NCBI GenBank assembly: GCA_019636735.1
Contig: JAHBWY010000002.1
Location: forward strand, 186,001 to 250,000
Direction of reading: 5' to 3'
From: Phycisphaeraceae bacterium
GTDB lineage: Bacteria > Planctomycetota > Phycisphaerae > Phycisphaerales > SM1A02
DNA: 64,000 nt
This document shows positions 1-64,000 of this stretch, in pieces. Made by a program: the position numbers and the translations under genes. Within the stretch, counting starts at the first letter, position 1, and each line of letters opens with the position of its first letter. The notes beneath the pieces are model-generated. The model did no database searches, was not told the DNA's origin, and saw only the letters and a list, made by a program, of their open reading frames with translations.

Positions 1-1
1 C

Positions 2-1351
2 GCAGCGAGGGAGCTCTTCGAGCGAGGCGAGTTACGAGAAGTTCACAGGGCGCGCGCCTTCACCGACCCTGCGGTGGCGACGATCTCACGCATTATCCAC
101 GATGCCGCGCGAACCAGCACGAGAAGACTGATCCTGCTGACGGGAGTGCCCGGAGCGGGCAAGACACTGGTCGGCTTGCGCGTGGTTCACGCGCGGTTCC
201 TCGATGATCTCTCCGTTCATCGCCCCAGGGGCAAGCCAACGGCTCCAGCGGTCTATCTCTCGGGAAATGGACCGCTCGTCGAGGTTCTCCAGTACACGCT
301 GAGGAGTGCCGGCGGTGATGGCAAGGTCTTCGTTCGCGGCGTGAAGGACTATGTCAAGAGCTACTCGACTCGGCGCGAGCGCATCCCTCCCGAGCATGTG
401 CTGATCTTCGACGAGGCGCAACGGGCTTGGGATGCCCATCAGATCGCGGCGAAGCACACGAACTCACCGGGGCGCTCGGAGCCGGAGGAGTTCATCGAGT
501 TCGCCGAGCGCATCCCGGAGTGGAGCGTGGTGGTGGGCCTGATCGGCGGTGGACAGGAGATTCATGTTGGCGAGGAAGCAGGCCTTTCGCAATGGGCAAC
601 CGCGATTGCGACCTCGGGCTGTTCATCGGAGTGGTCCGTGCATGGTCCGCCCGCAGTCGCGCATGCGATGTCCTCGCTCGCGCCCGGCGCGTTTCATGCC
701 GACGAGGCACTCAACCTCGATCGGGAGATCCGCTTCCATTCGGCGCAGGACTTGCATCGCTTTGTTTCGGGGTTGCTCGAAGGCGAGCCGTGCGGGGAGC
801 TTGGACGACGGTCTCACGCCCTTGAGAACGCGGGCTTTCACCTGCGCGTGACGCGCGACCTTGAAGTGGCCCGCGACTACCTCCGCACGCGGTATGCCGA
901 TGACCCAAGCGCACGCTTCGGCATCCTCGCCTCGTCGAAGGACAAGGCGCTCGTCAACTTCGGGATCCCGAACGACTTTCAGTCGACGAAGCGTCTCCGT
1001 GTGGGACCATGGTATGGCGACGCCGAAGATGATCCGCAACAACGCTCCTGCCGGCGCCTCGAGACCTGTGTCACCGAGTTCTCCGCGCAGGGTCTCGAAC
1101 TGGACGCAGCGCTCGTCGCCTGGGGCACGGACTTTCGCTGGACTGGATCGAGCTGGTCCAACGACCAGGCGCGCGGGTACCGGCGCGGCGCGATGGTCCG
1201 CGATCCCTTCCGACTCCGAATGAACTCCTATCGCGTGCTGCTCACGCGAGGGCGTGACGGAACGGTGATCTTCGTCCCGCGTTGCACCGAGCTCGACGCG
1301 ACGCATCAGCGCCTCGTTGAGTGCGGCGTGAGATCGCTCGACGCGCCGTAG
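2..1351 (+). CDS. DUF2075 (Schlafen group 3-like) DNA/RNA helicase domain protein, 5' end cut by window
   Basis: The reading frame is open from base 2 with no stop before the GTG at 74, so the gene probably starts left of the window and 449 codons are visible. Counting from that GTG, a Walker A motif GVPGAGKT lies at residues 24-31, a Walker B-like LIFDEAQ at 110-116, and a late YRVLLTRGRDG block near the C-terminus. This combination is typical of DUF2075 P-loop NTPases, often annotated as Schlafen group 3-like helicases. Family members usually carry an extra N-terminal domain, which would lie outside the window. Such proteins are frequent in accessory and defence regions, but no defence neighbour is visible. 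The exact nucleic-acid substrate is unknown. Confidence 0.8.
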   Translation, partial: AARELFERGELREVHRARAFTDPAVATISRIIHDAARTSTRRLILLTGVPGAGKTLVGLRVVHARFLDDLSVHRPRGKPTAPAVYLSGNGPLVEVLQYTLRSAGGDGKVFVRGVKDYVKSYSTRRERIPPEHVLIFDEAQRAWDAHQIAAKHTNSPGRSEPEEFIEFAERIPEWSVVVGLIGGGQEIHVGEEAGLSQWATAIATSGCSSEWSVHGPPAVAHAMSSLAPGAFHADEALNLDREIRFHSAQDLHRFVSGLLEGEPCGELGRRSHALENAGFHLRVTRDLEVARDYLRTRYADDPSARFGILASSKDKALVNFGIPNDFQSTKRLRVGPWYGDAEDDPQQRSCRRLETCVTEFSAQGLELDAALVAWGTDFRWTGSSWSNDQARGYRRGAMVRDPFRLRMNSYRVLLTRGRDGTVIFVPRCTELDATHQRLVECGVRSLDAP

Positions 1352-1475
1352 CCTGCCACCATGGGCGGTCGATGGACTTCGGTGTGGGTCGGTCATGTGC
1401 TGTGGCACCTGAATGCCACGCGATCGACCAACGCCTTCCAAGTCACGCGCCACCGGCGCTCGCTCGCCAGCCCGG

Positions 1476-1649
1476 GATGCGGTGCAGGCAATCGACCCGC
1501 CTCGGCTGGTCAGGCGCTGTCTTCGTCCTGGATCAGGCGCGAGCCGCACGCGGTGCAGGCGAGCGATCCGCCTCGGCTGGTCAGGCGCTGTCTTCGTCCT
1601 GGATCAAGCGCGAGCCGCACGCGGTGCAGGCGAGCGATCCGCCTCGGCT
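1476..1649. repeat. 71-bp tandem direct repeat, about 2.4 copies
   Basis: Two full units start at 1500 and 1571 (each opening CCTCGGCTGG) and a third begins at 1642 with only CCTCGGCT. The part before 1500 (from 1476) resembles the end of a unit. The two full copies differ at a single A/G position that I can see. Because 71 is not a multiple of three, the repeat is not a coding repeat, although it keeps all frames open by chance. It fills the gap between the DUF2075 gene and tRNA-Cys. Bases 1352-1475 hold nothing I recognise. Confidence 0.85.
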
Positions 1650-1663
1650 TTGGCGCTGGAAAC

Positions 1664-1700
1664 GAAGAGACCCCCGCCCATGTCGGACGGGGGTCTCTTC
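1664..1700 (-). terminator. Terminator hairpin after tRNA-Cys
   Basis: A perfect 13-bp inverted repeat (arms 1664-1676 and 1688-1700, GAAGAGACCCCCG and its complement) encloses an 11-nt loop. It begins two bases past the discriminator of the minus-strand tRNA-Cys and is followed on that strand by GTTTCC. The T run is short. The hairpin is symmetric, so it could also stop plus-strand transcripts from the DUF2075 side. Confidence 0.75.
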
Positions 1701-1701
1701 A

Positions 1702-1775
1702 AGGCCGAGGCGGGATTTGAACCCGCGAATAACGGATTTGCAATCCGTCCCCTTAGGCCACTTGGGTACTCGGCC
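1702..1775 (-). tRNA. tRNA-Cys (anticodon GCA)
   Basis: Read on the minus strand, acceptor arms GGCCGAG/CTCGGCC pair over 7 bp. The anticodon stem ACGGA/TCCGT holds loop TTGCAAA with anticodon GCA, and the T arm is GCGGG-TTCAAAT-CCCGC. The discriminator is U73 (base 1702), a cysteine tRNA identity element. CCA is not encoded and must be added after transcription. The anticodon and the folded stems make the identity secure. Confidence 0.97.
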
Positions 1776-1805
1776 GAGCCTCCCCCAGCGGGGGAAGAGT
1801 TCCCT

Positions 1806-1834
1806 ATAGTGGCACCACCTTGTCTGCGCGTCAA
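1806..1834 (-). promoter_or_regulatory. Promoter of tRNA-Cys
   Basis: On the minus strand TTGACG (1834-1829) is separated by exactly 17 bp from CACTAT (1811-1806). The mature tRNA 5' end (1775) lies about 30 bases downstream, leaving a short leader for RNase P. The element overlaps the first codons of the divergent ORF if that ORF starts at the TTG at 1820. Confidence 0.6.
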
Positions 1835-3061
1835 CGCACCTTTGGTCTGAGTTCGGATTTTGGACGGCCGGCGGCTCCGTTCGTGCCGCTCGGGGTGATT
1901 CTGGCGTCGATCATGACCGCGGCTCTGGCCCTGGGGGCGGGAACCTTCCGCGCGAGTGCGACGACGCAATCCCCGACGCCATCTGGAGCTTCGGGAACTC
2001 CAACGACTCCGGCTGCACCATCGCGCTCTCAGGAGGCGGGTGGGGCGTCCAGCACCGAGGCCTCACAACGCGCGTCTGCAGGCGCGCCTGCAACCGAAGC
2101 CGATCCAGCGCGAGTGCCTCGCACGGACTCTCCATCGGCACATGCGTCTGACAAGCCGGCGGGCGCGGTCGCCGCGACGCCCGGCGCGGCGCCGACCCGA
2201 CGCTTCCCGCTCCTGCGCGAAGGGTCGAGTCTGGCGCGCGCTCCGGTCACGCTGCGCTATGACCCTGGCCCCGGCATCTGGATGATCACGCTTCGAGACG
2301 ATCTCGAGACCGAGGCCGATCGCGAAGTCGCGGCCCTGCCGTGCCAGGTGCTTGAGGACATGATCTCGCACATCCGCGGCCGCACGGAGGTGCAGTGGTT
2401 CGAACTCACCGCGCTCGTCCTGACCTATCGCGAGCACAACTTCCTGCTGCCTGTCTTTGCATCGCCACTTTCCGCAGAGCCACCTCGTCAGCCTCGCGCC
2501 GCGCTTCTTCCGCCCGGTGCCGCACCGATGCCTGCGATCGTTCCGGGTCCGATTCGAACGAATCCGCTGATTGGATCGCCCCTCGCCGGAGCTGCGGATG
2601 CCGGGATTGCCGAAGTCACCGCGCCGGCCGCGCCCTTTGACTCGGAGACCTTCGCTGCCGATGTGGAGCGGGCGCTCGATGAACGAATTGGCGTGGTCGC
2701 TCGAAGCAGCGATGCGGGGCCTGCCCGCACCGGCCGAGTCCTGCCGCCTGGCGTCGGCGGCGCTCCGCTCGTCAACCTCTCCGCGAACGAGCGCCTCCAG
2801 GATCGTCGCGGAGTGGTCACGCGAGACCCCGTCAGCGGAACCTGGCGCTTCGTCTTCCAGAGCGAGCGCACGGACTTCGGTGAGCGAGGCATCGAGCTGC
2901 TGCCCTCATCGGTGCTCGAGCGCATCGAGCGCTTCGTGCGCCAGAGTGAGACGCCTCCGCCGCTTCTCCTGAGCGGACAGCTCACCGTCTTCGAAGGGCG
3001 CAACTTCCTGCTACCGACCTCTTTTCGTACCGTCGCCTCCGGGCGATGGATCACCCCTTGA
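1820..3061 (+). CDS. Secreted or membrane-anchored protein with a duplicated unknown domain
   Basis: I do not recognise a named family. From the TTG at 1820 the protein has 413 residues: a basic N-terminus, a hydrophobic stretch at about 21-42 (signal peptide or anchor), a Ser/Thr/Ala/Pro-rich linker to about 130, and two related units at about 132-214 and 322-404. Both units share G-x-W near the start, a central LP-x2-VLE motif and a terminal NFLLP motif, with a Pro/Ala-rich spacer between them. The start is uncertain. TTG at 1820 overlaps the tRNA-Cys promoter and the first 20 codons have low GC3; GTG at 1883 or ATG at 1913 are alternatives, but they lose the basic n-region. The protein is likely cell-envelope located. 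It is followed 34 bp later by a cyclophilin gene on the same strand. Confidence 0.7.
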   Translation: MSARQRTFGLSSDFGRPAAPFVPLGVILASIMTAALALGAGTFRASATTQSPTPSGASGTPTTPAAPSRSQEAGGASSTEASQRASAGAPATEADPARVPRTDSPSAHASDKPAGAVAATPGAAPTRRFPLLREGSSLARAPVTLRYDPGPGIWMITLRDDLETEADREVAALPCQVLEDMISHIRGRTEVQWFELTALVLTYREHNFLLPVFASPLSAEPPRQPRAALLPPGAAPMPAIVPGPIRTNPLIGSPLAGAADAGIAEVTAPAAPFDSETFAADVERALDERIGVVARSSDAGPARTGRVLPPGVGGAPLVNLSANERLQDRRGVVTRDPVSGTWRFVFQSERTDFGERGIELLPSSVLERIERFVRQSETPPPLLLSGQLTVFEGRNFLLPTSFRTVASGRWITP

Positions 3062-3095
3062 ACCCTCCGCGCTGCGCGGAGCGAGTGAGACTTCC

Positions 3096-3584
3096 ATGAG
3101 CTATCCCACCGTCACTGTCGAGACCGATCAGGGCACCTTTCAGGTTGAACTCTGGAACGATGTCGCCCCCGGACATTCGGAGAACTTCCTGAAGCTTGTG
3201 CGCCAGGGCTTCTATGACGGCCTGTCGTTTCATCGCATCCTGCCGGGATTCGTGATCCAGGGCGGCTGCCCCAAGGGCGATGGAACAGGTGGCCCGGGGT
3301 GGCGCGTGAAGGCGGAGTTCAACGCGCGCGAGCATCAGCCGGGCGTGCTCTCGATGGCTCGATCGAACGATCCCGATTCGGCGGGCAGCCAGTTCTTCGT
3401 CTGCCTCACACGCGAGCACTGCAAGCATCTCGATCGCCAGTACACCGCGTTCGGCAAAGTGACGCGCGGCATGGATGTGGTCGAGAAGATCGCCGCCGCG
3501 CCGGTCGACCCCCGAAGCGGCAAGCCCTCGGGCAAGCCGCCTCGCATGGTCAAGGTGACCGAGGACGCGAAAGCGAAGACCTGA
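3096..3584 (+). CDS. Peptidyl-prolyl cis-trans isomerase, cyclophilin type
   Basis: This 162-residue protein is a single cyclophilin domain with no signal peptide, so it is probably cytoplasmic. It catalyses cis-trans isomerisation of X-Pro peptide bonds. The hallmarks are in order: FHRILPGFVIQGG near residues 46-58 (catalytic Arg in FHR), GVLSMAR, and the GSQFF core, ending with a conserved VVEKIA helix. The length matches compact bacterial PpiA/PpiB enzymes. A second, larger cyclophilin-domain gene lies just downstream on the opposite strand, in convergent orientation across a 255-bp gap that holds no recognisable gene. Confidence 0.93.
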   Translation: MSYPTVTVETDQGTFQVELWNDVAPGHSENFLKLVRQGFYDGLSFHRILPGFVIQGGCPKGDGTGGPGWRVKAEFNAREHQPGVLSMARSNDPDSAGSQFFVCLTREHCKHLDRQYTAFGKVTRGMDVVEKIAAAPVDPRSGKPSGKPPRMVKVTEDAKAKT

Positions 3585-3839
3585 GCGGTCGCGGTGACGC
3601 GTGCTTCCGTGAGCGCGTGGAAGGCCATCGTCGCGTGTGAGGTAGCGCGGCGTGAAGCTCGAGCGCCCATATCGATGGGCGCCGCGGCGAAGAGTCACGC
3701 GCGCACGGGTCCCTGACGAGTCGCGAAGAGGGTCGCGTCAGCGACCGCGCCAATGCTCTGCGTCCCCAGAGTCAACGACTGCGCTGAAGTTCTCGGTGTC
3801 GGCGGTCATCGCCCACTCTGAAGCTCTGCGTCTCGTGGG

Positions 3840-5024
3840 TCAGCGCTCCGGGTTCGCCGGAGGCGGGCCCGGTGGCGGCTCCCGGGGCAGGCGAAGATCG
3901 CGGCGGTCCACTCCCGGCATGCGCGCCGGTGCCGGCACCAGTTCGATGCGCTCGACGCGCGGCGGGTCCTTCGGGCGCCCGGTGCGAGGATCGTCGATGG
4001 GGACTTCGCTCATGCGGAGAATGGGCTCGCGTCCGCCGACGGCGTATCCGAAGGCGCAGTACTGGCCATCAAGTCTGGCCGTGCCCTCGCGCGACAGCGC
4101 GATGAAGAATTGACTCCCCGCGGAGTGCGGCTCGTCGCCGCGCGCCATCGAGAGCACGCCGAAGTCGTGCGGCAGATCGCTCGGCTCAAGCGCCAGGTTG
4201 AAACCCGGTCCGCCATCGCCCGTGGTGGTGGGGTCACCACCTTGCACGACGAATGGTCTTCCCTCGCGATCGCGCGGGACCACGCGGTGCATGACCGTCT
4301 GGTCATAGAAGCCCGCTTCGACGAGCGTCAGGAAGTTCCACACCGTGGCCGGCGCCGCATCAGGCGCAAACGCGAAGAGGATGGGACCGAACTCCGTGCG
4401 CATGATCGCATCGCGGTCGGGATAGACGCGAAACCCGCTGGTGATCGGCGAGTCGCCTTCAATCCACGACGATCGAAGTGCCGCAGCCGCGGGATCGTTG
4501 GGATCAAGCGGCTCGCTGCCCCATCCGATGATGCGCGTGAAGCGCGTTACGCCATCGGGGCGCTTCGCTTCGACGGTCCTGCATGGCGGTGGAGTACGAA
4601 GGGGCACGACCACCAGTGGCGTACCGGTCGGATGACCTCCACTCAGGAGTTGAAGCCACGCCGCGCGCTCGAGCGCATGAATGGGCGGAAGCATGGCGAG
4701 CGCGTCGTAGCGCCCCGCATCGATCGGCGTCGAGGCAAGGACCGTGCCGCTCGGTGCCATCAGCACGAGGTCGAGCGGCGGCGTGTTCGGAGGTCGCGTG
4801 ACCTCGATCCAGATCGGACCCTCCGGCTTGACCCAGGTTCGCTCCGACCGCATCGAGGGCAGAAGTTCGGGCAGCGGAGGCGGGCCCTCGGGCGCGGGTA
4901 ATGGAGCGGAGTGGGGCGCGATCGCACGCACCGGTTTCGGCGCGACCGCCGTGGAATCATCGGCGCGCGTCGAGGTGACGGTAAGGAGGAGCAGCGTGGC
5001 CACACTGGCGGCATGCGAATGCAT
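3840..5024 (-). CDS. Exported cyclophilin-domain protein with long N-terminal extension
   Basis: From the ATG at 5024 the protein has 394 residues. It starts with a signal peptide (hydrophobic core VATLLLLTV) and has a Pro-rich N-terminal half of unknown function. A cyclophilin domain occupies about residues 210-370, recognised by MHRVVPRD, FVVQGGD, GVLSMARG and GSQFFIALS. An in-frame ATG at 5060 exists but would add 12 residues before the signal peptide and sit 3 bp from the divergent gatB start, so 5024 is preferred. The tail is rich in Pro and Arg. It is probably a periplasmic prolyl isomerase acting on exported proteins; the first 200 residues may bind substrate or wall, which is inference only. 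Confidence 0.8.
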   Translation of the reverse strand: MHSHAASVATLLLLTVTSTRADDSTAVAPKPVRAIAPHSAPLPAPEGPPPLPELLPSMRSERTWVKPEGPIWIEVTRPPNTPPLDLVLMAPSGTVLASTPIDAGRYDALAMLPPIHALERAAWLQLLSGGHPTGTPLVVVPLRTPPPCRTVEAKRPDGVTRFTRIIGWGSEPLDPNDPAAAALRSSWIEGDSPITSGFRVYPDRDAIMRTEFGPILFAFAPDAAPATVWNFLTLVEAGFYDQTVMHRVVPRDREGRPFVVQGGDPTTTGDGGPGFNLALEPSDLPHDFGVLSMARGDEPHSAGSQFFIALSREGTARLDGQYCAFGYAVGGREPILRMSEVPIDDPRTGRPKDPPRVERIELVPAPARMPGVDRRDLRLPREPPPGPPPANPER

Positions 5025-5062
5025 CCTGGGATTGTCCTGCATGGAACCCGTATCATCCACCC

Positions 5063-6634
5063 ATGACTGCGGGATCCGGCGCTCCGAAATCGATGAAGCC
5101 AGCGGCGAAGATCGTGAAGTCGACGCTCAAGGTGGGGCTTGAGATCCATGTCGAACTCGCGACGCGGAGCAAGATGTTCACCCGCGTCGCCAATCCGGCG
5201 CAGGAGGGCTACTTCGACCGCGAGCCCAATTCGCTGGTCGATGCCGTCGTCGCCGCGCTGCCCGGCACGCTCCCGGTCATGAATCGGCGGGCCGTCGAGA
5301 TGTCCATCCAAGTGGGCCTCGCCCTCGGCTGCCACATCGCCCCGTTCAGCAAGTGGGATCGGAAGAACTACTTCTATCCCGACCTTCCCAAGGGCTACCA
5401 GATCAGCCAGTACGACCTTCCGCTCTGCGCGGATGGTGCCGTCGAGATCCCTGCCGCCGACGGTTCGTCGAAGCGCATCGGCATCATCAGGGCGCACCTC
5501 GAGGAGGACACCGGCAAACTGGGCCACGAGTTGCCGGGCGGACTTCACTACGAGGGCTCGCTCGTCGATCTCAATCGAGCGGGTACGCCGCTTCTTGAGA
5601 TCGTGACCGCGCCCGACTTCGATCGCGCCGAGGATGTCGTCACCTTCGCGAAGGAGCTGCGCCTCATCTGCACCTTCCTCGGGGTTTCCGAGGGCATCAT
5701 GCAGAAGGGCCACATGCGCTTCGAACCGAATGTGAATGTGCTCCTCGACCTCGAGGACGGACGCACGGTGGCCACTCCGGTCGTGGAGGTGAAGAACCTC
5801 AACTCCTTCAAGGCGCTGCGCGGCGCGATCGACCATGAGTTCGAGCGCCAGCCGAAGGCGTGGCTCGAGGATGGCCGCGAGATGGGGCCCGGGGCCAAGA
5901 GCACTCGCGGCTGGGATGATGAGCGCGGCATCACGCTGCTTCAGCGCACCAAGGAAGACGCCCACGATTACCGATACTTCCCCGACCCCGACCTCGTGCC
6001 GGTCATGGTCGACCAGGCGTGGATTGCGCAGGTGCGCGCCTCGCTCCCCGAACTTCCGGCGCAGCGGCGCGCCAGGTACGAGTCGAAGTTCGGGCTTGCG
6101 CCAGTCGATGCTCGCGTGCTCACCGAGGAGCGCACGACCTGTCTCTTCTTCGAGCGGTGCGTCGAGGCGTGCGTCGATGCTGGTCTGAGCGAAGCGAAGG
6201 CGGGCTTTGTCGCCGGGAAGTTCCTCCTCAACACCGGCGCGAAGTATGCGAACGAGCGGGGGCGTGCCCTTGAAACGCTCGGCGTGGCACCGGTACAGAT
6301 CGCCGAGATCATCACGCTCCGGGAGAAGGGCGAGGTTGGCCCGCAGGCGGCGGATCAGCTCTTCTCTTTGCTCTGCGATCCTTCGAAAACGGGGGCAAGC
6401 GCGCAGGATGTCGCGAAGGCGCACGGTCTCATCCAGGTGCGCGATGAGGGCCAACTCGATGCCTGGGTTCTCGCGGCGATTGAGGCGCAGCCGCAGGCCG
6501 CCGCCGATGTCGCGGCGGGGAAGGCGGCGGCCGTTGGTCGACTCGTCGGGCATGTTATGAAACTCTCGGGCGGAAAGGCCGATGCGAAGAGTGTGAATGA
6601 GAAGCTCATGGCCAAACTGCGGAGTGGCGCATGA
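5063..6634 (+). CDS. gatB: Asp-tRNA(Asn)/Glu-tRNA(Gln) amidotransferase subunit B
   Basis: GatB, with GatA and GatC, converts mischarged Glu-tRNA(Gln) or Asp-tRNA(Asn) to the amide form in the cytoplasm. The protein has 523 residues, slightly longer than the usual 470-490 because of about 20 extra N-terminal residues. Visible signatures are VGLEIHVEL at the start of the catalytic cradle, the EDTGKLGHE block, FEPNVNVL, and a C-terminal YqeY-like helical tail that binds the tRNA elbow. No gatA or gatC lies in the window, so the subunits are encoded apart. The stop overlaps the hpt start by ATGA, implying translational coupling. Confidence 0.97.
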   Translation: MTAGSGAPKSMKPAAKIVKSTLKVGLEIHVELATRSKMFTRVANPAQEGYFDREPNSLVDAVVAALPGTLPVMNRRAVEMSIQVGLALGCHIAPFSKWDRKNYFYPDLPKGYQISQYDLPLCADGAVEIPAADGSSKRIGIIRAHLEEDTGKLGHELPGGLHYEGSLVDLNRAGTPLLEIVTAPDFDRAEDVVTFAKELRLICTFLGVSEGIMQKGHMRFEPNVNVLLDLEDGRTVATPVVEVKNLNSFKALRGAIDHEFERQPKAWLEDGREMGPGAKSTRGWDDERGITLLQRTKEDAHDYRYFPDPDLVPVMVDQAWIAQVRASLPELPAQRRARYESKFGLAPVDARVLTEERTTCLFFERCVEACVDAGLSEAKAGFVAGKFLLNTGAKYANERGRALETLGVAPVQIAEIITLREKGEVGPQAADQLFSLLCDPSKTGASAQDVAKAHGLIQVRDEGQLDAWVLAAIEAQPQAAADVAAGKAAAVGRLVGHVMKLSGGKADAKSVNEKLMAKLRSGA

Positions 6635-7236
6635 GCGGTGCGTCGCCGCGCGAGGGCGATGCGACGGCGGGACAGCGCGCGCGGGGCGGTCCTCCATCGG
6701 ATCAGCGCGTCGATCGCGTGGTGGTGAGTGCCGAGGCGATCGCCGAGCGCATGCCGGCGCTCGCGGCGGAGATTGCTGCCGGGCTCGGACCCACGCCGCG
6801 AGATCCCGTGCTCGTCGCAGTCATGACCGGCGCGCTGATCTTCGCCGCCGATCTCGTGCGTCAACTTCCAGTGCCGCTGCGTCTTGGTCTTGCCACCGTC
6901 AGCAGCTATCCCGGCACGGCCACGACGAGCCAGGGGGCCAGGCTTCAGGGCGATCTGCCAAGCGACCTCGCGGGGCGCGATGTGATCCTGGTCGATGACA
7001 TCCTCGACTCGGGGCGCACGCTTCGGCTGCTCCAGTCGCGAATCATGGCGTTGAACCCGGCGTCTCTCCGCACCTGTGTGCTTCTGCGAAAGACGATTCC
7101 GAGCGCGCTCGAAACGCCATGCGATCACATCGGCTTCGACATTCCCGATGTCTTCGTGGTCGGTTACGGCCTCGACTACGACGGCTACTACCGGAATCTG
7201 CCCGCCGTCTTTGCAATGGTGCCTGTGACTTCGTGA
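6631..7236 (+). CDS. hpt: Hypoxanthine phosphoribosyltransferase
   Basis: This purine-salvage enzyme makes IMP (and usually GMP) from hypoxanthine or guanine and PRPP. The 201-residue protein has the type I phosphoribosyltransferase PRPP loop ILVDDILDSGRTL at about residues 119-131. An upstream MTGALIFAADL segment and a C-terminal DVFVVGYGLDYDGYYRNLP block, typical of HPRT rather than APRT, are also visible. About 30 residues before the core look disordered. The ATG overlaps the gatB stop (ATGA), so the two are probably co-translated although their functions are unrelated. Bases 7237-7372, between this gene and the convergent nuclease gene, hold nothing recognisable. Confidence 0.93.
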   Translation: MSGASPREGDATAGQRARGGPPSDQRVDRVVVSAEAIAERMPALAAEIAAGLGPTPRDPVLVAVMTGALIFAADLVRQLPVPLRLGLATVSSYPGTATTSQGARLQGDLPSDLAGRDVILVDDILDSGRTLRLLQSRIMALNPASLRTCVLLRKTIPSALETPCDHIGFDIPDVFVVGYGLDYDGYYRNLPAVFAMVPVTS

Positions 7237-7372
7237 GCGCGGCGCTCGCACTCCGACCTTCGCAATTCGGCGAGGAAGCGCGCTCGGCTCACTCCCGTTC
7301 CAGAGCGGGCGGCGATTTGCAGTGCCACGCGGCGTCGCTCGATGGCTCGCGCGGGCTAGGACCCGTCCTTGG

Positions 7373-8662
7373 TCAGCTTCGGCTCCATCGTCTCCGCCCA
7401 AGAGACTCCAACTGCGTCGCCTTGCCCGACGACCAGGGCATCGACCTCTCCCTAGGCGCAGACTTCTCTTCGGGCCCCGACCTCTCCCCAGGTGCGGCCT
7501 TCTCTTCGGGCCCCGACTTCCCTCCGGGCGCGGACTTCTCTTCGGAATCAGGCTTCTCCTCGGAAGTCGGCGCGGCTGGGTCCTTACCGCTGCCGGACGG
7601 TCTCGACGGCCGCTTCTCCCTTCCTTGCGCAGGTGTGCGGCTCGCCGGGTCGAGCGCGTCGTTCAGAAGGGCGCCGAGTCGAACGCCCGCAGCCTGGAGC
7701 CGCTCATTCACCACGGGCATCCACTCTCGGAAGTAGGCGTCGTCAATGTCGCTGGGCGCCTTGGGCAACCGGCTGTAGATGCGGCGCGTGATGGCCAGCG
7801 ACTCATTGGCCCATGCGATGGGTTCGCGCTCACGGAGCCACTGCGTGCGCTGCGCCGGCTTGATGGCCTGTCGAAGATCGGCGCTCATCACCGGCCAGCC
7901 GCCTTTCGTGTCCTTCAGGCGCCGCTGAATCAGGTCGGTGTCCCACGCACGGTGCAGGTTGCTGTTGCGACCGAAGGCCTTCAGCGTGAGCTTGTTCCCA
8001 CCGAGGTCGTCTCGATACGACACATGAAGCGGCTGGTGAACATCGCCAACCATGTGCAGCACCAGCCGAAGCGCGAGGAGGCGCTCCTCGCTGGACTTGG
8101 TCGGATCGGCGAGAACCTCCCGATAGGTGAGGATCGTCGAGACGATCTGCTGACCGTCGGCGCCATCGCGACCCATGTCGATGCGCGTGGCGTCGCGCGG
8201 AACATTGATGTAGTGGAGCGGCTTGATCCAATCCCACTTGGGATCGCTGCGAACTTCGTCGGCCCAGACACTGGCGTCGGCGACACTCGTCTCGCCAAGG
8301 AGTTCGCGGATCGCCTTCGCGGTGGTGTCCGTGAACTCGGAACTCGCGATGGTCGCGATGATGCGGTGCCCCTCGAAGCCCCATCCGAGAGCTGGTGCCA
8401 CGAACGCGAGCGTGGCAAGGAGCGCCGCCCACCATGCGGCGGGACGCGGTTCCGTCGCCGCTGGTCCCCGGAGCCCCGCGGCGCTGCGAACCCGAGAGGC
8501 AGCGCCATCTGCAGAATGTCGATCGTGAGAATGACGATCGCCAGAGTGTCGCTCGTCTCGCGGGCCAGAGGAGGGGTGACCGCTCAGACGCCGCACGCGG
8601 ACAGGAGAGGCCGCCGTGTCCTGACGCCCGGCATGCGGAGGGATGGAAGGAGTGCCGCTCAT
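7373..8662 (-). CDS. S1/P1-type zinc-dependent nuclease, exported
   Basis: S1/P1 nucleases cut single-stranded nucleic acids and 3'-nucleotides with a three-zinc site. From the ATG at 8662 (429 residues; GAAGG lies just upstream) the protein has an odd His/Ser/Arg-rich leader of about 75 residues. A hydrophobic signal core follows, then the family's mature N-terminal Trp in WGFEGHRII. Further metal-site motifs follow in order: VWADEVR, PLHYINVP, LHMVGDVHQPLH, DDLGGN and NLHRAWDT. The C-terminus has three 12-residue Glu/Lys/Ser/Pro repeats and a basic end. The long leader suggests the true start may be further in, but no better ATG precedes the signal core. It lies 11 bp after the DnaJ-like gene on the same strand. 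Confidence 0.87.
   Translation of the reverse strand: MSGTPSIPPHAGRQDTAASPVRVRRLSGHPSSGPRDERHSGDRHSHDRHSADGAASRVRSAAGLRGPAATEPRPAAWWAALLATLAFVAPALGWGFEGHRIIATIASSEFTDTTAKAIRELLGETSVADASVWADEVRSDPKWDWIKPLHYINVPRDATRIDMGRDGADGQQIVSTILTYREVLADPTKSSEERLLALRLVLHMVGDVHQPLHVSYRDDLGGNKLTLKAFGRNSNLHRAWDTDLIQRRLKDTKGGWPVMSADLRQAIKPAQRTQWLREREPIAWANESLAITRRIYSRLPKAPSDIDDAYFREWMPVVNERLQAAGVRLGALLNDALDPASRTPAQGREKRPSRPSGSGKDPAAPTSEEKPDSEEKSAPGGKSGPEEKAAPGERSGPEEKSAPRERSMPWSSGKATQLESLGRRRWSRS
7436..7543 (-). repeat. Three 36-bp repeats coding for 12-residue EEKSAPxxxSxP units
   Basis: Within the S1/P1 nuclease gene the C-terminal linker consists of three consecutive 12-codon units, EEKSAPGGKSGP, EEKAAPGERSGP and EEKSAPRERSMP. 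The repeat keeps the frame. The charged, Pro-rich composition suggests a flexible tail or a wall-binding stalk. Confidence 0.85.
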
Positions 8663-8673
8663 CGCCTTCAAGC

Positions 8674-9687
8674 CTAGGTCCAGAGATTTCGGCGCGGATC
8701 GGGAAGTCGCGCGGACATCGCTTCAAGTGCGTCACGATCCTCAGCCGTCAGCGTCTCCGGCGCCACGATCTGGAGCTCCGCGTAGAAGTCACCGCAGACG
8801 CCCTTGGCGTCGGTGATGCCCTTGCCCTTGACGCGCAGGCGACGCCCGCTTCGAGCGCCGGGCGGAACCTTGAGTGTCACACTGCCTTGAAGAAGTGGAA
8901 CGGTCACGCTCGTGCCGAGCGACGCTTCCGCAATCGTGAGCGGAACGCCCAGGATGATGTCGAGGCCCTCGCGCCGAAACCAAGGGTGCGGAGTCACCCG
9001 TACGGTGACCACAAGGTCGCCGGGTGTTCCACCGCCGGGGGCAGGATGGCCCTTGCCTCGCAACCGCATGCGGGTGCCATCGCTGAGTCCAGCGGGAATC
9101 TTGAGTTCGATTTCCTCATCACGGCCCTGAACGCCTCGCAATCGAAGCGACTGTCGACCGCCGAGCGCCGCCGTCTCGAAGGCGACCGTTGTCTCCGCCT
9201 CGACATCCGCGCCCTGGTTCGGCGCACCGCCTGACCAGCCGCCGCCACCCGGCCAGGCGCCGCCGCGGCTGCCGCTGCGAGCGCCTTGGCGACCAGCGCC
9301 ACTCCGCGCGTCACTTGACCCGCCGCGCGCCGAGAAGAAATCGCCGAAGTTCGAGAAGATCGACTCGAAGGTCTCAGGATCGACATCCTGCCACTGGCCC
9401 GCGCCACCGAAGGGCGAGCCCGCCGACGCGCCGCGCGCGCCGGTGCCTGGCCCCGCGGCTGCGGCGCCGCTCACACCGGCGTGACCGAACTGGTCGTAGC
9501 GCTTGCGCTTCTCCTCATCGCTCAGGATGTCGTACGCCTCCTGGATCTCCGCGAAGCGCGCCTGGGCATCGGCGGCCTTGTTCACATCGGGGTGGAGTTT
9601 TCTCGCCAGTTTCCGATGCGCCTTGCGGATGTCGTCAGCGCTGGCGCCGCGATCGATGCCAAGGACCTCGTAGTAGTCTCGAGCCAT
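8674..9687 (-). CDS. DnaJ-like co-chaperone without zinc finger (CbpA/type II Hsp40)
   Basis: The protein has 337 residues from the ATG at 9687, chosen because MARDYYEVLG is the canonical J-domain start; the frame stays open further upstream by chance. The J-domain spans about residues 4-68 with the HPD motif at 32-34. A Gly/Phe/Ser-rich region (about 75-155) and two C-terminal beta-barrel substrate-binding domains (about 160-330, with GDLVVTVRV and PPGARSGRRLRV-like segments) follow. The four CxxCxGxG motifs of DnaJ proper are absent, so this is the CbpA-like class that delivers substrates to DnaK. It is first in a two-gene unit with the S1/P1 nuclease and divergent from the FeS/TPR gene across 47 bp. 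Confidence 0.92.
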   Translation of the reverse strand: MARDYYEVLGIDRGASADDIRKAHRKLARKLHPDVNKAADAQARFAEIQEAYDILSDEEKRKRYDQFGHAGVSGAAAAGPGTGARGASAGSPFGGAGQWQDVDPETFESIFSNFGDFFSARGGSSDARSGAGRQGARSGSRGGAWPGGGGWSGGAPNQGADVEAETTVAFETAALGGRQSLRLRGVQGRDEEIELKIPAGLSDGTRMRLRGKGHPAPGGGTPGDLVVTVRVTPHPWFRREGLDIILGVPLTIAEASLGTSVTVPLLQGSVTLKVPPGARSGRRLRVKGKGITDAKGVCGDFYAELQIVAPETLTAEDRDALEAMSARLPDPRRNLWT

Positions 9688-9734
9688 GCAGAAGGGCGAA
9701 GTATAGAAGCGACGGCGCCCGCTACGATCTCGGC

Positions 9735-11975
9735 ATGTCCGCTCCCCGGCCTCGATGCGACGGCGGTGCCGTGTCGCTTCCGATTCTGAGTTCGAGCGGA
9801 CATGCCCCGTCGGCGCCCCGCGTGAAGGAAAGTCGTTCAACGCGCTGGCGATTCGCCGTCTTGCTCGGCGTGCAGGCGCTGATCATTCTCCACATCATCC
9901 AGTGGCTCATCCAGGGGAGCACCCTCTCGCCGGTCGAGCCCTCCGAGGCGATGGAGACCGCCAAGTACGGAATCATCAACACCGGCACGGTCTTCTTTGC
10001 GCTCGCGCTCCTGTCAACGGTCATCTTCGGGCGCTTCTTCTGCGGCTGGGGGTGCCATGTGCTGCTCCTTCAGGATGGATGTGGCTGGATTCTCAAGAAG
10101 TTCGGCGTGCGCCCCAGGCCACTCCGCGCCCGCTGGCTGATGGTGGTGCCGCTGGGCTTGGCGCTCTACATGTTCGTCTGGCCGCTTGCGTGGCGCTGGG
10201 CGATCCTGCCCTATCTCCATCCCGATCCGCCGCGGATGCAGATCACCACGCAGTTCATCACGAGCGACTTCTGGGCGACCTTTCCCGGCCTCTTCATGGC
10301 CGTGCCGTTCCTCTTCGTCTGCGGCGTGATGACGGTCTACTTCCTCGGACAGAAGGGGTACTGCACCTATGCCTGTCCCTATGGAGGCTTCTTTGCGCCG
10401 ATTGATCGCATCGCTCCGCTTCGCATTCGCGTGAACGACTCATGTGAACACTGTGGGCATTGCACGGCGGTCTGCACGAGCAATGTGCGCGTGCATGAAG
10501 AAGTGGCGAAGTTCGGAATGGTGGTCGACCCGGGGTGCATGAAGTGTCTCGACTGCGTGAGCGTCTGTCCGAATGAGGCGCTCTCAGTCAGTTGGGGCAG
10601 GCCCGCCACCTTCGCCAGTGCGTCTCCGGAGAGCCTGCCGAAGGCACACCATGGCAGCGCCCCGGTCCTGGCGGTGGCGGAGTCGGAGCGGGGCGGCGCC
10701 AAGGCGCACGCTTCGCACACACCCAGCGCACCCCCGCACGCTTCAGCGAAGCGGGACACGGAGTCGCAGGCGGCCGAGCGACCGCTCGAACTGCCGCGGC
10801 GCGAGGAAGCGCTGATCCTCGTCGTGGGCGTCCTCACGCTGCTTGCGGTCAACGCGCCGTTCATGCCGTCGCTCCCGGCGGCCGCGATGCCGGTCGGCGG
10901 TATCCGCACCTCGCTTCCGCTACTCTTTTCGAGCGGCGTGGCGGCGATCGTCGCCTTCATCACTTGGAAGAGTTGGCGGGTGCTGCGCCGATCAAACGAG
11001 GGCTTTCACTCCTTCGTGCTGCGCCGGGCAGGGCGCATCACTGGTGCTGGATGGAGCTGGCTGTGGGCCAACGCGGTCGTGTTCCTCTTGGTGGCCATGG
11101 TGGGTGCGCAGAACCTGGCGCTGCTGGTGGCCAATCGTGCGGATCGCAGGGCGGTCGTCCCGGCAACCAGCGTCTTCACCTTCGACGCGGTCATGCCCCC
11201 GCCAGAGGTGCTCGCCGCCGCCGAGCGCGCCGATGCGTTCTATGAGTTCGCTTCACTCATCGGTCGCGGTGGCATCGGCTTCGTTCCTCAGGTGCAGCCG
11301 TGGATCGATCTGCGGCGCGCATGGCTTGCCGCCCTTCGTCGTGATTTCGTCGCCAGCGAGCGCCTGCTGCGCAGCGCCTATGCGGGCTTCCCCGAGCGTT
11401 CACCGCTTCGGCCCGCGGTGGCCACCGACATCGTCAGGATTCTCTGGCTGCGGGGGCGGGAGGCGGAGGCCGACGCCTGGATCGAGCCGCTGCTCGCCGA
11501 TCATCCGCAGGCAGAGTTCCCCGAGTGGGCGCTCGTCTTCCGACAGCGCGTGGCGATGGCGGAGAGTGAAGGCGATATGGCGCGGGCGATCACGCTCGGG
11601 CGGGCATGGCTCGAGTGGCACCCCGAGGGACTTGAAGCGATGCGACGCCTCTCGCTGCTGCTGGTTGAGCGAGGTTCGGCGGAGGAGATCGAGGAGGGGA
11701 TCGCGCTCGTCCATCGCACACTCGACATCGAGCCCGACCACGCGCCGGCGTGGCGCGCCATCGCCATTGGTCACGGTCGCGCGGGGCGGGAGGCGGAGAC
11801 GGAGTTCGCGCTCAGGCGAGCGGTGGAGCTTGCGCCCGTCGACTGGCGACATTGGCGCGGGCTCGGTGACTTCCTCCGCGCAACGCAGCGGATCGAGGAA
11901 TCGAACGAAGCCTTCGAGGAAGCGCGTCGCCTGCAGGAACTCGAAGCGCGCGGCAGGCTTCCAGCGCCTTCATGA
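9735..11975 (+). CDS. NapH/NosR/CcoG-type membrane 4Fe-4S protein with C-terminal TPR domain
   Basis: This 746-residue membrane protein has several transmembrane helices in its first 220 residues. They carry the paired cysteine motifs FFCGWGCH and YCTYACPYG, typical of NosR/NapH/CcoG-like membrane electron carriers. Two ferredoxin motifs follow, CEHCGHCTAVC near residue 237 and CMKCLDCVSVCP near 268. After an Ala/Pro/His-rich linker come two more membrane segments and a soluble C-terminal half (about 470-746) that looks like TPR repeats. The start is the ATG at 9735, because upstream in-frame codons overlap the divergent dnaJ-like gene. CcoG acts in copper reduction for oxidase assembly and NapH in quinol oxidation; which applies here is not decided by sequence. 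The TPR fusion suggests docking of a partner. Confidence 0.87.
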   Translation: MSAPRPRCDGGAVSLPILSSSGHAPSAPRVKESRSTRWRFAVLLGVQALIILHIIQWLIQGSTLSPVEPSEAMETAKYGIINTGTVFFALALLSTVIFGRFFCGWGCHVLLLQDGCGWILKKFGVRPRPLRARWLMVVPLGLALYMFVWPLAWRWAILPYLHPDPPRMQITTQFITSDFWATFPGLFMAVPFLFVCGVMTVYFLGQKGYCTYACPYGGFFAPIDRIAPLRIRVNDSCEHCGHCTAVCTSNVRVHEEVAKFGMVVDPGCMKCLDCVSVCPNEALSVSWGRPATFASASPESLPKAHHGSAPVLAVAESERGGAKAHASHTPSAPPHASAKRDTESQAAERPLELPRREEALILVVGVLTLLAVNAPFMPSLPAAAMPVGGIRTSLPLLFSSGVAAIVAFITWKSWRVLRRSNEGFHSFVLRRAGRITGAGWSWLWANAVVFLLVAMVGAQNLALLVANRADRRAVVPATSVFTFDAVMPPPEVLAAAERADAFYEFASLIGRGGIGFVPQVQPWIDLRRAWLAALRRDFVASERLLRSAYAGFPERSPLRPAVATDIVRILWLRGREAEADAWIEPLLADHPQAEFPEWALVFRQRVAMAESEGDMARAITLGRAWLEWHPEGLEAMRRLSLLLVERGSAEEIEEGIALVHRTLDIEPDHAPAWRAIAIGHGRAGREAETEFALRRAVELAPVDWRHWRGLGDFLRATQRIEESNEAFEEARRLQELEARGRLPAPS

Positions 11976-12086
11976 TTGCCCTGGGCAGCGATGCGATCGT
12001 GACCGGCGCCGAACCGATGGCCACCGCGTTCAAGTGGCTGCGGTGAGACCGGACTTCATCGCGGTCGCGGCGCAGTGGCGAGGCGC

Positions 12087-12545
12087 TCAGCCGCCCTCGG
12101 CCTTGCGGAAGAGCTCATACAGCGACGCCGCATCGGACGCGCCATAGGTGGCTTCGCGCAGGCCCGGATCACTCAGCAGTCGACTCACGCGACCGAGCGC
12201 CTGGATGTGCAGGGAGATCTTGTCCACCGGTGAAACCAGCAGGATGAGGAGCCGCACCGGCTTCTTGTCGATCGCATCAAACGGGATCGGAGACGCGGGG
12301 CGACCGACCACCATCGCCAGATCCTTGACTGCGGCGCACTTGCCGTGCGGAATGGCCAGACCCTCGCCGATGCCGGTCGAGCGCTGGCACTCGCGCTCCC
12401 AGACCGCGGCCTTGAGCGCTGCCAGATCACTGACGCGATTGTCGCCCGCCAGCAGATCAACAAGCTCATCGATCGCGCCGCGCTTGTCGGCTGACACGAG
12501 CGGCACCTTCACGGACTCAGGTCGCAGGATCTCGAGAATGTTCAT
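12087..12545 (-). CDS. PTS EIIA(Ntr)/fructose-type domain protein
   Basis: This 152-residue cytoplasmic protein is a single mannitol/fructose-type EIIA domain. The phospho-accepting histidine is H67 in AIPHGK, preceded by the usual STGIGEGLA segment. Stand-alone EIIA proteins of this size generally act in regulatory phosphorelays (PtsN-like) rather than sugar uptake. No EI, HPr or permease is nearby. It is last in an apparent metK-rsmB-EIIA unit on the minus strand, 22 bp after the rsmB stop. The gene could also belong to a fructose PTS encoded elsewhere, so no symbol is given. Confidence 0.88.
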   Translation of the reverse strand: MNILEILRPESVKVPLVSADKRGAIDELVDLLAGDNRVSDLAALKAAVWERECQRSTGIGEGLAIPHGKCAAVKDLAMVVGRPASPIPFDAIDKKPVRLLILLVSPVDKISLHIQALGRVSRLLSDPGLREATYGASDAASLYELFRKAEGG

Positions 12546-12567
12546 GGGGAGCGGATCGGTGATCCTA

Positions 12568-13886
12568 TCAGATCAGCACGCTGCCGCCGCCATCCGCATG
12601 CATGGTGGGGGGAAACCCGGGACCGCCCCGCGGCAGGTGCGCCTCGCGAACGGCCTCGCGCCCGAGGTTCGCCGCCACGGTGTCGAGCCCGCCATCGAGT
12701 TCCTCGGGTTCAAGGCTGCAGGTGCAGTACAGGATCGTTCCCGCACGCCCGACGACCGCCGCATGGTGTTCCACGATCTCACGCTGCCGCGCGACCAGCG
12801 AGGCAAGCCGGCGCTGATCAAAGCGGTACTTCGCCTCCGGCCTCCGCGCGAAGACCCCGCTGTTGGAGCAGGGGACATCAAGAAGCAGCAGGTCCACCTC
12901 GCGCAGCGCGAGAATCGCCTCGGGGTCGAGAATGGTCACCTGCCCGCCGCGGGGGAAGGTGCCCTCGAGGGCGCGGCGGCGCTCGGGATCGACATCGCCC
13001 GCGATGATCTCCGCGCGGGGGAACATCGACGCGAGTTGGCGCGTCTTGGTGCCGAGTCCTGCGCAGGCATCCACGATCCGTCGCGGCGAAAGGTGACGCA
13101 CGCGATCTAGCGGAGCGGCGCTTCCGGGGTCCTGCACGCGCAGCGAAGGTGTCGCTGTCATCGCGCGACGAAGGTCTCCGAGAGAACCCTGCCAGACGCG
13201 AAACCCGGCGCTCTCGTGGGCCGCGGCGCTCGGGTGACCGGCGAGGGCACCGGTCGGGTCGGCGACAATGCGCGGCGGCGGAGCGATCGAGTGCAACGCG
13301 AGCCTCCACGCCACCTCCGCGCCGTGACGCTCCAACCATCGTCGCGCGATTCCCTCAGCATGCGAAGTGGCAATCGCCATCCACGCGACGGGATCTTCGG
13401 GCCGTGGCGGCCCTTCCAGGCGCACGCTCGTCCCATCGGCCCGGGGCAGGAACAGCGCCCCTGCATGGTCGCGCGGCGGCTCGAATGAAGGCTGCCGTTC
13501 GCGTCGCCACGAGATCAGGCGGCGGAGCACCGCGTTGACGAGTCGCCCTGCGCCCGGACGGATGCGGCGCTTCGCCCACTCAACGGTGTCATTGACGACC
13601 GCGTGGTCCGGTTCGTCCATCAGGAGGAGCTGCGCACCCGCCGCGAGCAGCGCCGCTCGGAGCGGCGCCTCGATCGACGCAGGGTCGCGCTCCATCGCAA
13701 CGCCTGAGAGCCACTCGAGCGTGCGCCAGCGGCGCACGCTCTCAAGAAGGATCGCGTCCGCAAGACCGCCTTCACCGCGCTCCGCAAAGGGAAGATCGGG
13801 CCACGCGGGGACAAGCGTCGCGAGGCGCTCGATCGCCGCCGTGCGCGGCGGCAGTGACGCGGCGCCGCGCCTCGTCTGCGAAGAGG

Positions 13887-13890
<4 letters not shown>
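12568..13890 (-). CDS. rsmB: 16S rRNA (cytosine-C5)-methyltransferase, RsmB-like
   Basis: RsmB methylates C967 of 16S rRNA using S-adenosylmethionine. The 440-residue protein has a NusB-like helical RNA-binding domain (about residues 1-150) and a Rossmann methyltransferase domain. The SAM loop is [10 protein letters not shown], the proline-cysteine motif is [12 protein letters not shown], and the catalytic-cysteine motif is [11 protein letters not shown]. The start is the GTG at 13890, which overlaps the metK stop by GTGA; longer in-frame starts would run deep into metK. The coupling to metK is notable because metK supplies its cosubstrate. The enzyme could instead belong to a paralogous RNA m5C methyltransferase group, but the NusB fusion favours RsmB. 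Confidence 0.88.
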
Positions 13891-15098
<1,208 letters not shown>

Positions 15099-15261
15099 GT
15101 TTCTCGGTCCTCGATAGGGTGAACCGCGCATGCTATCGCCCCGTCGGGTTCAAGGGGAGGGGAGGGTTGGCAGGGGGGGAGCGATCGGGGCGATTGATGC
15201 ATCGGCCCCCTCGGTTGCGAATGGCCCGACCCCCGTGGCTGGGCTACCCTTGAGTCGGACC

Positions 15262-16806
15262 ATGAACCGCATCATCAAGATCTGCATGGCGACCGGGCCG
15301 CAGGCCCGACTTGAGTTCTTCGCCGGGCGAGGCAGGCTCGCCGTCATCGCCCTTGGGGCGTTCATTGGCGCGTTCTCACTCTCGGCGTGGTCCGCGCCTC
15401 AGGGCGCGGGACCGGCTGATCAGGGGCAGGCCAACGACTTCGCCGTCTTCGGCGCCGAGTTCGCGATGGGCCATGTGCTCGTCAAGCTCCGCCCCGGCGC
15501 GGTGATGGAGGCGCGCGATCTCGCGGCGCTCGGCGGAGTCTCGCTGGCGCCAACCTCGCTGGTGACCCACCGCAACGCGATGCTGGCGTCGCAGATCGGT
15601 CTCGATCGCTGGCGCACCGTGACACTCGCCGCAGGCCGTGATCCCGAGCAGGCCGTCGCAGAGCTGTCGCGCCACCCTGCGGTCGAGGTTGCGTCAGTCG
15701 ACGGAGTCGGCGGGGTGGCGAGCGTGGTACCGAACGATCCTTCATTCTCCTCGCAGTGGGCGCTGCTGAACACGGGACAAGTGGCCGATGGCGTCGCGGG
15801 AATCAGTGGCTCCGATGTCGGCGCAACGGCCGCGTGGACACTGACCACGGGGGGGCGTCCCACGGTCGTCGCTGTGCTTGATTCAGGCGTGTCGCTTCAC
15901 CCCGATCTCGCGGGTCGGGTGCTCCAAGGCTTCAACATCCCTGACCAGAACACCAACACAAGCGATCTGTGCGTCAGTCACGGCACGCATGTCAGTGGAA
16001 TCATCGGCGCCTCGGGCAACAACGGCACGGCCATCGCAGGTCTCTGCTGGGATGTGATGATCTTGCCCGTGGTCGTCGTGAAGCCATGTGGTGGCGTTGA
16101 GTCGTGGGTCGCCGATGGCATCACCTGGGCGGTCGACAATGGTGCGGATCTCATCAACATGAGCCTCCAGTACTCGACAGGGTCCGCCTATCTCCACGAC
16201 GCGGTGAAGTACGCATTCGCCTCCGGCGTGCCGATGATCGCGGCGACGGGCAACAGCAGTGCGCCGCAGCTCTCGTTCCCCGCGCGGTGGCCCGAGACGA
16301 TCGCGGTTGGCGCGACCAACAACGCCGACCAGCGCTGGTGGGGCTCGAACTGGGGACCGAACATCGACCTGATGGGCCCCGGCGTCGGTGTGCTTTCGCT
16401 GGCGTCTGACGGCGGCACCATGGTCAAGACCGGCACGAGCATGGCCGCGCCGCATGTCACGGGCACAATCGCGCTGATGCTGAGCGTCAATCCATCGCTC
16501 AGCGAGTCCTCCATTCGGAGCGTTCTTCATCAGACCGCGAAGGACATTGGTGACCCCGGTTACGACTTGCTCAACGGCTGGGGGCGCGTGGATGCGTTCG
16601 CCGCCGTCTCGCTGGCCATCGACCTGCTTCCGATTCCGGGTGATCTTGATGGCAATGGCGTGGTGGATGGCGCCGATCTCGCCCTGCTGCTCGGAAGCTG
16701 GGGCGAGTGCGCGGCGTGCAATGCGTGCCCCGCGGATCTTGATGGCGATTGCTCCGTCGGTGGCTCCGATCTCGCCATTCTGCTCGGTCACTGGAGCGCT
16801 TCGTAG
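15262..16806 (+). CDS. Secreted S8 subtilisin-like serine protease with dockerin-like tail
   Basis: The protein has 514 residues from the ATG at 15262. An N-terminal hydrophobic segment (about 30-52) should direct export; a short propeptide-like region follows. The subtilase catalytic triad is D207 in VLDSGV, H240 in SHGTHVSG and S393 in GTSMAAPHVTG, with the oxyanion Asn in AATGNSS. The final 55 residues (DNA from 16639) contain two EF-hand-like Ca-binding loops, DLDGNGVVDGADLALLLGSW and a second DLDGDC unit. This is the dockerin-like tail shared with three other proteins in the window. No cohesin is visible, so the tail may be a surface-retention module. Start alternatives (ATG 15286) do not change the interpretation. 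Confidence 0.92.
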   Translation: MNRIIKICMATGPQARLEFFAGRGRLAVIALGAFIGAFSLSAWSAPQGAGPADQGQANDFAVFGAEFAMGHVLVKLRPGAVMEARDLAALGGVSLAPTSLVTHRNAMLASQIGLDRWRTVTLAAGRDPEQAVAELSRHPAVEVASVDGVGGVASVVPNDPSFSSQWALLNTGQVADGVAGISGSDVGATAAWTLTTGGRPTVVAVLDSGVSLHPDLAGRVLQGFNIPDQNTNTSDLCVSHGTHVSGIIGASGNNGTAIAGLCWDVMILPVVVVKPCGGVESWVADGITWAVDNGADLINMSLQYSTGSAYLHDAVKYAFASGVPMIAATGNSSAPQLSFPARWPETIAVGATNNADQRWWGSNWGPNIDLMGPGVGVLSLASDGGTMVKTGTSMAAPHVTGTIALMLSVNPSLSESSIRSVLHQTAKDIGDPGYDLLNGWGRVDAFAAVSLAIDLLPIPGDLDGNGVVDGADLALLLGSWGECAACNACPADLDGDCSVGGSDLAILLGHWSAS

Positions 16807-16824
16807 CAGGGGAGGGAGCCCTCG

Positions 16825-17283
16825 ATGGCGGTGCGGATGCAGTTGTCGCGAATCTTCATTCGCGAGATGAGCGACATGCAGATCATCGAGCTCTCCGAGG
16901 GCGAGGGCGGTCGGAGTTTTCCCATCGTGATCGGGCTGCCCGAGGCCTTCGCCATCGAGCGCCGGCTCAAGGGAATCGAGGTTCCGCGGCCCCAAACCCA
17001 TGACTTGCTGGCCTCGGTCATTCGATCGTTGGGCGGCACGCTTCGGCGCATTGAGATCGACGACCTTCGTGAAGGAACCTTCTTCGCCAAGCTCGTCATC
17101 GAGCACTCTGGCGAGGAGATTCGCGTCGATAGTCGGCCGAGTGACGCGATTGCCCTCGGCGTCGCGCAGGATGTTCCGATTCTCGTCGATGAGGAAGTGC
17201 TCGAAGAAGCCTCGCGTGCCCCTGATGCAGGCTCGGAGTCGATTCCCGAGATCGATCCCGATGAGGATGAGGAGGAGGATTGA
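16825..17283 (+). CDS. Bifunctional nuclease family protein (DUF151)
   Basis: This 152-residue cytoplasmic protein matches the DUF151 fold. Visible features are FPIVIGLPEAFAIER, PRPQTHDL, a FFAKLVIE strand and DSRPSDAIALG, which is the family hallmark. Plant and bacterial relatives were reported to have combined RNase/DNase activity, but most bacterial copies are uncharacterised. The C-terminus is a run of Asp/Glu residues. It is the first gene of a tight operon: its TGA overlaps the next start (TTGA), followed by an ATGA junction to truD. Confidence 0.9.
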   Translation: MAVRMQLSRIFIREMSDMQIIELSEGEGGRSFPIVIGLPEAFAIERRLKGIEVPRPQTHDLLASVIRSLGGTLRRIEIDDLREGTFFAKLVIEHSGEEIRVDSRPSDAIALGVAQDVPILVDEEVLEEASRAPDAGSESIPEIDPDEDEEED

Positions 17284-17930
17284 CGCCCCCGGGTGGATCA
17301 GCCCCATCTCGCGTGGTCTGCTTCGATCTCGGCGGCGTGATCGTTCGAATCTGCCGTTCATTCCGCGAGGGCTGCCTGGCGGCCGGGGTGACGCCCCGCG
17401 CCGATCTTGACGCGGAGATCGATCGCCGAGCCATGGGCGAGTTGGTGCATCGACACCAGTGCGGCACGATGGGTGAGGAGGAGTTCCATCAGGCGGTGAG
17501 CGCGCTGGTGGGGCATCGCGCGACGCCAGAGGAATTGCGTCGCATTCACGATGCGTGGATTCTCGGTGAGTACGGCGGGGTGGCCCAGCTCATTGATCGC
17601 ATTCACGCCGCTGGTGCCGAGACGGCGTGCCTCAGCAACACCAATCATGCGCATTGGGAGTTCATGCACGGAATGCCCGCGTTCGATGCGATCCGCCACC
17701 GGCACGCCTCGCACCTGCTGGGACACTGCAAGCCCGACGCGGCGATCTTCAAGGCGTTCCTCGATCGCACCGGCTTCGCCCCTCAGTCGATCATCTACTT
17801 CGATGATCTCATTGAGAATGTCATGGCCGCCGCCGGAGTTGGATGGCGTGCCGAGCTGATTGACCCAACGCAGGACACGGCACCGCAAATCGAGCGAGCG
17901 CTCGAGCGCCACGGAGTGCTCCGATCATGA
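17280..17930 (+). CDS. HAD-superfamily hydrolase
   Basis: This 216-residue protein has HAD motif I CFDLGGVIV with the nucleophile Asp at residue 16, motif II around LSNTNHAHW, and motif III/IV KPDAAIFKAFL and IIYFDDLIEN. A helical cap lies between motifs I and II, as in subfamily IA phosphatases. The substrate cannot be told from sequence. The start is a TTG that overlaps the preceding DUF151 stop; the next gene (truD) overlaps by ATGA. The gene therefore sits inside a translationally coupled trio and its expression is probably tied to theirs. Confidence 0.88.
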   Translation: MTPPGGSAPSRVVCFDLGGVIVRICRSFREGCLAAGVTPRADLDAEIDRRAMGELVHRHQCGTMGEEEFHQAVSALVGHRATPEELRRIHDAWILGEYGGVAQLIDRIHAAGAETACLSNTNHAHWEFMHGMPAFDAIRHRHASHLLGHCKPDAAIFKAFLDRTGFAPQSIIYFDDLIENVMAAAGVGWRAELIDPTQDTAPQIERALERHGVLRS

Positions 17931-19237
17931 GTGAAACGGTGTCGAACCGGGGGGCATCGGCCAGTCCTGTGGCGCCCGATCCACTTCCCCGAACATGGAT
18001 GCTGGGTGAGCCCGACCTGAGCGGTCGCATCAAGGCGCGGGCCGAGGATTTCCTCGTCGATGAGATCCCACTCTATGAACCCTCGGGCGAGGGAGAGCAC
18101 CTCTATCTCCGAGTGCAGAAGCGGCACATGGCCCATGGCGAGCTCATCGACCTGCTCGCGCGGCACTACGAAGTCGACCCGGGAGCGATCGGCTTCGCGG
18201 GCATGAAGGATCGAGTCGGTGTGACGCAGCAGACCGTTTCGATTCACCTGCCGGGGCGAAGCGATCCCCCTCCACCGAGCGACACTCGCATTGAGATCCT
18301 CTGGCAGGCGCGCCACGGCAACAAGCTTCGTCGAGGTCACCTGCAGGGCAACCGCTTTGCGATTCGAGTGCGCGAGGTCGATCCGCTCAAGGTGACATCA
18401 GTCTGGCGACGCCTGTCGCGCCTGGCGACCACCGGTGTGCCGGACTTCTTCGGTCCGCAGCGCTTCGGCTATCGATGCAACAGCCATGTGCTCGGTCGAT
18501 TGCTGCTTGGCGCATCACCCGAGGCGCTGCTCTCGGAACTGCTCGGCGCCGGCGGCTCGCCATTTCCCGAGCATCAGCGCCCGGCGCGCGAGCACTTCGA
18601 CCAGGGGAAGTGGGCCGAGAGTCTTCCGCTCTGGCATCGAGGCGACTATGCGGAGCGGGCGGCGCTGGCGGCACTGGTTCGTGGAGCAACGCCAGCGCGC
18701 GCGATTTCGGCCATTCGCCGCGAGGATCGCGCCTTCTGGGTGAGCGCCCTTCAGTCGGCGATCTTCAATCAGGTTGTCGCGGAGCGGGTGCGCGCGGGCA
18801 CGCTCGGCGAGATTCACCATGGTGATGTCGCCTGGCTTCATGACAATGGCGCGGTCTTCCTCGTTGGTGAAGAGGACCTCGCCGAGCGCGATGAAGGTCG
18901 CGCCATCGCTCCGCGACTGGCGGCGTTCGAGCTTTCTCCGAGCGGGCCTCTGCCGGGGCCCGGCATGGTGGCGGCCACGGGCCGTGCTGGTGAATGTGAA
19001 CGCGAGGCCATGCTTCGCTTCGGAGGGGAAGTGCTCATGAGCGCGGCACCCGATGGGCCGCAAGGGGCTCGGCGCCCGCTTCGCGTGCGCGTGGGCCATC
19101 CATCGGTCGAGGGGTCGATGGACGAGCATGGTCCCTTCATTCGGCTGGCCTTCGATCTTCCCAAGGGCGCCTATGCGACGGTCGTGCTGCGCGAGCTCTT
19201 CAGAGATGCGGAGTCTGGGGCGCACGATGAGCCGTGA
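17927..19237 (+). CDS. truD: tRNA pseudouridine(13) synthase TruD
   Basis: TruD isomerises uridine 13 in the D-arm of certain tRNAs. The 436-residue protein carries the catalytic D95 in GFAGMKDRVGVT, the LRRGHLQGNRFAI block, and FFGPQRFGYRCNSH, which together are diagnostic for TruD. The length exceeds the E. coli enzyme (about 350 residues), with extra sequence in the insertion (TRUD) domain and near the C-terminus. The start overlaps the HAD gene by ATGA. Nothing recognisable lies in the 167 bp after it. Confidence 0.95.
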   Translation: MSETVSNRGASASPVAPDPLPRTWMLGEPDLSGRIKARAEDFLVDEIPLYEPSGEGEHLYLRVQKRHMAHGELIDLLARHYEVDPGAIGFAGMKDRVGVTQQTVSIHLPGRSDPPPPSDTRIEILWQARHGNKLRRGHLQGNRFAIRVREVDPLKVTSVWRRLSRLATTGVPDFFGPQRFGYRCNSHVLGRLLLGASPEALLSELLGAGGSPFPEHQRPAREHFDQGKWAESLPLWHRGDYAERAALAALVRGATPARAISAIRREDRAFWVSALQSAIFNQVVAERVRAGTLGEIHHGDVAWLHDNGAVFLVGEEDLAERDEGRAIAPRLAAFELSPSGPLPGPGMVAATGRAGECEREAMLRFGGEVLMSAAPDGPQGARRPLRVRVGHPSVEGSMDEHGPFIRLAFDLPKGAYATVVLRELFRDAESGAHDEP

Positions 19238-19404
19238 TCGTCGCGGGTTCCGCGATGGGCACGCATGGCGTCGCAACGACGGGTCGCCGAGACCCCGAGA
19301 TGGCCACTCAGGCTGCATCGCATCGGTGGGACGATCGCCCGACCTTCATCGACCTCGCGGCGACGCTCCGATCATCAGCGAGAGCGGCCTCGTGAACGGC
19401 GCAC

Positions 19405-20574
19405 TCAATCTTGCTCGCGCCGACGACCTCGGCCGATCGCAAGAGCCAGGGCCATGAGTCCGATCGCGCCTGGAGCCGGGATGGGAGGCGGAGGAGGCGG
19501 GCTGGGGTTGTTTCCACCACCGCCGCCGCCACCACCACCGCCACCGCCGCCGTTGGTCGGCGTTGGAACCACCGTCTGTGGAGGCGCTGACACGAACTGA
19601 CCATCCGCACCGGCGAACCCGCCGGGGCCGGAGTAGAGGCCGGTGTAGAAGCCGCTCGGAAAGCCCGCTCCGGTGCTCACTCCACCATCGTTAGAGCCGT
19701 CGCCCACGACGCCGGCGAGCACCTGGCGGAAGGCATCCTCATCGAAGTCGCTCGGCATCACATCGGCACCGATGCCGGTGAACCAGCCCTTGACCATGGC
19801 TGGAGCGCCGGGTTCGATCTCCATTCGGACGCCCACCAACGACTGATCAGATGGCACGCCCATGTCGCCGCTCAGATCCATGCCGACCATGCTGATGGCG
19901 AACGGCGCGTCGCTCTGATTGGTGAGAATGCTGATTCCGGTCTCACCCTCGGCGATGCGAGCAGGCGGAACAGGAATGCCGCGACCCACCTGCGGATTGT
20001 CAATGTCACCGCCGACGATCGGCGCCATTGAGAAGCTGGCGCCTCGCAAGGAGCCGACGGCCACCATCTCCGGCTCGGGATCGTCGTTGTCGGGATCGTT
20101 GTCACGCTGGGGCGACGCGGCGAACATGTCGATGCGCACGCGGCGCGTGCCATCGGTGTAGAGCATTCGGCTCAGGCTGTATCCGGAGAGCACATCGAGA
20201 CCCGATGCGATGTTCTCCGCATTCACTTCGCGACCGAGCGCCAGGCCGACGGGACTTCCGGGCCGACCGATCGAGTCATCGGGGACGAGCTCAAACTGGC
20301 TGCTTCCTGGCGCGGCGACATAGATGCGCACCGCCGATGCATTGCCGAGCCCACCTTCAACTGCGGTCAGCGTGCGCTGACCCATCGTGACATTGCGCAC
20401 CCAGACATCCCCGGAGAAGACTCCGCGCGTGACCGTGGCGTCAGAGGTGTAGAACTCGCCGGTCTGAAAGGTTGCAATCACCGCCGTCACGCTGGAGCCG
20501 ATCACCATCGCGGCCAGCGCGCCAAGTGAAGCGATGGGCTGAAGACGGGCAGATCGATCGGCATGGCGTCGCAT
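19405..20574 (-). CDS. Exported protein with poly-Gly linker and PEP-CTERM-like sorting signal
   Basis: The protein has 389 residues from the ATG at 20574. It has a basic N-terminus and a hydrophobic signal segment (about 15-35), then an unrecognised beta-rich body. The C-terminus has 13 consecutive Gly residues, a Pro run, and IPAPGAIGLMALALAIGR followed by Arg residues. This is the PEP-CTERM/IPAPGA tripartite signal: motif, transmembrane helix, basic end. In other bacteria exosortases process such tails during export to the surface; no exosortase is in the window. An acidic DNDPDNDD stretch in the middle may bind calcium. The first 38 residues of the longer open frame lack a signal and are left out. 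The 240 bp upstream hold no gene. Confidence 0.83.
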   Translation of the reverse strand: MRRHADRSARLQPIASLGALAAMVIGSSVTAVIATFQTGEFYTSDATVTRGVFSGDVWVRNVTMGQRTLTAVEGGLGNASAVRIYVAAPGSSQFELVPDDSIGRPGSPVGLALGREVNAENIASGLDVLSGYSLSRMLYTDGTRRVRIDMFAASPQRDNDPDNDDPEPEMVAVGSLRGASFSMAPIVGGDIDNPQVGRGIPVPPARIAEGETGISILTNQSDAPFAISMVGMDLSGDMGVPSDQSLVGVRMEIEPGAPAMVKGWFTGIGADVMPSDFDEDAFRQVLAGVVGDGSNDGGVSTGAGFPSGFYTGLYSGPGGFAGADGQFVSAPPQTVVPTPTNGGGGGGGGGGGGGNNPSPPPPPPIPAPGAIGLMALALAIGRGRRREQD

Positions 20575-20814
20575 GGTCGAGACTCCTCTGAACTTCGTGA
20601 GGGTCATTGCCGCTGGTGCGGCATTCGGCGGTCGGGTGCGCCCGCGCGGATCTCGCGTCGCGGTCGCACATCCTGAGTACGCGCTCAAGACACTTTGAGT
20701 GTGGAAAGCGACTGGGCAGATGTCCGCTCGAAGACTGCGATTTGGATGCCCAAAGTCGGGCTCCGCGGAACATTCCTGCAGAGACCGGCCCGGAAACGCG
20801 AACTGTGTTCCGTT

Positions 20815-21402
20815 CTAGGACCTCGGAGTCCGCCGGGCGGCTCGTCGTGGCGCAAAGAATGCCCGAAGTTGCCGTGCCGCACGGGTTTGCATCACGCCGC
20901 CGCAGACCCGGAGCCGGTGGTTCAGGCGCGGGTCACTCGGGATTTCATAGAGCGTGCCGCAGGCCCCCGCCTTCGGGTCAAAGGCGGCGAAGACGAGATG
21001 GCTCACCCGCGCATTGACGAGCGCACCAGCGCACATCGGACAGGGTTCGAGCGTGACCGCCATGCGAGTTTCCCCCAGGCGCCATTGACCCGCAGCAATG
21101 CCGGCGCGACGGAGCGCGACGACTTCTGCATGCGCGGTCGGATCGGCGCCAGCCTCACGCTCATTGAACGCCTCGCCCAGGATCACTCCATTGCGATACA
21201 GCACCGCGCCGACGGGCACTTCGCCGCGACGGGCCGCGATGCGGGCGAGTTCAAGCGCCCGCTCCATCATCTGCAGATCGGTCAACTCAAACCATGGATG
21301 GTGGCGCCTCCATCGCGCGACGAGAGCGCGCCGGCGGGCCATCATGCGGCGATGCCGGCGTCTCCGAAGTGCCGCGCGAGCCTCGGGCGATTGTCCGCTC
21401 AT
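20815..21402 (-). CDS. tadA: tRNA-specific adenosine deaminase
   Basis: TadA converts A34 of tRNA-Arg(ACG) to inosine. The 195-residue protein has zinc ligands H91 (with catalytic Glu93 in HAEV) and C121/C124 in PCPMCAGAL, and the N-terminal MMERALELA helix usual for TadA. About 40 Arg-rich residues precede the domain, so translation from the ATG at 21402 gives an unusually basic leader; internal ATG codons near residues 45-46 are alternatives. The ATG at 21402 overlaps the stop of a 24-codon mini-ORF created by duplication of the tatC-tadA junction. A related cytosine or guanine deaminase function is less likely given the motif set. Confidence 0.88.
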   Translation of the reverse strand: MSGQSPEARAALRRRRHRRMMARRRALVARWRRHHPWFELTDLQMMERALELARIAARRGEVPVGAVLYRNGVILGEAFNEREAGADPTAHAEVVALRRAGIAAGQWRLGETRMAVTLEPCPMCAGALVNARVSHLVFAAFDPKAGACGTLYEIPSDPRLNHRLRVCGGVMQTRAARQLRAFFAPRRAARRTPRS

Positions 21403-21502
21403 GGCCGGATCCGTCCGCGACCGAGCGCGAGCGCACAACCGCCAGCCGCGTCTACTCGGGTGCGTCCGCTCATGGCCGAATCCGTCCGCGACCGAGCGCG
21501 AG
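21393..21502. repeat. Direct repeat of the tatC-tadA junction (39 bp, offset 71 bp)
   Basis: Bases 21393-21431 and 21464-21502 are the same 39-bp sequence with one difference (G/A). On the minus strand each copy reads the last codons of tatC (LGRGRIRP-stop) followed by an ATGAGCGGAC start. The copies are separated by 32 bp of unmatched sequence. This looks like a local duplication of the overlapping stop/start junction. Confidence 0.9.
21399..21473 (-). other. 24-codon mini-ORF bridging tatC and tadA
   Basis: The ATG at 21473 overlaps the tatC stop by ATGA, and the mini-ORF ends in a TGA that overlaps the tadA ATG, again by ATGA. Its first residues MSG copy the start of TadA and its last nine, ALGRGRIRP, copy the end of TatC. 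It is most likely a by-product of junction duplication that keeps translational coupling. There is no evidence the peptide itself has a function. Confidence 0.35.
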
Positions 21503-22570
21503 ATCCTTGACGCGATTCATCACCGATCCTTCGGCAACCGCACGCGGCGGGGCCACGACCAGCAGCACGATGCCCAGCTCATAGAGCAGGTAGAGCGGAA
21601 TGGCCATCAGCATCATCGAGACCGGATCGACGGTGGGCGTAATGATCGCCGCCGCAATGATGCAAATGAAGACGGCGTGGCGGCGATATCGGCGCAGGAG
21701 GTCCACTTCGATCACGCCAATCCACCCGAGGAGGAGAACGACCAGCGGTAACTGGAAGCCGATCGCCACCGCCAGCATGAGCGTCAGCACGAAGTCGAGG
21801 TACTCCCGAAGCCGGAACTGCTGGTCGAGCTGGCCGAGTCGACGAAGGGGAATCGAGAAGATCTCGAGGCGTCCCTCGGTTCCGGCTGGAAGCGCCGCGC
21901 GAAGTTCATGCGCCGGCGTCAGCCAGAGGTCGCCGGGACGCAGGTGCGTCGGCGGCTCGGCGAAGATTGGAATGCGCAGTGGAGCCGGACCATCGACCGC
22001 AGGCGGGGCGGGGCGCGCCTCGCCTTCGGCGGCACCCGAGAGCGCGGCGGAGAGTTCGGGCGGCGCTTCGTCGACTTCGACCGGTGCCGGACCGCCGAAG
22101 CTCACCAGGAACTTGAGCATCAGCGGCAGCATCACGAAGTAGAGGAGCAGCATGCCGATGACCGTGAGCGCGGCGCTCATGGGCACCAGCATGCGGACGA
22201 AGCGCTTTTCCGACGCATAGAGGCCCGGCTCGACGAACTTCCATGCCTGCCAGAGGATCCACGGTGCGGAGAGGATCAGCGCGACGACGAGCGCCAGGTG
22301 CATGTCGGCACCGATCGTCTCCACGGGGTTGAGCACCTGGAGCGACGGCGGAATGCCGCTCGCCCGCTGGGCGGCGAATGCCGGCTCGCAGAGAATCGCC
22401 CTGATCGAAGGCGCGAAGAGGAACGCCACTACGGCGAGCGGCAGCGGCAGCGCGACCGCGAGGATCAACCTCTTCCGGAGCTCATCGAGGTGGTCGCCGA
22501 AGCTCATCACCCCGCGAGGTTCGGCGTTGTTAGCGCCGCCGGAGTCGTGGGAGTCGTGGGCGTCGTGCAC
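21470..22570 (-). CDS. tatC: Sec-independent protein translocase TatC with a long periplasmic insertion
   Basis: TatC is the twin-arginine signal receptor of the Tat export pathway. The 366-residue protein has the family's SFGDHLDELRKRL N-terminal motif and six expected membrane helices. It is about 110 residues longer than typical TatC. The extra length is a Pro/Ala/Glu-rich periplasmic loop at about residues 158-245, between the third and fourth helices, plus a His/Asp-rich leader. The FRLREYLDFVLTL segment and ITPTVDPVSMM in the last third are conserved TatC features. No tatA or tatB is in the window. It is flanked by tatD (upstream, 4-bp gap) and tadA in one minus-strand unit. A Tat-like RRTFIK signal occurs in ActB downstream on the other strand. 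Confidence 0.93.
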   Translation of the reverse strand: MHDAHDSHDSGGANNAEPRGVMSFGDHLDELRKRLILAVALPLPLAVVAFLFAPSIRAILCEPAFAAQRASGIPPSLQVLNPVETIGADMHLALVVALILSAPWILWQAWKFVEPGLYASEKRFVRMLVPMSAALTVIGMLLLYFVMLPLMLKFLVSFGGPAPVEVDEAPPELSAALSGAAEGEARPAPPAVDGPAPLRIPIFAEPPTHLRPGDLWLTPAHELRAALPAGTEGRLEIFSIPLRRLGQLDQQFRLREYLDFVLTLMLAVAIGFQLPLVVLLLGWIGVIEVDLLRRYRRHAVFICIIAAAIITPTVDPVSMMLMAIPLYLLYELGIVLLVVAPPRAVAEGSVMNRVKDLALGRGRIRP

Positions 22571-22574
22571 GCGT

Positions 22575-23366
22575 TCATGCTACGGCGGGCCGCGGCAGGT
22601 TGAAGAAGCGCCGGGCGTTGTCATCGAGGGTTTCGCTCATCACCTCGGGGGCCAGGCCATGCAGGGCTGCCAGCTTCGCCGCGACCAGCGGGACATGGGC
22701 CGGCCGATTGGGAAAGGTGCCGCGCATGGGCTCGGGCGAGAGGAACGGCGCATCGGTCTCGACCATCAGGCGATCCAGCGGCACGAGGGCCGCCGCCTCG
22801 GCGACGAGCGGCGCGTTCGCATAGGTGACGATGCCGGTGAAGCTGATCATCGATCCGAGATCGAGCACTCGGCGCGCTTCATCGGGTGAGCCGCTGAAGC
22901 AGTGAAAGACCATGCGTTCCATCGGCAAGGTCGATTGCACCAGCACCGGGAGCAGATCGTCGAAGGCATCGCGGCAGTGAATCACGATCGGAAGGTCCAG
23001 CCCCTCCGAGCGCCACCGCGCGATACGATCAAGCTGTTCGAGCAGGACTTCGAGTTGCACCTTCAAGGGGGGCTTTCGGTGATGGCGATCGAGACCGAGT
23101 TCGCCCCACGCAACGCACCGGGGACCGGAGGCAACCTCGCGGAGATCGCCCCAGTTGACCGGCTGGTCGCTGTAGAGCGGGTGGACGCCCGCCGTGTGGA
23201 AGACTTCGGGGTGGGTCTCGGAGATCGTCCTCGCGCGGATCGCGTCAGCGCTCGTGGTGCTCACAGAGATCGCTTGCTTCACACCCGCAGCATGCATCGC
23301 GGCAACTTCCTCGGCGACGCGCCCTTCGAAGACGCTGAAACTGAGGTGGCAGTGGGTGTCGATCAA
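22575..23366 (-). CDS. TatD-family metal-dependent hydrolase
   Basis: This 263-residue TIM-barrel hydrolase is of the TatD DNase family. Metal-site residues are visible as DTHCHL (H5, H7), GELGLD (Glu), VIHCRDA (His), MVFHCFSG (His) and VETDAPF (Asp). Family members act as 3'-5' exonucleases or repair/turnover nucleases and are not needed for Tat export, although they are often next to tat genes. It starts the minus-strand tatD-tatC-tadA unit and is divergent from the ACIII operon across about 290 bp. Confidence 0.93.
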   Translation of the reverse strand: MIDTHCHLSFSVFEGRVAEEVAAMHAAGVKQAISVSTTSADAIRARTISETHPEVFHTAGVHPLYSDQPVNWGDLREVASGPRCVAWGELGLDRHHRKPPLKVQLEVLLEQLDRIARWRSEGLDLPIVIHCRDAFDDLLPVLVQSTLPMERMVFHCFSGSPDEARRVLDLGSMISFTGIVTYANAPLVAEAAALVPLDRLMVETDAPFLSPEPMRGTFPNRPAHVPLVAAKLAALHGLAPEVMSETLDDNARRFFNLPRPAVA

Positions 23367-23485
23367 GGGTTGCGGCGCCTCGGGCGAGGGTGTGACTCTA
23401 CCGGAGCCACAACGAGCCTCCAGGTTGGGGTCCGATTCGGCCCGGCGGGGGGGTGAAGTCGCGCTGAGCGGTACCCAAACGGCAA

Positions 23486-23502
23486 TTGAGAGTCACTCTC
23501 AA
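23486..23502. promoter_or_regulatory. 17-bp palindrome upstream of ACIII promoter (operator candidate)
   Basis: TTGAGAGT-C-ACTCTCAA is a perfect dyad with 8-bp arms around one base. It ends 12 bp before the -35 hexamer of the actA promoter candidate. That position fits a site for a dimeric activator, or a repressor acting on the tatD side. The regulator is unknown. Confidence 0.5.
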
Positions 23503-23514
23503 CGCGGTGATTTC

Positions 23515-23544
23515 TTGACCATCCCGAAGCGCGTCCCGTAGCAT
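23515..23544 (+). promoter_or_regulatory. Sigma70-like promoter candidate for the ACIII-caa3 operon
   Basis: TTGACC (23515-23520) and TAGCAT (23539-23544) are 18 bp apart, about 115 bp before the actA start chosen here. A transcript would start near 23551. A GTG at 23560 in frame with actA is possible but has no ribosome-binding site. Confidence 0.5.
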
Positions 23545-23658
23545 CAGAAACCTTACTTCGTGAAAATTGGCACGGAGGTGTGGTCACGCCGCCCATCCTC
23601 CCGGCCCCGATCGATCCGCTTCCCTCGTGACCCCGCACGCCTTGGAACCACCGCTCGC

Positions 23659-24312
23659 ATGAGTCGCTTCCTCTTCCCCCGATGGTCGAATGCGCTGTTG
23701 CCGGTGCTGCTTGTCACCGGCGCCGTGCTGCCGTTGTACGCGGTGATGTTTGTTGCGTACGGATTGAGTCCAAAGACGCTCGAAGTCGGGTACAAGCCGA
23801 CGCAGCCGCTGCCCTTCAGTCACGCGCTGCATGCAGGCACGCTCGGCATGGATTGCCGCTACTGCCACAACACCGTGGAGGAGAGTGGTTTCGCCGCGGT
23901 TCCTCCGACGCAGACATGCATGAACTGCCACACGCAGATTCATGTGCAGAGTCCTCGATTGGCGCCCGTGCTTGAGAGCTACGCCACGGGCATGCCGGTG
24001 GAGTGGATCAAGGTGCATCGCCTGGCGGATTACGCGTACTTCAACCACGCGGCGCATGTGAATCGAGGTGTCGGATGCGTGGAGTGCCATGGTCGCGTCG
24101 ACCAGATGGAAGTCGTCTACCGGTCGGCGCCGCTCTCGATGGGATGGTGCCTTGATTGCCATCGTGATCCCGTGGATCGTCTGCGACCACTGAACGAGAT
24201 CACGAACATGGCCTACGACCAGCGCACCGCACTCACTCGCGCCGAGCGCGAGGCGCTGCGGGACCTCTATCACATTCATCCCAACGAGAACTGCTCCACA
24301 TGCCACCGCTGA
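23659..24312 (+). CDS. actA: Alternative complex III subunit A, pentaheme cytochrome c
   Basis: ActA is the membrane-anchored multiheme cytochrome of alternative complex III, the quinol:electron-acceptor oxidoreductase that replaces cytochrome bc1. The 217-residue protein has an N-terminal membrane helix (about residues 9-30) and exactly five CxxCH heme sites: CRYCH, CMNCH, CVECH, CLDCH and CSTCH. The ATG at 23659 gives a start just before the anchor; a GTG 99 bp upstream is in frame but adds 33 Arg/Pro-rich residues. The last codons overlap the actB start by 13 bp. It is the first gene of a 15 kb same-strand respiratory cluster. Confidence 0.93.
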   Translation: MSRFLFPRWSNALLPVLLVTGAVLPLYAVMFVAYGLSPKTLEVGYKPTQPLPFSHALHAGTLGMDCRYCHNTVEESGFAAVPPTQTCMNCHTQIHVQSPRLAPVLESYATGMPVEWIKVHRLADYAYFNHAAHVNRGVGCVECHGRVDQMEVVYRSAPLSMGWCLDCHRDPVDRLRPLNEITNMAYDQRTALTRAEREALRDLYHIHPNENCSTCHR

Positions 24313-27300
24313 ACGACCGCGACTCCGCGTCTCCGTCCGGCGGCTGCGGCTCCTCGGAGTCGCCCGCCCCTCTGAGTGGGCGCCGCTGGTGGCGCTCGAT
24401 TGAAGAGAAGACCCCATCGCCGGAACTGCTTGAGCAGCTCGGTCGCGAGTTCCCCGAAGGCGCGTCGGAGCTTCCCGACGGCGAGGATCGTCGAACCTTC
24501 ATCAAGCTGATGGGCGCGTCGATGGCGCTCGCGGGCATCGGGCTCTCGGGGTGCCGGCGCTGGCCCGAGGAGAAGATCCTTCCCTACGCGGTTCGCCCCG
24601 CCGATCGCATTCCCGGCACGCCCGTCATCTACGCGACAGCAACGGAGTACGGCGGCGTCGGCATGGGCCTGCTGGCCACCAGCTTCGACGGCCGCCCGAT
24701 CAAGCTCGACGGCAACGCCGAGACATGGATGGGCGGCGGAACCAGCACGCTCGCGCAGGCGAGCATCATCGCGCTCTACAACCCGGAGCGCAGCATCGAA
24801 GCGCATGAGCGGGGCGCGCCGTCCACCGATGCGAATTTCAGCGTGTGGGCCGTCGAGCGCTTCGCGGCGCTCAAGGCGCGGGGCGGCGAGGGACTTGCCT
24901 TCCTCTCCGAGGCCTTTAGTGGTCCGACCTTCGCCGACATGAAGGCACGCGTGATGAAGGCCTTCCCGAAGGCGCTCTGGGCCACCTGGGAGCCGCTCTC
25001 CAATGACGCGGCGCTCGAGGGCACCGCGTTGGCCTTCGGATCGCCGCGGCGCGTCATCCCCGACTTCTCCCGCGCGGATGTGATCGTCTCGCTCGATGAC
25101 GACTTCCTCAACGCGTCGCCGATCTCGCCGAGGCTGACGCGCGACTTCGCGCAGGGGCGTCGCCCGAATGGAGCCGATCCGAAGCACGCGACGCTCTCCC
25201 GACTCTATGCCTTCGAGAGCACGCTCTCGGTCACGGGCATGAATGCCGACGAGCGATTTGCCGTGCAGCGCTCGATCATTCCCGCGATTGCGGCGCACAT
25301 CGCCGGCTCGCTCGAAGTTCCGTCCAATCCGGCGATCGAGGCGTGCCGTCGCCTTGGCGCCAACTTCAGTCCCGACCAACTCGGCCACGGCCGCACCGAG
25401 GCCTACGCCAAGCTTCTCGATGATCTTCGCGCGGCGCGCGGTCGCGGCGTCGTAGTCGCCGGCCCCGGCCAGCCCGCGGTGGTTCATGCGATCTGTGCGC
25501 TCATCAACGATGCGCTCGGGAACAGCGGCGCGACGGTGCGCTATGTGCCAGCGCTCGAGAGTCCCTCGCTGCCGCAGATCAAGGCGCTGGTGGATGCGCT
25601 CCAGGCCGGTCGAGTCGAGACGCTCGTCATGCTCGGCGGCAACCCCGTCTACACCGCGCCTGCCGACCTCGACTTCGGCAGCGCGATGACCAAGGCGCGC
25701 GAAGTGATTCACCTCTCCCTCGAGGTGAACGAGACTTCGCAGCACTCCGCCTGCACATGGCACCTGCCCGCGGCGCACTATCTCGAGTGCTGGGGCGATG
25801 TCCGAAACTGGGATCACTCGATCTCCATTCAGCAGCCGCTCATTCTGCCGCTCGTGCCCGATGATCAGAAGGCTCGAAGCCCCATCGAGATGCTGGCGAT
25901 GATCGCTGGCGACGGGCCGACCGAGGGCGAGCAGCTCGTGCGGCGCACGCACACTTCGGGACCACCGGGACTCGCGGCCGAAGTGGCGTGGCGCCGCATG
26001 CTCGAACGCGGCTCCGTGCCCGGCTCCGCGGCCACTGCCGAGGGGCGCCCCGCCGTCAACGCCGCAGCGATCGCGAGCGGCCTGGACGCTCACGGCACCA
26101 CCATGCCTCGCGCCGCTGCCGGCGGACTCGAAGTCGTCTTCTTCAATGACATGAAGGTCTTCGACGGCCGCTTCGGATCGATCGGCTGGCTCCAGGAGTT
26201 GCCCGATCCCGTCACGAAGATCACCTGGGACAACGCCGCGCTCCTGAGCCCGAAGACTGCGGCAAAGCTCGGCGTCTCCAAGGGCGAGATCGTGCGGCTC
26301 GCCGCCGGTGGGCGCTCGATCGACGCGGCGGTCTGGCCGCTGCCGGGGCACGCCGATGACTCGATTTCAATCGCGCTCGGCTATGGCCGACGCGAGTGCG
26401 GCTCGTCGATTGCGCGCGACGCGGGCTTCAACGCCTACGCCCTGCGCACCAGCAGCGCGCCATGGGTGCACGCCGACGCCTCGGTCACCAAGGCGGGTGG
26501 TCGATACGCCTTCGCTCACACGCAGGATCACGGCGTCTCCGAAGCGATCATTCCCGCGGTGCCGCACCAGGGCATCCAGGCGCGACTGCCGTCGCTCGTG
26601 CGGCAGGGCACGCTCTCTGAGTATCGCGATCACCCCGACTTCGCCGCGCATCGCACCCATGTGATGCACCGCCTCAGCCTCTGGGAGGAGACGAACCTCG
26701 ACGGCGCGAAGTACCGCTGGGCGATGTCGGTTGACCTTTCGACCTGCACCGGCTGCTCGGCGTGCGTCGTCGCCTGCCAGGCGGAGAACAACATTCCAAT
26801 CGTCGGCAAGGACCAGGTGGCTCGCGGACGCGAACTGCACTGGATCCGCATCGACCGCTACTTCCGTGGCGACGACATCGATCGCCCCGACGGCTTCGCG
26901 ATCTGCCCCGTCACCTGCATGCAGTGCGAGAACGCTCCATGCGAGCAGGTGTGCCCGGTCGCCGCAACGGTGCACGACGATGAGGGGCTGAACAACATGG
27001 TCTACAACCGCTGCATCGGCACCCGCTATTGCAGCAACAACTGCCCCTACAAGGTGCGTCGCTTCAACTTCTTCGACTACCAGCGGCGCACCCCGATTCG
27101 AGAGCAGAAGGGGATGCTGGCGGTCGAACCCGAGTACTTCATCGAGACTGGGCCCCACATCAGGCTTCGCATGCAGTTCAACCCCGAGGTCACCGTTCGC
27201 ATGCGCGGCGTGATGGAGAAGTGCACCTTCTGCGTGCAGCGCATCCAGTCGGCGAAGATTCGTGCGAAGAACGCCTGGACTCGCAAGGGTGGCACCGCGA

Positions 27301-27590
27301 GCGGCGAATCGACATGGACCATTCCCGACGGCACGATCACCACCGCCTGTCAGGACGCCTGCCCGGCCGGTGCCATCGTCTTCGGCGACCTCAATGATCC
27401 CAAGAGCCGTGTCAGCGCCCTGCACGGCGATCCTCGCAGCTACCAGATGCTTGAGGAGCTGAACACCAAGACCAGACTTCGCTACATGGCGCGGGTGACG
27501 AACCCTGCCGTGGGTGGAGATGGTGGACACGGCCACGCGTCCAATGGCCGCGCGACGAATGGCACCGGCGGTCAGGGAGGTGCCGCGTGA
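24300..27590 (+). CDS. actB: Alternative complex III subunit B, molybdopterin-oxidoreductase-like/4Fe-4S fusion
   Basis: ActB is the large periplasmic iron-sulfur subunit. The 1096-residue protein has a Tat-like signal RRTFIK at residues 64-69 followed by a hydrophobic run. A region related to molybdopterin oxidoreductases (about 100-760) follows, which in characterised ACIII binds no molybdenum cofactor. A ferredoxin-like part (about 812-1040) has four Cys clusters beginning [35 protein letters not shown] and CTFC...CQDACPAG. The clusters would carry electrons from quinol to ActA hemes. The N-terminal 60 residues before the Tat motif are long, as in other members. The His/Gly-rich C-terminus overlaps the actC start. 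Confidence 0.95.
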
Positions 27591-29128
27591 GCGTGATCGA
27601 TCGAGGAAGCCTCGGCTTCATCCAGAGCGACAACACAGTCGATCAGCCGGGCGAGCGTGCGCCGCTGGTGCTGAACATGGATCGCTTCGGCGAGGTCACT
27701 CACCAGGTGGCCCGGGTGGCCGAGTCGCGGAAGGCGCCGCTCGCGTGGTACATCGCCTTCGTGCTGAGCATGGGGCTCGTGGGCCTGCTCGGCTTCTGCG
27801 TGACCTATCTCGTCTTCGCGGGTGTCGGCGTCTGGAACCTGAACAACCCGGTGATGTGGGCCTTCGACATCACCAACTTCGTCTTCTGGGTCGGCATCGG
27901 TCACGCGGGCACGCTCATCAGCGCCATCCTCTTCCTCTTCAGGCAGAAGTGGCGCACCGGCATCAACCGCTTCGCCGAAGCGATGACCATCTTCGCCGTC
28001 ATCTGCGCGGGTCTCTTCCCCGGCATCCATGTCGGTCGCGTCTGGCTCGCGTACTGGCTCTTCCCCGTGCCGAACTCGATGGAGATGTGGCCGCAGTTCC
28101 GAAGCCCGCTCCTCTGGGATGTCTTTGCGGTCGGCACCTACTTCACCGTGTCACTGGTGTTCTGGTATGTCGGCCTCATTCCCGACCTCGCGACGCTGCG
28201 AGATCGGGCCAAGGGCACCATCCGGCAGCTTGGGTACGGTCTCTTCGCCCTCGGATGGCGCGGCAGCAATCGCCACTGGCACCGCTATGAAGTGGCCTAC
28301 CTGCTGCTCGCGGCGCTGGCGACGCCGCTGGTGCTCTCCGTGCACTCGGTCGTCTCCTTCGACTTCGCCGTGAGCCAGCTTCCCGGCTGGCACACGACCA
28401 TCTTCCCGCCGTACTTCGTCGCGGGCGCCATCTTCAGCGGCTTCGCCATGGTGGTTACGCTCGCGGTCCCGGCGCGACAGCTCTTCGGGCTCAAGGACCT
28501 GATCACGCTGCGGCACCTCGACAACATGAACAAGATCATCCTGGTGACGGGATGCATGGTGGGCTACGCCTACGCGATGGAGTTCTTCATCGCGTGGTAC
28601 TCCGGCGCTCTCTATGAGAAGTTCGCCTTCGTCAACCGCGCCTTCGGCCAGTACTGGTGGGCCTACGCCATCATGGTGAGCTGCAATGTCATCACCCCGC
28701 AGCTCTTCTGGTTCAAGGCGATTCGAACGAGCATTCCGTTGATGTTCGTCCTGAGCCTGGTGGTGAACATCGGCATGTGGTTCGAGCGCTATGTGATCAT
28801 CGTCTCGAGCCTCGCGAACGACTTCCTCCCGTCCTCGTGGGACAAGTACGCACCCACCTGGGTCGAGATCGGGACCATGATCGGCAGCTTCGGCCTCTTC
28901 GGAGTGCTCTTCCTTCTCTTCTGCCGATACCTGCCGATGATCGCGATCGCCGAGGTCAAGGCGACCATGCCCCAGGCGGATCCGCACTGGAGCGGCTACG
29001 GCCATCACGGCTCGAACAATGGTCACGGCGGCCATGGCGCTTCCCACGGCCACCCCTCGGTGTCCGGCGCCGCACTGGCCTCGCCCGCACCGGAGACTCC
29101 GCAGACCCCGGGAGATCCCCGCACATGA
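27587..29128 (+). CDS. actC: Alternative complex III subunit C, NrfD-like membrane protein
   Basis: ActC is one of two large NrfD/PsrC-like membrane subunits and is thought to form the quinol site. The 513-residue protein has about ten hydrophobic helices and NrfD-type segments such as [14 protein letters not shown] and LFPGIHVGR. The start is a GTG that overlaps the actB stop (GTGA). The C-terminal 40 residues are rich in His and Gly (GYGHH, NGHGGHG), a possible metal-binding or disordered tail. The stop overlaps actD by ATGA. Confidence 0.94.
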
Positions 29129-29742
29129 GTACCGTCACCACTCCCGCTCCCGCCGTGCCCATCCGCAGTGCAGGCGCGGGCACGCGCCTCTGGGGGTTGA
29201 TCGCCGAGTTCGACAATCCCGCGCAGATCGTCGCGGCTGCGGAGCGCGTCCGCGACGCGGGCTACGCGCTCTGGGATTGCCATACGCCATTCCCCGTGCA
29301 CGGCCTCGATGCCGCCATGGGCATTCGGCGCACCATCCTTCCTGTGCTCGTCTTCATGGCCGGGCTGACCGGTGCCACGCTGGCGCTCGCCCTTCAGGTC
29401 TTCACCAACGGCACCAGCCTTTCGATCTGGGCCCTCGTTTGGGTGACGGGATATCCCTTCCTCATCAGCGGCAAGCCGCTCTGGAGCATCCCCGCGTTCA
29501 TCCCGGTGATGTTCGAACTGACGGTGCTCTTCTCCGCCATGACGACGGCGGGCGGCATGTTCCTCCTCAACGGACTTCCGCGCCTCTTCCATCCCCTCTT
29601 CACGAATCGGCGATTCCTTCGGGCGACCGACGACCGGTTCTTCATTTCCATCGACGCCCGTGATCCGAACTTCCTGCGGAGCCGCACCGAGGCTCTGCTG
29701 AAGTCCCTCGGAGCGCGCACCGTCGAGGCGGTGGAGGAGTAA
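29125..29742 (+). CDS. actD: Alternative complex III subunit D (DUF3341)
   Basis: This 205-residue protein with two membrane helices (about residues 78-100 and 115-140) matches DUF3341, the family of ActD. An N-terminal cytoplasmic domain contains [14 protein letters not shown] and the [10 protein letters not shown] segment seen across the family. The start is the ATG at 29125, overlapping the actC stop by ATGA; a longer frame upstream overlaps actC and is not used. In solved ACIII structures ActD sits beside ActC and carries no cofactor. Confidence 0.93.
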
Positions 29743-29744
29743 TC

Positions 29745-30428
29745 ATGCCACCCCGCGCACTCATCTTCGGCGGCCTCCTCGTCGTGCTGCTGCTTCTCAT
29801 CCCCCCGGCGGTGATCGCACGCATCCGCTCCGAGCCGAGCCCCAACCGGCCCGTGCGCCTCTTCCAGGACATGGCGTTCCAGTCGCGATTCAACCCCCAG
29901 TCGGAGAATCCGCTCTTTGCCGACCTTCGCGCCATGCGACCGCCGATCCTTGGCGCGGTGGCCCGGGGCGAGCTCCGCGCGGATGGTCACCTCGACGCTG
30001 GTGTGGTCGACGGCGCCTGGGCCACGACGCTTCCACCCAACCCCGAGACGCAGGCATCGCTTGAGTTCCTCGAGCGCGGACGGGCCCGCTTCAACATCTA
30101 TTGCGCGCTCTGCCACGGCTACGCCGGTGGCGGTGATGGCGTCATCAATCAGCGGGCGATGGAACTGCTGACCAACATCAACGGTCCGGTGAACGGCACC
30201 ACCTGGGTTCAGGCGAAGAACCTGGTGCACGACGAAACCGTCGTGACCCAGCCGATCGGCCAGATCTACAACACCATCACGCACGGCATCCGCAACATGG
30301 CCGGCTACGAGTCGCAGATTTCCGTCCAGGATCGTTGGGCGATCGCGCTCTATGTGAAGGCGCTTCAGCGCAGCCAGAACGCCCGTGAGAGCGATGTTCC
30401 CGCCGACCTGCGGTCCCGACTCGACTGA
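29745..30428 (+). CDS. actE: Alternative complex III subunit E, monoheme cytochrome c
   Basis: This 227-residue cytochrome c has an N-terminal signal anchor (LLVVLLLLIPPAV) and one heme site, CALCH, near residue 118. A probable axial Met follows in the GIRNMAGY loop. It starts 2 bp after the actD stop. ActE receives electrons from ActA/ActB and can pass them to the downstream caa3 oxidase, which carries its own fused heme c. A Leu instead of a Cys at the anchor boundary argues against a lipoprotein form. Confidence 0.92.
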   Translation: MPPRALIFGGLLVVLLLLIPPAVIARIRSEPSPNRPVRLFQDMAFQSRFNPQSENPLFADLRAMRPPILGAVARGELRADGHLDAGVVDGAWATTLPPNPETQASLEFLERGRARFNIYCALCHGYAGGGDGVINQRAMELLTNINGPVNGTTWVQAKNLVHDETVVTQPIGQIYNTITHGIRNMAGYESQISVQDRWAIALYVKALQRSQNARESDVPADLRSRLD

Positions 30429-30455
30429 TTCCCACGCACGACTGACGAGCAGACG

Positions 30456-31760
30456 ATGAGCCACTCCGCGACGCTTCACGCCCCCGACCTCTCCGATCGC
30501 TCGATCATCGGCACCGGCCTCACCATGCAGGCACGGCTCGCCATGGTCTTCGGCGTCATGCTTCTTGCGGCCGGCGTGGTGCTCGGCTGGCGAACGATGG
30601 AGGCCGATCAGCTCTCCCGAGTCTGGCTTCAGACCTGGCTCTTCGGGTTGTCGATCTCCCTCGGCGGACTCTTCTTCGTGATCATCCAGCACCTCACGCG
30701 CGCAGGTTGGAGCGTGGCGGTTCGGCGCCCGGCCGAGGCGCTGATGTCGAACCTCTTCTGGCTCTGGATCGGTTTCCTGCCGTTCGTGGTGCTCTTCCTG
30801 CGAGACCAGCTTGATGTCCTCTGGCCATGGCTCGATCTCGAGTCGCTGCGCTTGCGCGATCCGGACGAGGCCTATGTCGTCAAAAAGAAGACGGCCTACC
30901 TGAACGCGCCGTTCTTCTTCATCCGGTCGGCGATCTATCTCGTGAGCTGGTTCATCCTCGCATGGATCTTCTGGCGCGACTCCATCCGGCAGGATGTTGA
31001 TGGCAGCGTCAGTCGAAGCGTGCGCCTCCAGCGCTTCGCGGGGCCGGCGGCGATCATCTTCGGTGTCACGGTGACCTTTGCCGCGGTGGACTGGATGATG
31101 ACGCTCTACCCGGCGTGGTTCAGCACCATCTTCGGCGTCTACTTCTTCGCGGGCGCCTGCACGGCGGGCTTCTCCTCGCTGGCGCTGCTCTGCCTCTTCC
31201 TCCAGCAGCGCGGATACCTGCGGGGCGTCATCACCCCCGAGCACTATCAGGACATCGGCAAGCTCATCTTCGCCTTCGGTGTCGTCTTCTGGGCGTACAT
31301 CGCGTTCAGCCAGTACATGCTCATCTGGTACGCGAACATTCCCGAGGAGACGACCTACTACATGGCGCGACAGGTCGGTGGGTGGGGACCGCTCAGCATT
31401 GTGCTGCTGCTTGGCCACTTCGTCATTCCGTTCCTCTTCCTGATCAGTCGATGGACGAAGCGCTTCCGCATCACTCTCGCCATCGGTGCCGCGTGGATGC
31501 TCCTCTTCGCGTGGATTGATCTCTATTGGCTCATCATGCCGCGCATCCCCGCCAACCTGCCGAGCTTCACGAACTATGACGAAATGTTGGCGGCCAACGC
31601 GCATGTCACCACAGGGCTCTCGAACCCCGTCAACTGGCTGATGTTCGCGGGCATGCTCGGGCTCGTCGCGGGCTACACGCTGATGCGCCTCCGCGTGCAT
31701 CCGCTCGTGTGCACGCGCGACCCGCGGCTCCAGGAGAGCCTGCGCTTCCACAACATCTGA
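30456..31760 (+). CDS. actF: Alternative complex III subunit F, NrfD-like membrane protein
   Basis: ActF is the second NrfD-like membrane subunit and a paralog of ActC. The 434-residue protein has about ten membrane helices. Charged or polar sites occur inside the membrane, such as FFIRSAIYLV and SQYMLIWYANIPEE, the latter a well-conserved ActF motif. In ACIII it has been proposed to take part in proton movement. It lies 27 bp after actE and 30 bp before a small membrane-protein gene. Confidence 0.93.
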   Translation: MSHSATLHAPDLSDRSIIGTGLTMQARLAMVFGVMLLAAGVVLGWRTMEADQLSRVWLQTWLFGLSISLGGLFFVIIQHLTRAGWSVAVRRPAEALMSNLFWLWIGFLPFVVLFLRDQLDVLWPWLDLESLRLRDPDEAYVVKKKTAYLNAPFFFIRSAIYLVSWFILAWIFWRDSIRQDVDGSVSRSVRLQRFAGPAAIIFGVTVTFAAVDWMMTLYPAWFSTIFGVYFFAGACTAGFSSLALLCLFLQQRGYLRGVITPEHYQDIGKLIFAFGVVFWAYIAFSQYMLIWYANIPEETTYYMARQVGGWGPLSIVLLLGHFVIPFLFLISRWTKRFRITLAIGAAWMLLFAWIDLYWLIMPRIPANLPSFTNYDEMLAANAHVTTGLSNPVNWLMFAGMLGLVAGYTLMRLRVHPLVCTRDPRLQESLRFHNI

Positions 31761-31790
31761 TCGACCCGCTCCGCCTTCACTCACCGCACC

Positions 31791-32336
31791 GTGTCACATC
31801 CACCCTCCACAACTTCGCAGTCGCTCACGCAGCTTGAGCCATTCGACGATCCCGAGCCAGGCTGGACCTGGTTCTTCTCTCTGGCCGGAGTGATCGTGCT
31901 GATTGCACTGGTTGTCGCCATCGCCGCGCTCAACTTCAACATCGAGCGCAAGGAATTCAAGGCGAAGGTGCTCGACGCGAGCGCCGGAATCGCCGCGCTG
32001 ATTCCCGCCGGTCCGCTCGATGCCGCCGGAGTCCGCTCCGTGCAGGCGGCCCTCGACAAGGTGCACGTCGAAGGGCGACTTTCGCCCGCCGAGTACGCGC
32101 GGTTGTCGCAGGGGCTCCTGCTGAACTCGTGGATGCGATATCCCTGGATCAACGCCGAGGAGAAGACGGAGACGCTTGTTCGCATTCCGATCGCCGAGGC
32201 AATGAAGCTTGTGTCGGAGGAGTACTCCAGCAGCGGGAAGCGCTCCATGGCGTCGAACGCGGACTCTGCGGAGCGCATCGCTGCGCCCGGAGCGCCCGCT
32301 CCGTCGAACTCAGGAGCAACGGAGCCAGTGCCGTGA
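31791..32336 (+). CDS. Small single-span membrane protein between actF and SCO
   Basis: I do not recognise a named family. The 181-residue protein has a soluble leader of about 26 residues containing DDPEPGWTWFF, one membrane helix (about 28-48), and a periplasmic helical region ending in an Ala/Pro/Ser tail. No heme motif or conserved Cys is present. The GTG start lies 30 bp after actF, and the stop overlaps the SCO start. Its fixed place inside the operon suggests an accessory ACIII subunit (in the position of ActG-type small subunits) or an oxidase assembly factor. This is inference from position alone. Confidence 0.75.
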   Translation: MSHPPSTTSQSLTQLEPFDDPEPGWTWFFSLAGVIVLIALVVAIAALNFNIERKEFKAKVLDASAGIAALIPAGPLDAAGVRSVQAALDKVHVEGRLSPAEYARLSQGLLLNSWMRYPWINAEEKTETLVRIPIAEAMKLVSEEYSSSGKRSMASNADSAERIAAPGAPAPSNSGATEPVP

Positions 32337-33298
32337 TGGCCACCCTGACCGACACCATGCTCGCTCTCGTTCGAGGGTCATTCGCGGATCGTCGCCGGCC
32401 AGAGAACGCCCGCCGCGTGGCCGCGTGGCTGCTCGGCGCCGTCTGCGCGGGTGCGATCATCTCGACCGCCACGGCCCAGCGCACCGGCTCGGGCTACAAG
32501 CCGCCGCGCGTCTCGGCGCACGGCACGCCGGAGGAACTCGAGGGCGTCGACATCGATGTCACGAAGCTCGGCGCGCAGGTGCCGCTCGACCTTCCCTTCG
32601 TGGATGACCACGGGCGACCGGTCACGCTGCGGGAGGTCCTGCGTCCCGATCGACCGGCCATTCTCCAACTGGGCTATCTGCGCTGCCCCATGCTGTGCAG
32701 CCTGGTCCTGAACCGGCTCGTGGCGGGGCTCCAGGGCGTCGACTGGAGTGCGGGCGATCAGTTCGATGTGATCTCGGTGAGCATCAACCCCGAGGAGAAG
32801 CATGACCTCGCCGCGGCCAAGAAGGCCGGGTATGTCATTGAGTACGGCCGTCCGCAGAGCGCGAATGGCTGGCACTTCCTGACGGGGCCAGAGTCGAGCA
32901 GCCGCGGACTCGCGGATGCGGTTGGATTCGGATTCCGCCTTCAGCCCGATGGTGAGTACGCCCACGCGGCGTGCCTCTTTGTGCTGACGCCCGATGGGCG
33001 CGTCTCGCGCCAGCTCTACGGCGCCGACCAGAAGCCCTCAACGCTTCGAATGGCGCTCCTCGAAGCCTCGGGGGGCACGATCGGCACCATCGTGGATCGC
33101 TTCATCCTCTGGTGTCATGTCTATGACCCGGACCGTGCCACCTATGCGTGGTTTGCCTTCCGATTCATGCAGATCGGCGGCGTAGTCACGCTGCTTGGCA
33201 TTGTGGCGGGGGTCGTCTGGATGCAGTGGATCTCCACTCGCCGGGAGCGCTCGACACCCAGCATCACGCCGCCCTTTGACGCCGGACCCAAGTCATGA
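32336..33298 (+). CDS. SCO1/SenC family copper chaperone
   Basis: SCO proteins deliver copper to the CuA site of cytochrome c oxidase subunit II, encoded next. The 320-residue protein has an N-terminal hydrophobic segment (about 24-42), a thioredoxin fold with the copper-binding CPMLC (CxxxC) motif in LRCPMLCSLV, and a partner His in YAHAACLFVL. A second membrane helix near the C-terminus (about 275-300) is common in this SCO subgroup. The ATG at 32336 overlaps the preceding stop (TGATG); a GTG three bases earlier is equivalent. The stop overlaps ctaC by ATGA. Confidence 0.93.
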   Translation: MATLTDTMLALVRGSFADRRRPENARRVAAWLLGAVCAGAIISTATAQRTGSGYKPPRVSAHGTPEELEGVDIDVTKLGAQVPLDLPFVDDHGRPVTLREVLRPDRPAILQLGYLRCPMLCSLVLNRLVAGLQGVDWSAGDQFDVISVSINPEEKHDLAAAKKAGYVIEYGRPQSANGWHFLTGPESSSRGLADAVGFGFRLQPDGEYAHAACLFVLTPDGRVSRQLYGADQKPSTLRMALLEASGGTIGTIVDRFILWCHVYDPDRATYAWFAFRFMQIGGVVTLLGIVAGVVWMQWISTRRERSTPSITPPFDAGPKS

Positions 33299-34452
33299 CC
33301 GAGTTCCTCTTCGCCATCGCACCTGTCGCTCTCGCCGACACCGCCACGCCGGTCCTCGGTGGTGACTTCTGGTTGCCTGAGCCCGCATCGACCTTTGCGG
33401 GCGGGCTGGACCAGATGTTCTACTTCATCAACTGGCTCTGCTACTTCTTCTTCGCGTTGATCGCCGTGCTCATGGTGATCTTCGTGGTGAAGTACCGGGC
33501 GCCGAAGGGGCACACCTTCCGGACCGATGGTCCCACGCACAACACACCACTCGAACTCACCTGGCTGGTGATTCCGCTGATTCTGGTGGTCGTCATCTTC
33601 TGGCTCGGCTTCGCCGGTTCACGCACCCTGGGCGTCGAGGGCTATGTTGGCCTGGTCACGCCTCCGAGGAACAGCTACGAGATCCAGGCGACGGCGGTGA
33701 AGTGGTCATGGACCTTCAAGTACCCCAACGGTGTCATCACCGATGATCTCTACATCCCCGCCGGCGAGCCGGTGAAGATGGTGCTCAAGTCGACCGATGT
33801 GCTCCACTCCTTCTACATTCCCAACTTCCGAGTGAAGCGCGATTGCGTGCCGGAGCGCTACGGCTACCTCTGGTTCCAGGCGGATGAGCCGACGGGGCGC
33901 AATCGCTTCCACCACCTCTTCTGCACCGAGTATTGCGGCAGCGGTCACTCGCAGATGAACCGCCGCGTCTTCGTTCTCAGTCGGCCCGACTTCGACGCGT
34001 GGCTCAAGAACGAGGAGACCTGGCTCGAGAAGATCGACGATGAGGAGCTCTACTGGCGCGCCGGTCCCAAGCTCTTCGGGCGTTGCGTGACCTGCCACTC
34101 GCTTGACGGCACGGTCGGTGTCGGTCCGACTTGGAAGGGGCTCTGGGCGAAGACCACCGGTGGGGCGGGCAGCGATGGCCTGGTTCTCAACTCACGCACG
34201 AACCGTGATGAAGCCTATCGCGATCTCATCGGACCCGGGAAGGAGTTCGCCACTCCCGAGGATTACATCCGGGACTCGATCATCAATCCAAACAGCCATA
34301 TCGTCCGTCCCTTCAAGGCGGGTCAGATGCCGACCTTCCGGGGACAGCTCGATGAGCGCGCGATCGACGCGCTGATCGGGATGATCAAGAATGTCGAAGA
34401 GTTCGATCCACGCACGGGCAGGTGGCTGAAGGAAGCCACGGAGCAGAAGTGA
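33295..34452 (+). CDS. ctaC: Cytochrome c oxidase subunit II with fused cytochrome c (caa3 type)
   Basis: This subunit takes electrons to the CuA centre. The 385-residue protein has two membrane helices (about residues 38-62 and 84-107) and a cupredoxin domain with CuA ligands H171, C210, C214, H218 and M221 ([12 protein letters not shown]). A C-terminal cytochrome c domain has heme site CVTCH at 264-268 and a Met ligand in GQMPTF. Such a fusion defines caa3 oxidases. The first 20 residues look like a cleavable signal or re-entrant segment. It overlaps the SCO gene by ATGA and ctaD by TGATG. Confidence 0.96.
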
Positions 34453-36170
34453 TGACCGCCATCAATGTCAATAACGACGCCGTTCTGGATCACACCGCGT
34501 CGGGCGACAACTATCTCACGCACACGCGCGGCTTCCTGAGCTGGGCGTTCACCCTCGATCACAAGCGGATCGGGGTCATGTACATGGTCGCCGTCCTGGT
34601 GTCGTTCCTCGGAGGCGGCATCTTCGCGCTGCTCCTTCGGACGGAACTCCTCAGCCCGGCGCCGGTGCTGACGGACAATCCCACCACCTACAACATCTGG
34701 TTCACCCTGCACGGGGCGATCATGGTGTTCCTGGTGATCATCCCGAGCATTCCGGCGGCCCTCGGGAACTTTGTTCTGCCCATCATGCTCGGGGCGAAGG
34801 ATGTCGCCTTCCCAAGGCTCAATCTCTTCAGCTTCTGGCTCTGGCTCGCCGGCGCCGCCTGCGCGGTCCTTTCGCTGCTGATGGGTCAGTTCGACACGGG
34901 TTGGACCTTCTATGTGCCGTACTCGACCACCACCGACCTCGGCGGCGTGGTGCCGGTCGTCGTGGGCGTCTTCATTCTCGGCTTCAGCTCGATCTTCACC
35001 GGCATGAACTTCGTGGTCACGATCCACAAGCTCAGGCCGCCCGGCATGACCTGGTTCCGCATGCCGCTCTTCCTCTGGGCGCTCTACTCGACCGCGCTCA
35101 TCCAGGTGCTGGCGACCCCGGTGCTGGCCATCACGCTCTTGCTCCTCATCGTCGAGCGGACCGTCGGCATCGGCATCTTCGATCCCATGCTTGGCGGCGA
35201 CCCGGTGCTCTTCCAGCACTTTTTCTGGTTCTACAGTCACCCCGCCGTCTACATCATGATCCTGCCGGCGATGGGCATCATCAGCGAGCTCTTCGCCGTG
35301 CACTCCCATCGCCACATCTTCGGCTACCGCTTCATCGCGTACAGCTCGGTGGCGATCGCGATCTTCAGCTTCCTCGTGTGGGGCCACCACATGTTCGTCT
35401 CGGGCCAGTCGGCGCTGCTGAATGTGCTCTTCTCGGCGATCAGCTTCAGCGTGGCCATCCCGAGCGCCGTGAAGGTGTTCAACTGGACCGCGACGCTCTA
35501 CAAGGGCTCGATCAGTCTCACGACGCCGATGTTCTACGCCTTGGCGTTCCTGGTGCTCTTCACCATCGGCGGCTTGACGGGCCTGCACCTCGCCACGCTC
35601 AACACCGATGTCCACCTCCACGACACCTATTTCGTGGTGGCGCACTTCCACTATGTGATGATGGGCTCGGCCCTGATCGCCATGATCGGCGGCCTGCACC
35701 ACTGGTGGCCGAAGATGACCGGCCGCATGTACAGCGAGACGCTCGGAAGCCTCGCGTGCATCATCATCTTCATCGGCTTCAACATCACCTTCTTCACGCA
35801 GTTCATGCTCGGCAGCCACGGCATGCCGCGGCGTTACTACACCTACCAGCCCGAGTTCCAGACCTACCATGTGATCTCGACGATCGGTGCGTATGTCATG
35901 GCCTTCGGGTTCCTGGTGACGGCGTACTGCCTTCTCTCGAGCCTCTGGTTCGGGCGTCGCGCACCGGCGAACCCCTGGGGTGGTCGAAGCCTCGAGTGGC
36001 AGTGCTCGAGCCCGCCTCCGCATGACAACTTCCCCTCGCAGCCGAGGGTCGGTGACTGCTACGACTTCTCCTGCGTCGTCTGGAACGAGGAAGAGGGCGG
36101 CTATGTCGTCGATCGAAGTCTTGACCCCGAGTTGAACCCGAATGCCCCGAAGCGGGCGGGGGCGCATTGA
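34452..36170 (+). CDS. ctaD: Cytochrome c oxidase subunit I, A2-type heme-copper oxidase
   Basis: The catalytic subunit reduces oxygen at heme a3-CuB. The 572-residue protein has about twelve helices. Around the CuB ligand H263 it reads FYSHPAVY, so the Glu of the D-channel (GHPEVY in A1 enzymes) is replaced by Tyr261-Ser262. This YS pair is the known mark of A2-type oxidases. WGHHMFVSG and [14 protein letters not shown] supply the other CuB and heme ligands. The start is the ATG at 34452 overlapping the ctaC stop; 10 further upstream codons are open but lie inside ctaC. The last 60 residues form a soluble tail. Confidence 0.97.
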
Positions 36171-37132
36171 CCGTGAGCACCATCTCCGCAGGCCCATCCT
36201 CACACGGACACGATGACGGCCACGCCGACGGGCATGGCCACGATCATCCGCCGTTCCTCGCGCATCACTTCGAGACGCCCCAGCAGCAGTTCGACAGCGC
36301 GAAGCTCGGCATGTGGCTCTTTCTTGCCACGGAAGTGCTCTTCTTCGGCGGTCTCTTCGTGGCCTATGCCGTCCTCAGGGTGCGCTTCCCCGAGGTCTTC
36401 AGCTACGCCAGTCTCTACCTCGACACGATCCTGGGCGGGATCAACACGACGGTGCTGATTCTCTCCAGCCTGACGATGGCGCTCGCGGTGCGATACGCGC
36501 AGACCGGTCGCAAGTCGGCGATGCTCCTCTGCCTTTGGCTCACGCTCGCCGGTGCCGCGGGCTTCATGGTCATCAAGTACTTCGAGTACCAGCACAAGTT
36601 GGAAGTCAACCTGAAGTGGGGCACGGCGTTCTATGTTCCGCCCGATTCCGCGGATGGGCGCGAGGAGATGAAGGCGCTGGCCACGCCACTGCCGCCTCCG
36701 CCGCCACTGGTCGTCACTGATCCGACCGCAACCGCGCTGCCGGTGCTGGCAGAGATGCCTCCCGTGGACCAGGCGGCGATCAGGCCCGCGGCTCAGGCGC
36801 CGACGGGCCTCGCCTCGCCGCGACGCATGGCCGAGGCCGAGGGGATCAGGACGGTCGCCACCGAGCCGGACAAGGCCGCGGCGTTCCATCTTGAGGATCC
36901 CAGGCTTCCGCCGAATACACACCTCTTCTTCGCGATCTACTACGCGATGACAGGACTGCACGGCGTCCATGTCGTGATCGGCGGCTTCATGCTCGTCTGG
37001 CTCATCTGGCGCGGCATGCGCGGAGACTTCGGGCCGCAGTACTACACGCCCGTCGATGTGGGCGGCCTCTACTGGCATGTGGTTGATCTTGTCTGGATCT
37101 TCCTCTTCCCGCTCTTCTATCTCATCCACTGA
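36167..37132 (+). CDS. ctaE: Cytochrome c oxidase subunit III with a long Pro-rich loop
   Basis: Subunit III stabilises the oxidase core. The 321-residue protein begins with a His/Asp/Gly-rich stretch ([14 protein letters not shown]) that may bind metal. It has about five helices, including [19 protein letters not shown] and the C-terminal [11 protein letters not shown] and [20 protein letters not shown] segments that identify the family. A soluble Pro/Ala-rich insertion of about 85 residues (about 155-245) separates two helices and is absent from ordinary CtaE. The start is the TTG at 36167 (TTGA with the ctaD stop); GTG at 36173 is equally possible. Confidence 0.92.
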
Positions 37133-37148
37133 CGGCCTCGGAACAGCC

Positions 37149-37583
37149 ATGGCGAATCCATCCGCGTCTCACGCTCATCACCACGGCGCCCACGGCGAAG
37201 CTCATCCGCTCGTCGGCCATCTCGTGCCCATGAGCACGCTTCTGGGTACGGCCGCCGCACTCATCGTGCTGACCGTCATCACGGTCGCCGTCCGGTACAT
37301 CGATGTCGGTGAGTTCAACATTCACATTGCGATCGGCATCGCGGTGATCAAGGCGACGCTGGTGGCGCTCTTCTTCATGCACTTGCGCTGGGATCGCCCC
37401 TTCAACCTGCTGATGTTCGTCGCCTGCGTTCTCTTCGTGGTGCTGATGATGGCCTTCACGGTCATGGACTCCGTCCAGTACAAGAACCTCCAGTTCGGCG
37501 GCAATCCTCCCGCGGTGCAGAAGACGCTCGAAGCGGCGGCGCCAGGGGCGCCGGTCGCGCGCTTCCACCAGTTCACCCCGTGA
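37149..37583 (+). CDS. Cytochrome c oxidase subunit IV (prokaryotic type)
   Basis: This 144-residue protein has a His-rich leader (HAHHHGAHGEAH) and three hydrophobic helices. The VIKATLVALFFMHLRWD segment is the recognisable core of the COX4_pro family. The ATG at 37149 is chosen because the preceding in-frame codons overlap ctaE. Subunit IV helps assemble or stabilise the oxidase and has no cofactor. It follows ctaE by 16 bp. Confidence 0.9.
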   Translation: MANPSASHAHHHGAHGEAHPLVGHLVPMSTLLGTAAALIVLTVITVAVRYIDVGEFNIHIAIGIAVIKATLVALFFMHLRWDRPFNLLMFVACVLFVVLMMAFTVMDSVQYKNLQFGGNPPAVQKTLEAAAPGAPVARFHQFTP

Positions 37584-37634
37584 TCGATCGGCGTCCTGGC
37601 GACGCGACGCTCGCGCGGAAGGGGCGTTGACGGC

Positions 37635-38243
37635 GTGGCCATCAAGACCGAACGCTTCATCGATCCCTTCGATTCATCATCGGAGCGTCGCAGCGCGTGG
37701 CGCTTCGGCATGTGGCTCTTCGTCGTGGTCGTGGGCATGGTCTTTGCTTCGGCCATCCTGGGGTACATGGTGGTGCGCCTCGGTGAAGGCGTCGGAGCGG
37801 AGTGGCGCCCGCCGGGTGCGCCGGGAGTTCCCCGCCTCTTCGTCATGTCGACGCTGCTGGTCGGGCTGATCAGCGCCGCGCATGTGATGGCGCTACGCGC
37901 AGCTCGGAGCGGCACGGCGCTTGGTGCCGGGCGCTGGATGATGACGGCCTCGATCGGTGCGCTCCTCTTCCTGGTCGTCCAGGTGATCGCCTGGTGGGAG
38001 CTGATCGCCGCGAATCTGCGCATGGATGCGTCGCTCTATGCCTACACGCTCTTCGTCCTCACCGGCCTTCACGCGCTTCATGTGATCGGCGGCATGCCCT
38101 CTCTGGCGCTGACCACGCATCGCGCCATGCAGGGGCGCTATCGCGCCGACGACACCGTCGGCATCGAGCTCTCGGGGCTCTACTGGCACACGCTCGCCAT
38201 CGCGTGGATCGCTCTTTACGCCGTGCTCTGGTTCGGAAGCTGA
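37635..38243 (+). CDS. Second heme-copper oxidase subunit III-like protein
   Basis: This 202-residue protein has five hydrophobic helices and the subunit III signatures RFGMWLFVVVVGMVFAS and YWHTLAIAWIALYAVLW. It lacks the long insertion of the ctaE product and is close to the length of short subunit III proteins. It starts at a GTG with GGAAGGGG about 10 bases upstream, 51 bp after subunit IV, and is the last gene of the cluster. A second subunit III-like gene at this position may give an alternative or additional subunit. It ends 7 bp before the convergent DUF3179 gene, so no terminator is visible. Confidence 0.88.
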   Translation: MAIKTERFIDPFDSSSERRSAWRFGMWLFVVVVGMVFASAILGYMVVRLGEGVGAEWRPPGAPGVPRLFVMSTLLVGLISAAHVMALRAARSGTALGAGRWMMTASIGALLFLVVQVIAWWELIAANLRMDASLYAYTLFVLTGLHALHVIGGMPSLALTTHRAMQGRYRADDTVGIELSGLYWHTLAIAWIALYAVLWFGS

Positions 38244-38250
38244 GAGCGCC

Positions 38251-39399
38251 TCACCGCGACGGATCGGCCGCCGCGCTCTCCTCGGGGCGCGTGATGACCT
38301 CGATCTGCGCGTCGGGGTGGAAGGCGCGCCACACGAACCAGAGCGACGGAACAGTCATGAGCGGGTCGCCGTCAAACGGCTCAAGGCGAGCGCCCGCAGG
38401 CTCTCCCGGTGCGTGCGCGGCGGTCACCTCCGCGCGAAGTCGCAGACCGTCGACCTCGATCTCGCCCGAGTCGCTCCGCCCGAGCGCCACGCGAATGCGC
38501 TCGGTCGGCAGCACCATCCATTTCGAGGCGTCGCGCGGGTCGCGGAGCGCGACCACGGGTGCCTTGCGGGCGAGGGCCGGCGTCTCCTGCGGCGATGATG
38601 GCGCCGGCGGCATGGGAAAGAGAAAGGAGTTGTTCGTGAAGTAGCGCGTGTAGCTGGTGCTCGCGTAGCGACGCCCGAGCGCGGGATCACCATCGATGAT
38701 CTCGCTGTGGGGGTGGCGAGCAAGCCACGCCGCCCAGGTGGTGATGACAACGCCGGGCAGTGGTTCGAGCGGCGTTCCCGCAAGTGGTCCAGCAATCGCT
38801 TCCATCGAGAGCTGGCCCCACAGGCTGGGAGACTCCGTGTCGCGGTCATAGAACACCAGGTTCGATCGATCGAGCAGACCGCTCACGCCGAACCGCCGCG
38901 TGCGCTCCCCGATGCGTCGGGAGAAGACCGCTGCGGCATCACCCAGCGGGCTGTAGGTGACCACGATCGGCACTCCGGCGATCTCGTCATTCACCACTTC
39001 GTGACCATTGAGCACGCGAAGCGGATACGCGCGGGCGATGCCATCCACCACCACGCCGAGCACCCGGTCCGTGCTGACCACGAGCTTGCGGCGCCGCTGC
39101 GTGTTGATGGTGGGAATCTCCCGGCCGTCGAGAACCACGGGATTGTCGAGCGCCGGCAATCCGTCGCGCGCCATGCCGCTGGCAACAAAGGTCTCGCGCG
39201 GCACGCGCAGGTTCGAGAGATCAAAGCCGTAGCTCTCGACCGAAGTGCCATCGCCCACGCGACCGCGCCCCGACCAGACGCCGACGAGTGACCAGAGGAC
39301 GATGCCCACCACGAGCAGCAGTGCCGCGACGATGGCCCAGCCGCCGGAGGCGAAGGTCAGTCGCGCGGGCCCGCCGGGAGCAGGTGTGACGCCGCTCAT
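38251..39399 (-). CDS. DUF3179 domain-containing membrane-anchored protein
   Basis: This 382-residue protein has one N-terminal membrane helix (about residues 19-43) and a DUF3179 domain with family landmarks AYPLRVLNGHEVVND, VTYSPLGDAAAVFSR, NLVFYDRDTESPSLW and LPGVVITTWAAW. The function of DUF3179 is not established. The ATG overlaps the ctaB stop by ATGA, so the gene is co-translated with the heme O synthase. That makes a role in heme or copper handling for the oxidase plausible but unproven. No heme or copper motif stands out. Confidence 0.88.
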   Translation of the reverse strand: MSGVTPAPGGPARLTFASGGWAIVAALLLVVGIVLWSLVGVWSGRGRVGDGTSVESYGFDLSNLRVPRETFVASGMARDGLPALDNPVVLDGREIPTINTQRRRKLVVSTDRVLGVVVDGIARAYPLRVLNGHEVVNDEIAGVPIVVTYSPLGDAAAVFSRRIGERTRRFGVSGLLDRSNLVFYDRDTESPSLWGQLSMEAIAGPLAGTPLEPLPGVVITTWAAWLARHPHSEIIDGDPALGRRYASTSYTRYFTNNSFLFPMPPAPSSPQETPALARKAPVVALRDPRDASKWMVLPTERIRVALGRSDSGEIEVDGLRLRAEVTAAHAPGEPAGARLEPFDGDPLMTVPSLWFVWRAFHPDAQIEVITRPEESAAADPSR

Positions 39400-40442
39400 G
39401 GCGCCGGCACATCAACGGCGAAGGACGACCCGCCTCGCAGCGCGGCGTGGGGACCCACTGGACCTCGGTCAGCCACCAGCAGAATGAGCAGCAAGGGCAG
39501 ATAGACGATGCTGCCGATGAAGACTGCCCGCGCCGCCGCAGTCGTCCGCGAGATTCTGAAGCGAACTGCGAGCGCACTCAGCCAGAGCCCGAGCAGCAGC
39601 GAACCCGCGGCGAACCACCAGCCCGCGACACCGAACATGGTGGCGAGGAGCGCCACGGGAATGAGGAGCAGCGAGGTGAGGAGTACGATCTCCGCAGTCG
39701 TGCGCCCGCTGGCATCGAGCACGGGCAGCATGGCGAAGCCACCGCGTCGATAGTCATCGCGATAGATCCACGCGAGGGCGAAGAAGTGGGGGATCTGCCA
39801 GACGAAGAGGATGGCGCCGAGGATCCATGCGCCGGGCTCGAGGGAGCCGGTCGCCGCAGCCCAGCCGATCATGGGTGGCGTGGCGCCGGTGATCGCGCCG
39901 ATCAGAGTGTTGAAGGTCGTGAGTGGCTTGAGGGGCGTGTAGAGCAGGATGTAGAGCAGGATTGTGAAGAGCGTGAGCCCCGCCGCCAGGAGGTTGCCGA
40001 AGAGGGCGACCATCGAAACGCCGAGGTACGCCGCCACGACACCGACAACGAAGACCACGACGGGTGAGACGGCGCCTGCGGGCAATGGTCGTCCGCGCGT
40101 CCGCACCATCAGGCCATCTCGTCGCGTCTCAATGAGCTGATTGAGCATCGCTGCTGCTGCGGCGGCCAGGGCCGTGCCGAGCACCGTGCCCATGAAGGCA
40201 AGCCACGCTCGGTCGGGGGTCGGCGCCGCCGCGTAGCCCACCGCCGTCGTCAAGACGACCAGCGCGCTGAGTCGCGCTTTCGAGAGCGCCGCCCACACTG
40301 AAAGGAAGCGTCGCTCGCTTCGCTGCGCATCAGCGGCGTCGAGATTGGCAGCGAGCGGCGCGGCACCAATCAGTTCCACGGTGCCATCGCGCGGCGAGCC
40401 CGGAGCTTGCATCGGCGCAGAAGTGGAGGTGGCGCTGGTCAT
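39396..40442 (-). CDS. ctaB: Protoheme IX farnesyltransferase (heme O synthase)
   Basis: CtaB attaches a farnesyl chain to heme B to make heme O, the substrate of CtaA. The 348-residue protein has about nine helices. The prenyl-diphosphate-binding motif reads MLNQLIETRRDGLMVRT then RGRPLP, where the first Asp of the usual D-x3-D pair is Glu. A second loop has YRDDYRRGGFAML. The start is the ATG at 40442. A further in-frame ATG at 40508 would overlap the ctaA start codon on the other strand and is less likely. It is divergent from ctaA and overlaps DUF3179. Confidence 0.93.
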   Translation of the reverse strand: MTSATSTSAPMQAPGSPRDGTVELIGAAPLAANLDAADAQRSERRFLSVWAALSKARLSALVVLTTAVGYAAAPTPDRAWLAFMGTVLGTALAAAAAAMLNQLIETRRDGLMVRTRGRPLPAGAVSPVVVFVVGVVAAYLGVSMVALFGNLLAAGLTLFTILLYILLYTPLKPLTTFNTLIGAITGATPPMIGWAAATGSLEPGAWILGAILFVWQIPHFFALAWIYRDDYRRGGFAMLPVLDASGRTTAEIVLLTSLLLIPVALLATMFGVAGWWFAAGSLLLGLWLSALAVRFRISRTTAAARAVFIGSIVYLPLLLILLVADRGPVGPHAALRGGSSFAVDVPAP

Positions 40443-40492
40443 GGGGCGGCGCAGGGGAGTTGGCGAGGCCGTCAGCGGTCGCGGAGGATGCT

Positions 40493-40499
40493 TAGTATA
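40493..40499. promoter_or_regulatory. Overlapping -10-like elements between ctaB and ctaA
   Basis: TAGTAT (40493-40498, plus) and TATACT (40499-40494, minus) overlap almost completely, so one site could serve both directions. For ctaA the predicted start of transcription would fall at or next to the ATG (40507), implying a leaderless message. No good -35 was found on either strand. Confidence 0.35.
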
Positions 40500-40506
40500 G
40501 GAATCC

Positions 40507-42210
40507 ATGCTCTCCAATCCGACCATCCTGGTGCTTGTGGCTCTGTTTGCGGCGCTGGCCGTCCTTGCCCTCGCCTCGAGGGTGCGCGTGATCAATCTCG
40601 CGCTGGGCTTTGGAAGTGCCGTCGGCATGTGGGCCTGTGGCTACGCCGCCATGACGGCTCCAGGCTTCATCGCGGGCGAGATCATCTTCATCCTGAGTCT
40701 TCTCGTGATCGTCGCCGCGGGATTCATCGCCGCCCGTCACGGCGGGCCGCTCGCCTCCGGCATGGTCGTCGGACTTGTCTGCGCCGCCGTCAATCTGCTG
40801 GTCGTGGGTGGTCTCCTGGGCGGCAAGCCCTCAATCTCGCTCCTCGTCGAGCGCCATGGTCAGCGCGAGGAGATCCCGCTCTTCGTCATTGAACCCGAGG
40901 CGGGTCAGGCGATCGAGCTCGGTCTCCTGTTGGAGGCGGCGCCATCGGGCCAGATCTCGGGCCTGCGGGTGATGGCCGTCGCACCACGATCGAGCGCCGA
41001 GAATTCGCACCTCCAGGCGGGCGATCTCATCCTGAGAATCGATGGGCATGAGGCTCAGTCGCGCGAGCAACTGGCCGAGGCGGCGCACGCCGCTCTCGAG
41101 CGCGGTGCAACAACTCGAACGCAGGGAGGGCCGTGGATCATCGGGCTCTTCCTTGTGTCCGGCGTGCTCGGATGGGTGGGTGATCGCATCGGTCGGCGAC
41201 GCAGCGGCACGCCACTCTCGAACCCCGCCATGCTCTTTGCATGCGTCGCCGCGTCAGCCATCCTCCTGCTGCTCATCACCGGTGGATTGGTCACCGGCAT
41301 GAAGGCGGGTCTCGCCGTGCCAGACTGGCCCAGCAGCTTCGGCCACAACATGCTGCTCTATCCGCTCAGCGCGATGACGGGCGGTGTGTACTACGAGCAT
41401 GCGCATCGTCTCTTCGGTATGCTGGTTGGTGTCACCACGCTCGTTCTGGTGGGCGTCGTCTTCAGGAGCGAGTCCCGAGTTTCAGTTCGCGTGCTGGCGA
41501 TCGCCCTGCTTCTCGCCGTGGTGGTTCAGGGGCTGCTTGGAGCGCTGCGCGTGACGGGTGGCTTCTCGATGAGCGAGCATCGCGCCGATCATGAGCCGAG
41601 CCTGGTGCTCGGGATCGTGCATGGCGTGATGGGGCAGGGGATTCTCGCGGGAACCGTCGTGCTGGCCGCCATGCTCTCCTCGGGCTGGAGGCGCTTGCCA
41701 GCGGCGCAGGCGATCCCGGGAGGCGGAACCATGCGCGGCTTCAGCATCGTGCTCATTGCGCTGCTCATCATGCAGCTCATTCTCGGCGCCTGCTATCGAC
41801 ACCTCTCGGTGCGGCCGACCGAGGACGCGCCGGGCTCGGGCCCGCTCTGGGCGCTGCATGGGCACATCACGATGGCGGCGGTCATTCTCATCCTCGTGCT
41901 CATGACTGGCTTCCGCGCGAAGGCCTTCGGTCGCGACGGACGAGTGCCGATTCTCCCGGGCCTAGGCCGCGTGCTGCACGCGGTGGTGGGCGTGCAGATC
42001 CTGCTTGGAATCGGCGCGCTCGTTGTAGTCCTGACGCGACGCGGGCCAGCGATTCCTTCTTGGGAAGTGATTGTGACCACGGCACACCAGGCGACGGGCG
42101 CGGTTCTCCTCGCGGTGGCAGCGCTTCTCGCGGCATGGAGCTGGCGCCTCGTGCGCGGCTCAAGTGCAACGCTCCCCGCGGTCAGGGCTCCATCACCAGC
42201 GTCGGCTTGA
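40507..42210 (+). CDS. ctaA: Heme A synthase (COX15/CtaA) with N-terminal membrane and PDZ-like extension
   Basis: CtaA oxidises heme O to heme A in the membrane. The 567-residue protein is about 230 residues longer than usual. The C-terminal CtaA core (about residues 235-560) shows VTGMKAGLAVPDWP, EHAHRLFGMLVG, HGVMGQGILAG, WALHGHITMA and TAHQATGAVLL, supplying the four conserved His residues. Before it lie three or four membrane helices (about 5-110) and a soluble segment (about 130-205) with RSSAENSHLQAGDLILRIDG, a PDZ-domain signature. The last 29 bp overlap the convergent downstream gene. The extension suggests regulated or complex-bound heme A synthesis. Confidence 0.9.
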   Translation: MLSNPTILVLVALFAALAVLALASRVRVINLALGFGSAVGMWACGYAAMTAPGFIAGEIIFILSLLVIVAAGFIAARHGGPLASGMVVGLVCAAVNLLVVGGLLGGKPSISLLVERHGQREEIPLFVIEPEAGQAIELGLLLEAAPSGQISGLRVMAVAPRSSAENSHLQAGDLILRIDGHEAQSREQLAEAAHAALERGATTRTQGGPWIIGLFLVSGVLGWVGDRIGRRRSGTPLSNPAMLFACVAASAILLLLITGGLVTGMKAGLAVPDWPSSFGHNMLLYPLSAMTGGVYYEHAHRLFGMLVGVTTLVLVGVVFRSESRVSVRVLAIALLLAVVVQGLLGALRVTGGFSMSEHRADHEPSLVLGIVHGVMGQGILAGTVVLAAMLSSGWRRLPAAQAIPGGGTMRGFSIVLIALLIMQLILGACYRHLSVRPTEDAPGSGPLWALHGHITMAAVILILVLMTGFRAKAFGRDGRVPILPGLGRVLHAVVGVQILLGIGALVVVLTRRGPAIPSWEVIVTTAHQATGAVLLAVAALLAAWSWRLVRGSSATLPAVRAPSPASA

Positions 42211-43612
42211 TCGCTTCCTGAAGCGCCAGAAGCAGATAGGCCGTCGCGAGTTCGGGGTTCGCCTCCATCCAGCGTTCGGCGCTGTTGCGGAAGCTGCCGT
42301 CGGCGGATTGCATGCCGACGATCGTGTCGATGAGTTCGTCTCGCCAGTCGTGTTCGGTGCCGCTTGAGTCGGTGATCATGCGCTGCCCCGAGGCTCGCAA
42401 GGCGCGCGCCATTGCATGGAGGTAGTAGTAGTGACCCTCGAGTCCCATGCCGGGGTTCTCCTTGAAGGTCCAGTGGCGCGAGATCCACTCGAGCGCAGAG
42501 CGGACTCTCGGGTCATCCTCGGTCAATCCCGCGTGCAGCAGGCTCTTGAAGCCTGCGTAGGTCATGCTTCCATAGCTTCGCAGTGAGCGGGGCTGTCCCG
42601 GCGGGAGTTTCTCGCCGGCCCGCCCTTCACCGGCAGCGCCGCTCGCCATGCTCTCGCCGCCGTTGGCCGGCGTGTAGACCATGCCACCATCGCGCGAGCC
42701 ATCTTCGGCCCACGCTGCCGAGTTGAATTCAGGCAGATTCTGGCAGCGCGTCACGAAGATGAGCGCCTTCTGCACCGACGGGTCGGTCGCGTCAACACCG
42801 GCGTCGCGCAGTGCATCAAGGAAGAACTGGGTGTTGCTCAAGTCGGGGCGACGGCTGTTGCCATAGCCGGCGCCGCCGAACCAATCGCGATCGGGCCCGA
42901 TCCCCTGCGCCTGGTCCCACTGCTTCGACTTGAGCCAGGTGACCATCTCGACGACCCACTCCCGGGTTCGAGCACTGCCCACCGAGGCGAGACCCATCGT
43001 CATCGCCGACGCGGCATAGTTGCCCAGCGCCCCAGATGAGTCGGGGTCGAATGTCCCGTCGGGCCACGCGCGGCGACGGAGGTACTCGATCGCGCGAGCG
43101 AGCGCCGGATCACTCTCGACATCGATGCCGTTCTGGGCGAAGGCCTTGATGACCAGACCCGTGATCGCAAGCGACGCAGCGAACGAAGGTCTGACCTGAT
43201 CGGTGCCAGCGCCCGCCGTTCCCTCCATCCACCCGCCGTTTGGCCCCTGCACGCTTCGCAGCCAAGTGAGACCCCGATCGATCGCCGCCGTTGTTCGCTC
43301 GAAGCGCTCTCGGTCGATGGGCACCTGCTCCGCGCTTCCGGCGACCCGGTGGACCACGGGGGGCAGGAGCGCCACCCGCCCCGGCGGTTCAGGCACGGCA
43401 AGGCGGGTGATCCGAGCCGGGTCGACGAGGGTGCCGGGTTCGCCCCCGGTGGGGGCGGTGACCTCTCGGCGGACCTCGGGGGGAAGCGGCACGCTTTGCT
43501 GGACGAACCTGTCCGGGATTGCCCCAGGCTGTTCCGGGGAGGTGGACTGGACCCAGCCAGCGGAAAGAAGGGCCATCGAGAGGGGGGCAGAGAGAAGGAG
43601 CGGCATGGGCAT
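42182..43612 (-). CDS. Exported prenyltransferase/squalene-oxidase repeat protein
   Basis: The protein has 476 residues from the ATG at 43612 (ATG 43606 is equivalent). It has a signal peptide (LLLSAPLSMALLSAGW), a Pro-rich linker and an alpha-toroid of squalene-cyclase-like repeats. Typical repeat cores are GLTWLRSVQGPNGGW, AIEYLRRRAWPDGTF, ALIFVTRCQN and MQSADGSFRN. The fold is shared with prenyltransferases and terpenoid cyclases. However, the exported location and lack of the DxDD cyclase motif argue against a hopene cyclase. Similar planctomycete proteins have no known function. Its 3' end overlaps ctaA by 29 bp in convergent orientation. Confidence 0.85.
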   Translation of the reverse strand: MPMPLLLSAPLSMALLSAGWVQSTSPEQPGAIPDRFVQQSVPLPPEVRREVTAPTGGEPGTLVDPARITRLAVPEPPGRVALLPPVVHRVAGSAEQVPIDRERFERTTAAIDRGLTWLRSVQGPNGGWMEGTAGAGTDQVRPSFAASLAITGLVIKAFAQNGIDVESDPALARAIEYLRRRAWPDGTFDPDSSGALGNYAASAMTMGLASVGSARTREWVVEMVTWLKSKQWDQAQGIGPDRDWFGGAGYGNSRRPDLSNTQFFLDALRDAGVDATDPSVQKALIFVTRCQNLPEFNSAAWAEDGSRDGGMVYTPANGGESMASGAAGEGRAGEKLPPGQPRSLRSYGSMTYAGFKSLLHAGLTEDDPRVRSALEWISRHWTFKENPGMGLEGHYYYLHAMARALRASGQRMITDSSGTEHDWRDELIDTIVGMQSADGSFRNSAERWMEANPELATAYLLLALQEAIKPTLVMEP

Positions 43613-43897
43613 TTGGGGATGGGGGGACAAGATTCCGAGAAGAACTACTCCTTGGGTCAACATAACGCCTGAAGGGAAGGCAGTTCCGTTGAATTCGCGG
43701 CGTGGCCTGGTGTTCGTGCTGGACTCCACGATGGCCGGCGACAGACTTCCCGCGTCCGTGGATCCGGACGGCCAGCAATGGGCGACCTAGGTGCGTCCTC
43801 CCTTGTCATCCGTGCGTATTCTCGGTCAGTTCCTCGAGGCTCAACGCGAATGGCCTCGAGACCGTTTTATCCCCTTTTTCAGAGGAGTCCAAGGAAG

Positions 43898-45952
43898 ATG
43901 AGGTTCTGTACCACCCTCGCCGCTCTGGGCGTCGCGACGATCGTTGCCGCGTCGACTGCCGGAGCACAAACTCAGATCTTCGGATCCGGCGCTGCCGGGC
44001 CGAACTTCTTCAACCCACAGGGCGCCAACGCTGGTGTCCGCGTCTACAACAACTGCTTCGTCGAGCTTCCGCCCAGCGCCACACAGGCGGAGATCACCGA
44101 GGCGCGTCTCACGCTCTTCCGCCTTGCCAATGCACCGGCGGTGAACATCGAGCTCTTCGCGGTCGAAATGACCTTCGATGGCACCGCGTTCAACATTGGT
44201 ACCCAGACGAGCCTTGGTGTGGTGTCCCTGCCTGAGCAGGGCGCGGCAGGCAACTTCACGATCAATGCCATCCCCGCTTCGCCGGTGACACTGACGCTTG
44301 AGACCGTGTCGAACCCTGGCTTGGGCGGCTTCTGGATCGCTTGGAACGAAGTGAGCGGCGCCGTCGGCACCAACCAGCAGGGCGCACGAACCGCGGGTGC
44401 TCCGGCCATCGGTGCCAGCATCAACGGCTTCGGCATGTTCAACTTCAATGGCTCGGGCATCTTCGAGGCGTTCTTTGGATTCGGCGCCGGCGTGCCCGCG
44501 CGCTTCATGGTTGATGTCTTCGGTTCGGTGGTCGGCGGAAGTTCGTGTGTCGGCCCGACTCCGAACTACTTCGAGCCGGAGCCCTGCGGCGACGACTTCA
44601 ACGGCGGCTGCAACTCGCCGCCCTTCACCCCGGTCGACATCATCAGTCCGAACCAGATCATCGCCGGCACCTTCTGGGCCGACGCTGACACGCGCGACAC
44701 CGACTGGTATGAGTTCACCACCACCGAGCCGACGAACCTGACCGTGGAGATCTACTCCGACGGACCAGGCGCGGCGATCCTGGTCGATGCGATCTGCCCG
44801 CCGACGGTCATTGCGGTGACCGGCTTTGGCTGCCCCGGAGTTCTGACCTTCGACTGCCTGCCGGCTGGCACCTATCGGATCGTGGCGCTGATGACCGTGT
44901 TCAACGGTTTCCCCTGCGGATCCGGTGATGTGAACGAGTACACGCTCGTCGTCAGCAATGAACCGGCCGAGTGTGATCCGATCTGTGGCGCTGGCCAGGA
45001 TTGCTGCGAGGTCTCCGAGACCCCGGGCTGCTCCGATGAGATCTGCTGCGACCTCGTCTGCTCGGTCGATTCGTTCTGCTGCCTGATCGCCTGGGACTTC
45101 CTCTGCACGCAGTTGGCCGCCGACTTCTGCGGCCTGCCGTGCCCCGGTATCTGCGAGCTCAGCGGCAATGACTGCTGCGCCGCGGCGACCACCCCCGGCT
45201 GCAGCGATCCAACCTGCTGCGAGTTCATCTGTCTGCTCGATCCCTTCTGCTGCGACACCGCGTGGGATCAGCTCTGCGCCGATCAGGCTCTCGAGTTCTG
45301 CGAGACCTGCACTCCGCCTGAGTGCCCCTTCACCTGCACCGGTACCGCCGAGGGCGAGCCGTGCGGCGAGGACACCAACGGCGGCTGCAACTCGGTCTTC
45401 CCTGTCTTCGGCGTGGTGAACTGCAACGAGACGATCTGTGGTACGGCGTGGGCCTCTGGCGGCACGCGTGACACCGATTGGTATGTCCTCGACCTTGCCG
45501 ATGAGACTGAGATCACCGTGACCATCACCTCGCAGCTCCCGATGGTCATCGGCATCGTGAACACCACGGATTGTGCGACGGCCACCGAGCTCAATCCGTT
45601 CGCGGCCGGTGATTTCTGCGGCACGGCGACCTTCACGGTCACGCTGCCGGCCGGTACGCACTGGGTCTTCGCGGCTCCCGCGGTCTTCAACGGCTTCCCC
45701 TGCGGCAGCGGCAACAACGACTACGCGTTGACCGTGAGCTGTGCAAGCGGGCCCGTCTGCACGGAGAACCCCGACCAGAGCGGCGACGGCTGCGTGAGTG
45801 GTGCGGACATCGCCATCGTGCTCGGCAACTGGAACCCCACCACCCCCGGCACCCCGGGCAGCCCCGGCGATGTGAACTGCGATGGTCTCGTCAGCGGTGC
45901 TGACATCGCGGTGATCCTCGGCGCGTGGCTCACGGGTCCGAACTGCCCGTAA
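43898..45952 (+). CDS. Large secreted Cys-rich protein with two PPC-like domains and dockerin-like tail
   Basis: The protein has 684 residues from the ATG at 43898, with GAGGAG about 10 bases upstream and a clear signal peptide ending ASTAGAQ. A beta-rich N-terminal domain (about 25-215) is unrecognised. Two domains resembling bacterial pre-peptidase C-terminal folds share EPCG-x-D-x-NGGCN and DTDWY and flank two 12-Cys modules (DNA 44972-45130 and 45140-45301). The modules have the pattern CC-x3-C-x5-CC-x3-WD-x2-C. The last 60 residues are two Ca-loop units ending GADIAVILGAWLTGPNCP, nearly identical to the tail of the 48743 gene. It is probably extracellular or surface-held; enzymatic function is not apparent. 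Confidence 0.85.
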   Translation: MRFCTTLAALGVATIVAASTAGAQTQIFGSGAAGPNFFNPQGANAGVRVYNNCFVELPPSATQAEITEARLTLFRLANAPAVNIELFAVEMTFDGTAFNIGTQTSLGVVSLPEQGAAGNFTINAIPASPVTLTLETVSNPGLGGFWIAWNEVSGAVGTNQQGARTAGAPAIGASINGFGMFNFNGSGIFEAFFGFGAGVPARFMVDVFGSVVGGSSCVGPTPNYFEPEPCGDDFNGGCNSPPFTPVDIISPNQIIAGTFWADADTRDTDWYEFTTTEPTNLTVEIYSDGPGAAILVDAICPPTVIAVTGFGCPGVLTFDCLPAGTYRIVALMTVFNGFPCGSGDVNEYTLVVSNEPAECDPICGAGQDCCEVSETPGCSDEICCDLVCSVDSFCCLIAWDFLCTQLAADFCGLPCPGICELSGNDCCAAATTPGCSDPTCCEFICLLDPFCCDTAWDQLCADQALEFCETCTPPECPFTCTGTAEGEPCGEDTNGGCNSVFPVFGVVNCNETICGTAWASGGTRDTDWYVLDLADETEITVTITSQLPMVIGIVNTTDCATATELNPFAAGDFCGTATFTVTLPAGTHWVFAAPAVFNGFPCGSGNNDYALTVSCASGPVCTENPDQSGDGCVSGADIAIVLGNWNPTTPGTPGSPGDVNCDGLVSGADIAVILGAWLTGPNCP

Positions 45953-45989
45953 TCCGGATCTCCAATCCGGTCCACTCCTGTGGAATCAT

Positions 45990-46020
45990 GGGCCCCTCGG
46001 CTTCGGCCGGGGGGCCCTTT
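45990..46020 (+). terminator. TTCG-tetraloop terminator after the Cys-rich gene
   Basis: GGGCCCCTCGGC-TTCG-GCCGGGGGGCCC forms a 12-bp stem (one T-G pair) with a TTCG tetraloop, followed by TTTCTCTT. It lies 37 bp after the stop of the 43898 gene. Confidence 0.88.
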
Positions 46021-46288
46021 CTCTTGCGCCTTGTCTGCGCCCCGCTTGCGCCCCCGCTCTCGCTCGGTCGGGGGCAGTGAACAGCCGCCCTTCGGGGGGC
46101 CGCCGGGCCAATTCCCTTGTTCTTGCGCTGTGTCGGGGGCAGGGTCTGTGTGCATCAGCCGAGGCTTCGCGCGGAAGCCGCTCGATTCATGAGCGAGTTC
46201 GAGCGGAGCGGGGTGCGCAGGCCGTCACGCGCCGCGCTTGGAAGCGTGAGCGCGTCGAGATCCCCGGATCCTCGCCACCGGCGTCAGG
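46021..46288. other. Intergenic stretch with no recognised feature
   Basis: Between the TTCG terminator and the convergent DUF1573 gene, 268 bp hold no plausible gene, repeat or RNA. Short open frames here lack ribosome-binding sites and codon bias. Confidence 0.6.
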
Positions 46289-47458
46289 TCATGCGTCGTC
46301 CGGCACGGCCTTGCAGTAGACGAGCAGATCTTCGGCGAAGGGGCGCGCTTCCTCAGGTGAAGTCAGGTCGAAGCGCACGGGGAAGAGAAGCACTCCGCTG
46401 GCGCCCGCCTTCGGAGTGAGGCGCACGGTGACCACGGAATTCTCTCCGTCGAACTTCTGCTCCAGGAGCTCCGCGACGATGTCACTGCGTGTGCTGGTGA
46501 CGCGCTGCACCGTCAGATTGCCCCGGGGCATGACGGCCTTCTTGATCTCGATCTCGAAGGTTCCTGGCTTGCCCGGCGAAATCACCCCCGCGTTCGCCCT
46601 GAACTCGGCGAACTGGATCCTCGGACGGATGTGGGTGCACTTGTGGCGCACCCGCATGTCGATGAGCGGCGCATCCTCACGGTCGGTCTCGATGATCAGG
46701 TAGCGCGGCATCGAGTCGCAGTCCCGCGCCGAGACATCGTAGCGCACGCGATAGGAGGCCTTTGGAGGCTGCGACGGATCCCAATCGAGGAACTGCGGCG
46801 GCTTGGCACCGACGCTGAGGACCCGGAAAGGCTTGCCGTCGAGTGTGCCCACGGTCACCTCGCCGCGCACGCGCGATGGATCAGTGTCGGCATCGATGAA
46901 GGGGTCCCACGAACCGCCCGGCTTGTTCTGAGCGACGGCGCGGACCGAATACACCACCTCGGCGCGGAGCTCGACGCGAAGCGGCGTGTCGAGGCCTTCC
47001 ACGATCAGGCGGACATCGGCCATCTTGACGCCGGTCGAACTGACCTTCATCGCGAGCGGGAAAGTCAATGAATCGCGGGCGGGAATGACCTTTCCGTCGA
47101 GATCAACGGTGGTGCACTGACAGGATGGAACAGCCCGGAGAACGCGGACCGGACGATCCGTGTCGTTGACGATCTTCGCCTCGGCGGAGAGGTCGGTGTG
47201 AGGGGCGACGAATCCGAAGTTGACGAGGGCGGGCTCGACCCGAACTGGCGCTGCTGGTGCAGCGGGGCGGCGAGCGGGCGGAGTCGTGGCTCCCTGGCCG
47301 GGTCGTGCTCCGGGTACTTGAGCGAGGGCGTCTGACTGCGAGGAGTCAAGTGGCGCGACGGCGGAAGCCGCGGTGTCCTGCGATGACTCGGAGGCATCGG
47401 CGCAGGCGAGCAGGTTGCCTGTCAATGCCAGGGCGAGCAGCACTTCGATCGTCTTCAT
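46289..47458 (-). CDS. DUF1573 lipoprotein
   Basis: This 389-residue protein has a lipoprotein signal peptide with lipobox LLAC (Cys at residue 19), followed by a Ser/Pro/Ala-rich spacer. A DUF1573 immunoglobulin-like domain begins at about residue 75, marked by VNFGFVAPHTDLSAEAKIVN and the conserved PSCQCTTVDL. The rest (about 170-389) is beta-rich and may contain further Ig-like units. DUF1573 proteins are common in planctomycetes and Bacteroidetes, with no proven role. It is anchored to a membrane leaflet by lipid. It is divergent from the MDR oxidoreductase with only 27 bp between start codons, so their promoters must overlap neighbouring coding sequence. Confidence 0.9.
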   Translation of the reverse strand: MKTIEVLLALALTGNLLACADASESSQDTAASAVAPLDSSQSDALAQVPGARPGQGATTPPARRPAAPAAPVRVEPALVNFGFVAPHTDLSAEAKIVNDTDRPVRVLRAVPSCQCTTVDLDGKVIPARDSLTFPLAMKVSSTGVKMADVRLIVEGLDTPLRVELRAEVVYSVRAVAQNKPGGSWDPFIDADTDPSRVRGEVTVGTLDGKPFRVLSVGAKPPQFLDWDPSQPPKASYRVRYDVSARDCDSMPRYLIIETDREDAPLIDMRVRHKCTHIRPRIQFAEFRANAGVISPGKPGTFEIEIKKAVMPRGNLTVQRVTSTRSDIVAELLEQKFDGENSVVTVRLTPKAGASGVLLFPVRFDLTSPEEARPFAEDLLVYCKAVPDDA

Positions 47459-47485
47459 CGAGTCGTGATCCTACACTCGCGGCCC

Positions 47486-48517
47486 ATGCGAGCCATTGAA
47501 ATCACGCGCCTGGGAGACCCTGTTGCGCCGAACATACGATTCACGACCGATCGTCCTGAACCAGTGCCCGGTCCCGGTGAAGTTCGTGTTCGGACCGAAG
47601 CGTCCGCAATGAATCACCTCGACCTCTGGGGTGGGCGCGGCCTTCCGGGAGTCGAGGTCGAATGGCCCTTTACCAGTGGCTCCGATGGCGTCGGAGTTGT
47701 CGATCGCGTTGGGCCCGGGGTCGATGAAGCATGGATCGGCAAGCGTGTGATTCTGAACGCCGCGATCATGCATTCACCGAAGCCGAAGCCGGGCGAGCGA
47801 CCGGCTGGCGAAGACATCGAGATGATCGGTGAGCACCGCCCCGGAACGCACGCAGAGTTCTTCGTGGCGCCCGCGGCGAATCTGATCGAAGTCGGCGACA
47901 GTGATCCAGTCGAGGCTGCGGCCTTCGGGCTGACGCACCTGACTGCATGGAGGATGCTGATCTCGCGCGGCCGAGTCCGCCCTGGTCAGAGTGTGCTCAT
48001 CCCTGGTATCGGCGGCGGAGTTGCACTCGCGGCGCTCGGTCTGGCCAGGCACCTCGGGTGCATCACGATCGTCACGAGCCGGAGCGCAGAGAAGCTCGAG
48101 AGGGCGAAGGCGCTCGGGGCGGATCATGCCATTCTCGACTCGGGCGCCGATTGGTCCCGAGAGGTCCGCGCTGCGACCGGCCGCCGGGGCGTCGATCTCT
48201 GCATCGAGTCAGTCGGAAAGGCAGTCTTCGGCGCGTGCCTCAAGAGCCTGGCCCGCGGGGGAACGCTCGTAACATGCGGAACGACCACGGGCGGCGATGC
48301 GACTTGCGATCTCACCCGCGTCTTCTGGAATCAGCTCTCCGTGGTCGGGTCGACGATGGGAACCATGGAGGAGTTCGCCCAAGTGCTGGCGCTCTTCCGT
48401 GCCGGCCTGGTCAGGCCGGTGGTCGATTCCATTCACCACGCTGAGCATGGGCAGGAAGCATTCCGACGGCTCGAGTCGGGTGCTCAGTTCGGGAAAGTCG
48501 TGATCGTCTGGCAATAA
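47486..48517 (+). CDS. Zinc-type medium-chain dehydrogenase/reductase
   Basis: This 343-residue MDR-family oxidoreductase has an N-terminal GroES-like domain (PGPGEVRVRTEASAMNHLD) and a Rossmann domain with the NAD(P) loop IPGIGGGVALAALGLA near residues 178-191. The catalytic-zinc Cys of classical alcohol dehydrogenases is replaced (ASAMNHLDLW). Together with the GHE position being absent, this points to a quinone-reductase-like or other non-zinc member. The substrate is unknown. The ATG at 47486 is preferred over an in-frame start 21 bp upstream because it gives the family's typical MRAIEI start. Confidence 0.87.
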   Translation: MRAIEITRLGDPVAPNIRFTTDRPEPVPGPGEVRVRTEASAMNHLDLWGGRGLPGVEVEWPFTSGSDGVGVVDRVGPGVDEAWIGKRVILNAAIMHSPKPKPGERPAGEDIEMIGEHRPGTHAEFFVAPAANLIEVGDSDPVEAAAFGLTHLTAWRMLISRGRVRPGQSVLIPGIGGGVALAALGLARHLGCITIVTSRSAEKLERAKALGADHAILDSGADWSREVRAATGRRGVDLCIESVGKAVFGACLKSLARGGTLVTCGTTTGGDATCDLTRVFWNQLSVVGSTMGTMEEFAQVLALFRAGLVRPVVDSIHHAEHGQEAFRRLESGAQFGKVVIVWQ

Positions 48518-48607
48518 CCTGATTTCGGTCCTTCGGGACGAGGGCGTGGACCCCGGGCGAGACCGGCGCGAATCTCTCTGGAAACTCGCAATGGCCCTGC
48601 CCGTCCA

Positions 48608-48636
48608 TTGGATTCGTGTGATGATCGGGTTACATT
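48608..48636 (+). promoter_or_regulatory. Promoter candidate of the 48743 secreted-protein gene
   Basis: TTGGAT (48608-48613) and TACATT (48631-48636) are separated by exactly 17 bp. The transcript would start near 48643, giving a leader of about 100 bases before the ATG. Confidence 0.5.
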
Positions 48637-48742
48637 AGAGGCGATCTCGTCAGGCCGACCGCGTTGGCCCGGCGTTCCATGGTCGTGGTGCCATGGCTCG
48701 GGAGGGGCGGTTGGGGCTGAGATTCAAGGAGGACATGCGTTC

Positions 48743-50818
48743 ATGGACAAGAGATTGATTCTCGGCGCCGGTGTCGGCGCCCTCGCACTCTTCGCGGCAG
48801 GTGCTGCGAATGCAGGCAGCAGTTGCCTGGCGGTGCAATCGAGCCCGATTCTGAACAACGATGACTGTTTGCAGGCTGGTGCGGTGGCCAATTATGTGGA
48901 CCCCAACGGCGGCTGCAACTTCACGCCAGCTCAACTTCAGGATGTCGGGGTGCTCTCGGTGCCCGGACTGCTCGAACTCACGGGAACGGTCGGAACCTTC
49001 GTGCCGTTCGGCGGAACCGCACACACCAGCCGCGACCTTGACTGGTACACCTTCACGCTCAATCAGGGCGCGACGGTCAGCATCAATGCTCGCATGAACA
49101 ATGCGGACGGCGAGGGCGGCGCGCCCGGATTCGTCAGCTCGGTGCTCTTCCTGATCCAGGGCGGATCGTGCCCGGCGGGGACCGTTCTGTACGGCGCAGC
49201 GGGGTCTTCCTGCAATCACATCATGCCGCAGTTCATCCTGCCGGCTGGAACCTACACCTTCGTCATCACCACTCCGTTCGAGGTTGACTCTGCCGTCCCG
49301 TTCTACAACTGCCCGGCCGAGTACCAGGTGTGGATCGACGCTCAGCCGACGCCCTTCGGTCCAATCTGCGCTGCGGCGACCGCGGGTTGCGCCGAAGTTC
49401 ACGCGGGTGTGGGCTGCGATGACTTCACCTGCTGCGAGGCCGTCTGCGGCTTCGACTCCAACTGCTGCTTCGTTTCGTGGGATCAGAACTGCGTCGATCT
49501 GGCGGTGTCGGAGTGCGGCTACTTCATCTATAGCTGCGACAATCCCGGACCGGCGAATGACTGCGCGTTCTCGCCGATCCTGGTGCAGCCAGGTGATGTG
49601 GTCTTTGCTGACACCACGGGTGCCACCACCGACGGCCCGAACGGCCCGAGCAGCCTCTGCGCGGTCGATATCGGTCTGGACATCTGGTATGTCATCAAGG
49701 CCCCGTCCAACGGCGAGCTCTCGGTTGACGGCTGCAACCTCGACTTCGACTCGGTGATCGCCGTCTACGACATCGGCACCGACCTCGGCGCGTTTGATCC
49801 GTCGCTCCTGGGAACTTACCCGAGCGCCTGCGCCGATGACACCTGCGGTCAGGTGGCTGGACCATCACGCATCACCATCGTCAATGCCAATGCGAACCAC
49901 TACTACCTGGTTCGGATTGGAAGCTGGTTCAACGCGCAGTTCCCGCCGGAGTCCGGTTCAGGCAATGTGGCCTTCGACTTCGACGGCGTGATCTTCAACA
50001 CCGGTTCGCAGCGGGCCATCCGCAACCAGGACACCGGCGCGCTGACCAACCTCGGTCTCTCCTCGGGCAACCTCGGTGGAGCGAATACCCGACGCTGGTC
50101 GGCGGTGGCGTTCACTGTGCCGCAGAGCGACTCGGACTATGTGGTCACAAAGATCATCGGCAAGGGATTCATCCCCGCCGGCTGGACCGTCTCGAATCTC
50201 GGCTGGGTGATCTGGAATCGCCTGCCGGGCAACCCGGCTCCGACCGCCGCGGATCAGGTTGCGGCAGGCCTCGTGCCACTCCCGGTCAACTACGACGAGG
50301 CTGATGATGACGCAGCGAACGCCGCGTGGCCGATCGTGATTCCTGAGTCAGAGCGTCCGGTCCTGCCGCCCGGCGACTACTACCTGACTCTCTACGGCGA
50401 CAACGGTGGACCGAATGAGCTCTCCCAGTGGGCGTGGTTCCTCCTCGGGCCAGACGGTGTCCCGCTGCTCGAAGGTGGTCTCCACGGCTGGCGTAGCGCC
50501 ACCGCGGCTGGTGGGTTCCAGTTCTTCCTGCTGCCCGCGGTATGGGCAGTGCAGGTCGGCGACGACCCGAACTGGCTCTACAACAACGCGTTCCGAATCA
50601 TTGGCCAGCCCGTTGAGGCGGCGTGTGTGGAGACCCCTGACCAGAGCGGCAACGGCTGCGTCGACGGTGCGGATATCGCCATCGTTCTCGGCAACTGGAG
50701 TCCGACGACCCCCGGCGTTCCCGGCGCTCCCGGCGATGTCAACTGCGATGGCTTTGTCAGCGGTGCTGACATCGCGGTGATCCTTGGTGCCTGGCTGACT
50801 GGTCCGAACTGCCCGTAA
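48743..50818 (+). CDS. Large secreted Cys-rich protein with dockerin-like tail
   Basis: The protein has 691 residues from the ATG at 48743, with a full AAGGAGG 10 bases upstream, which fixes the start. The signal peptide ends AGAANAG. It has a PPC-like domain with DLDWYTFTL (about 60-200), one Cys module (DNA 49367-49516) and a second beta domain with DIWYVIKAPSNGEL (about 270-420). A further unrecognised region and a dockerin-like tail of two GADIA units follow. The tail matches that of the 43898 protein in 53 of 59 residues by my count. The two genes are likely paralogs whose products share an extracellular location. No catalytic motif is evident. Confidence 0.85.
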   Translation: MDKRLILGAGVGALALFAAGAANAGSSCLAVQSSPILNNDDCLQAGAVANYVDPNGGCNFTPAQLQDVGVLSVPGLLELTGTVGTFVPFGGTAHTSRDLDWYTFTLNQGATVSINARMNNADGEGGAPGFVSSVLFLIQGGSCPAGTVLYGAAGSSCNHIMPQFILPAGTYTFVITTPFEVDSAVPFYNCPAEYQVWIDAQPTPFGPICAAATAGCAEVHAGVGCDDFTCCEAVCGFDSNCCFVSWDQNCVDLAVSECGYFIYSCDNPGPANDCAFSPILVQPGDVVFADTTGATTDGPNGPSSLCAVDIGLDIWYVIKAPSNGELSVDGCNLDFDSVIAVYDIGTDLGAFDPSLLGTYPSACADDTCGQVAGPSRITIVNANANHYYLVRIGSWFNAQFPPESGSGNVAFDFDGVIFNTGSQRAIRNQDTGALTNLGLSSGNLGGANTRRWSAVAFTVPQSDSDYVVTKIIGKGFIPAGWTVSNLGWVIWNRLPGNPAPTAADQVAAGLVPLPVNYDEADDDAANAAWPIVIPESERPVLPPGDYYLTLYGDNGGPNELSQWAWFLLGPDGVPLLEGGLHGWRSATAAGGFQFFLLPAVWAVQVGDDPNWLYNNAFRIIGQPVEAACVETPDQSGNGCVDGADIAIVLGNWSPTTPGVPGAPGDVNCDGFVSGADIAVILGAWLTGPNCP

Positions 50819-50853
50819 GTTCGGCCCAGCATCACGACCCCATGCAAGGTGAT

Positions 50854-50879
50854 GGCCCCCCGGCTTCGGCCGGGGGGCC
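50854..50879 (+). terminator. TTCG-tetraloop terminator
   Basis: A perfect 11-bp stem, GGCCCCCCGGC and its complement, closes a TTCG loop and is followed by TCTTTCTT. It has the same design as the terminator at 45990-46020 and lies 35 bp after the stop. Confidence 0.92.
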
Positions 50880-51077
50880 TCTTTCTTGCCACGGGGCCGC
50901 TCCGAACCTCTGAATTCGCAACCACGGGGAGACTTCGGCGAACAAGTAGACTCTGCCCTCCGATCGAGACGGGTTCTCTGAATCCGGGTTGGAGGCGGGC
51001 GCGGGAGGTCGCAGCCGTTCGTGCTGGACCTCGCGAACTGACCCGAAGCTTGCCTTGGCTCCACCGCGACGCCGCCC

Positions 51078-52454
51078 ATGCGACGATTGATCATCATTCT
51101 CATCGTCCTCGCCGTCCTGATCGGTGTCGGCGCCGTCTTCGCGGCTCCGACCTTCCGGAACATGCGAGCGGAGGAGCCGACCGCAGTCAGAACCGACTCA
51201 TCCCGGCTGGGGACGCTCACCGAGACGATCTCGGCTCCAGGGACCGTGGAGCCCGTGACCAAGGTCGACATCTCCGCCGAGGTCTCCGCCCGAATCGTCG
51301 AGATCCGCCGTCGCGAGGGTGAGCGAGTCGAGAAGGGCGAGGTCGTCATTCGGCTCGATGATCGTGATCTTCGGGCGGCGCTTCAGGCGGCCGAGGCTCG
51401 TCGTGATGGTGAGCGCTACCGCCTCGAGGCTGAACGAGCGAGGATCGTCGGTGCGCGGCAGAACCTGCTGAACGCGAAGCAGACCCAGCATCGCCAGGAG
51501 CAGCTCTATGCGACTGGCGATGTCAGCCGACAGGCGCTCGATGATGCGATGCTCCGAGTGAGTGAACTCGAAGCCCAGGTGCAGGCGGCGGAGAGCACCA
51601 TCAACCAGCTCGAGAAGGGACTCGCGACCGCCGAGGCGCAGATCGAGCAGGCGCGCGAGGCGGTTCGGCGGACCACCATCATCAGCAACATCGACGGAGT
51701 GGTCACCCTGCTCAACGCCGAAGTCGGGGAACTGGTCGTCGTGGGCACCATGAACAACCCCGGCACGCGGATCATGACGATCGCCGACCTGAGCCAGATG
51801 AGACTTCTCTCGCGCGTCAGCGAGTCCGACATCGCGCGCATCGCCCGGGATCAGGATGCCGAGATCTTCATCAACGCCTACAAGGATCGCGTCTTCAAGG
51901 GACGCGTCTCCGAGGTCCCTCTCCAGCGTCAGACGGAGCGCGACAACTCGGGCTTCTTCCCAGTCAAGGTGGCTCTCGAACTCAACGGCGAGGTCATCTT
52001 CTCCGGGCTGGGCGGGAATGTGGACATCGTGGTGGGAACGCACGAGGGTGTGATCGTTCCCAGCCAGGCCGTCGTCGAGCGGCGACCGAGCGAGTTGCCC
52101 GCCGAGCTGCGATCGAGCGACCTGATTGACCGATCGGGGCGCCGAACCACGCCGATCGTCTTCAAGCTTGTCGATGGTCGCGCGGTTGCAGCCGCGGTTC
52201 GCGTGGGGCCGTCGAACCTGACAGAGACGCTGATCGTGGCCGGTCTCGAGCCCGGAGAACAGATCATCACTGGGCCGTTCAGGACTCTGGAGAAGCTCAA
52301 GGCGGGTGATCTCGTCAAGCCCGATGAGAATGCGGGGCTGGGTGAGTTCCGCGGCGCGCCAGCACCCACGGGGCGCGGCGGACCTCCCGGTGCTGGTGGA
52401 GGAGGTGGTCGTCGCGGTGGCGGTGGCGGGGGCGGAATGAGCGTGCGCTTCTGA
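51078..52454 (+). CDS. Periplasmic adaptor (MacA/HlyD-like membrane fusion protein)
   Basis: This adaptor links the inner-membrane ABC transporter encoded next to an outer-membrane channel. The 458-residue protein has an N-terminal membrane anchor ([17 protein letters not shown]), a split biotinyl-lipoyl domain ([14 protein letters not shown] and the later [17 protein letters not shown]) and a long coiled-coil hairpin at about residues 95-205. A beta-barrel and membrane-proximal part follow. The C-terminus is Gly/Arg-rich (about 40 residues), unusual for MacA. It starts a four-gene export unit. Confidence 0.92.
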
Positions 52455-52474
52455 AGCGTTCGACGGAGCTCCCC

Positions 52475-53317
52475 ATGGCGGCCCTCATCGAACTCAGCGG
52501 GATCACCAAGATCTACCATGTCGGCGTCGAGACGATTCACGCGCTGCGCGGAGTCGATCTCTCGATCCACGAGAATGAGATGGTCGCGATCATGGGCTCG
52601 TCCGGCAGCGGGAAGAGCACGCTGATGAACATGCTCGGCTGTCTCGATCGGCCGACGGGCGGGAGCTATCGACTCGCAGGGCGTCTGGTGAGTGCGCTCG
52701 GTGCGGGTGAACTCGCGCGGGTCCGAAACCAGGAGATCGGCTTCGTCTTTCAGAGTTTCGAACTGCTCGCTCGACAGACAGCGCTTCAGAATGTCGAACT
52801 TCCGCTGATCTATGCCCGGCGCTCGGGGTGGTGGGGGAGCCGTCGCCGCAAGGCGCTCGCGGCGCTCGAGCGCGTCGGGCTTGCGTCGCGGGTGCATCAT
52901 CGGCCGAACCAGCTTTCGGGCGGTCAGAAGCAGCGCGTGGCGATCGCTCGCGCCATCCTGAACCGTCCCCGCATCCTGATGGCCGACGAACCGACGGGCA
53001 ATCTCGACTCGAAGACCACCGAAGAGATCCTCGCGCTCTTCCGCCAACTGCACCGTGAAGGCCAGACCATCCTCTTGGTGACCCACGAGGACGAGGTGGC
53101 GGCGACCTGTCAGCGCGTCATTCGCCTGCGCGATGGCAAGATCATCTCTGATTGCGCTGCGATCGATGATGAATCAGTTGGGCGACTGGTGCCGATGGCC
53201 ACCGCGCGCGTGGAGGCGGCGCTCGAACGATTGCAGCGAAGCGCCTCGGGAGAACACCCGGGCGAGCGGGACTCTGAAGGGACCAAGGCGGCCTCGGCCG
53301 AGGAGAAGGCCGCGTGA
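52475..53317 (+). CDS. ABC transporter ATPase, MacB/LolD class
   Basis: This 280-residue ATPase has Walker [10 protein letters not shown] (about residues 41-49), Q-loop [11 protein letters not shown], signature LSGGQKQR, and Walker [14 protein letters not shown] with the catalytic Glu. The LDSKTTEEI sequence after Walker B is typical of the MacB/LolD/FtsE group that works mechanically on periplasmic partners. A 55-residue Ala/Glu/Arg-rich tail follows the domain. It lies 20 bp after the adaptor and overlaps the permease by GTGA. Confidence 0.95.
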
Positions 53318-54561
53318 TCTTCAACCCCTTCTTCTATCTCCAGGCAATCCTGCTCGCCTTCGGGCAGATCTGGGCGAACAAGACGCGCAGCCTGCTCACC
53401 GCGCTTGGCATCGTGGTGGGTGTTGGCAGTGTCTGTGCGGTCATCGCCGCGCTCACCGGCTTCGAACAGAAGATTCTGCGCGAGTTCGAGACCTTCGGCG
53501 CGTCGCGTCTCTTCATCTTCCCCAACCGACCCGAGGCGACCTCCAGACAGCGCTATCCGTGGAATCGCGTCAGGCTCCAGGTTTCGGAAGCCGAAGCGAT
53601 CGCCAGCCAGTGTCCGTCGGTCCGTTGCATTACGCCGATCAGCGACATGACGATGACCGCCGAGAGCAGTCTTGAACAACTCGAGGCGGTGAATGTGGTG
53701 GGGATCTGGCCAGCGTGGCATGAGGTCGAGAATCGCCAGGTCATCGTGGGGCGAGCCTTCAGCCAGATCGACATCGACAGCGCCCGGCAGGTCTGCCTGA
53801 TCAACGAGGCGGCCATCGAGGAGCTGCGACTTCCCGAGGACCCGATCGGCGAGCACATCCTTCTGGGTGGACGGCGATTCCTGATCGTGGGGATCGTGGA
53901 GACGATCCAGGGGCGCATGTTCGGCGGCATGAACACCAGTCGAACGGAGATCTTCATTCCCTTCTCCGTGGTGGAGAAACTCCAAGACTCCTGGTTTTTC
54001 ATGCGATTCGCCGCCATGGCGCTCAGTCCGCAGCACGCCGAGGAGGCGCGGGCGGAGATCATGCATGTCATGCGGCGCGGACGCGGCATCGGTCGAGGTG
54101 AACCCGACACCTTCCGAGTGGAAGCGATCGATCAGTACATCGACCAGTTCAAGTCGATGGCCGCCGCCATCACGGCCATCGCCGGTGGCATCGTCGGCAT
54201 CTCGCTGCTCGTCGGCGGAATCGGCATCATGAATATCATGCTCGTCTCGGTCTCCGAGCGCACCAGGGAGATCGGGTTGCGCAAGGCGGTGGGCGCCACG
54301 CCAGCGGCGATCCTGCTCCAGTTCCTCCTCGAGGCCGTCACCCTCTGTCTGGTCGGAGGGTTCCTCGGAGTCGCCATCGGCCAGGGGCTCGCCTTCGCCA
54401 TGATGATGATTCCGCAGGCGGGGCTTGAGCATGCGACCGTGCCCATGTGGGCGATCGCCATCGCGTTCGGCTTCAGTGCGCTGGTCGGTATCGTTTTCGG
54501 AATGTTCCCCGCCATCAAGGCCGCCCGCCTCGATCCGATCGAAGCCCTTCGACATGAGTAG
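53314..54561 (+). CDS. ABC transporter permease, MacB-like (FtsX fold)
   Basis: This 415-residue permease has four membrane helices in MacB topology: one near residue 25, a periplasmic MacB_PCD domain (about 50-280), then three helices in the FtsX domain. The family motif [20 protein letters not shown] is followed by LRKAVGAT. ATPase and permease are separate genes, unlike the fused E. coli MacB. The GTG start overlaps the ATPase stop. Its 3' end overlaps the TolC-like gene by 8 bp. The likely role is mechanotransmission to extrude a substrate (drug, lipid or peptide) through the outer-membrane channel; the substrate is not known. Confidence 0.94.
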
Positions 54562-56293
54562 CCTGCGCAGGATGATGCCCGCGTCGGCCACGGAGAGCTC
54601 GCCACGCCGCCCACGATCAGGCGCGATGACTCTTGTCGCGTGGTCCGGAGTCATGGCGGCCCTTGCGGCGAGCGCCGGGTGCCAGAATGAACTCTTCGGC
54701 GACTGGGAGGAACCCTGGCGAGTGCCGCCCGCCAAGCTCCGCGAGATCGCCGCCTTCGAACCCGAGGCCGAGACGCGCGGGCCTCCCGAAACGCTCGAAG
54801 ACGCGCAGCGCCGGATCCTCGAAGATGGGCCGCGGCGTCTCGAGTTTCCGTCGCGCACGGACATCACTCTTGCCGATGTCCGTGCCAAGGCACTGTCACA
54901 CAACCTCGACCTCAAGGTCATCCAGATTGACCCGTCGATCGCCCGATCGCGCGTCAGCGAGGAGGAAGCGAAGTTCGAATCGACCTTCTTCGCGAACTAC
55001 ACCCGCAATGAGAACAATCTCCTCACGAACCTCGAGGAGGGACTTCCCATCGCCAGTGATTCGCTCGATACGGGCGTTCGCTTCCCTTTGGCGACCGGAG
55101 GCACCTTCACCGCCGGCGGCCTCTTCAACCGCGCCGATCCGAACAATCCCCTGATCACTTCGGACTCATGGCAGAGCGGGCTTGAGTTCAGCATCAGCCA
55201 GCCACTCCTTCGCAACGCGGGCATCGAGGCGAACACCGCCAGCATCCGGATTGCGAGATTGGCGAGCCAGATTGCCGATGCCCGCGCCAAGCTCGAAGCC
55301 ATCCGCGTGCTGGCCAATGCCGACCGCGCGTATTGGAATCTCTACGCCGCGTGGAAGGAGCTCGAGGTCAGGCAGGAGCAGTACAAGCTGGCGATGGCCC
55401 AGCTCGAGCTGGCCCGCAACCGAGTGCGCGCCGAGGATGCGCCTGAGATCGAGATCACGCGCGCCGAGAGCGGGGTCGGGCGCACCGTCGAAGCGATCAT
55501 TGTCGCCGACAACCAGTTGCGTCTTCGCATCCGCGACCTGAAGCGGATCATGAACGACCCGGACTTGCCGATCAGTTCACCCACGGCGCTCATGCCGGTG
55601 ACCCCTCCGAATCCGCTTGGATTGACGCTCGATGGCGAGGAGCTCGCCGCACGAGCGGTCGCAGAGCGCATGGAGATGCTGGAGCTCGAGCTTCAACTTG
55701 CGATCGACGCGACCACCATCGATCTGCGACGCAATCAGGCCCTGCCGCTCTTTGTGCTCGACTACCAGTACCAGGTCCTCGGGCGAGGCACCTCTTTCGG
55801 GGGCTCCGTCTCCGAGATCGGCGATGACGACCAGTACCTCCTTCGCGTGCGGGCTGAGATTCCGCTCGGCAACGAGGCGGCGCGCAGCCGGATTGCGCAG
55901 GCCGTTCTGGCGCGACTCCAGCGCTTGGCGACCCGCGATCTTCGCGCCCTGGTGATTCGCCAGGAAGTCCTCAATTCGCTCGATAACCTGGAAAACGCGT
56001 GGCGCCGGATTCTGGCGGCGCGGCTCGAAGTGGTGCTCGCGGCACGCACGCTCGCGGGCGAGGAGCGGCAGTTCAGCGTGGGGCTGCGGACAAGCACGGA
56101 TGTGCTGGATGCGAGCACTCGCCTCTCTGATGCGCGAAGCCGCGAGGTCGCGGCGCTCGCCGCGTGGCAGATCGCCCTCGTTGACCTCTCCTTTGCGACA
56201 GGCACGCTGCTCGGCGGAACCCGCATCGACTGGGAGAGGGCTCTTCCGCCACCGACGGTCGATCCGGGAACCTGGTTCTCGGCGCCGCGGTGA
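54554..56293 (+). CDS. TolC-family outer-membrane efflux lipoprotein
   Basis: The protein has 579 residues from the ATG at 54554, which overlaps the permease stop by 8 bp. A lipobox ASAGC after a hydrophobic run (about 24-40) suggests lipid attachment, as in OprM-like channels. Two homologous halves of the TolC fold are visible as long helices, with landmark ADNQLRLRIRDLKRIMND in the first half and AGEERQFSVGLRTSTDVLDA in the second (the SxGxxTxxDVL motif). It completes an adaptor-ATPase-permease-channel export system. The N-terminal 120 residues are not part of the core. Confidence 0.92.
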   Translation: MSSLRRMMPASATESSPRRPRSGAMTLVAWSGVMAALAASAGCQNELFGDWEEPWRVPPAKLREIAAFEPEAETRGPPETLEDAQRRILEDGPRRLEFPSRTDITLADVRAKALSHNLDLKVIQIDPSIARSRVSEEEAKFESTFFANYTRNENNLLTNLEEGLPIASDSLDTGVRFPLATGGTFTAGGLFNRADPNNPLITSDSWQSGLEFSISQPLLRNAGIEANTASIRIARLASQIADARAKLEAIRVLANADRAYWNLYAAWKELEVRQEQYKLAMAQLELARNRVRAEDAPEIEITRAESGVGRTVEAIIVADNQLRLRIRDLKRIMNDPDLPISSPTALMPVTPPNPLGLTLDGEELAARAVAERMEMLELELQLAIDATTIDLRRNQALPLFVLDYQYQVLGRGTSFGGSVSEIGDDDQYLLRVRAEIPLGNEAARSRIAQAVLARLQRLATRDLRALVIRQEVLNSLDNLENAWRRILAARLEVVLAARTLAGEERQFSVGLRTSTDVLDASTRLSDARSREVAALAAWQIALVDLSFATGTLLGGTRIDWERALPPPTVDPGTWFSAPR

Positions 56294-56442
56294 CTCGCGC
56301 TGGCGTGCGGTGATCGCATGGCGGGCCTGGTCGGCGTGCGACGGGACGGGTGGGGCGTGTGCGAACAGGCCCTGGGGCACTCCGACGCGACTCGACGCAG
56401 ATTCTGTTTCGATGGCGCAGGCTGTCCATGCGCGACCGCACC

Positions 56443-56871
56443 TCAGCTCACGCCGGGACATCGCGCGAGCGCCACCCGAGCCAGTTCGCGCAGCGACCAA
56501 GGAAGTGCGTCGTCCTGCGTCAGATGCTGAAACGCCTGCTTGATCGAGGCTCGCCGCTGTCGGGTGATGAACTCGTCGAAGCGAACGAGGGCCGCCGCAA
56601 TCGTCAGGGCATAGAGCTGTGACGCCAGCTTGCGCTCCTCGAGCGTGTCGCCCTCCATGCGAAGCTCCTTGAACAACGACTTCGCCTTGACCAGGCTCGT
56701 GAGCGAGGTGTCCGGGGAGGTGATGAGGTCGATGGCACCTTCACAGCGAGGTTCGAGCTCGCGGGCCACAAGGTCGGCGACAGCCCACTCCGGGGACTGG
56801 CTCCACGCCCGCACCCAGGCGAGCGTGGGGCGAAGGAGGCCCGGATCAACCTGCGGGCGGGGTTGCGTCAT
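56443..56871 (-). CDS. Hypothetical protein coupled to the sigma factor
   Basis: I do not recognise this 142-residue protein. It is predicted all-helical, soluble and without a signal peptide or metal motif. Its start overlaps the sigma-factor stop by ATGA, so the two are co-translated. Genes in this place are often anti-sigma factors, but those usually have a ZAS His-Cys motif or a membrane helix, and neither is present. A role in sigma-factor control is therefore only suggested by position. Confidence 0.7.
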   Translation of the reverse strand: MTQPRPQVDPGLLRPTLAWVRAWSQSPEWAVADLVARELEPRCEGAIDLITSPDTSLTSLVKAKSLFKELRMEGDTLEERKLASQLYALTIAAALVRFDEFITRQRRASIKQAFQHLTQDDALPWSLRELARVALARCPGVS

Positions 56872-57584
56872 GATGAACTCCTTCCTTTCTCGCCGTCCAA
56901 GAGCTTGAGCAGCGTGCGAATCTCCTCGTCGGATGCATCATCGTGAGCGCTTGCTCCGATGCGTTCGAGAAGTCGCTCCGCGAAGCAGCGCTTCGCCGAC
57001 GCCAGCGCGCGGGCGATGCGCGACGCGGTCGCAAGCCCTGTGATCTGCTTCAGTTCCTCGGTCGTGGCAGGTGAAGCACCTTCGAGTGCGGGGCGAAGAA
57101 TGCGGCGCTCAAGGCAGATCCATGCCGCCTCGCGTTCTTCGCGCATGCACTGCTGGCGGCACTGTTCGGCCGCCTCTCGAATGAGCATCGCCACCCAGGC
57201 GGCGGCAAAGGCCTGCTCCGGAGTGAGCGATGGGTCACGAATCACCGGAAGGGCTCCATGCAGCACGAATCGCCCCTCGCCGGGGTGTCGCCGCGCCGCG
57301 GTGCGGCGACGATGATCATCGCGAAGGTAGTTCACCACCGAGCTCAGGAGCAGCGTTCGAAAGCGTCCGCGCTCAGGGTTGGCGCGATCGAGCAGGCCGC
57401 GAGAGAAGAGCACATCGGCAAGGAAGCCCTGCGTGAGGTCGAGCGCCGTCTCCTCATCGCGGCCGCTCTGGCGGATGAATGCGTAAATGATCGGCCAGTA
57501 GCGCTGGGCGAGCGAGGTCCGCGACGCTTCGTAGCCGTGGGAGTCGGGGTCCGCAGCGCGGGCGACCTCGCTCCAATCGGTCAT
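56868..57584 (-). CDS. RNA polymerase ECF-like sigma factor, planctomycete type
   Basis: The 238-residue protein starts at ATG 57584. The N-terminal sigma2 region shows SLAQRYWPIIYAFIR, DLTQGFLADVL and RGRFRTLLLSSVVNYLRD, a pattern widespread among planctomycete and acidobacterial ECF-type sigma factors. A sigma4-like helical region lies at about 165-215 (GLATASRIARALASAKR). The 51 in-frame residues upstream look unstructured and lack the family pattern. It is co-translated with the unknown 142-residue protein and divergent from the large secreted protein at 57857. Target promoters are unknown. Confidence 0.85.
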   Translation of the reverse strand: MTDWSEVARAADPDSHGYEASRTSLAQRYWPIIYAFIRQSGRDEETALDLTQGFLADVLFSRGLLDRANPERGRFRTLLLSSVVNYLRDDHRRRTAARRHPGEGRFVLHGALPVIRDPSLTPEQAFAAAWVAMLIREAAEQCRQQCMREEREAAWICLERRILRPALEGASPATTEELKQITGLATASRIARALASAKRCFAERLLERIGASAHDDASDEEIRTLLKLLDGEKGRSSS

Positions 57585-57856
57585 GCTCGCTCCGAGCCGC
57601 GAGGCGGACGAGGAGCCGGTGGAGGTGTCTGGCGACCCGGGCACTTCGCCACTTATACGCGGGGCGGTACGGCTTTCGCGGTTGAATCGCACTGTCGGTC
57701 TCGGTGAATCTCGCGCGAGGCCGCCGTGTTCGTGCAAGAGTTCCCGAACTATTCCGGTTCAGATCGTGATAAGATCCTGCACGCAGGTCGCTCCTCCAAT
57801 TGTCGTGGGGGCGGACCATGCGAGAACACCTCTCCGGGGGTGGAAGGACTTCCATC

Positions 57857-60163
57857 ATGAAGGGGCAGAATCGTCGGATCGGACCCGTCGGGGTTCGGGC
57901 GTGTTCAGTTGCGCCCATGATTGGCGTGTCGCTGCTGGCCCTTGCCGCCGCGGGTGCGGTTGGCACCACTCGACAGGTGGCTGCGTTCACTCCGCCGTTG
58001 GCCGACTATGGCGATGCGCCGGTCGGCAGCACGACGAGCATGCCGCTCATCCTCGCCTATCCGGGGGTGCTGGCACGCTGGGTGACGAACTTCGATCACA
58101 CCAACCTGGTGCCTGCGACGCCACTCCACGATCACGGCACATGGCTCAAGGTGCCCACCACCTTCCGGCTGGGAACCGTGTCGCCGACGGCGACCTTCGA
58201 TTCGACGCAGACTCCCTCGTCACCAGACAACGACGCGGTGCCGCAGATTCTTCTCTACGCCGTGGGGTCAAACCCGATTGCGGACATCAGGTTCCGAGTG
58301 AGTACCACGGCGGGTCATCCTGCCGACGGCACCTTCTACTTCAACCTCTTCATCGATCAGAATCGTGACGGAGCATGGCGTGAGCTCTACAACGCCTTGA
58401 CGGGACTCCCGCAGGTCGATGGCAATATGGAGCACGCCGTGCGCGACATTCCCATCACCATGGGGCCGGGCGAGACGCGCACCATCACGATCAGCGGCAT
58501 TCGCGTGGAGAATCCGCTCAGTCCGCTGTGGGTTCGCATGGTGGTGAGCAATCGGCAGATTGGCTGCGTCTACTCGGGTTTGGCGAACATCGACCCGAAG
58601 TGCAACTGGCCGCTCCTTCAGAATCAGATCGCGTGGGACGGGACCATGATCGCGGCGCACGATGAGTTCGGAGAGATCGAGGATCACTACCTCGAGTTTT
58701 CGAGCACCTATGGCGGTCCCAATCAGCCCGGCATCTTCATGGCCACGCAGGTTCTCGGCAGCGGTGGCGGAGGAAACGGAGGTCAGCCGCCGAAGCCGGA
58801 GTGCATCATCAGGTTCCGGCGACTTGACCTCATCGTTCCGCAGAAGTGCCCGGTCGTTCGACTCTTCAATCTGAAGGCGCGGCGCTTCAATGTGAACGGT
58901 GGCTGCAACACCGAGCCCGTGCTCTTCGGCATGTACGGTCCGGAGCGGATGACCGGGGTCGTCGGACCGCCGACGATCGCACTCAACCCCGCGGCGACGG
59001 CTCCCGGTGGGCCGTGGATCGCGCCCGGAGCGGTCGATCACACATGCGCCGATGGAACGGTGCTCACCCTTCCCGGTGCGCTGAACGGTCTTCCGCTCTT
59101 GCTCAGCAGCACCATTGCAGCAAAGGACCTGAGCAAGCCGCCGCTGAACCTCTTCACCGTCTGCTTCGACAGTCCGCCGCGACGCTATCGCGCCTACAAG
59201 GTGGAGTTGCTCGCCCTGACCTGCGGCAGCGTGCATGAGAACCGCAGCGTCAATTCCTATCCCGCATCGGCGCAGACCAGCGCGGCCATCGTCGGTGTCG
59301 GCGCCACGAGCGATGAAGTCACCTTCGGTCACGGGGACCTGATCGAGACCTTCATCTCGGTTGATCCGGCGGAGCCGCGGCCATTCCCCGATCCCGACTT
59401 CCTTCTGCACAACTTCATCCTGTTCGATCCGCTGTTCTCCGAGGCGTTCATCGATCCGCTTTGCGCCGCCCCGCTTCCCGAAGCGGCTCCCTTCTCGCTT
59501 CGCCTGGTCAACGCGGCCTATCACACTCGTCCCACCATTCCGAAGCAGACGCGCGCCACCATGGTGGAGTTCTGGACGGCAGGCGAGGCCTTCGACGCGC
59601 AGGTCACTTCAACATCGGGCATGATTTTCTTCGTCGCCCTTCCGACCACCTTCCCCTGCGATTTCGTGCAGACCATCGTGACGCTCCCGGATGACTTTGA
59701 ACTCGACTCCATCACGATCTCGATGGCGGATGGCTGGGTCGACGAGGTCGTCGTGCGCCTCGACGGCATCGAGGACTGCAACCAGAACGGACGGCACGAC
59801 GCGTACGACATCGCCATGGGGCTGAGCATGGACTCGAACCATGACGGAATCCCCGATGAGTGCCAGCCTGACAACCCCTGCGACGGATGGTGCGGCAGCC
59901 AGTCGCCATCCGGCTGCTGGTGTGACCCGGAGTGCCTGAGCTCAGGCGACTGCTGCCCGGGTTTCCAGGGCCTTTGTCCTCAGGTGCCATGCGCCGCGGA
60001 CTTGACCGGCGATGGCCAGGTGAGTGGCGCCGACATCGCAATCATGCTTGGTGCGTGGGGCGCGTGCTCGCCGCCATGCCCCGCCGACATCAACAAGGAT
60101 GGATCGGTGAATGGCGCTGATCTCGCCATTCTGCTCGGTGCATGGGGGCCGTGTCCGCAATAG
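57857..60163 (+). CDS. Large secreted protein with GEVED, TSP3-like, somatomedin-B-like and dockerin-like parts
   Basis: The protein has 768 residues from the ATG at 57857 (GGAAGGA 9 bases upstream). After a signal peptide (MIGVSLLALAAAG) it begins with DYGDAP at residue 50, the usual lead-in to a GEVED domain, whose GEIEDHYLEF motif is near 270. A long unrecognised middle follows. Near the C-terminus are a calcium-loop repeat DCNQNGRHDAYD...DSNHDGIPDEC (TSP3-like, about 640-671) and an eight-Cys unit spaced C-x3-C-x7-C-x-C-x3-C-x5-CC-x6-C (about 673-707), matching somatomedin B. Two dockerin-like units (GADIAIMLGAWG, GADLAILLGAWG) end the protein. It is likely a multidomain extracellular adhesin or matrix protein. 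Confidence 0.85.
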   Translation: MKGQNRRIGPVGVRACSVAPMIGVSLLALAAAGAVGTTRQVAAFTPPLADYGDAPVGSTTSMPLILAYPGVLARWVTNFDHTNLVPATPLHDHGTWLKVPTTFRLGTVSPTATFDSTQTPSSPDNDAVPQILLYAVGSNPIADIRFRVSTTAGHPADGTFYFNLFIDQNRDGAWRELYNALTGLPQVDGNMEHAVRDIPITMGPGETRTITISGIRVENPLSPLWVRMVVSNRQIGCVYSGLANIDPKCNWPLLQNQIAWDGTMIAAHDEFGEIEDHYLEFSSTYGGPNQPGIFMATQVLGSGGGGNGGQPPKPECIIRFRRLDLIVPQKCPVVRLFNLKARRFNVNGGCNTEPVLFGMYGPERMTGVVGPPTIALNPAATAPGGPWIAPGAVDHTCADGTVLTLPGALNGLPLLLSSTIAAKDLSKPPLNLFTVCFDSPPRRYRAYKVELLALTCGSVHENRSVNSYPASAQTSAAIVGVGATSDEVTFGHGDLIETFISVDPAEPRPFPDPDFLLHNFILFDPLFSEAFIDPLCAAPLPEAAPFSLRLVNAAYHTRPTIPKQTRATMVEFWTAGEAFDAQVTSTSGMIFFVALPTTFPCDFVQTIVTLPDDFELDSITISMADGWVDEVVVRLDGIEDCNQNGRHDAYDIAMGLSMDSNHDGIPDECQPDNPCDGWCGSQSPSGCWCDPECLSSGDCCPGFQGLCPQVPCAADLTGDGQVSGADIAIMLGAWGACSPPCPADINKDGSVNGADLAILLGAWGPCPQ

Positions 60164-60192
60164 GCGCCCCAGCCGCGACCACGAACGAGAAC

Positions 60193-60230
60193 GAGCCCGG
60201 ACGGCGGATCATGGCTCCGCCTCCGGGCTC
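60193..60230 (-). terminator. Terminator of tmRNA, possibly bidirectional
   Basis: Arms starting GAGCCCGGA and ending TCCGGGCTC pair over about 15 bp with one bulged base and a short loop. On the minus strand the hairpin follows the tmRNA 3' end by 17 bases and is followed by GTTCTCGTT. On the plus strand it sits 29 bp after the secreted-protein stop and could end that transcript too. Confidence 0.75.
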
Positions 60231-60247
60231 GCTTCTTCCACTCGCAA

Positions 60248-60591
60248 TGGACCCGGGGAGATTCGAACTCCCGTGCCGAAACAGTCGTCAAGTCGCCTCT
60301 ACGCGCGTATCTGCCGTTGATCGTCACTCCGCCTACGGCCGGCAGCAGCCTCGGCGGAACCAAGACGGACTGAATGTCACACGGTCGGGTCTGTCGGCCG
60401 ATTCGTGCCTGCCCGATGATTGCGGAACTTCACCCTACCGGGCATCGGGCGGGTTCCGTGCGGCCAATATTAGGCCGCGAGAGCGTACTGCGTGTTGGCA
60501 GTTGTTGTTGTGCATGCTTTTTGCGTGGCCTGCATGCTCCACGGCGCGCCACGACAGGACGGGATTGTCCGGTCGAAGCCAGTTCGGGCCC
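60248..60591 (-). ncRNA. ssrA: tmRNA (SsrA), tag peptide ANTQYALAA
   Basis: Transfer-messenger RNA rescues stalled ribosomes. On the minus strand the 5' end GGGCCCG pairs with the 3' end CGGGTCC. A G3-U70 pair gives alanine identity, A73 is at 60248, and CCA is not encoded. The 3' T arm CGGGAG-TTCGAAT-CTCCCG region and the 5' segment CTGGCTTCGACCGG are diagnostic. About 90-130 bases in, an open frame GCC AAC ACG CAG TAC GCT CTC GCG GCC TAA encodes ANTQYALAA, a classic ALAA degradation tag. A TATACT at 60615-60610 is a likely -10. It lies 65 bp after the transhydrogenase gene, on the same strand. The 3' boundary is firm; the 5' boundary is inferred from pairing. Confidence 0.95.
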
Positions 60592-60656
60592 GATTGTCAA
60601 AGAGCATCGAGTATAGCCGCGTCGCTTCAGGCTGAGGCGGTTTCACTTCCAGACGA

Positions 60657-62123
60657 TCACCGTGCTTCGGGCGCCGGGCGTGCCACGGGGGCGGAGGTGT
60701 CACGCGCTGGGGACGCACTCGCGGAGAGCCGCAAGCGATTGTGGGCATTGAGCGCGGCAGTCTTGTAGCACTCGGCGAAGGTCGGATAGTTGAAGACCGT
60801 CTGCAGGAAGTAATCGAGACCACCACCGAGGCGAAGCACCGCCTGGCCAATGTGGATCAGCTCCGTCGCCTGCTCACCGATGCAATGCACGCCGAGCAGT
60901 TGTCGAGTGTCGCGATGAAAGATGAGCTTCAGCACCCCGGCATCCGCTCCTCGAATGAGGCCGCGCGCAATCTCGCCGTAACGGGCAACACCGATCTCGT
61001 AGGGGACGCACGCTTTCGTGAGCTGCTCTTCCGTGGCGCCGACCATCGAGATCTCGGGAATGGCGTAGATGCCGTACGGGTAGTGTTCGCCCATCGGCTC
61101 ACTGCGCTCGCCGAACATGTGGCACGCGGCCAGACGCCCCTGTTCGTAGCTGGTGGCCGCCAAGCCCGGAAACCCGATCACATCGCCTGCGGCGTAGATG
61201 GTCGGCACATCCGTGCGGTAGTGCTCGTCGACCTTCAGGCGCCCGCGATCGTCCGCCTGAATGCCGACTGCCTCGAGCTCCAGGTTCTCGACATTGCCCA
61301 CGCGACCCGCGGAGATCAGGATCACATCGCTCACGATCCGCTTGCCGCTGCGGGTGACGACGGCGGCCCGGCGCGGTGAAGCCTCCGTGACCTCGACCTG
61401 GTCGACCTCCTCGTTCATGCGGAAGGTGACGCGCAGCGCGCGGAGTTGATGCATCAGTTCGTCGATCAGCTCTCGGTCGACGAAACCGAGAGGACGATCG
61501 ACCTTGTCGACGAGCGTCACCAGGACTCCGGCGGCGGCGAACATCGAGGCGAACTCGATCCCGATGACGCCGGCGCCCATGACGGTCATGGAGTGCGGGA
61601 GCTCGCGCATCTCCAGAATGTTGTCGCTTGAGAAGATCGTCTCGCCATCGCAGCGGACCCCGGGCGGGAGAATCGCGCGGCTCCCGGTGGCGATCAGCAC
61701 ATGAGCCGCCTGGAGAACCCGAGTGGCATCGGTCGCTTCAATGCGAAGCGTGTGCGCATCAATGAACGAGGCCATGCCCGGAATCACCGTGACATCGTTG
61801 CGATCAAGCATGGCGCGCGTCGTGGTCGCCTCGGTCTCGATCACTTCCTGCACGCGCGCCACGAGCTGCGGCATCGTGGGACGCACACGCTGAAGCCCGG
61901 TGGCGTGCATGGACCTCGCGATCGTGTCAGCGGTCATCGTGCGAACCGCTTCGCGGAAGGTCTTGCTCGGAATGGTGCCGGTGCGAAGGCAGGAACCTCC
62001 CAGCATGCGGGCCTTCTCGACCACCGCCGCGCGTCGGCCGAGCTTCGCGGCCTGAATGGCCGCGCGGATGGCTGCGGGACCGCTTCCGATGCAGATCAGG
62101 TCATATTCGTAGAGCGCGCTCAT
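60657..62123 (-). CDS. sthA: Soluble pyridine nucleotide transhydrogenase
   Basis: SthA transfers hydride between NADPH and NAD+ using FAD, balancing the two pools. The 488-residue protein has an FAD-binding GSGPAAIRAAIQAAKLG (residues 13-29) and GGSCLRTGTIPSKTFREAV, where only the first Cys of the CxxxxC redox pair of lipoamide dehydrogenases remains; that pattern is typical of SthA. A second nucleotide fold (MGAGVIGIEFASMF) and the dimerisation domain with GEQATELIHIGQAV and VFNYPTFAECYK follow. The last 30 residues are Ala/Pro-rich. It is divergent from the phosphatase gene across 65 bp. Confidence 0.94.
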   Translation of the reverse strand: MSALYEYDLICIGSGPAAIRAAIQAAKLGRRAAVVEKARMLGGSCLRTGTIPSKTFREAVRTMTADTIARSMHATGLQRVRPTMPQLVARVQEVIETEATTTRAMLDRNDVTVIPGMASFIDAHTLRIEATDATRVLQAAHVLIATGSRAILPPGVRCDGETIFSSDNILEMRELPHSMTVMGAGVIGIEFASMFAAAGVLVTLVDKVDRPLGFVDRELIDELMHQLRALRVTFRMNEEVDQVEVTEASPRRAAVVTRSGKRIVSDVILISAGRVGNVENLELEAVGIQADDRGRLKVDEHYRTDVPTIYAAGDVIGFPGLAATSYEQGRLAACHMFGERSEPMGEHYPYGIYAIPEISMVGATEEQLTKACVPYEIGVARYGEIARGLIRGADAGVLKLIFHRDTRQLLGVHCIGEQATELIHIGQAVLRLGGGLDYFLQTVFNYPTFAECYKTAALNAHNRLRLSASASPARDTSAPVARPAPEAR

Positions 62124-62188
62124 GGGATGGTCGAGGATATCGACGCGACCCCTTGCGAAGCTGATGGTGAATGTGAAGAATCCTGTGC

Positions 62189-62734
62189 ATGGCCGCCAGG
62201 ATTCGAGTTCTCTTCATCTGCTTGGGCAACATCTGCCGGAGTCCTGTCGCGGCGGCGGTCCTTCAGCATCGACTTCGCGAGGTGGGGGCCGACCCGTTCG
62301 TGGAAGTCTCCAGCGCGGGGCTCGGGGGTTGGCATGCCGGCGAACGACCCGATGAGCGGGCGCGCGAGGTGGCGGCCCGACACGGCATTCCGATGGTGTC
62401 TCGTGCGCGGCAGGTGGAGCCCGATGAGTTCGCGCGCACGCATCTGATCATCTGCATGGATGAACAGAACCGGAGAGGTTTGGCGAGGATGGGTGCGCCG
62501 GCCGAACGAGTGCAGCTTCTCAAGAGCTTCTCGGCGACACCGATCGGCGCAACGATGGAAGTCGACGATCCTTACCCGCACGGTCCGGAAGCCTTCGATC
62601 TGATGTTCAAGGAGATCATGATCGCGGTCGACGCGCTTGTCGAGCATCTCGTACGCGAACACGAGCTGCCATGTCGGGCGAACGCCGGGGCGAAGCGCGC
62701 GAACCGCGCCGAAGGGAAGGACGATGGAGATTGA
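62189..62734 (+). CDS. Low-molecular-weight protein tyrosine phosphatase
   Basis: This 181-residue protein has the P-loop CLGNICRS, with nucleophile C11 and R17, at the N-terminus and the general-acid Asp in VDDPYPHG near residue 130. This is the layout of LMW-PTPases and also of arsenate reductases of that fold; the DPYP motif favours the phosphatase. A basic 20-residue tail extends beyond the usual length. It overlaps the flavin reductase gene by 11 bp. Substrates in bacteria include tyrosine kinases controlling exopolysaccharide export, but none is encoded nearby. Confidence 0.92.
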   Translation: MAARIRVLFICLGNICRSPVAAAVLQHRLREVGADPFVEVSSAGLGGWHAGERPDERAREVAARHGIPMVSRARQVEPDEFARTHLIICMDEQNRRGLARMGAPAERVQLLKSFSATPIGATMEVDDPYPHGPEAFDLMFKEIMIAVDALVEHLVREHELPCRANAGAKRANRAEGKDDGD

Positions 62735-63386
62735 CCCTGCGACGCTGCCCTCGTCGGAGCGATACAAGCTGCTGATCGGCGCGATCGTGCCGCGACCGAT
62801 CGCCGTCGTCGGGACGACTTCGCCCGATGGCGCCTCGGTGAACCTCGCGCCATTCAGCTTCTTTGCCGGCGCTGGAAGTGAGCCAATGTCACTCCTCTTC
62901 TGCCCGGCCAATGATGAGCACGGTCATGAGAAGGACTCGCTGCGCAACGCGAAGTCGCGCAGCGAAGGCGGCTCAGGGGAGTTCACCGTCAGCATCGCGG
63001 CCCACCCGATCATCCGGCGCGTGGTCGCCGCAGCCGAGCCGCTTCCCTATGGCGCAAGCGAGTTCGAACTCTCGGGGTTGACACCGAGGCCCGGGGTGAT
63101 GGTGCGGGCGCCGTTCGTGGCGGAAAGCCCGGTTGCCTTTGAGTGCCGAACCCTTCAAGTGATTCGTCTCGATGGCGGGAGCGCCGTGCCCAACGCCGGC
63201 AACATCGTCATTGGCGCCGTCGTGCGAGTGCATGTGCGCGACGAGATGGTTGATGCGCGCCATCGGATCGACCCCGCGAAGCTCGATGCGGTGGGTCGCA
63301 TGGGCGGATTCGGATACGCCACTACGCGCGATCGCTTCGAGCTTCCGTGGGGTGCCGCGGCGCTGGAGATGCCGCCCGGTTCCTGA
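62724..63386 (+). CDS. Flavin reductase-like domain protein (FMN-binding split barrel)
   Basis: This 220-residue protein has the flavin-reductase family pattern PRPIAVVGTTSPDGASVNLAPFSFF near residues 23-47, followed by FTVSIA and FECRTLQVIRL. The family includes NAD(P)H:FMN reductases and flavoredoxin-like electron carriers. The ATG at 62724, with GAAGGGAAGG just upstream, lies inside the phosphatase 3' end (11-bp overlap), so the two are coupled. The substrate is unknown. Confidence 0.9.
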   Translation: MEIDPATLPSSERYKLLIGAIVPRPIAVVGTTSPDGASVNLAPFSFFAGAGSEPMSLLFCPANDEHGHEKDSLRNAKSRSEGGSGEFTVSIAAHPIIRRVVAAAEPLPYGASEFELSGLTPRPGVMVRAPFVAESPVAFECRTLQVIRLDGGSAVPNAGNIVIGAVVRVHVRDEMVDARHRIDPAKLDAVGRMGGFGYATTRDRFELPWGAAALEMPPGS

Positions 63387-63419
63387 GGAGCATCATCACT
63401 CGCCGCCGCGTTCGTTGCA

Positions 63420-64000
63420 TCAGGTGCGCAGACGCAGGAGTGACTCGGCATCTTCGGGGAAGTCGAACTTGAGCAGCTCCGAGAGAATCTTCGCCCCCCA
63501 ACGATAGACATTGTTCTGGGCGAGATGACTGCGCATGCGCCTCATGCGGCGCGCGCGATCCTCCGCAGGCATGATGAGCGCGGCGTGCATGGCGTCGGCG
63601 ATCTCGTGGATGGCGAACGGGTTCACTTGGATCGCATCGGTGAGTTCGCGGGCGGCGCCGGTGAACTGGCTGAGGACCAGCACGCCGTCATTGTCGATGC
63701 GACTGCCGACGAACTCCTTGGCAACAAGGTTCATGCCATCGTGCAGACTCGTGACCGCCGCAAAGCGAGCCAGTCGGTGAAGGGCCGTCATCTCCACGGG
63801 ATCATGATGGGTCTTGAAGAAGTGAATGGGCTGCCAATCCCGTTCACGCCAGCGGAAGTTGATCTCTTCCACGAGGCGATCGACTTCGTCCTCGATCCGC
63901 TGATAGGGCTCGATATGGCTTCGGCTCGGCGCCGCCACCTGCACGAAGGTCAGCCGACCACGCCACTCGGGGCGGCTGCGAAGCAACTCGTTGACGGCGT
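63420..64000 (-). CDS. otsA: Trehalose-6-phosphate synthase-like glycosyltransferase, 5' end cut by window
   Basis: The frame is open to the right edge, so only the C-terminal 193 codons are seen. The visible part matches retaining GT20 enzymes that join glucose from UDP-glucose to glucose-6-phosphate. It starts in the ERLxxxxPEWRGRLTFVQVAAPSR region, then has EINFRWR, a HDPVEMTALHRLA segment, and the donor-site motif SLHDGMNLVAKEFV followed by LSQFTGAARELTDAIQVNPF. DGMNLVAKEF is diagnostic for the family. Glucosylglycerol-phosphate synthase shares these motifs and cannot be excluded. The 33 bp between its stop and the flavin reductase stop (convergent) hold no clear terminator. Confidence 0.9.
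   Translation of the reverse strand, partial: AVNELLRSRPEWRGRLTFVQVAAPSRSHIEPYQRIEDEVDRLVEEINFRWRERDWQPIHFFKTHHDPVEMTALHRLARFAAVTSLHDGMNLVAKEFVGSRIDNDGVLVLSQFTGAARELTDAIQVNPFAIHEIADAMHAALIMPAEDRARRMRRMRSHLAQNNVYRWGAKILSELLKFDFPEDAESLLRLRT

Follow-up and report, generated by a model that had tools for sequence, protein, structure and literature searches.

A cysteine-packed mini-domain of planctomycete secreted proteins with a candidate disulfide map

Two putative secreted proteins encoded in the window, the whole 64,000-nucleotide stretch of the Phycisphaeraceae bacterium contig JAHBWY010000002.1 analyzed here, share a small unit packed with cysteines, which raises the question of whether this unit is a domain in its own right and what it may contribute to its hosts. 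A sequence-only reading of the window had placed a 12-cysteine module twice in tandem in one protein and, in a variant form, once in the other. Translation confirmed this observation, returning units of 53, 54 and 50 amino acids with 12, 12 and 10 cysteines, respectively, in the proposed order. The features of the two hosts are as follows:

43898..45952, + strand: host protein 1 (ORF translation, Pfam)
43898..43966, + strand: probable signal peptide of protein 1, MRFCTTLAALGVATIVAASTAGA (by eye from sequence)
44696..44758, + strand: PPC-like segment of protein 1 (PF04151, E 0.02, below the Pfam cut-off)
44972..45130, + strand: module copy 1, 53 amino acids, 12 Cys (translation, DNA pattern, AlphaFold2 model)
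45140..45301, + strand: module copy 2, in tandem with copy 1, 54 amino acids, 12 Cys (translation, DNA pattern, AlphaFold2 model of the tandem)
45773..45916, + strand: dockerin-like C-terminal tail of protein 1 (PF00404, E 0.0015, below cut-off)
48743..50818, + strand: host protein 2 (ORF translation, Pfam)
48743..48814, + strand: probable signal peptide of protein 2, MDKRLILGAGVGALALFAAGAANA (by eye from sequence)
49037..49267, + strand: PPC-like domain of protein 2 (PF04151, E 0.0025, below cut-off)
49367..49516, + strand: module copy 3, 50 amino acids, 10 Cys, the majority form (translation, DNA pattern)
49667..49771, + strand: PPC-like region of protein 2 (PF23759 GBD_T9SS_assoc, E 0.0098, below cut-off)
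50639..50782, + strand: dockerin-like C-terminal tail of protein 2 (PF00404, E 0.0063, below cut-off)

Protein 1 is composed of a signal peptide, an N-terminal region, a PPC-like segment, two modules, a second PPC-like region and a dockerin-like tail, the latter without a dockerin_GC match at E 0.01, and protein 2 of a signal peptide, a PPC-like domain, one module, a PPC-like/GBD region, a C-terminal region and a dockerin-like tail. A DNA pattern holding only the spacing C-x4-CC-x3-C-x5-CC-x3-WD-x2-C matched the window exactly three times, each time at a module copy (0.00 matches expected from 100 dinucleotide-preserving shuffles), and neither this pattern nor the window ORFs revealed a module in the reading frames between the two host proteins.

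The module is a mini-domain of about 53 residues, and copy 1 had 39 tblastn matches in about ten proteins of its own 3.43-Mb genome; these hosts include subtilase proteins, a carrier of lamin-tail-like repeats and one protein in which the profile matched 17 copies. Alignment of 36 units from this genome defined a conserved core of nine cysteines and a W-D pair; core cysteines C8, C17, C22, C23, C27, C33, C34, C42 and C50 correspond to residues 11, 20, 25, 26, 30, 36, 37, 45 and 53 of copy 1. Cysteine statistics were derived from 676 unique units drawn from 190 proteins. In 89% of these units a tenth cysteine (Cup, residue 5 of copy 1) precedes the first core cysteine by 3-9 residues, and C33, C42 and W38 were never lost. 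Of the same units, 19% have C9, which completes the first CC pair, and the 12-cysteine form is a minority. The 12-cysteine description thus holds for copies 1 and 2, with their extra cysteines at residues 1 and 12, and not as the family norm, which is the nine core cysteines plus one upstream. Likewise, copy 3, which had been read as lacking the first CC pair, does lack C9 and the second upstream cysteine but keeps the conserved C8. C9 and the second upstream cysteine co-occur (odds ratio 2.8, p 4e-7, 676 units), compatible with an optional sixth disulfide in copies 1 and 2.

None of the 36 aligned units had a shared or credible match in Pfam, PHROGs or NCBIfam, the best stray Pfam hit (one unit) having an E value of 0.029, and the module profile matched no PDB sequence, in line with the earlier view that the unit belongs to no named family. 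Short Cys-rich repeats of secreted bacterial proteins are also represented by myxo_disulf_rpt (NCBIfam profile TIGR02232) and DUF4215, but no module unit matches either, and a repeat of that type additionally occurs in one of 61 module proteins. A C-x6-C-V-C cysteine variant occurs in Myxococcota, and planctomycete units of this shape exist (L049, L063 and L157). Thrombospondin type 3 and EGF-like modules are small repeats that space the domains of secreted proteins; the module differs from both in its cysteine order, its predicted helical fold and the lack of a Pfam match. No paper evidently describing the module was found, as judged mostly on titles and the openings of abstracts, and the module appears to be an undescribed mini-domain named in none of the curated libraries searched.

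Among 294 genomes sampled across the phylum, matches were found in the genome of the window and in one other of its family, and the 292 genomes from other families had none. In a sample of the order, 109 of 301 genomes contained the module, 107 of 117 within the family and 2 of 184 elsewhere (counted from the matches listed), with at least 22 modules per genome at the top of the sample and up to 142 first-look candidates. A scan of genome contigs returned at least 119 loci, with planctomycete titles on nearly all among the matches listed, and the profile confirmed nearly all of them; the many homologues anticipated by the earlier reading do exist. Some labels among the listed matches (Kuenenia, Singulisphaera) are doubtful MAG names. 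A Kitasatospora locus (L067) was rejected as a chance pattern match with no profile match. Outside the phylum, a 133-amino-acid protein of a Wenzhouxiangella MAG carried one unit and a weak match to IPTL-CTERM (PF18203, E 0.0038, below cut-off), a proteobacterial sorting signal; its contig measures 4.7 kb, so mis-binning is possible, although IPTL-CTERM is proteobacterial. About 300 other genomes sampled from the phylum of Wenzhouxiangella yielded one weak module match. Viral contigs gave one match to the spacing pattern, none to the C-V-C variant pattern and, with a single-protein query, 102 matched stretches of which none was a relative, and phage records gave no module match. The one plasmid match, inside a CoA-transferase gene, was at chance level (E 0.5) and was rejected. 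Within these surveys the module is nearly restricted to one planctomycete family.

Structure prediction of one unit gave a confident AlphaFold2 model with three helices at residues 23-32, 35-38 and 43-52 (36 alignment rows, pLDDT 85.4, pTM 0.69). The model of the window tandem (59 rows) repeats these helices in each unit, with a pLDDT of 90.8 (linker about 80) and a pTM of 0.59, the latter pointing to two firm units that are loosely oriented. In copy 1, D22, D33 and D42 just precede the three helices and, in the simplest view of the model, would act as helix caps, with the invariant Trp packing in the core. Foldseek, which is weak on 53-residue domains, matched neither unit nor tandem to the PDB and reached only E 1.8 in BFVD; with so small a domain, the absence of a match does not prove a new fold.

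That the domain is disulfide-bonded, as had been proposed, is supported by correlated pairwise losses of cysteines. Among the 676 related units, Cup and C23 were lost together in 25 (Fisher p 6e-16), C8 and C17 in nine (p 3e-14) and C27 and C34 in five (p 2e-11), and 17 of 19 losses of C22 coincided with an absent or displaced C50 (p 1e-12). Because the units are related, these p-values overstate independence; at 60% identity the co-loss units formed 21 (Cup-C23), 7 (C8-C17), 11 (C22-C50) and 4 (C27-C34) clusters. The same four tests on 245 later units gave p values of 1e-6 (Cup-C23), 2e-9 (C8-C17), 1e-4 (C22-C50) and 0.004 (C27-C34, resting on one unit). Paired loss thus supports the four putative disulfides Cup-C23, C8-C17, C22-C50 and C27-C34, while C33-C42 was assigned by elimination only, as neither cysteine is ever lost. 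As exceptions, five clusters lose C8 yet retain C17; there is also covariation between C22 and C23 (p 2e-7), to which the C-V-C variant contributes, and cysteine parity is only weakly even (88/151, p=0.05). The resulting map would connect the ten cysteines 1-5, 2-3, 4-10, 6-8 and 7-9, so that five disulfides would hold the three short helices together.

A Pfam scan of 61 non-redundant module proteins detected Dockerin_1 in 17, GBD_T9SS_assoc in 12, Peptidase_S8 in eight and M43 in three, M12, Lectin_C, FG-GAP, P_proprotein and PPC in two each, and LTD, VWA and a trypsin-like domain in one each. The claim that the module always lies beside PPC-like domains therefore does not hold, with Pfam PPC in 2/61 and GBD_T9SS_assoc in 12/61, and several proteins consisting of a signal peptide and modules. 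The module is found alone, paired, in arrays of up to 20 and beside unrelated domains, and is the sole recognizable globular domain of the 133-amino-acid gammaproteobacterial protein, all of which argues for an autonomous domain; apart from the cysteine count and the PPC partner, the sequence-only reading of the module is supported. Arrays of 15-20 units occur in each of 16 proteins, with a maximum of 20 copies in a row, and L058, L109, L133 and L142 comprise little beyond a signal peptide and 16-17 units, with about 180 cysteines. Between arrays, co-linearity of the units reached p<0.01 in 34 of the 120 pairs compared, with mean identities of up to 74% on the diagonal. A home-made model of the dockerin-like tail, based on five sequences, places this tail at the end of 83 of the 154 module proteins whose C-terminus is complete; NCBIfam dockerin_GC was found in 10/61, and the window's own genome has 50 dockerin_GC matches elsewhere. 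Both GC-type dockerin (NF041540) and Dockerin_1, as C-terminal tails on module proteins, are domains distinct from the module. A crude signal-peptide rule called 118 of 119 complete module proteins and also 63 of 119 shuffled controls, which makes it only moderately specific; by this rule the hosts are predicted to be exported.

We consider it probable that this undescribed, autonomous extracellular mini-domain serves as a disulfide-stapled spacer and display module of a dockerin-tailed secretome. The unit would resist proteases; inserted singly between beta domains, it would separate and stiffen secreted proteases and binding proteins, and trains of 15-20 units would make up a stalk in which short linkers join the beads. 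Such a role fits single insertions, pure arrays and many unrelated partners alike. Since dockerin-like tails close roughly half of the module proteins, many would probably be docked onto a putative cohesin-bearing surface complex. A cohesin/dockerin peptidase complex of this kind, the planctosome, has been proposed for the freshwater Nemodlikiaceae of the Phycisphaerae (PMC6461901). The two share the class as their taxonomic level, and module proteins likewise have dockerin tails, LTD, P-domains and M12 peptidases; the text of that paper does not mention cysteine.

The main rival to a spacer is ligand binding, in which variable loops on a stapled frame would bind glycans, minerals or proteins and arrays would add avidity. 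Positions between the cysteines of aligned units do vary around a fixed core, and hosts include C-type lectin, FG-GAP, VWA and galactose-binding-like domains. Moreover, units in related arrays retain their identity across genomes and may therefore not be interchangeable. Adhesion or recognition nonetheless seems improbable to us, given that no candidate pocket is conserved besides W and D, plausibly structural, and that the module adjoins many unrelated catalytic domains and also forms pure arrays. A disulfide-linked envelope coat is less probable still. Disulfide-containing protein sacculi have been described as the walls of planctomycetes, and wall preparations from Planctomycetales contain Cys-rich YTV proteins (PMC2754498, PMC8567305); like module proteins, these are exported, rich in cysteine and lineage-restricted (PMC8567305), and the pure arrays with their roughly 180 cysteines might suit such a coat. 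YTV proteins, however, have been described solely from Planctomycetales, whereas the module belongs to Phycisphaerales-type genomes, and module proteins have many architectures, often multidomain with protease or dockerin parts. The YTV motif is absent from all 36 aligned units, and co-loss pairs most cysteines within a unit, so that few would remain to form cross-links.

Two further readings are very unlikely. As an inhibitor or pro-region, the module would control fused subtilases and metalloproteases, and Peptidase_S8 does occur in 8/61 module proteins, alongside M43, M12 and trypsin-like domains; most carriers, however, including both window proteins and the scanned array proteins, have no protease domain in the Pfam scan. 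A metallothionein-like metal store, to which we give similarly little credence, would suit 10-12 cysteines per 53 residues and an own genome from which known oxidative folding enzymes are apparently missing, but losses in specific pairs suit disulfides better than metal clusters, and the signal peptides and the conserved W and Asp residues of a folded core also speak against it. The disulfide-stapled spacer and display role, if correct, would provide a likely structural part for the proposed dockerin-based surface complex, and the module adds an unannotated domain family and a testable disulfide map to the little-characterized secretomes of a lineage known mostly from metagenomes.

How the module is oxidized becomes a question because the window's own genome (97% complete) showed no VKOR, DsbB, DSBA or Thioredoxin_4 match, although divergent enzymes could be missed; a search for the sulfhydryl oxidase Evr1_Alr was uninformative, as its control matched nowhere. 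It is thus to be asked how a genome with many apparent disulfides and no recognized oxidase folds them. We view as a long shot the strongest combination, namely a new fold and connectivity, lineage-specific, in dozens or more copies per genome and oxidized without VKOR, DsbB or DsbA in some module-rich members; if true, such oxidation would imply an unrecognized disulfide-forming route in these planctomycetes. Within the family, VKOR was found in 39 of 101 genomes and DSBA in 53 of 101; where their coordinates adjoin within a single frame of 600-700 codons, the two are probably fused. For 42 listed genomes, and with phylogeny ignored, at least 22 modules were present in 11 of 17 genomes without VKOR and in 4 of 25 with it (p 0.0025). 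VKOR is less frequent in the module-rich genomes listed, the reverse of expectation.

The Cys-rich module also occurs in variant form at four loci outside the window (L049, L063, L157 and L041), whose units carry a Cys at position 25, giving a C-V-C arrangement, instead of one or both of the adjacent core residues C22 and C23; these C-V-C units are a distinct subtype of the module.

The secretome of the source genome is very rich in Cys, and a search of this whole genome (97% complete) returned no match to VKOR, DsbB, DSBA or Thioredoxin_4. Among the genomes listed, and with phylogeny not corrected for, apparent VKOR-DsbA-like fusions were more frequent in module-poor genomes of the family. 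About 50 dockerin_GC-type tails were found in the source genome, and one such match lies in the window:

59990-60145, dockerin_GC match, inside the frame 57800-60163

A Cys-rich protein combining a single module with GACC-type Cys repeats is encoded on a 61.7-kb IMG/VR contig (L158:3-3872), and its open frame spans 3128 codons in the complete contig record; the contig is either a virus carrying a borrowed module or a fragment of host. Lateral transfer of the module is possible for a 133-aa protein (L042:2296-2694) from a MAG labelled Wenzhouxiangella, in which a signal peptide is followed by one module and an IPTL-CTERM-like tail.
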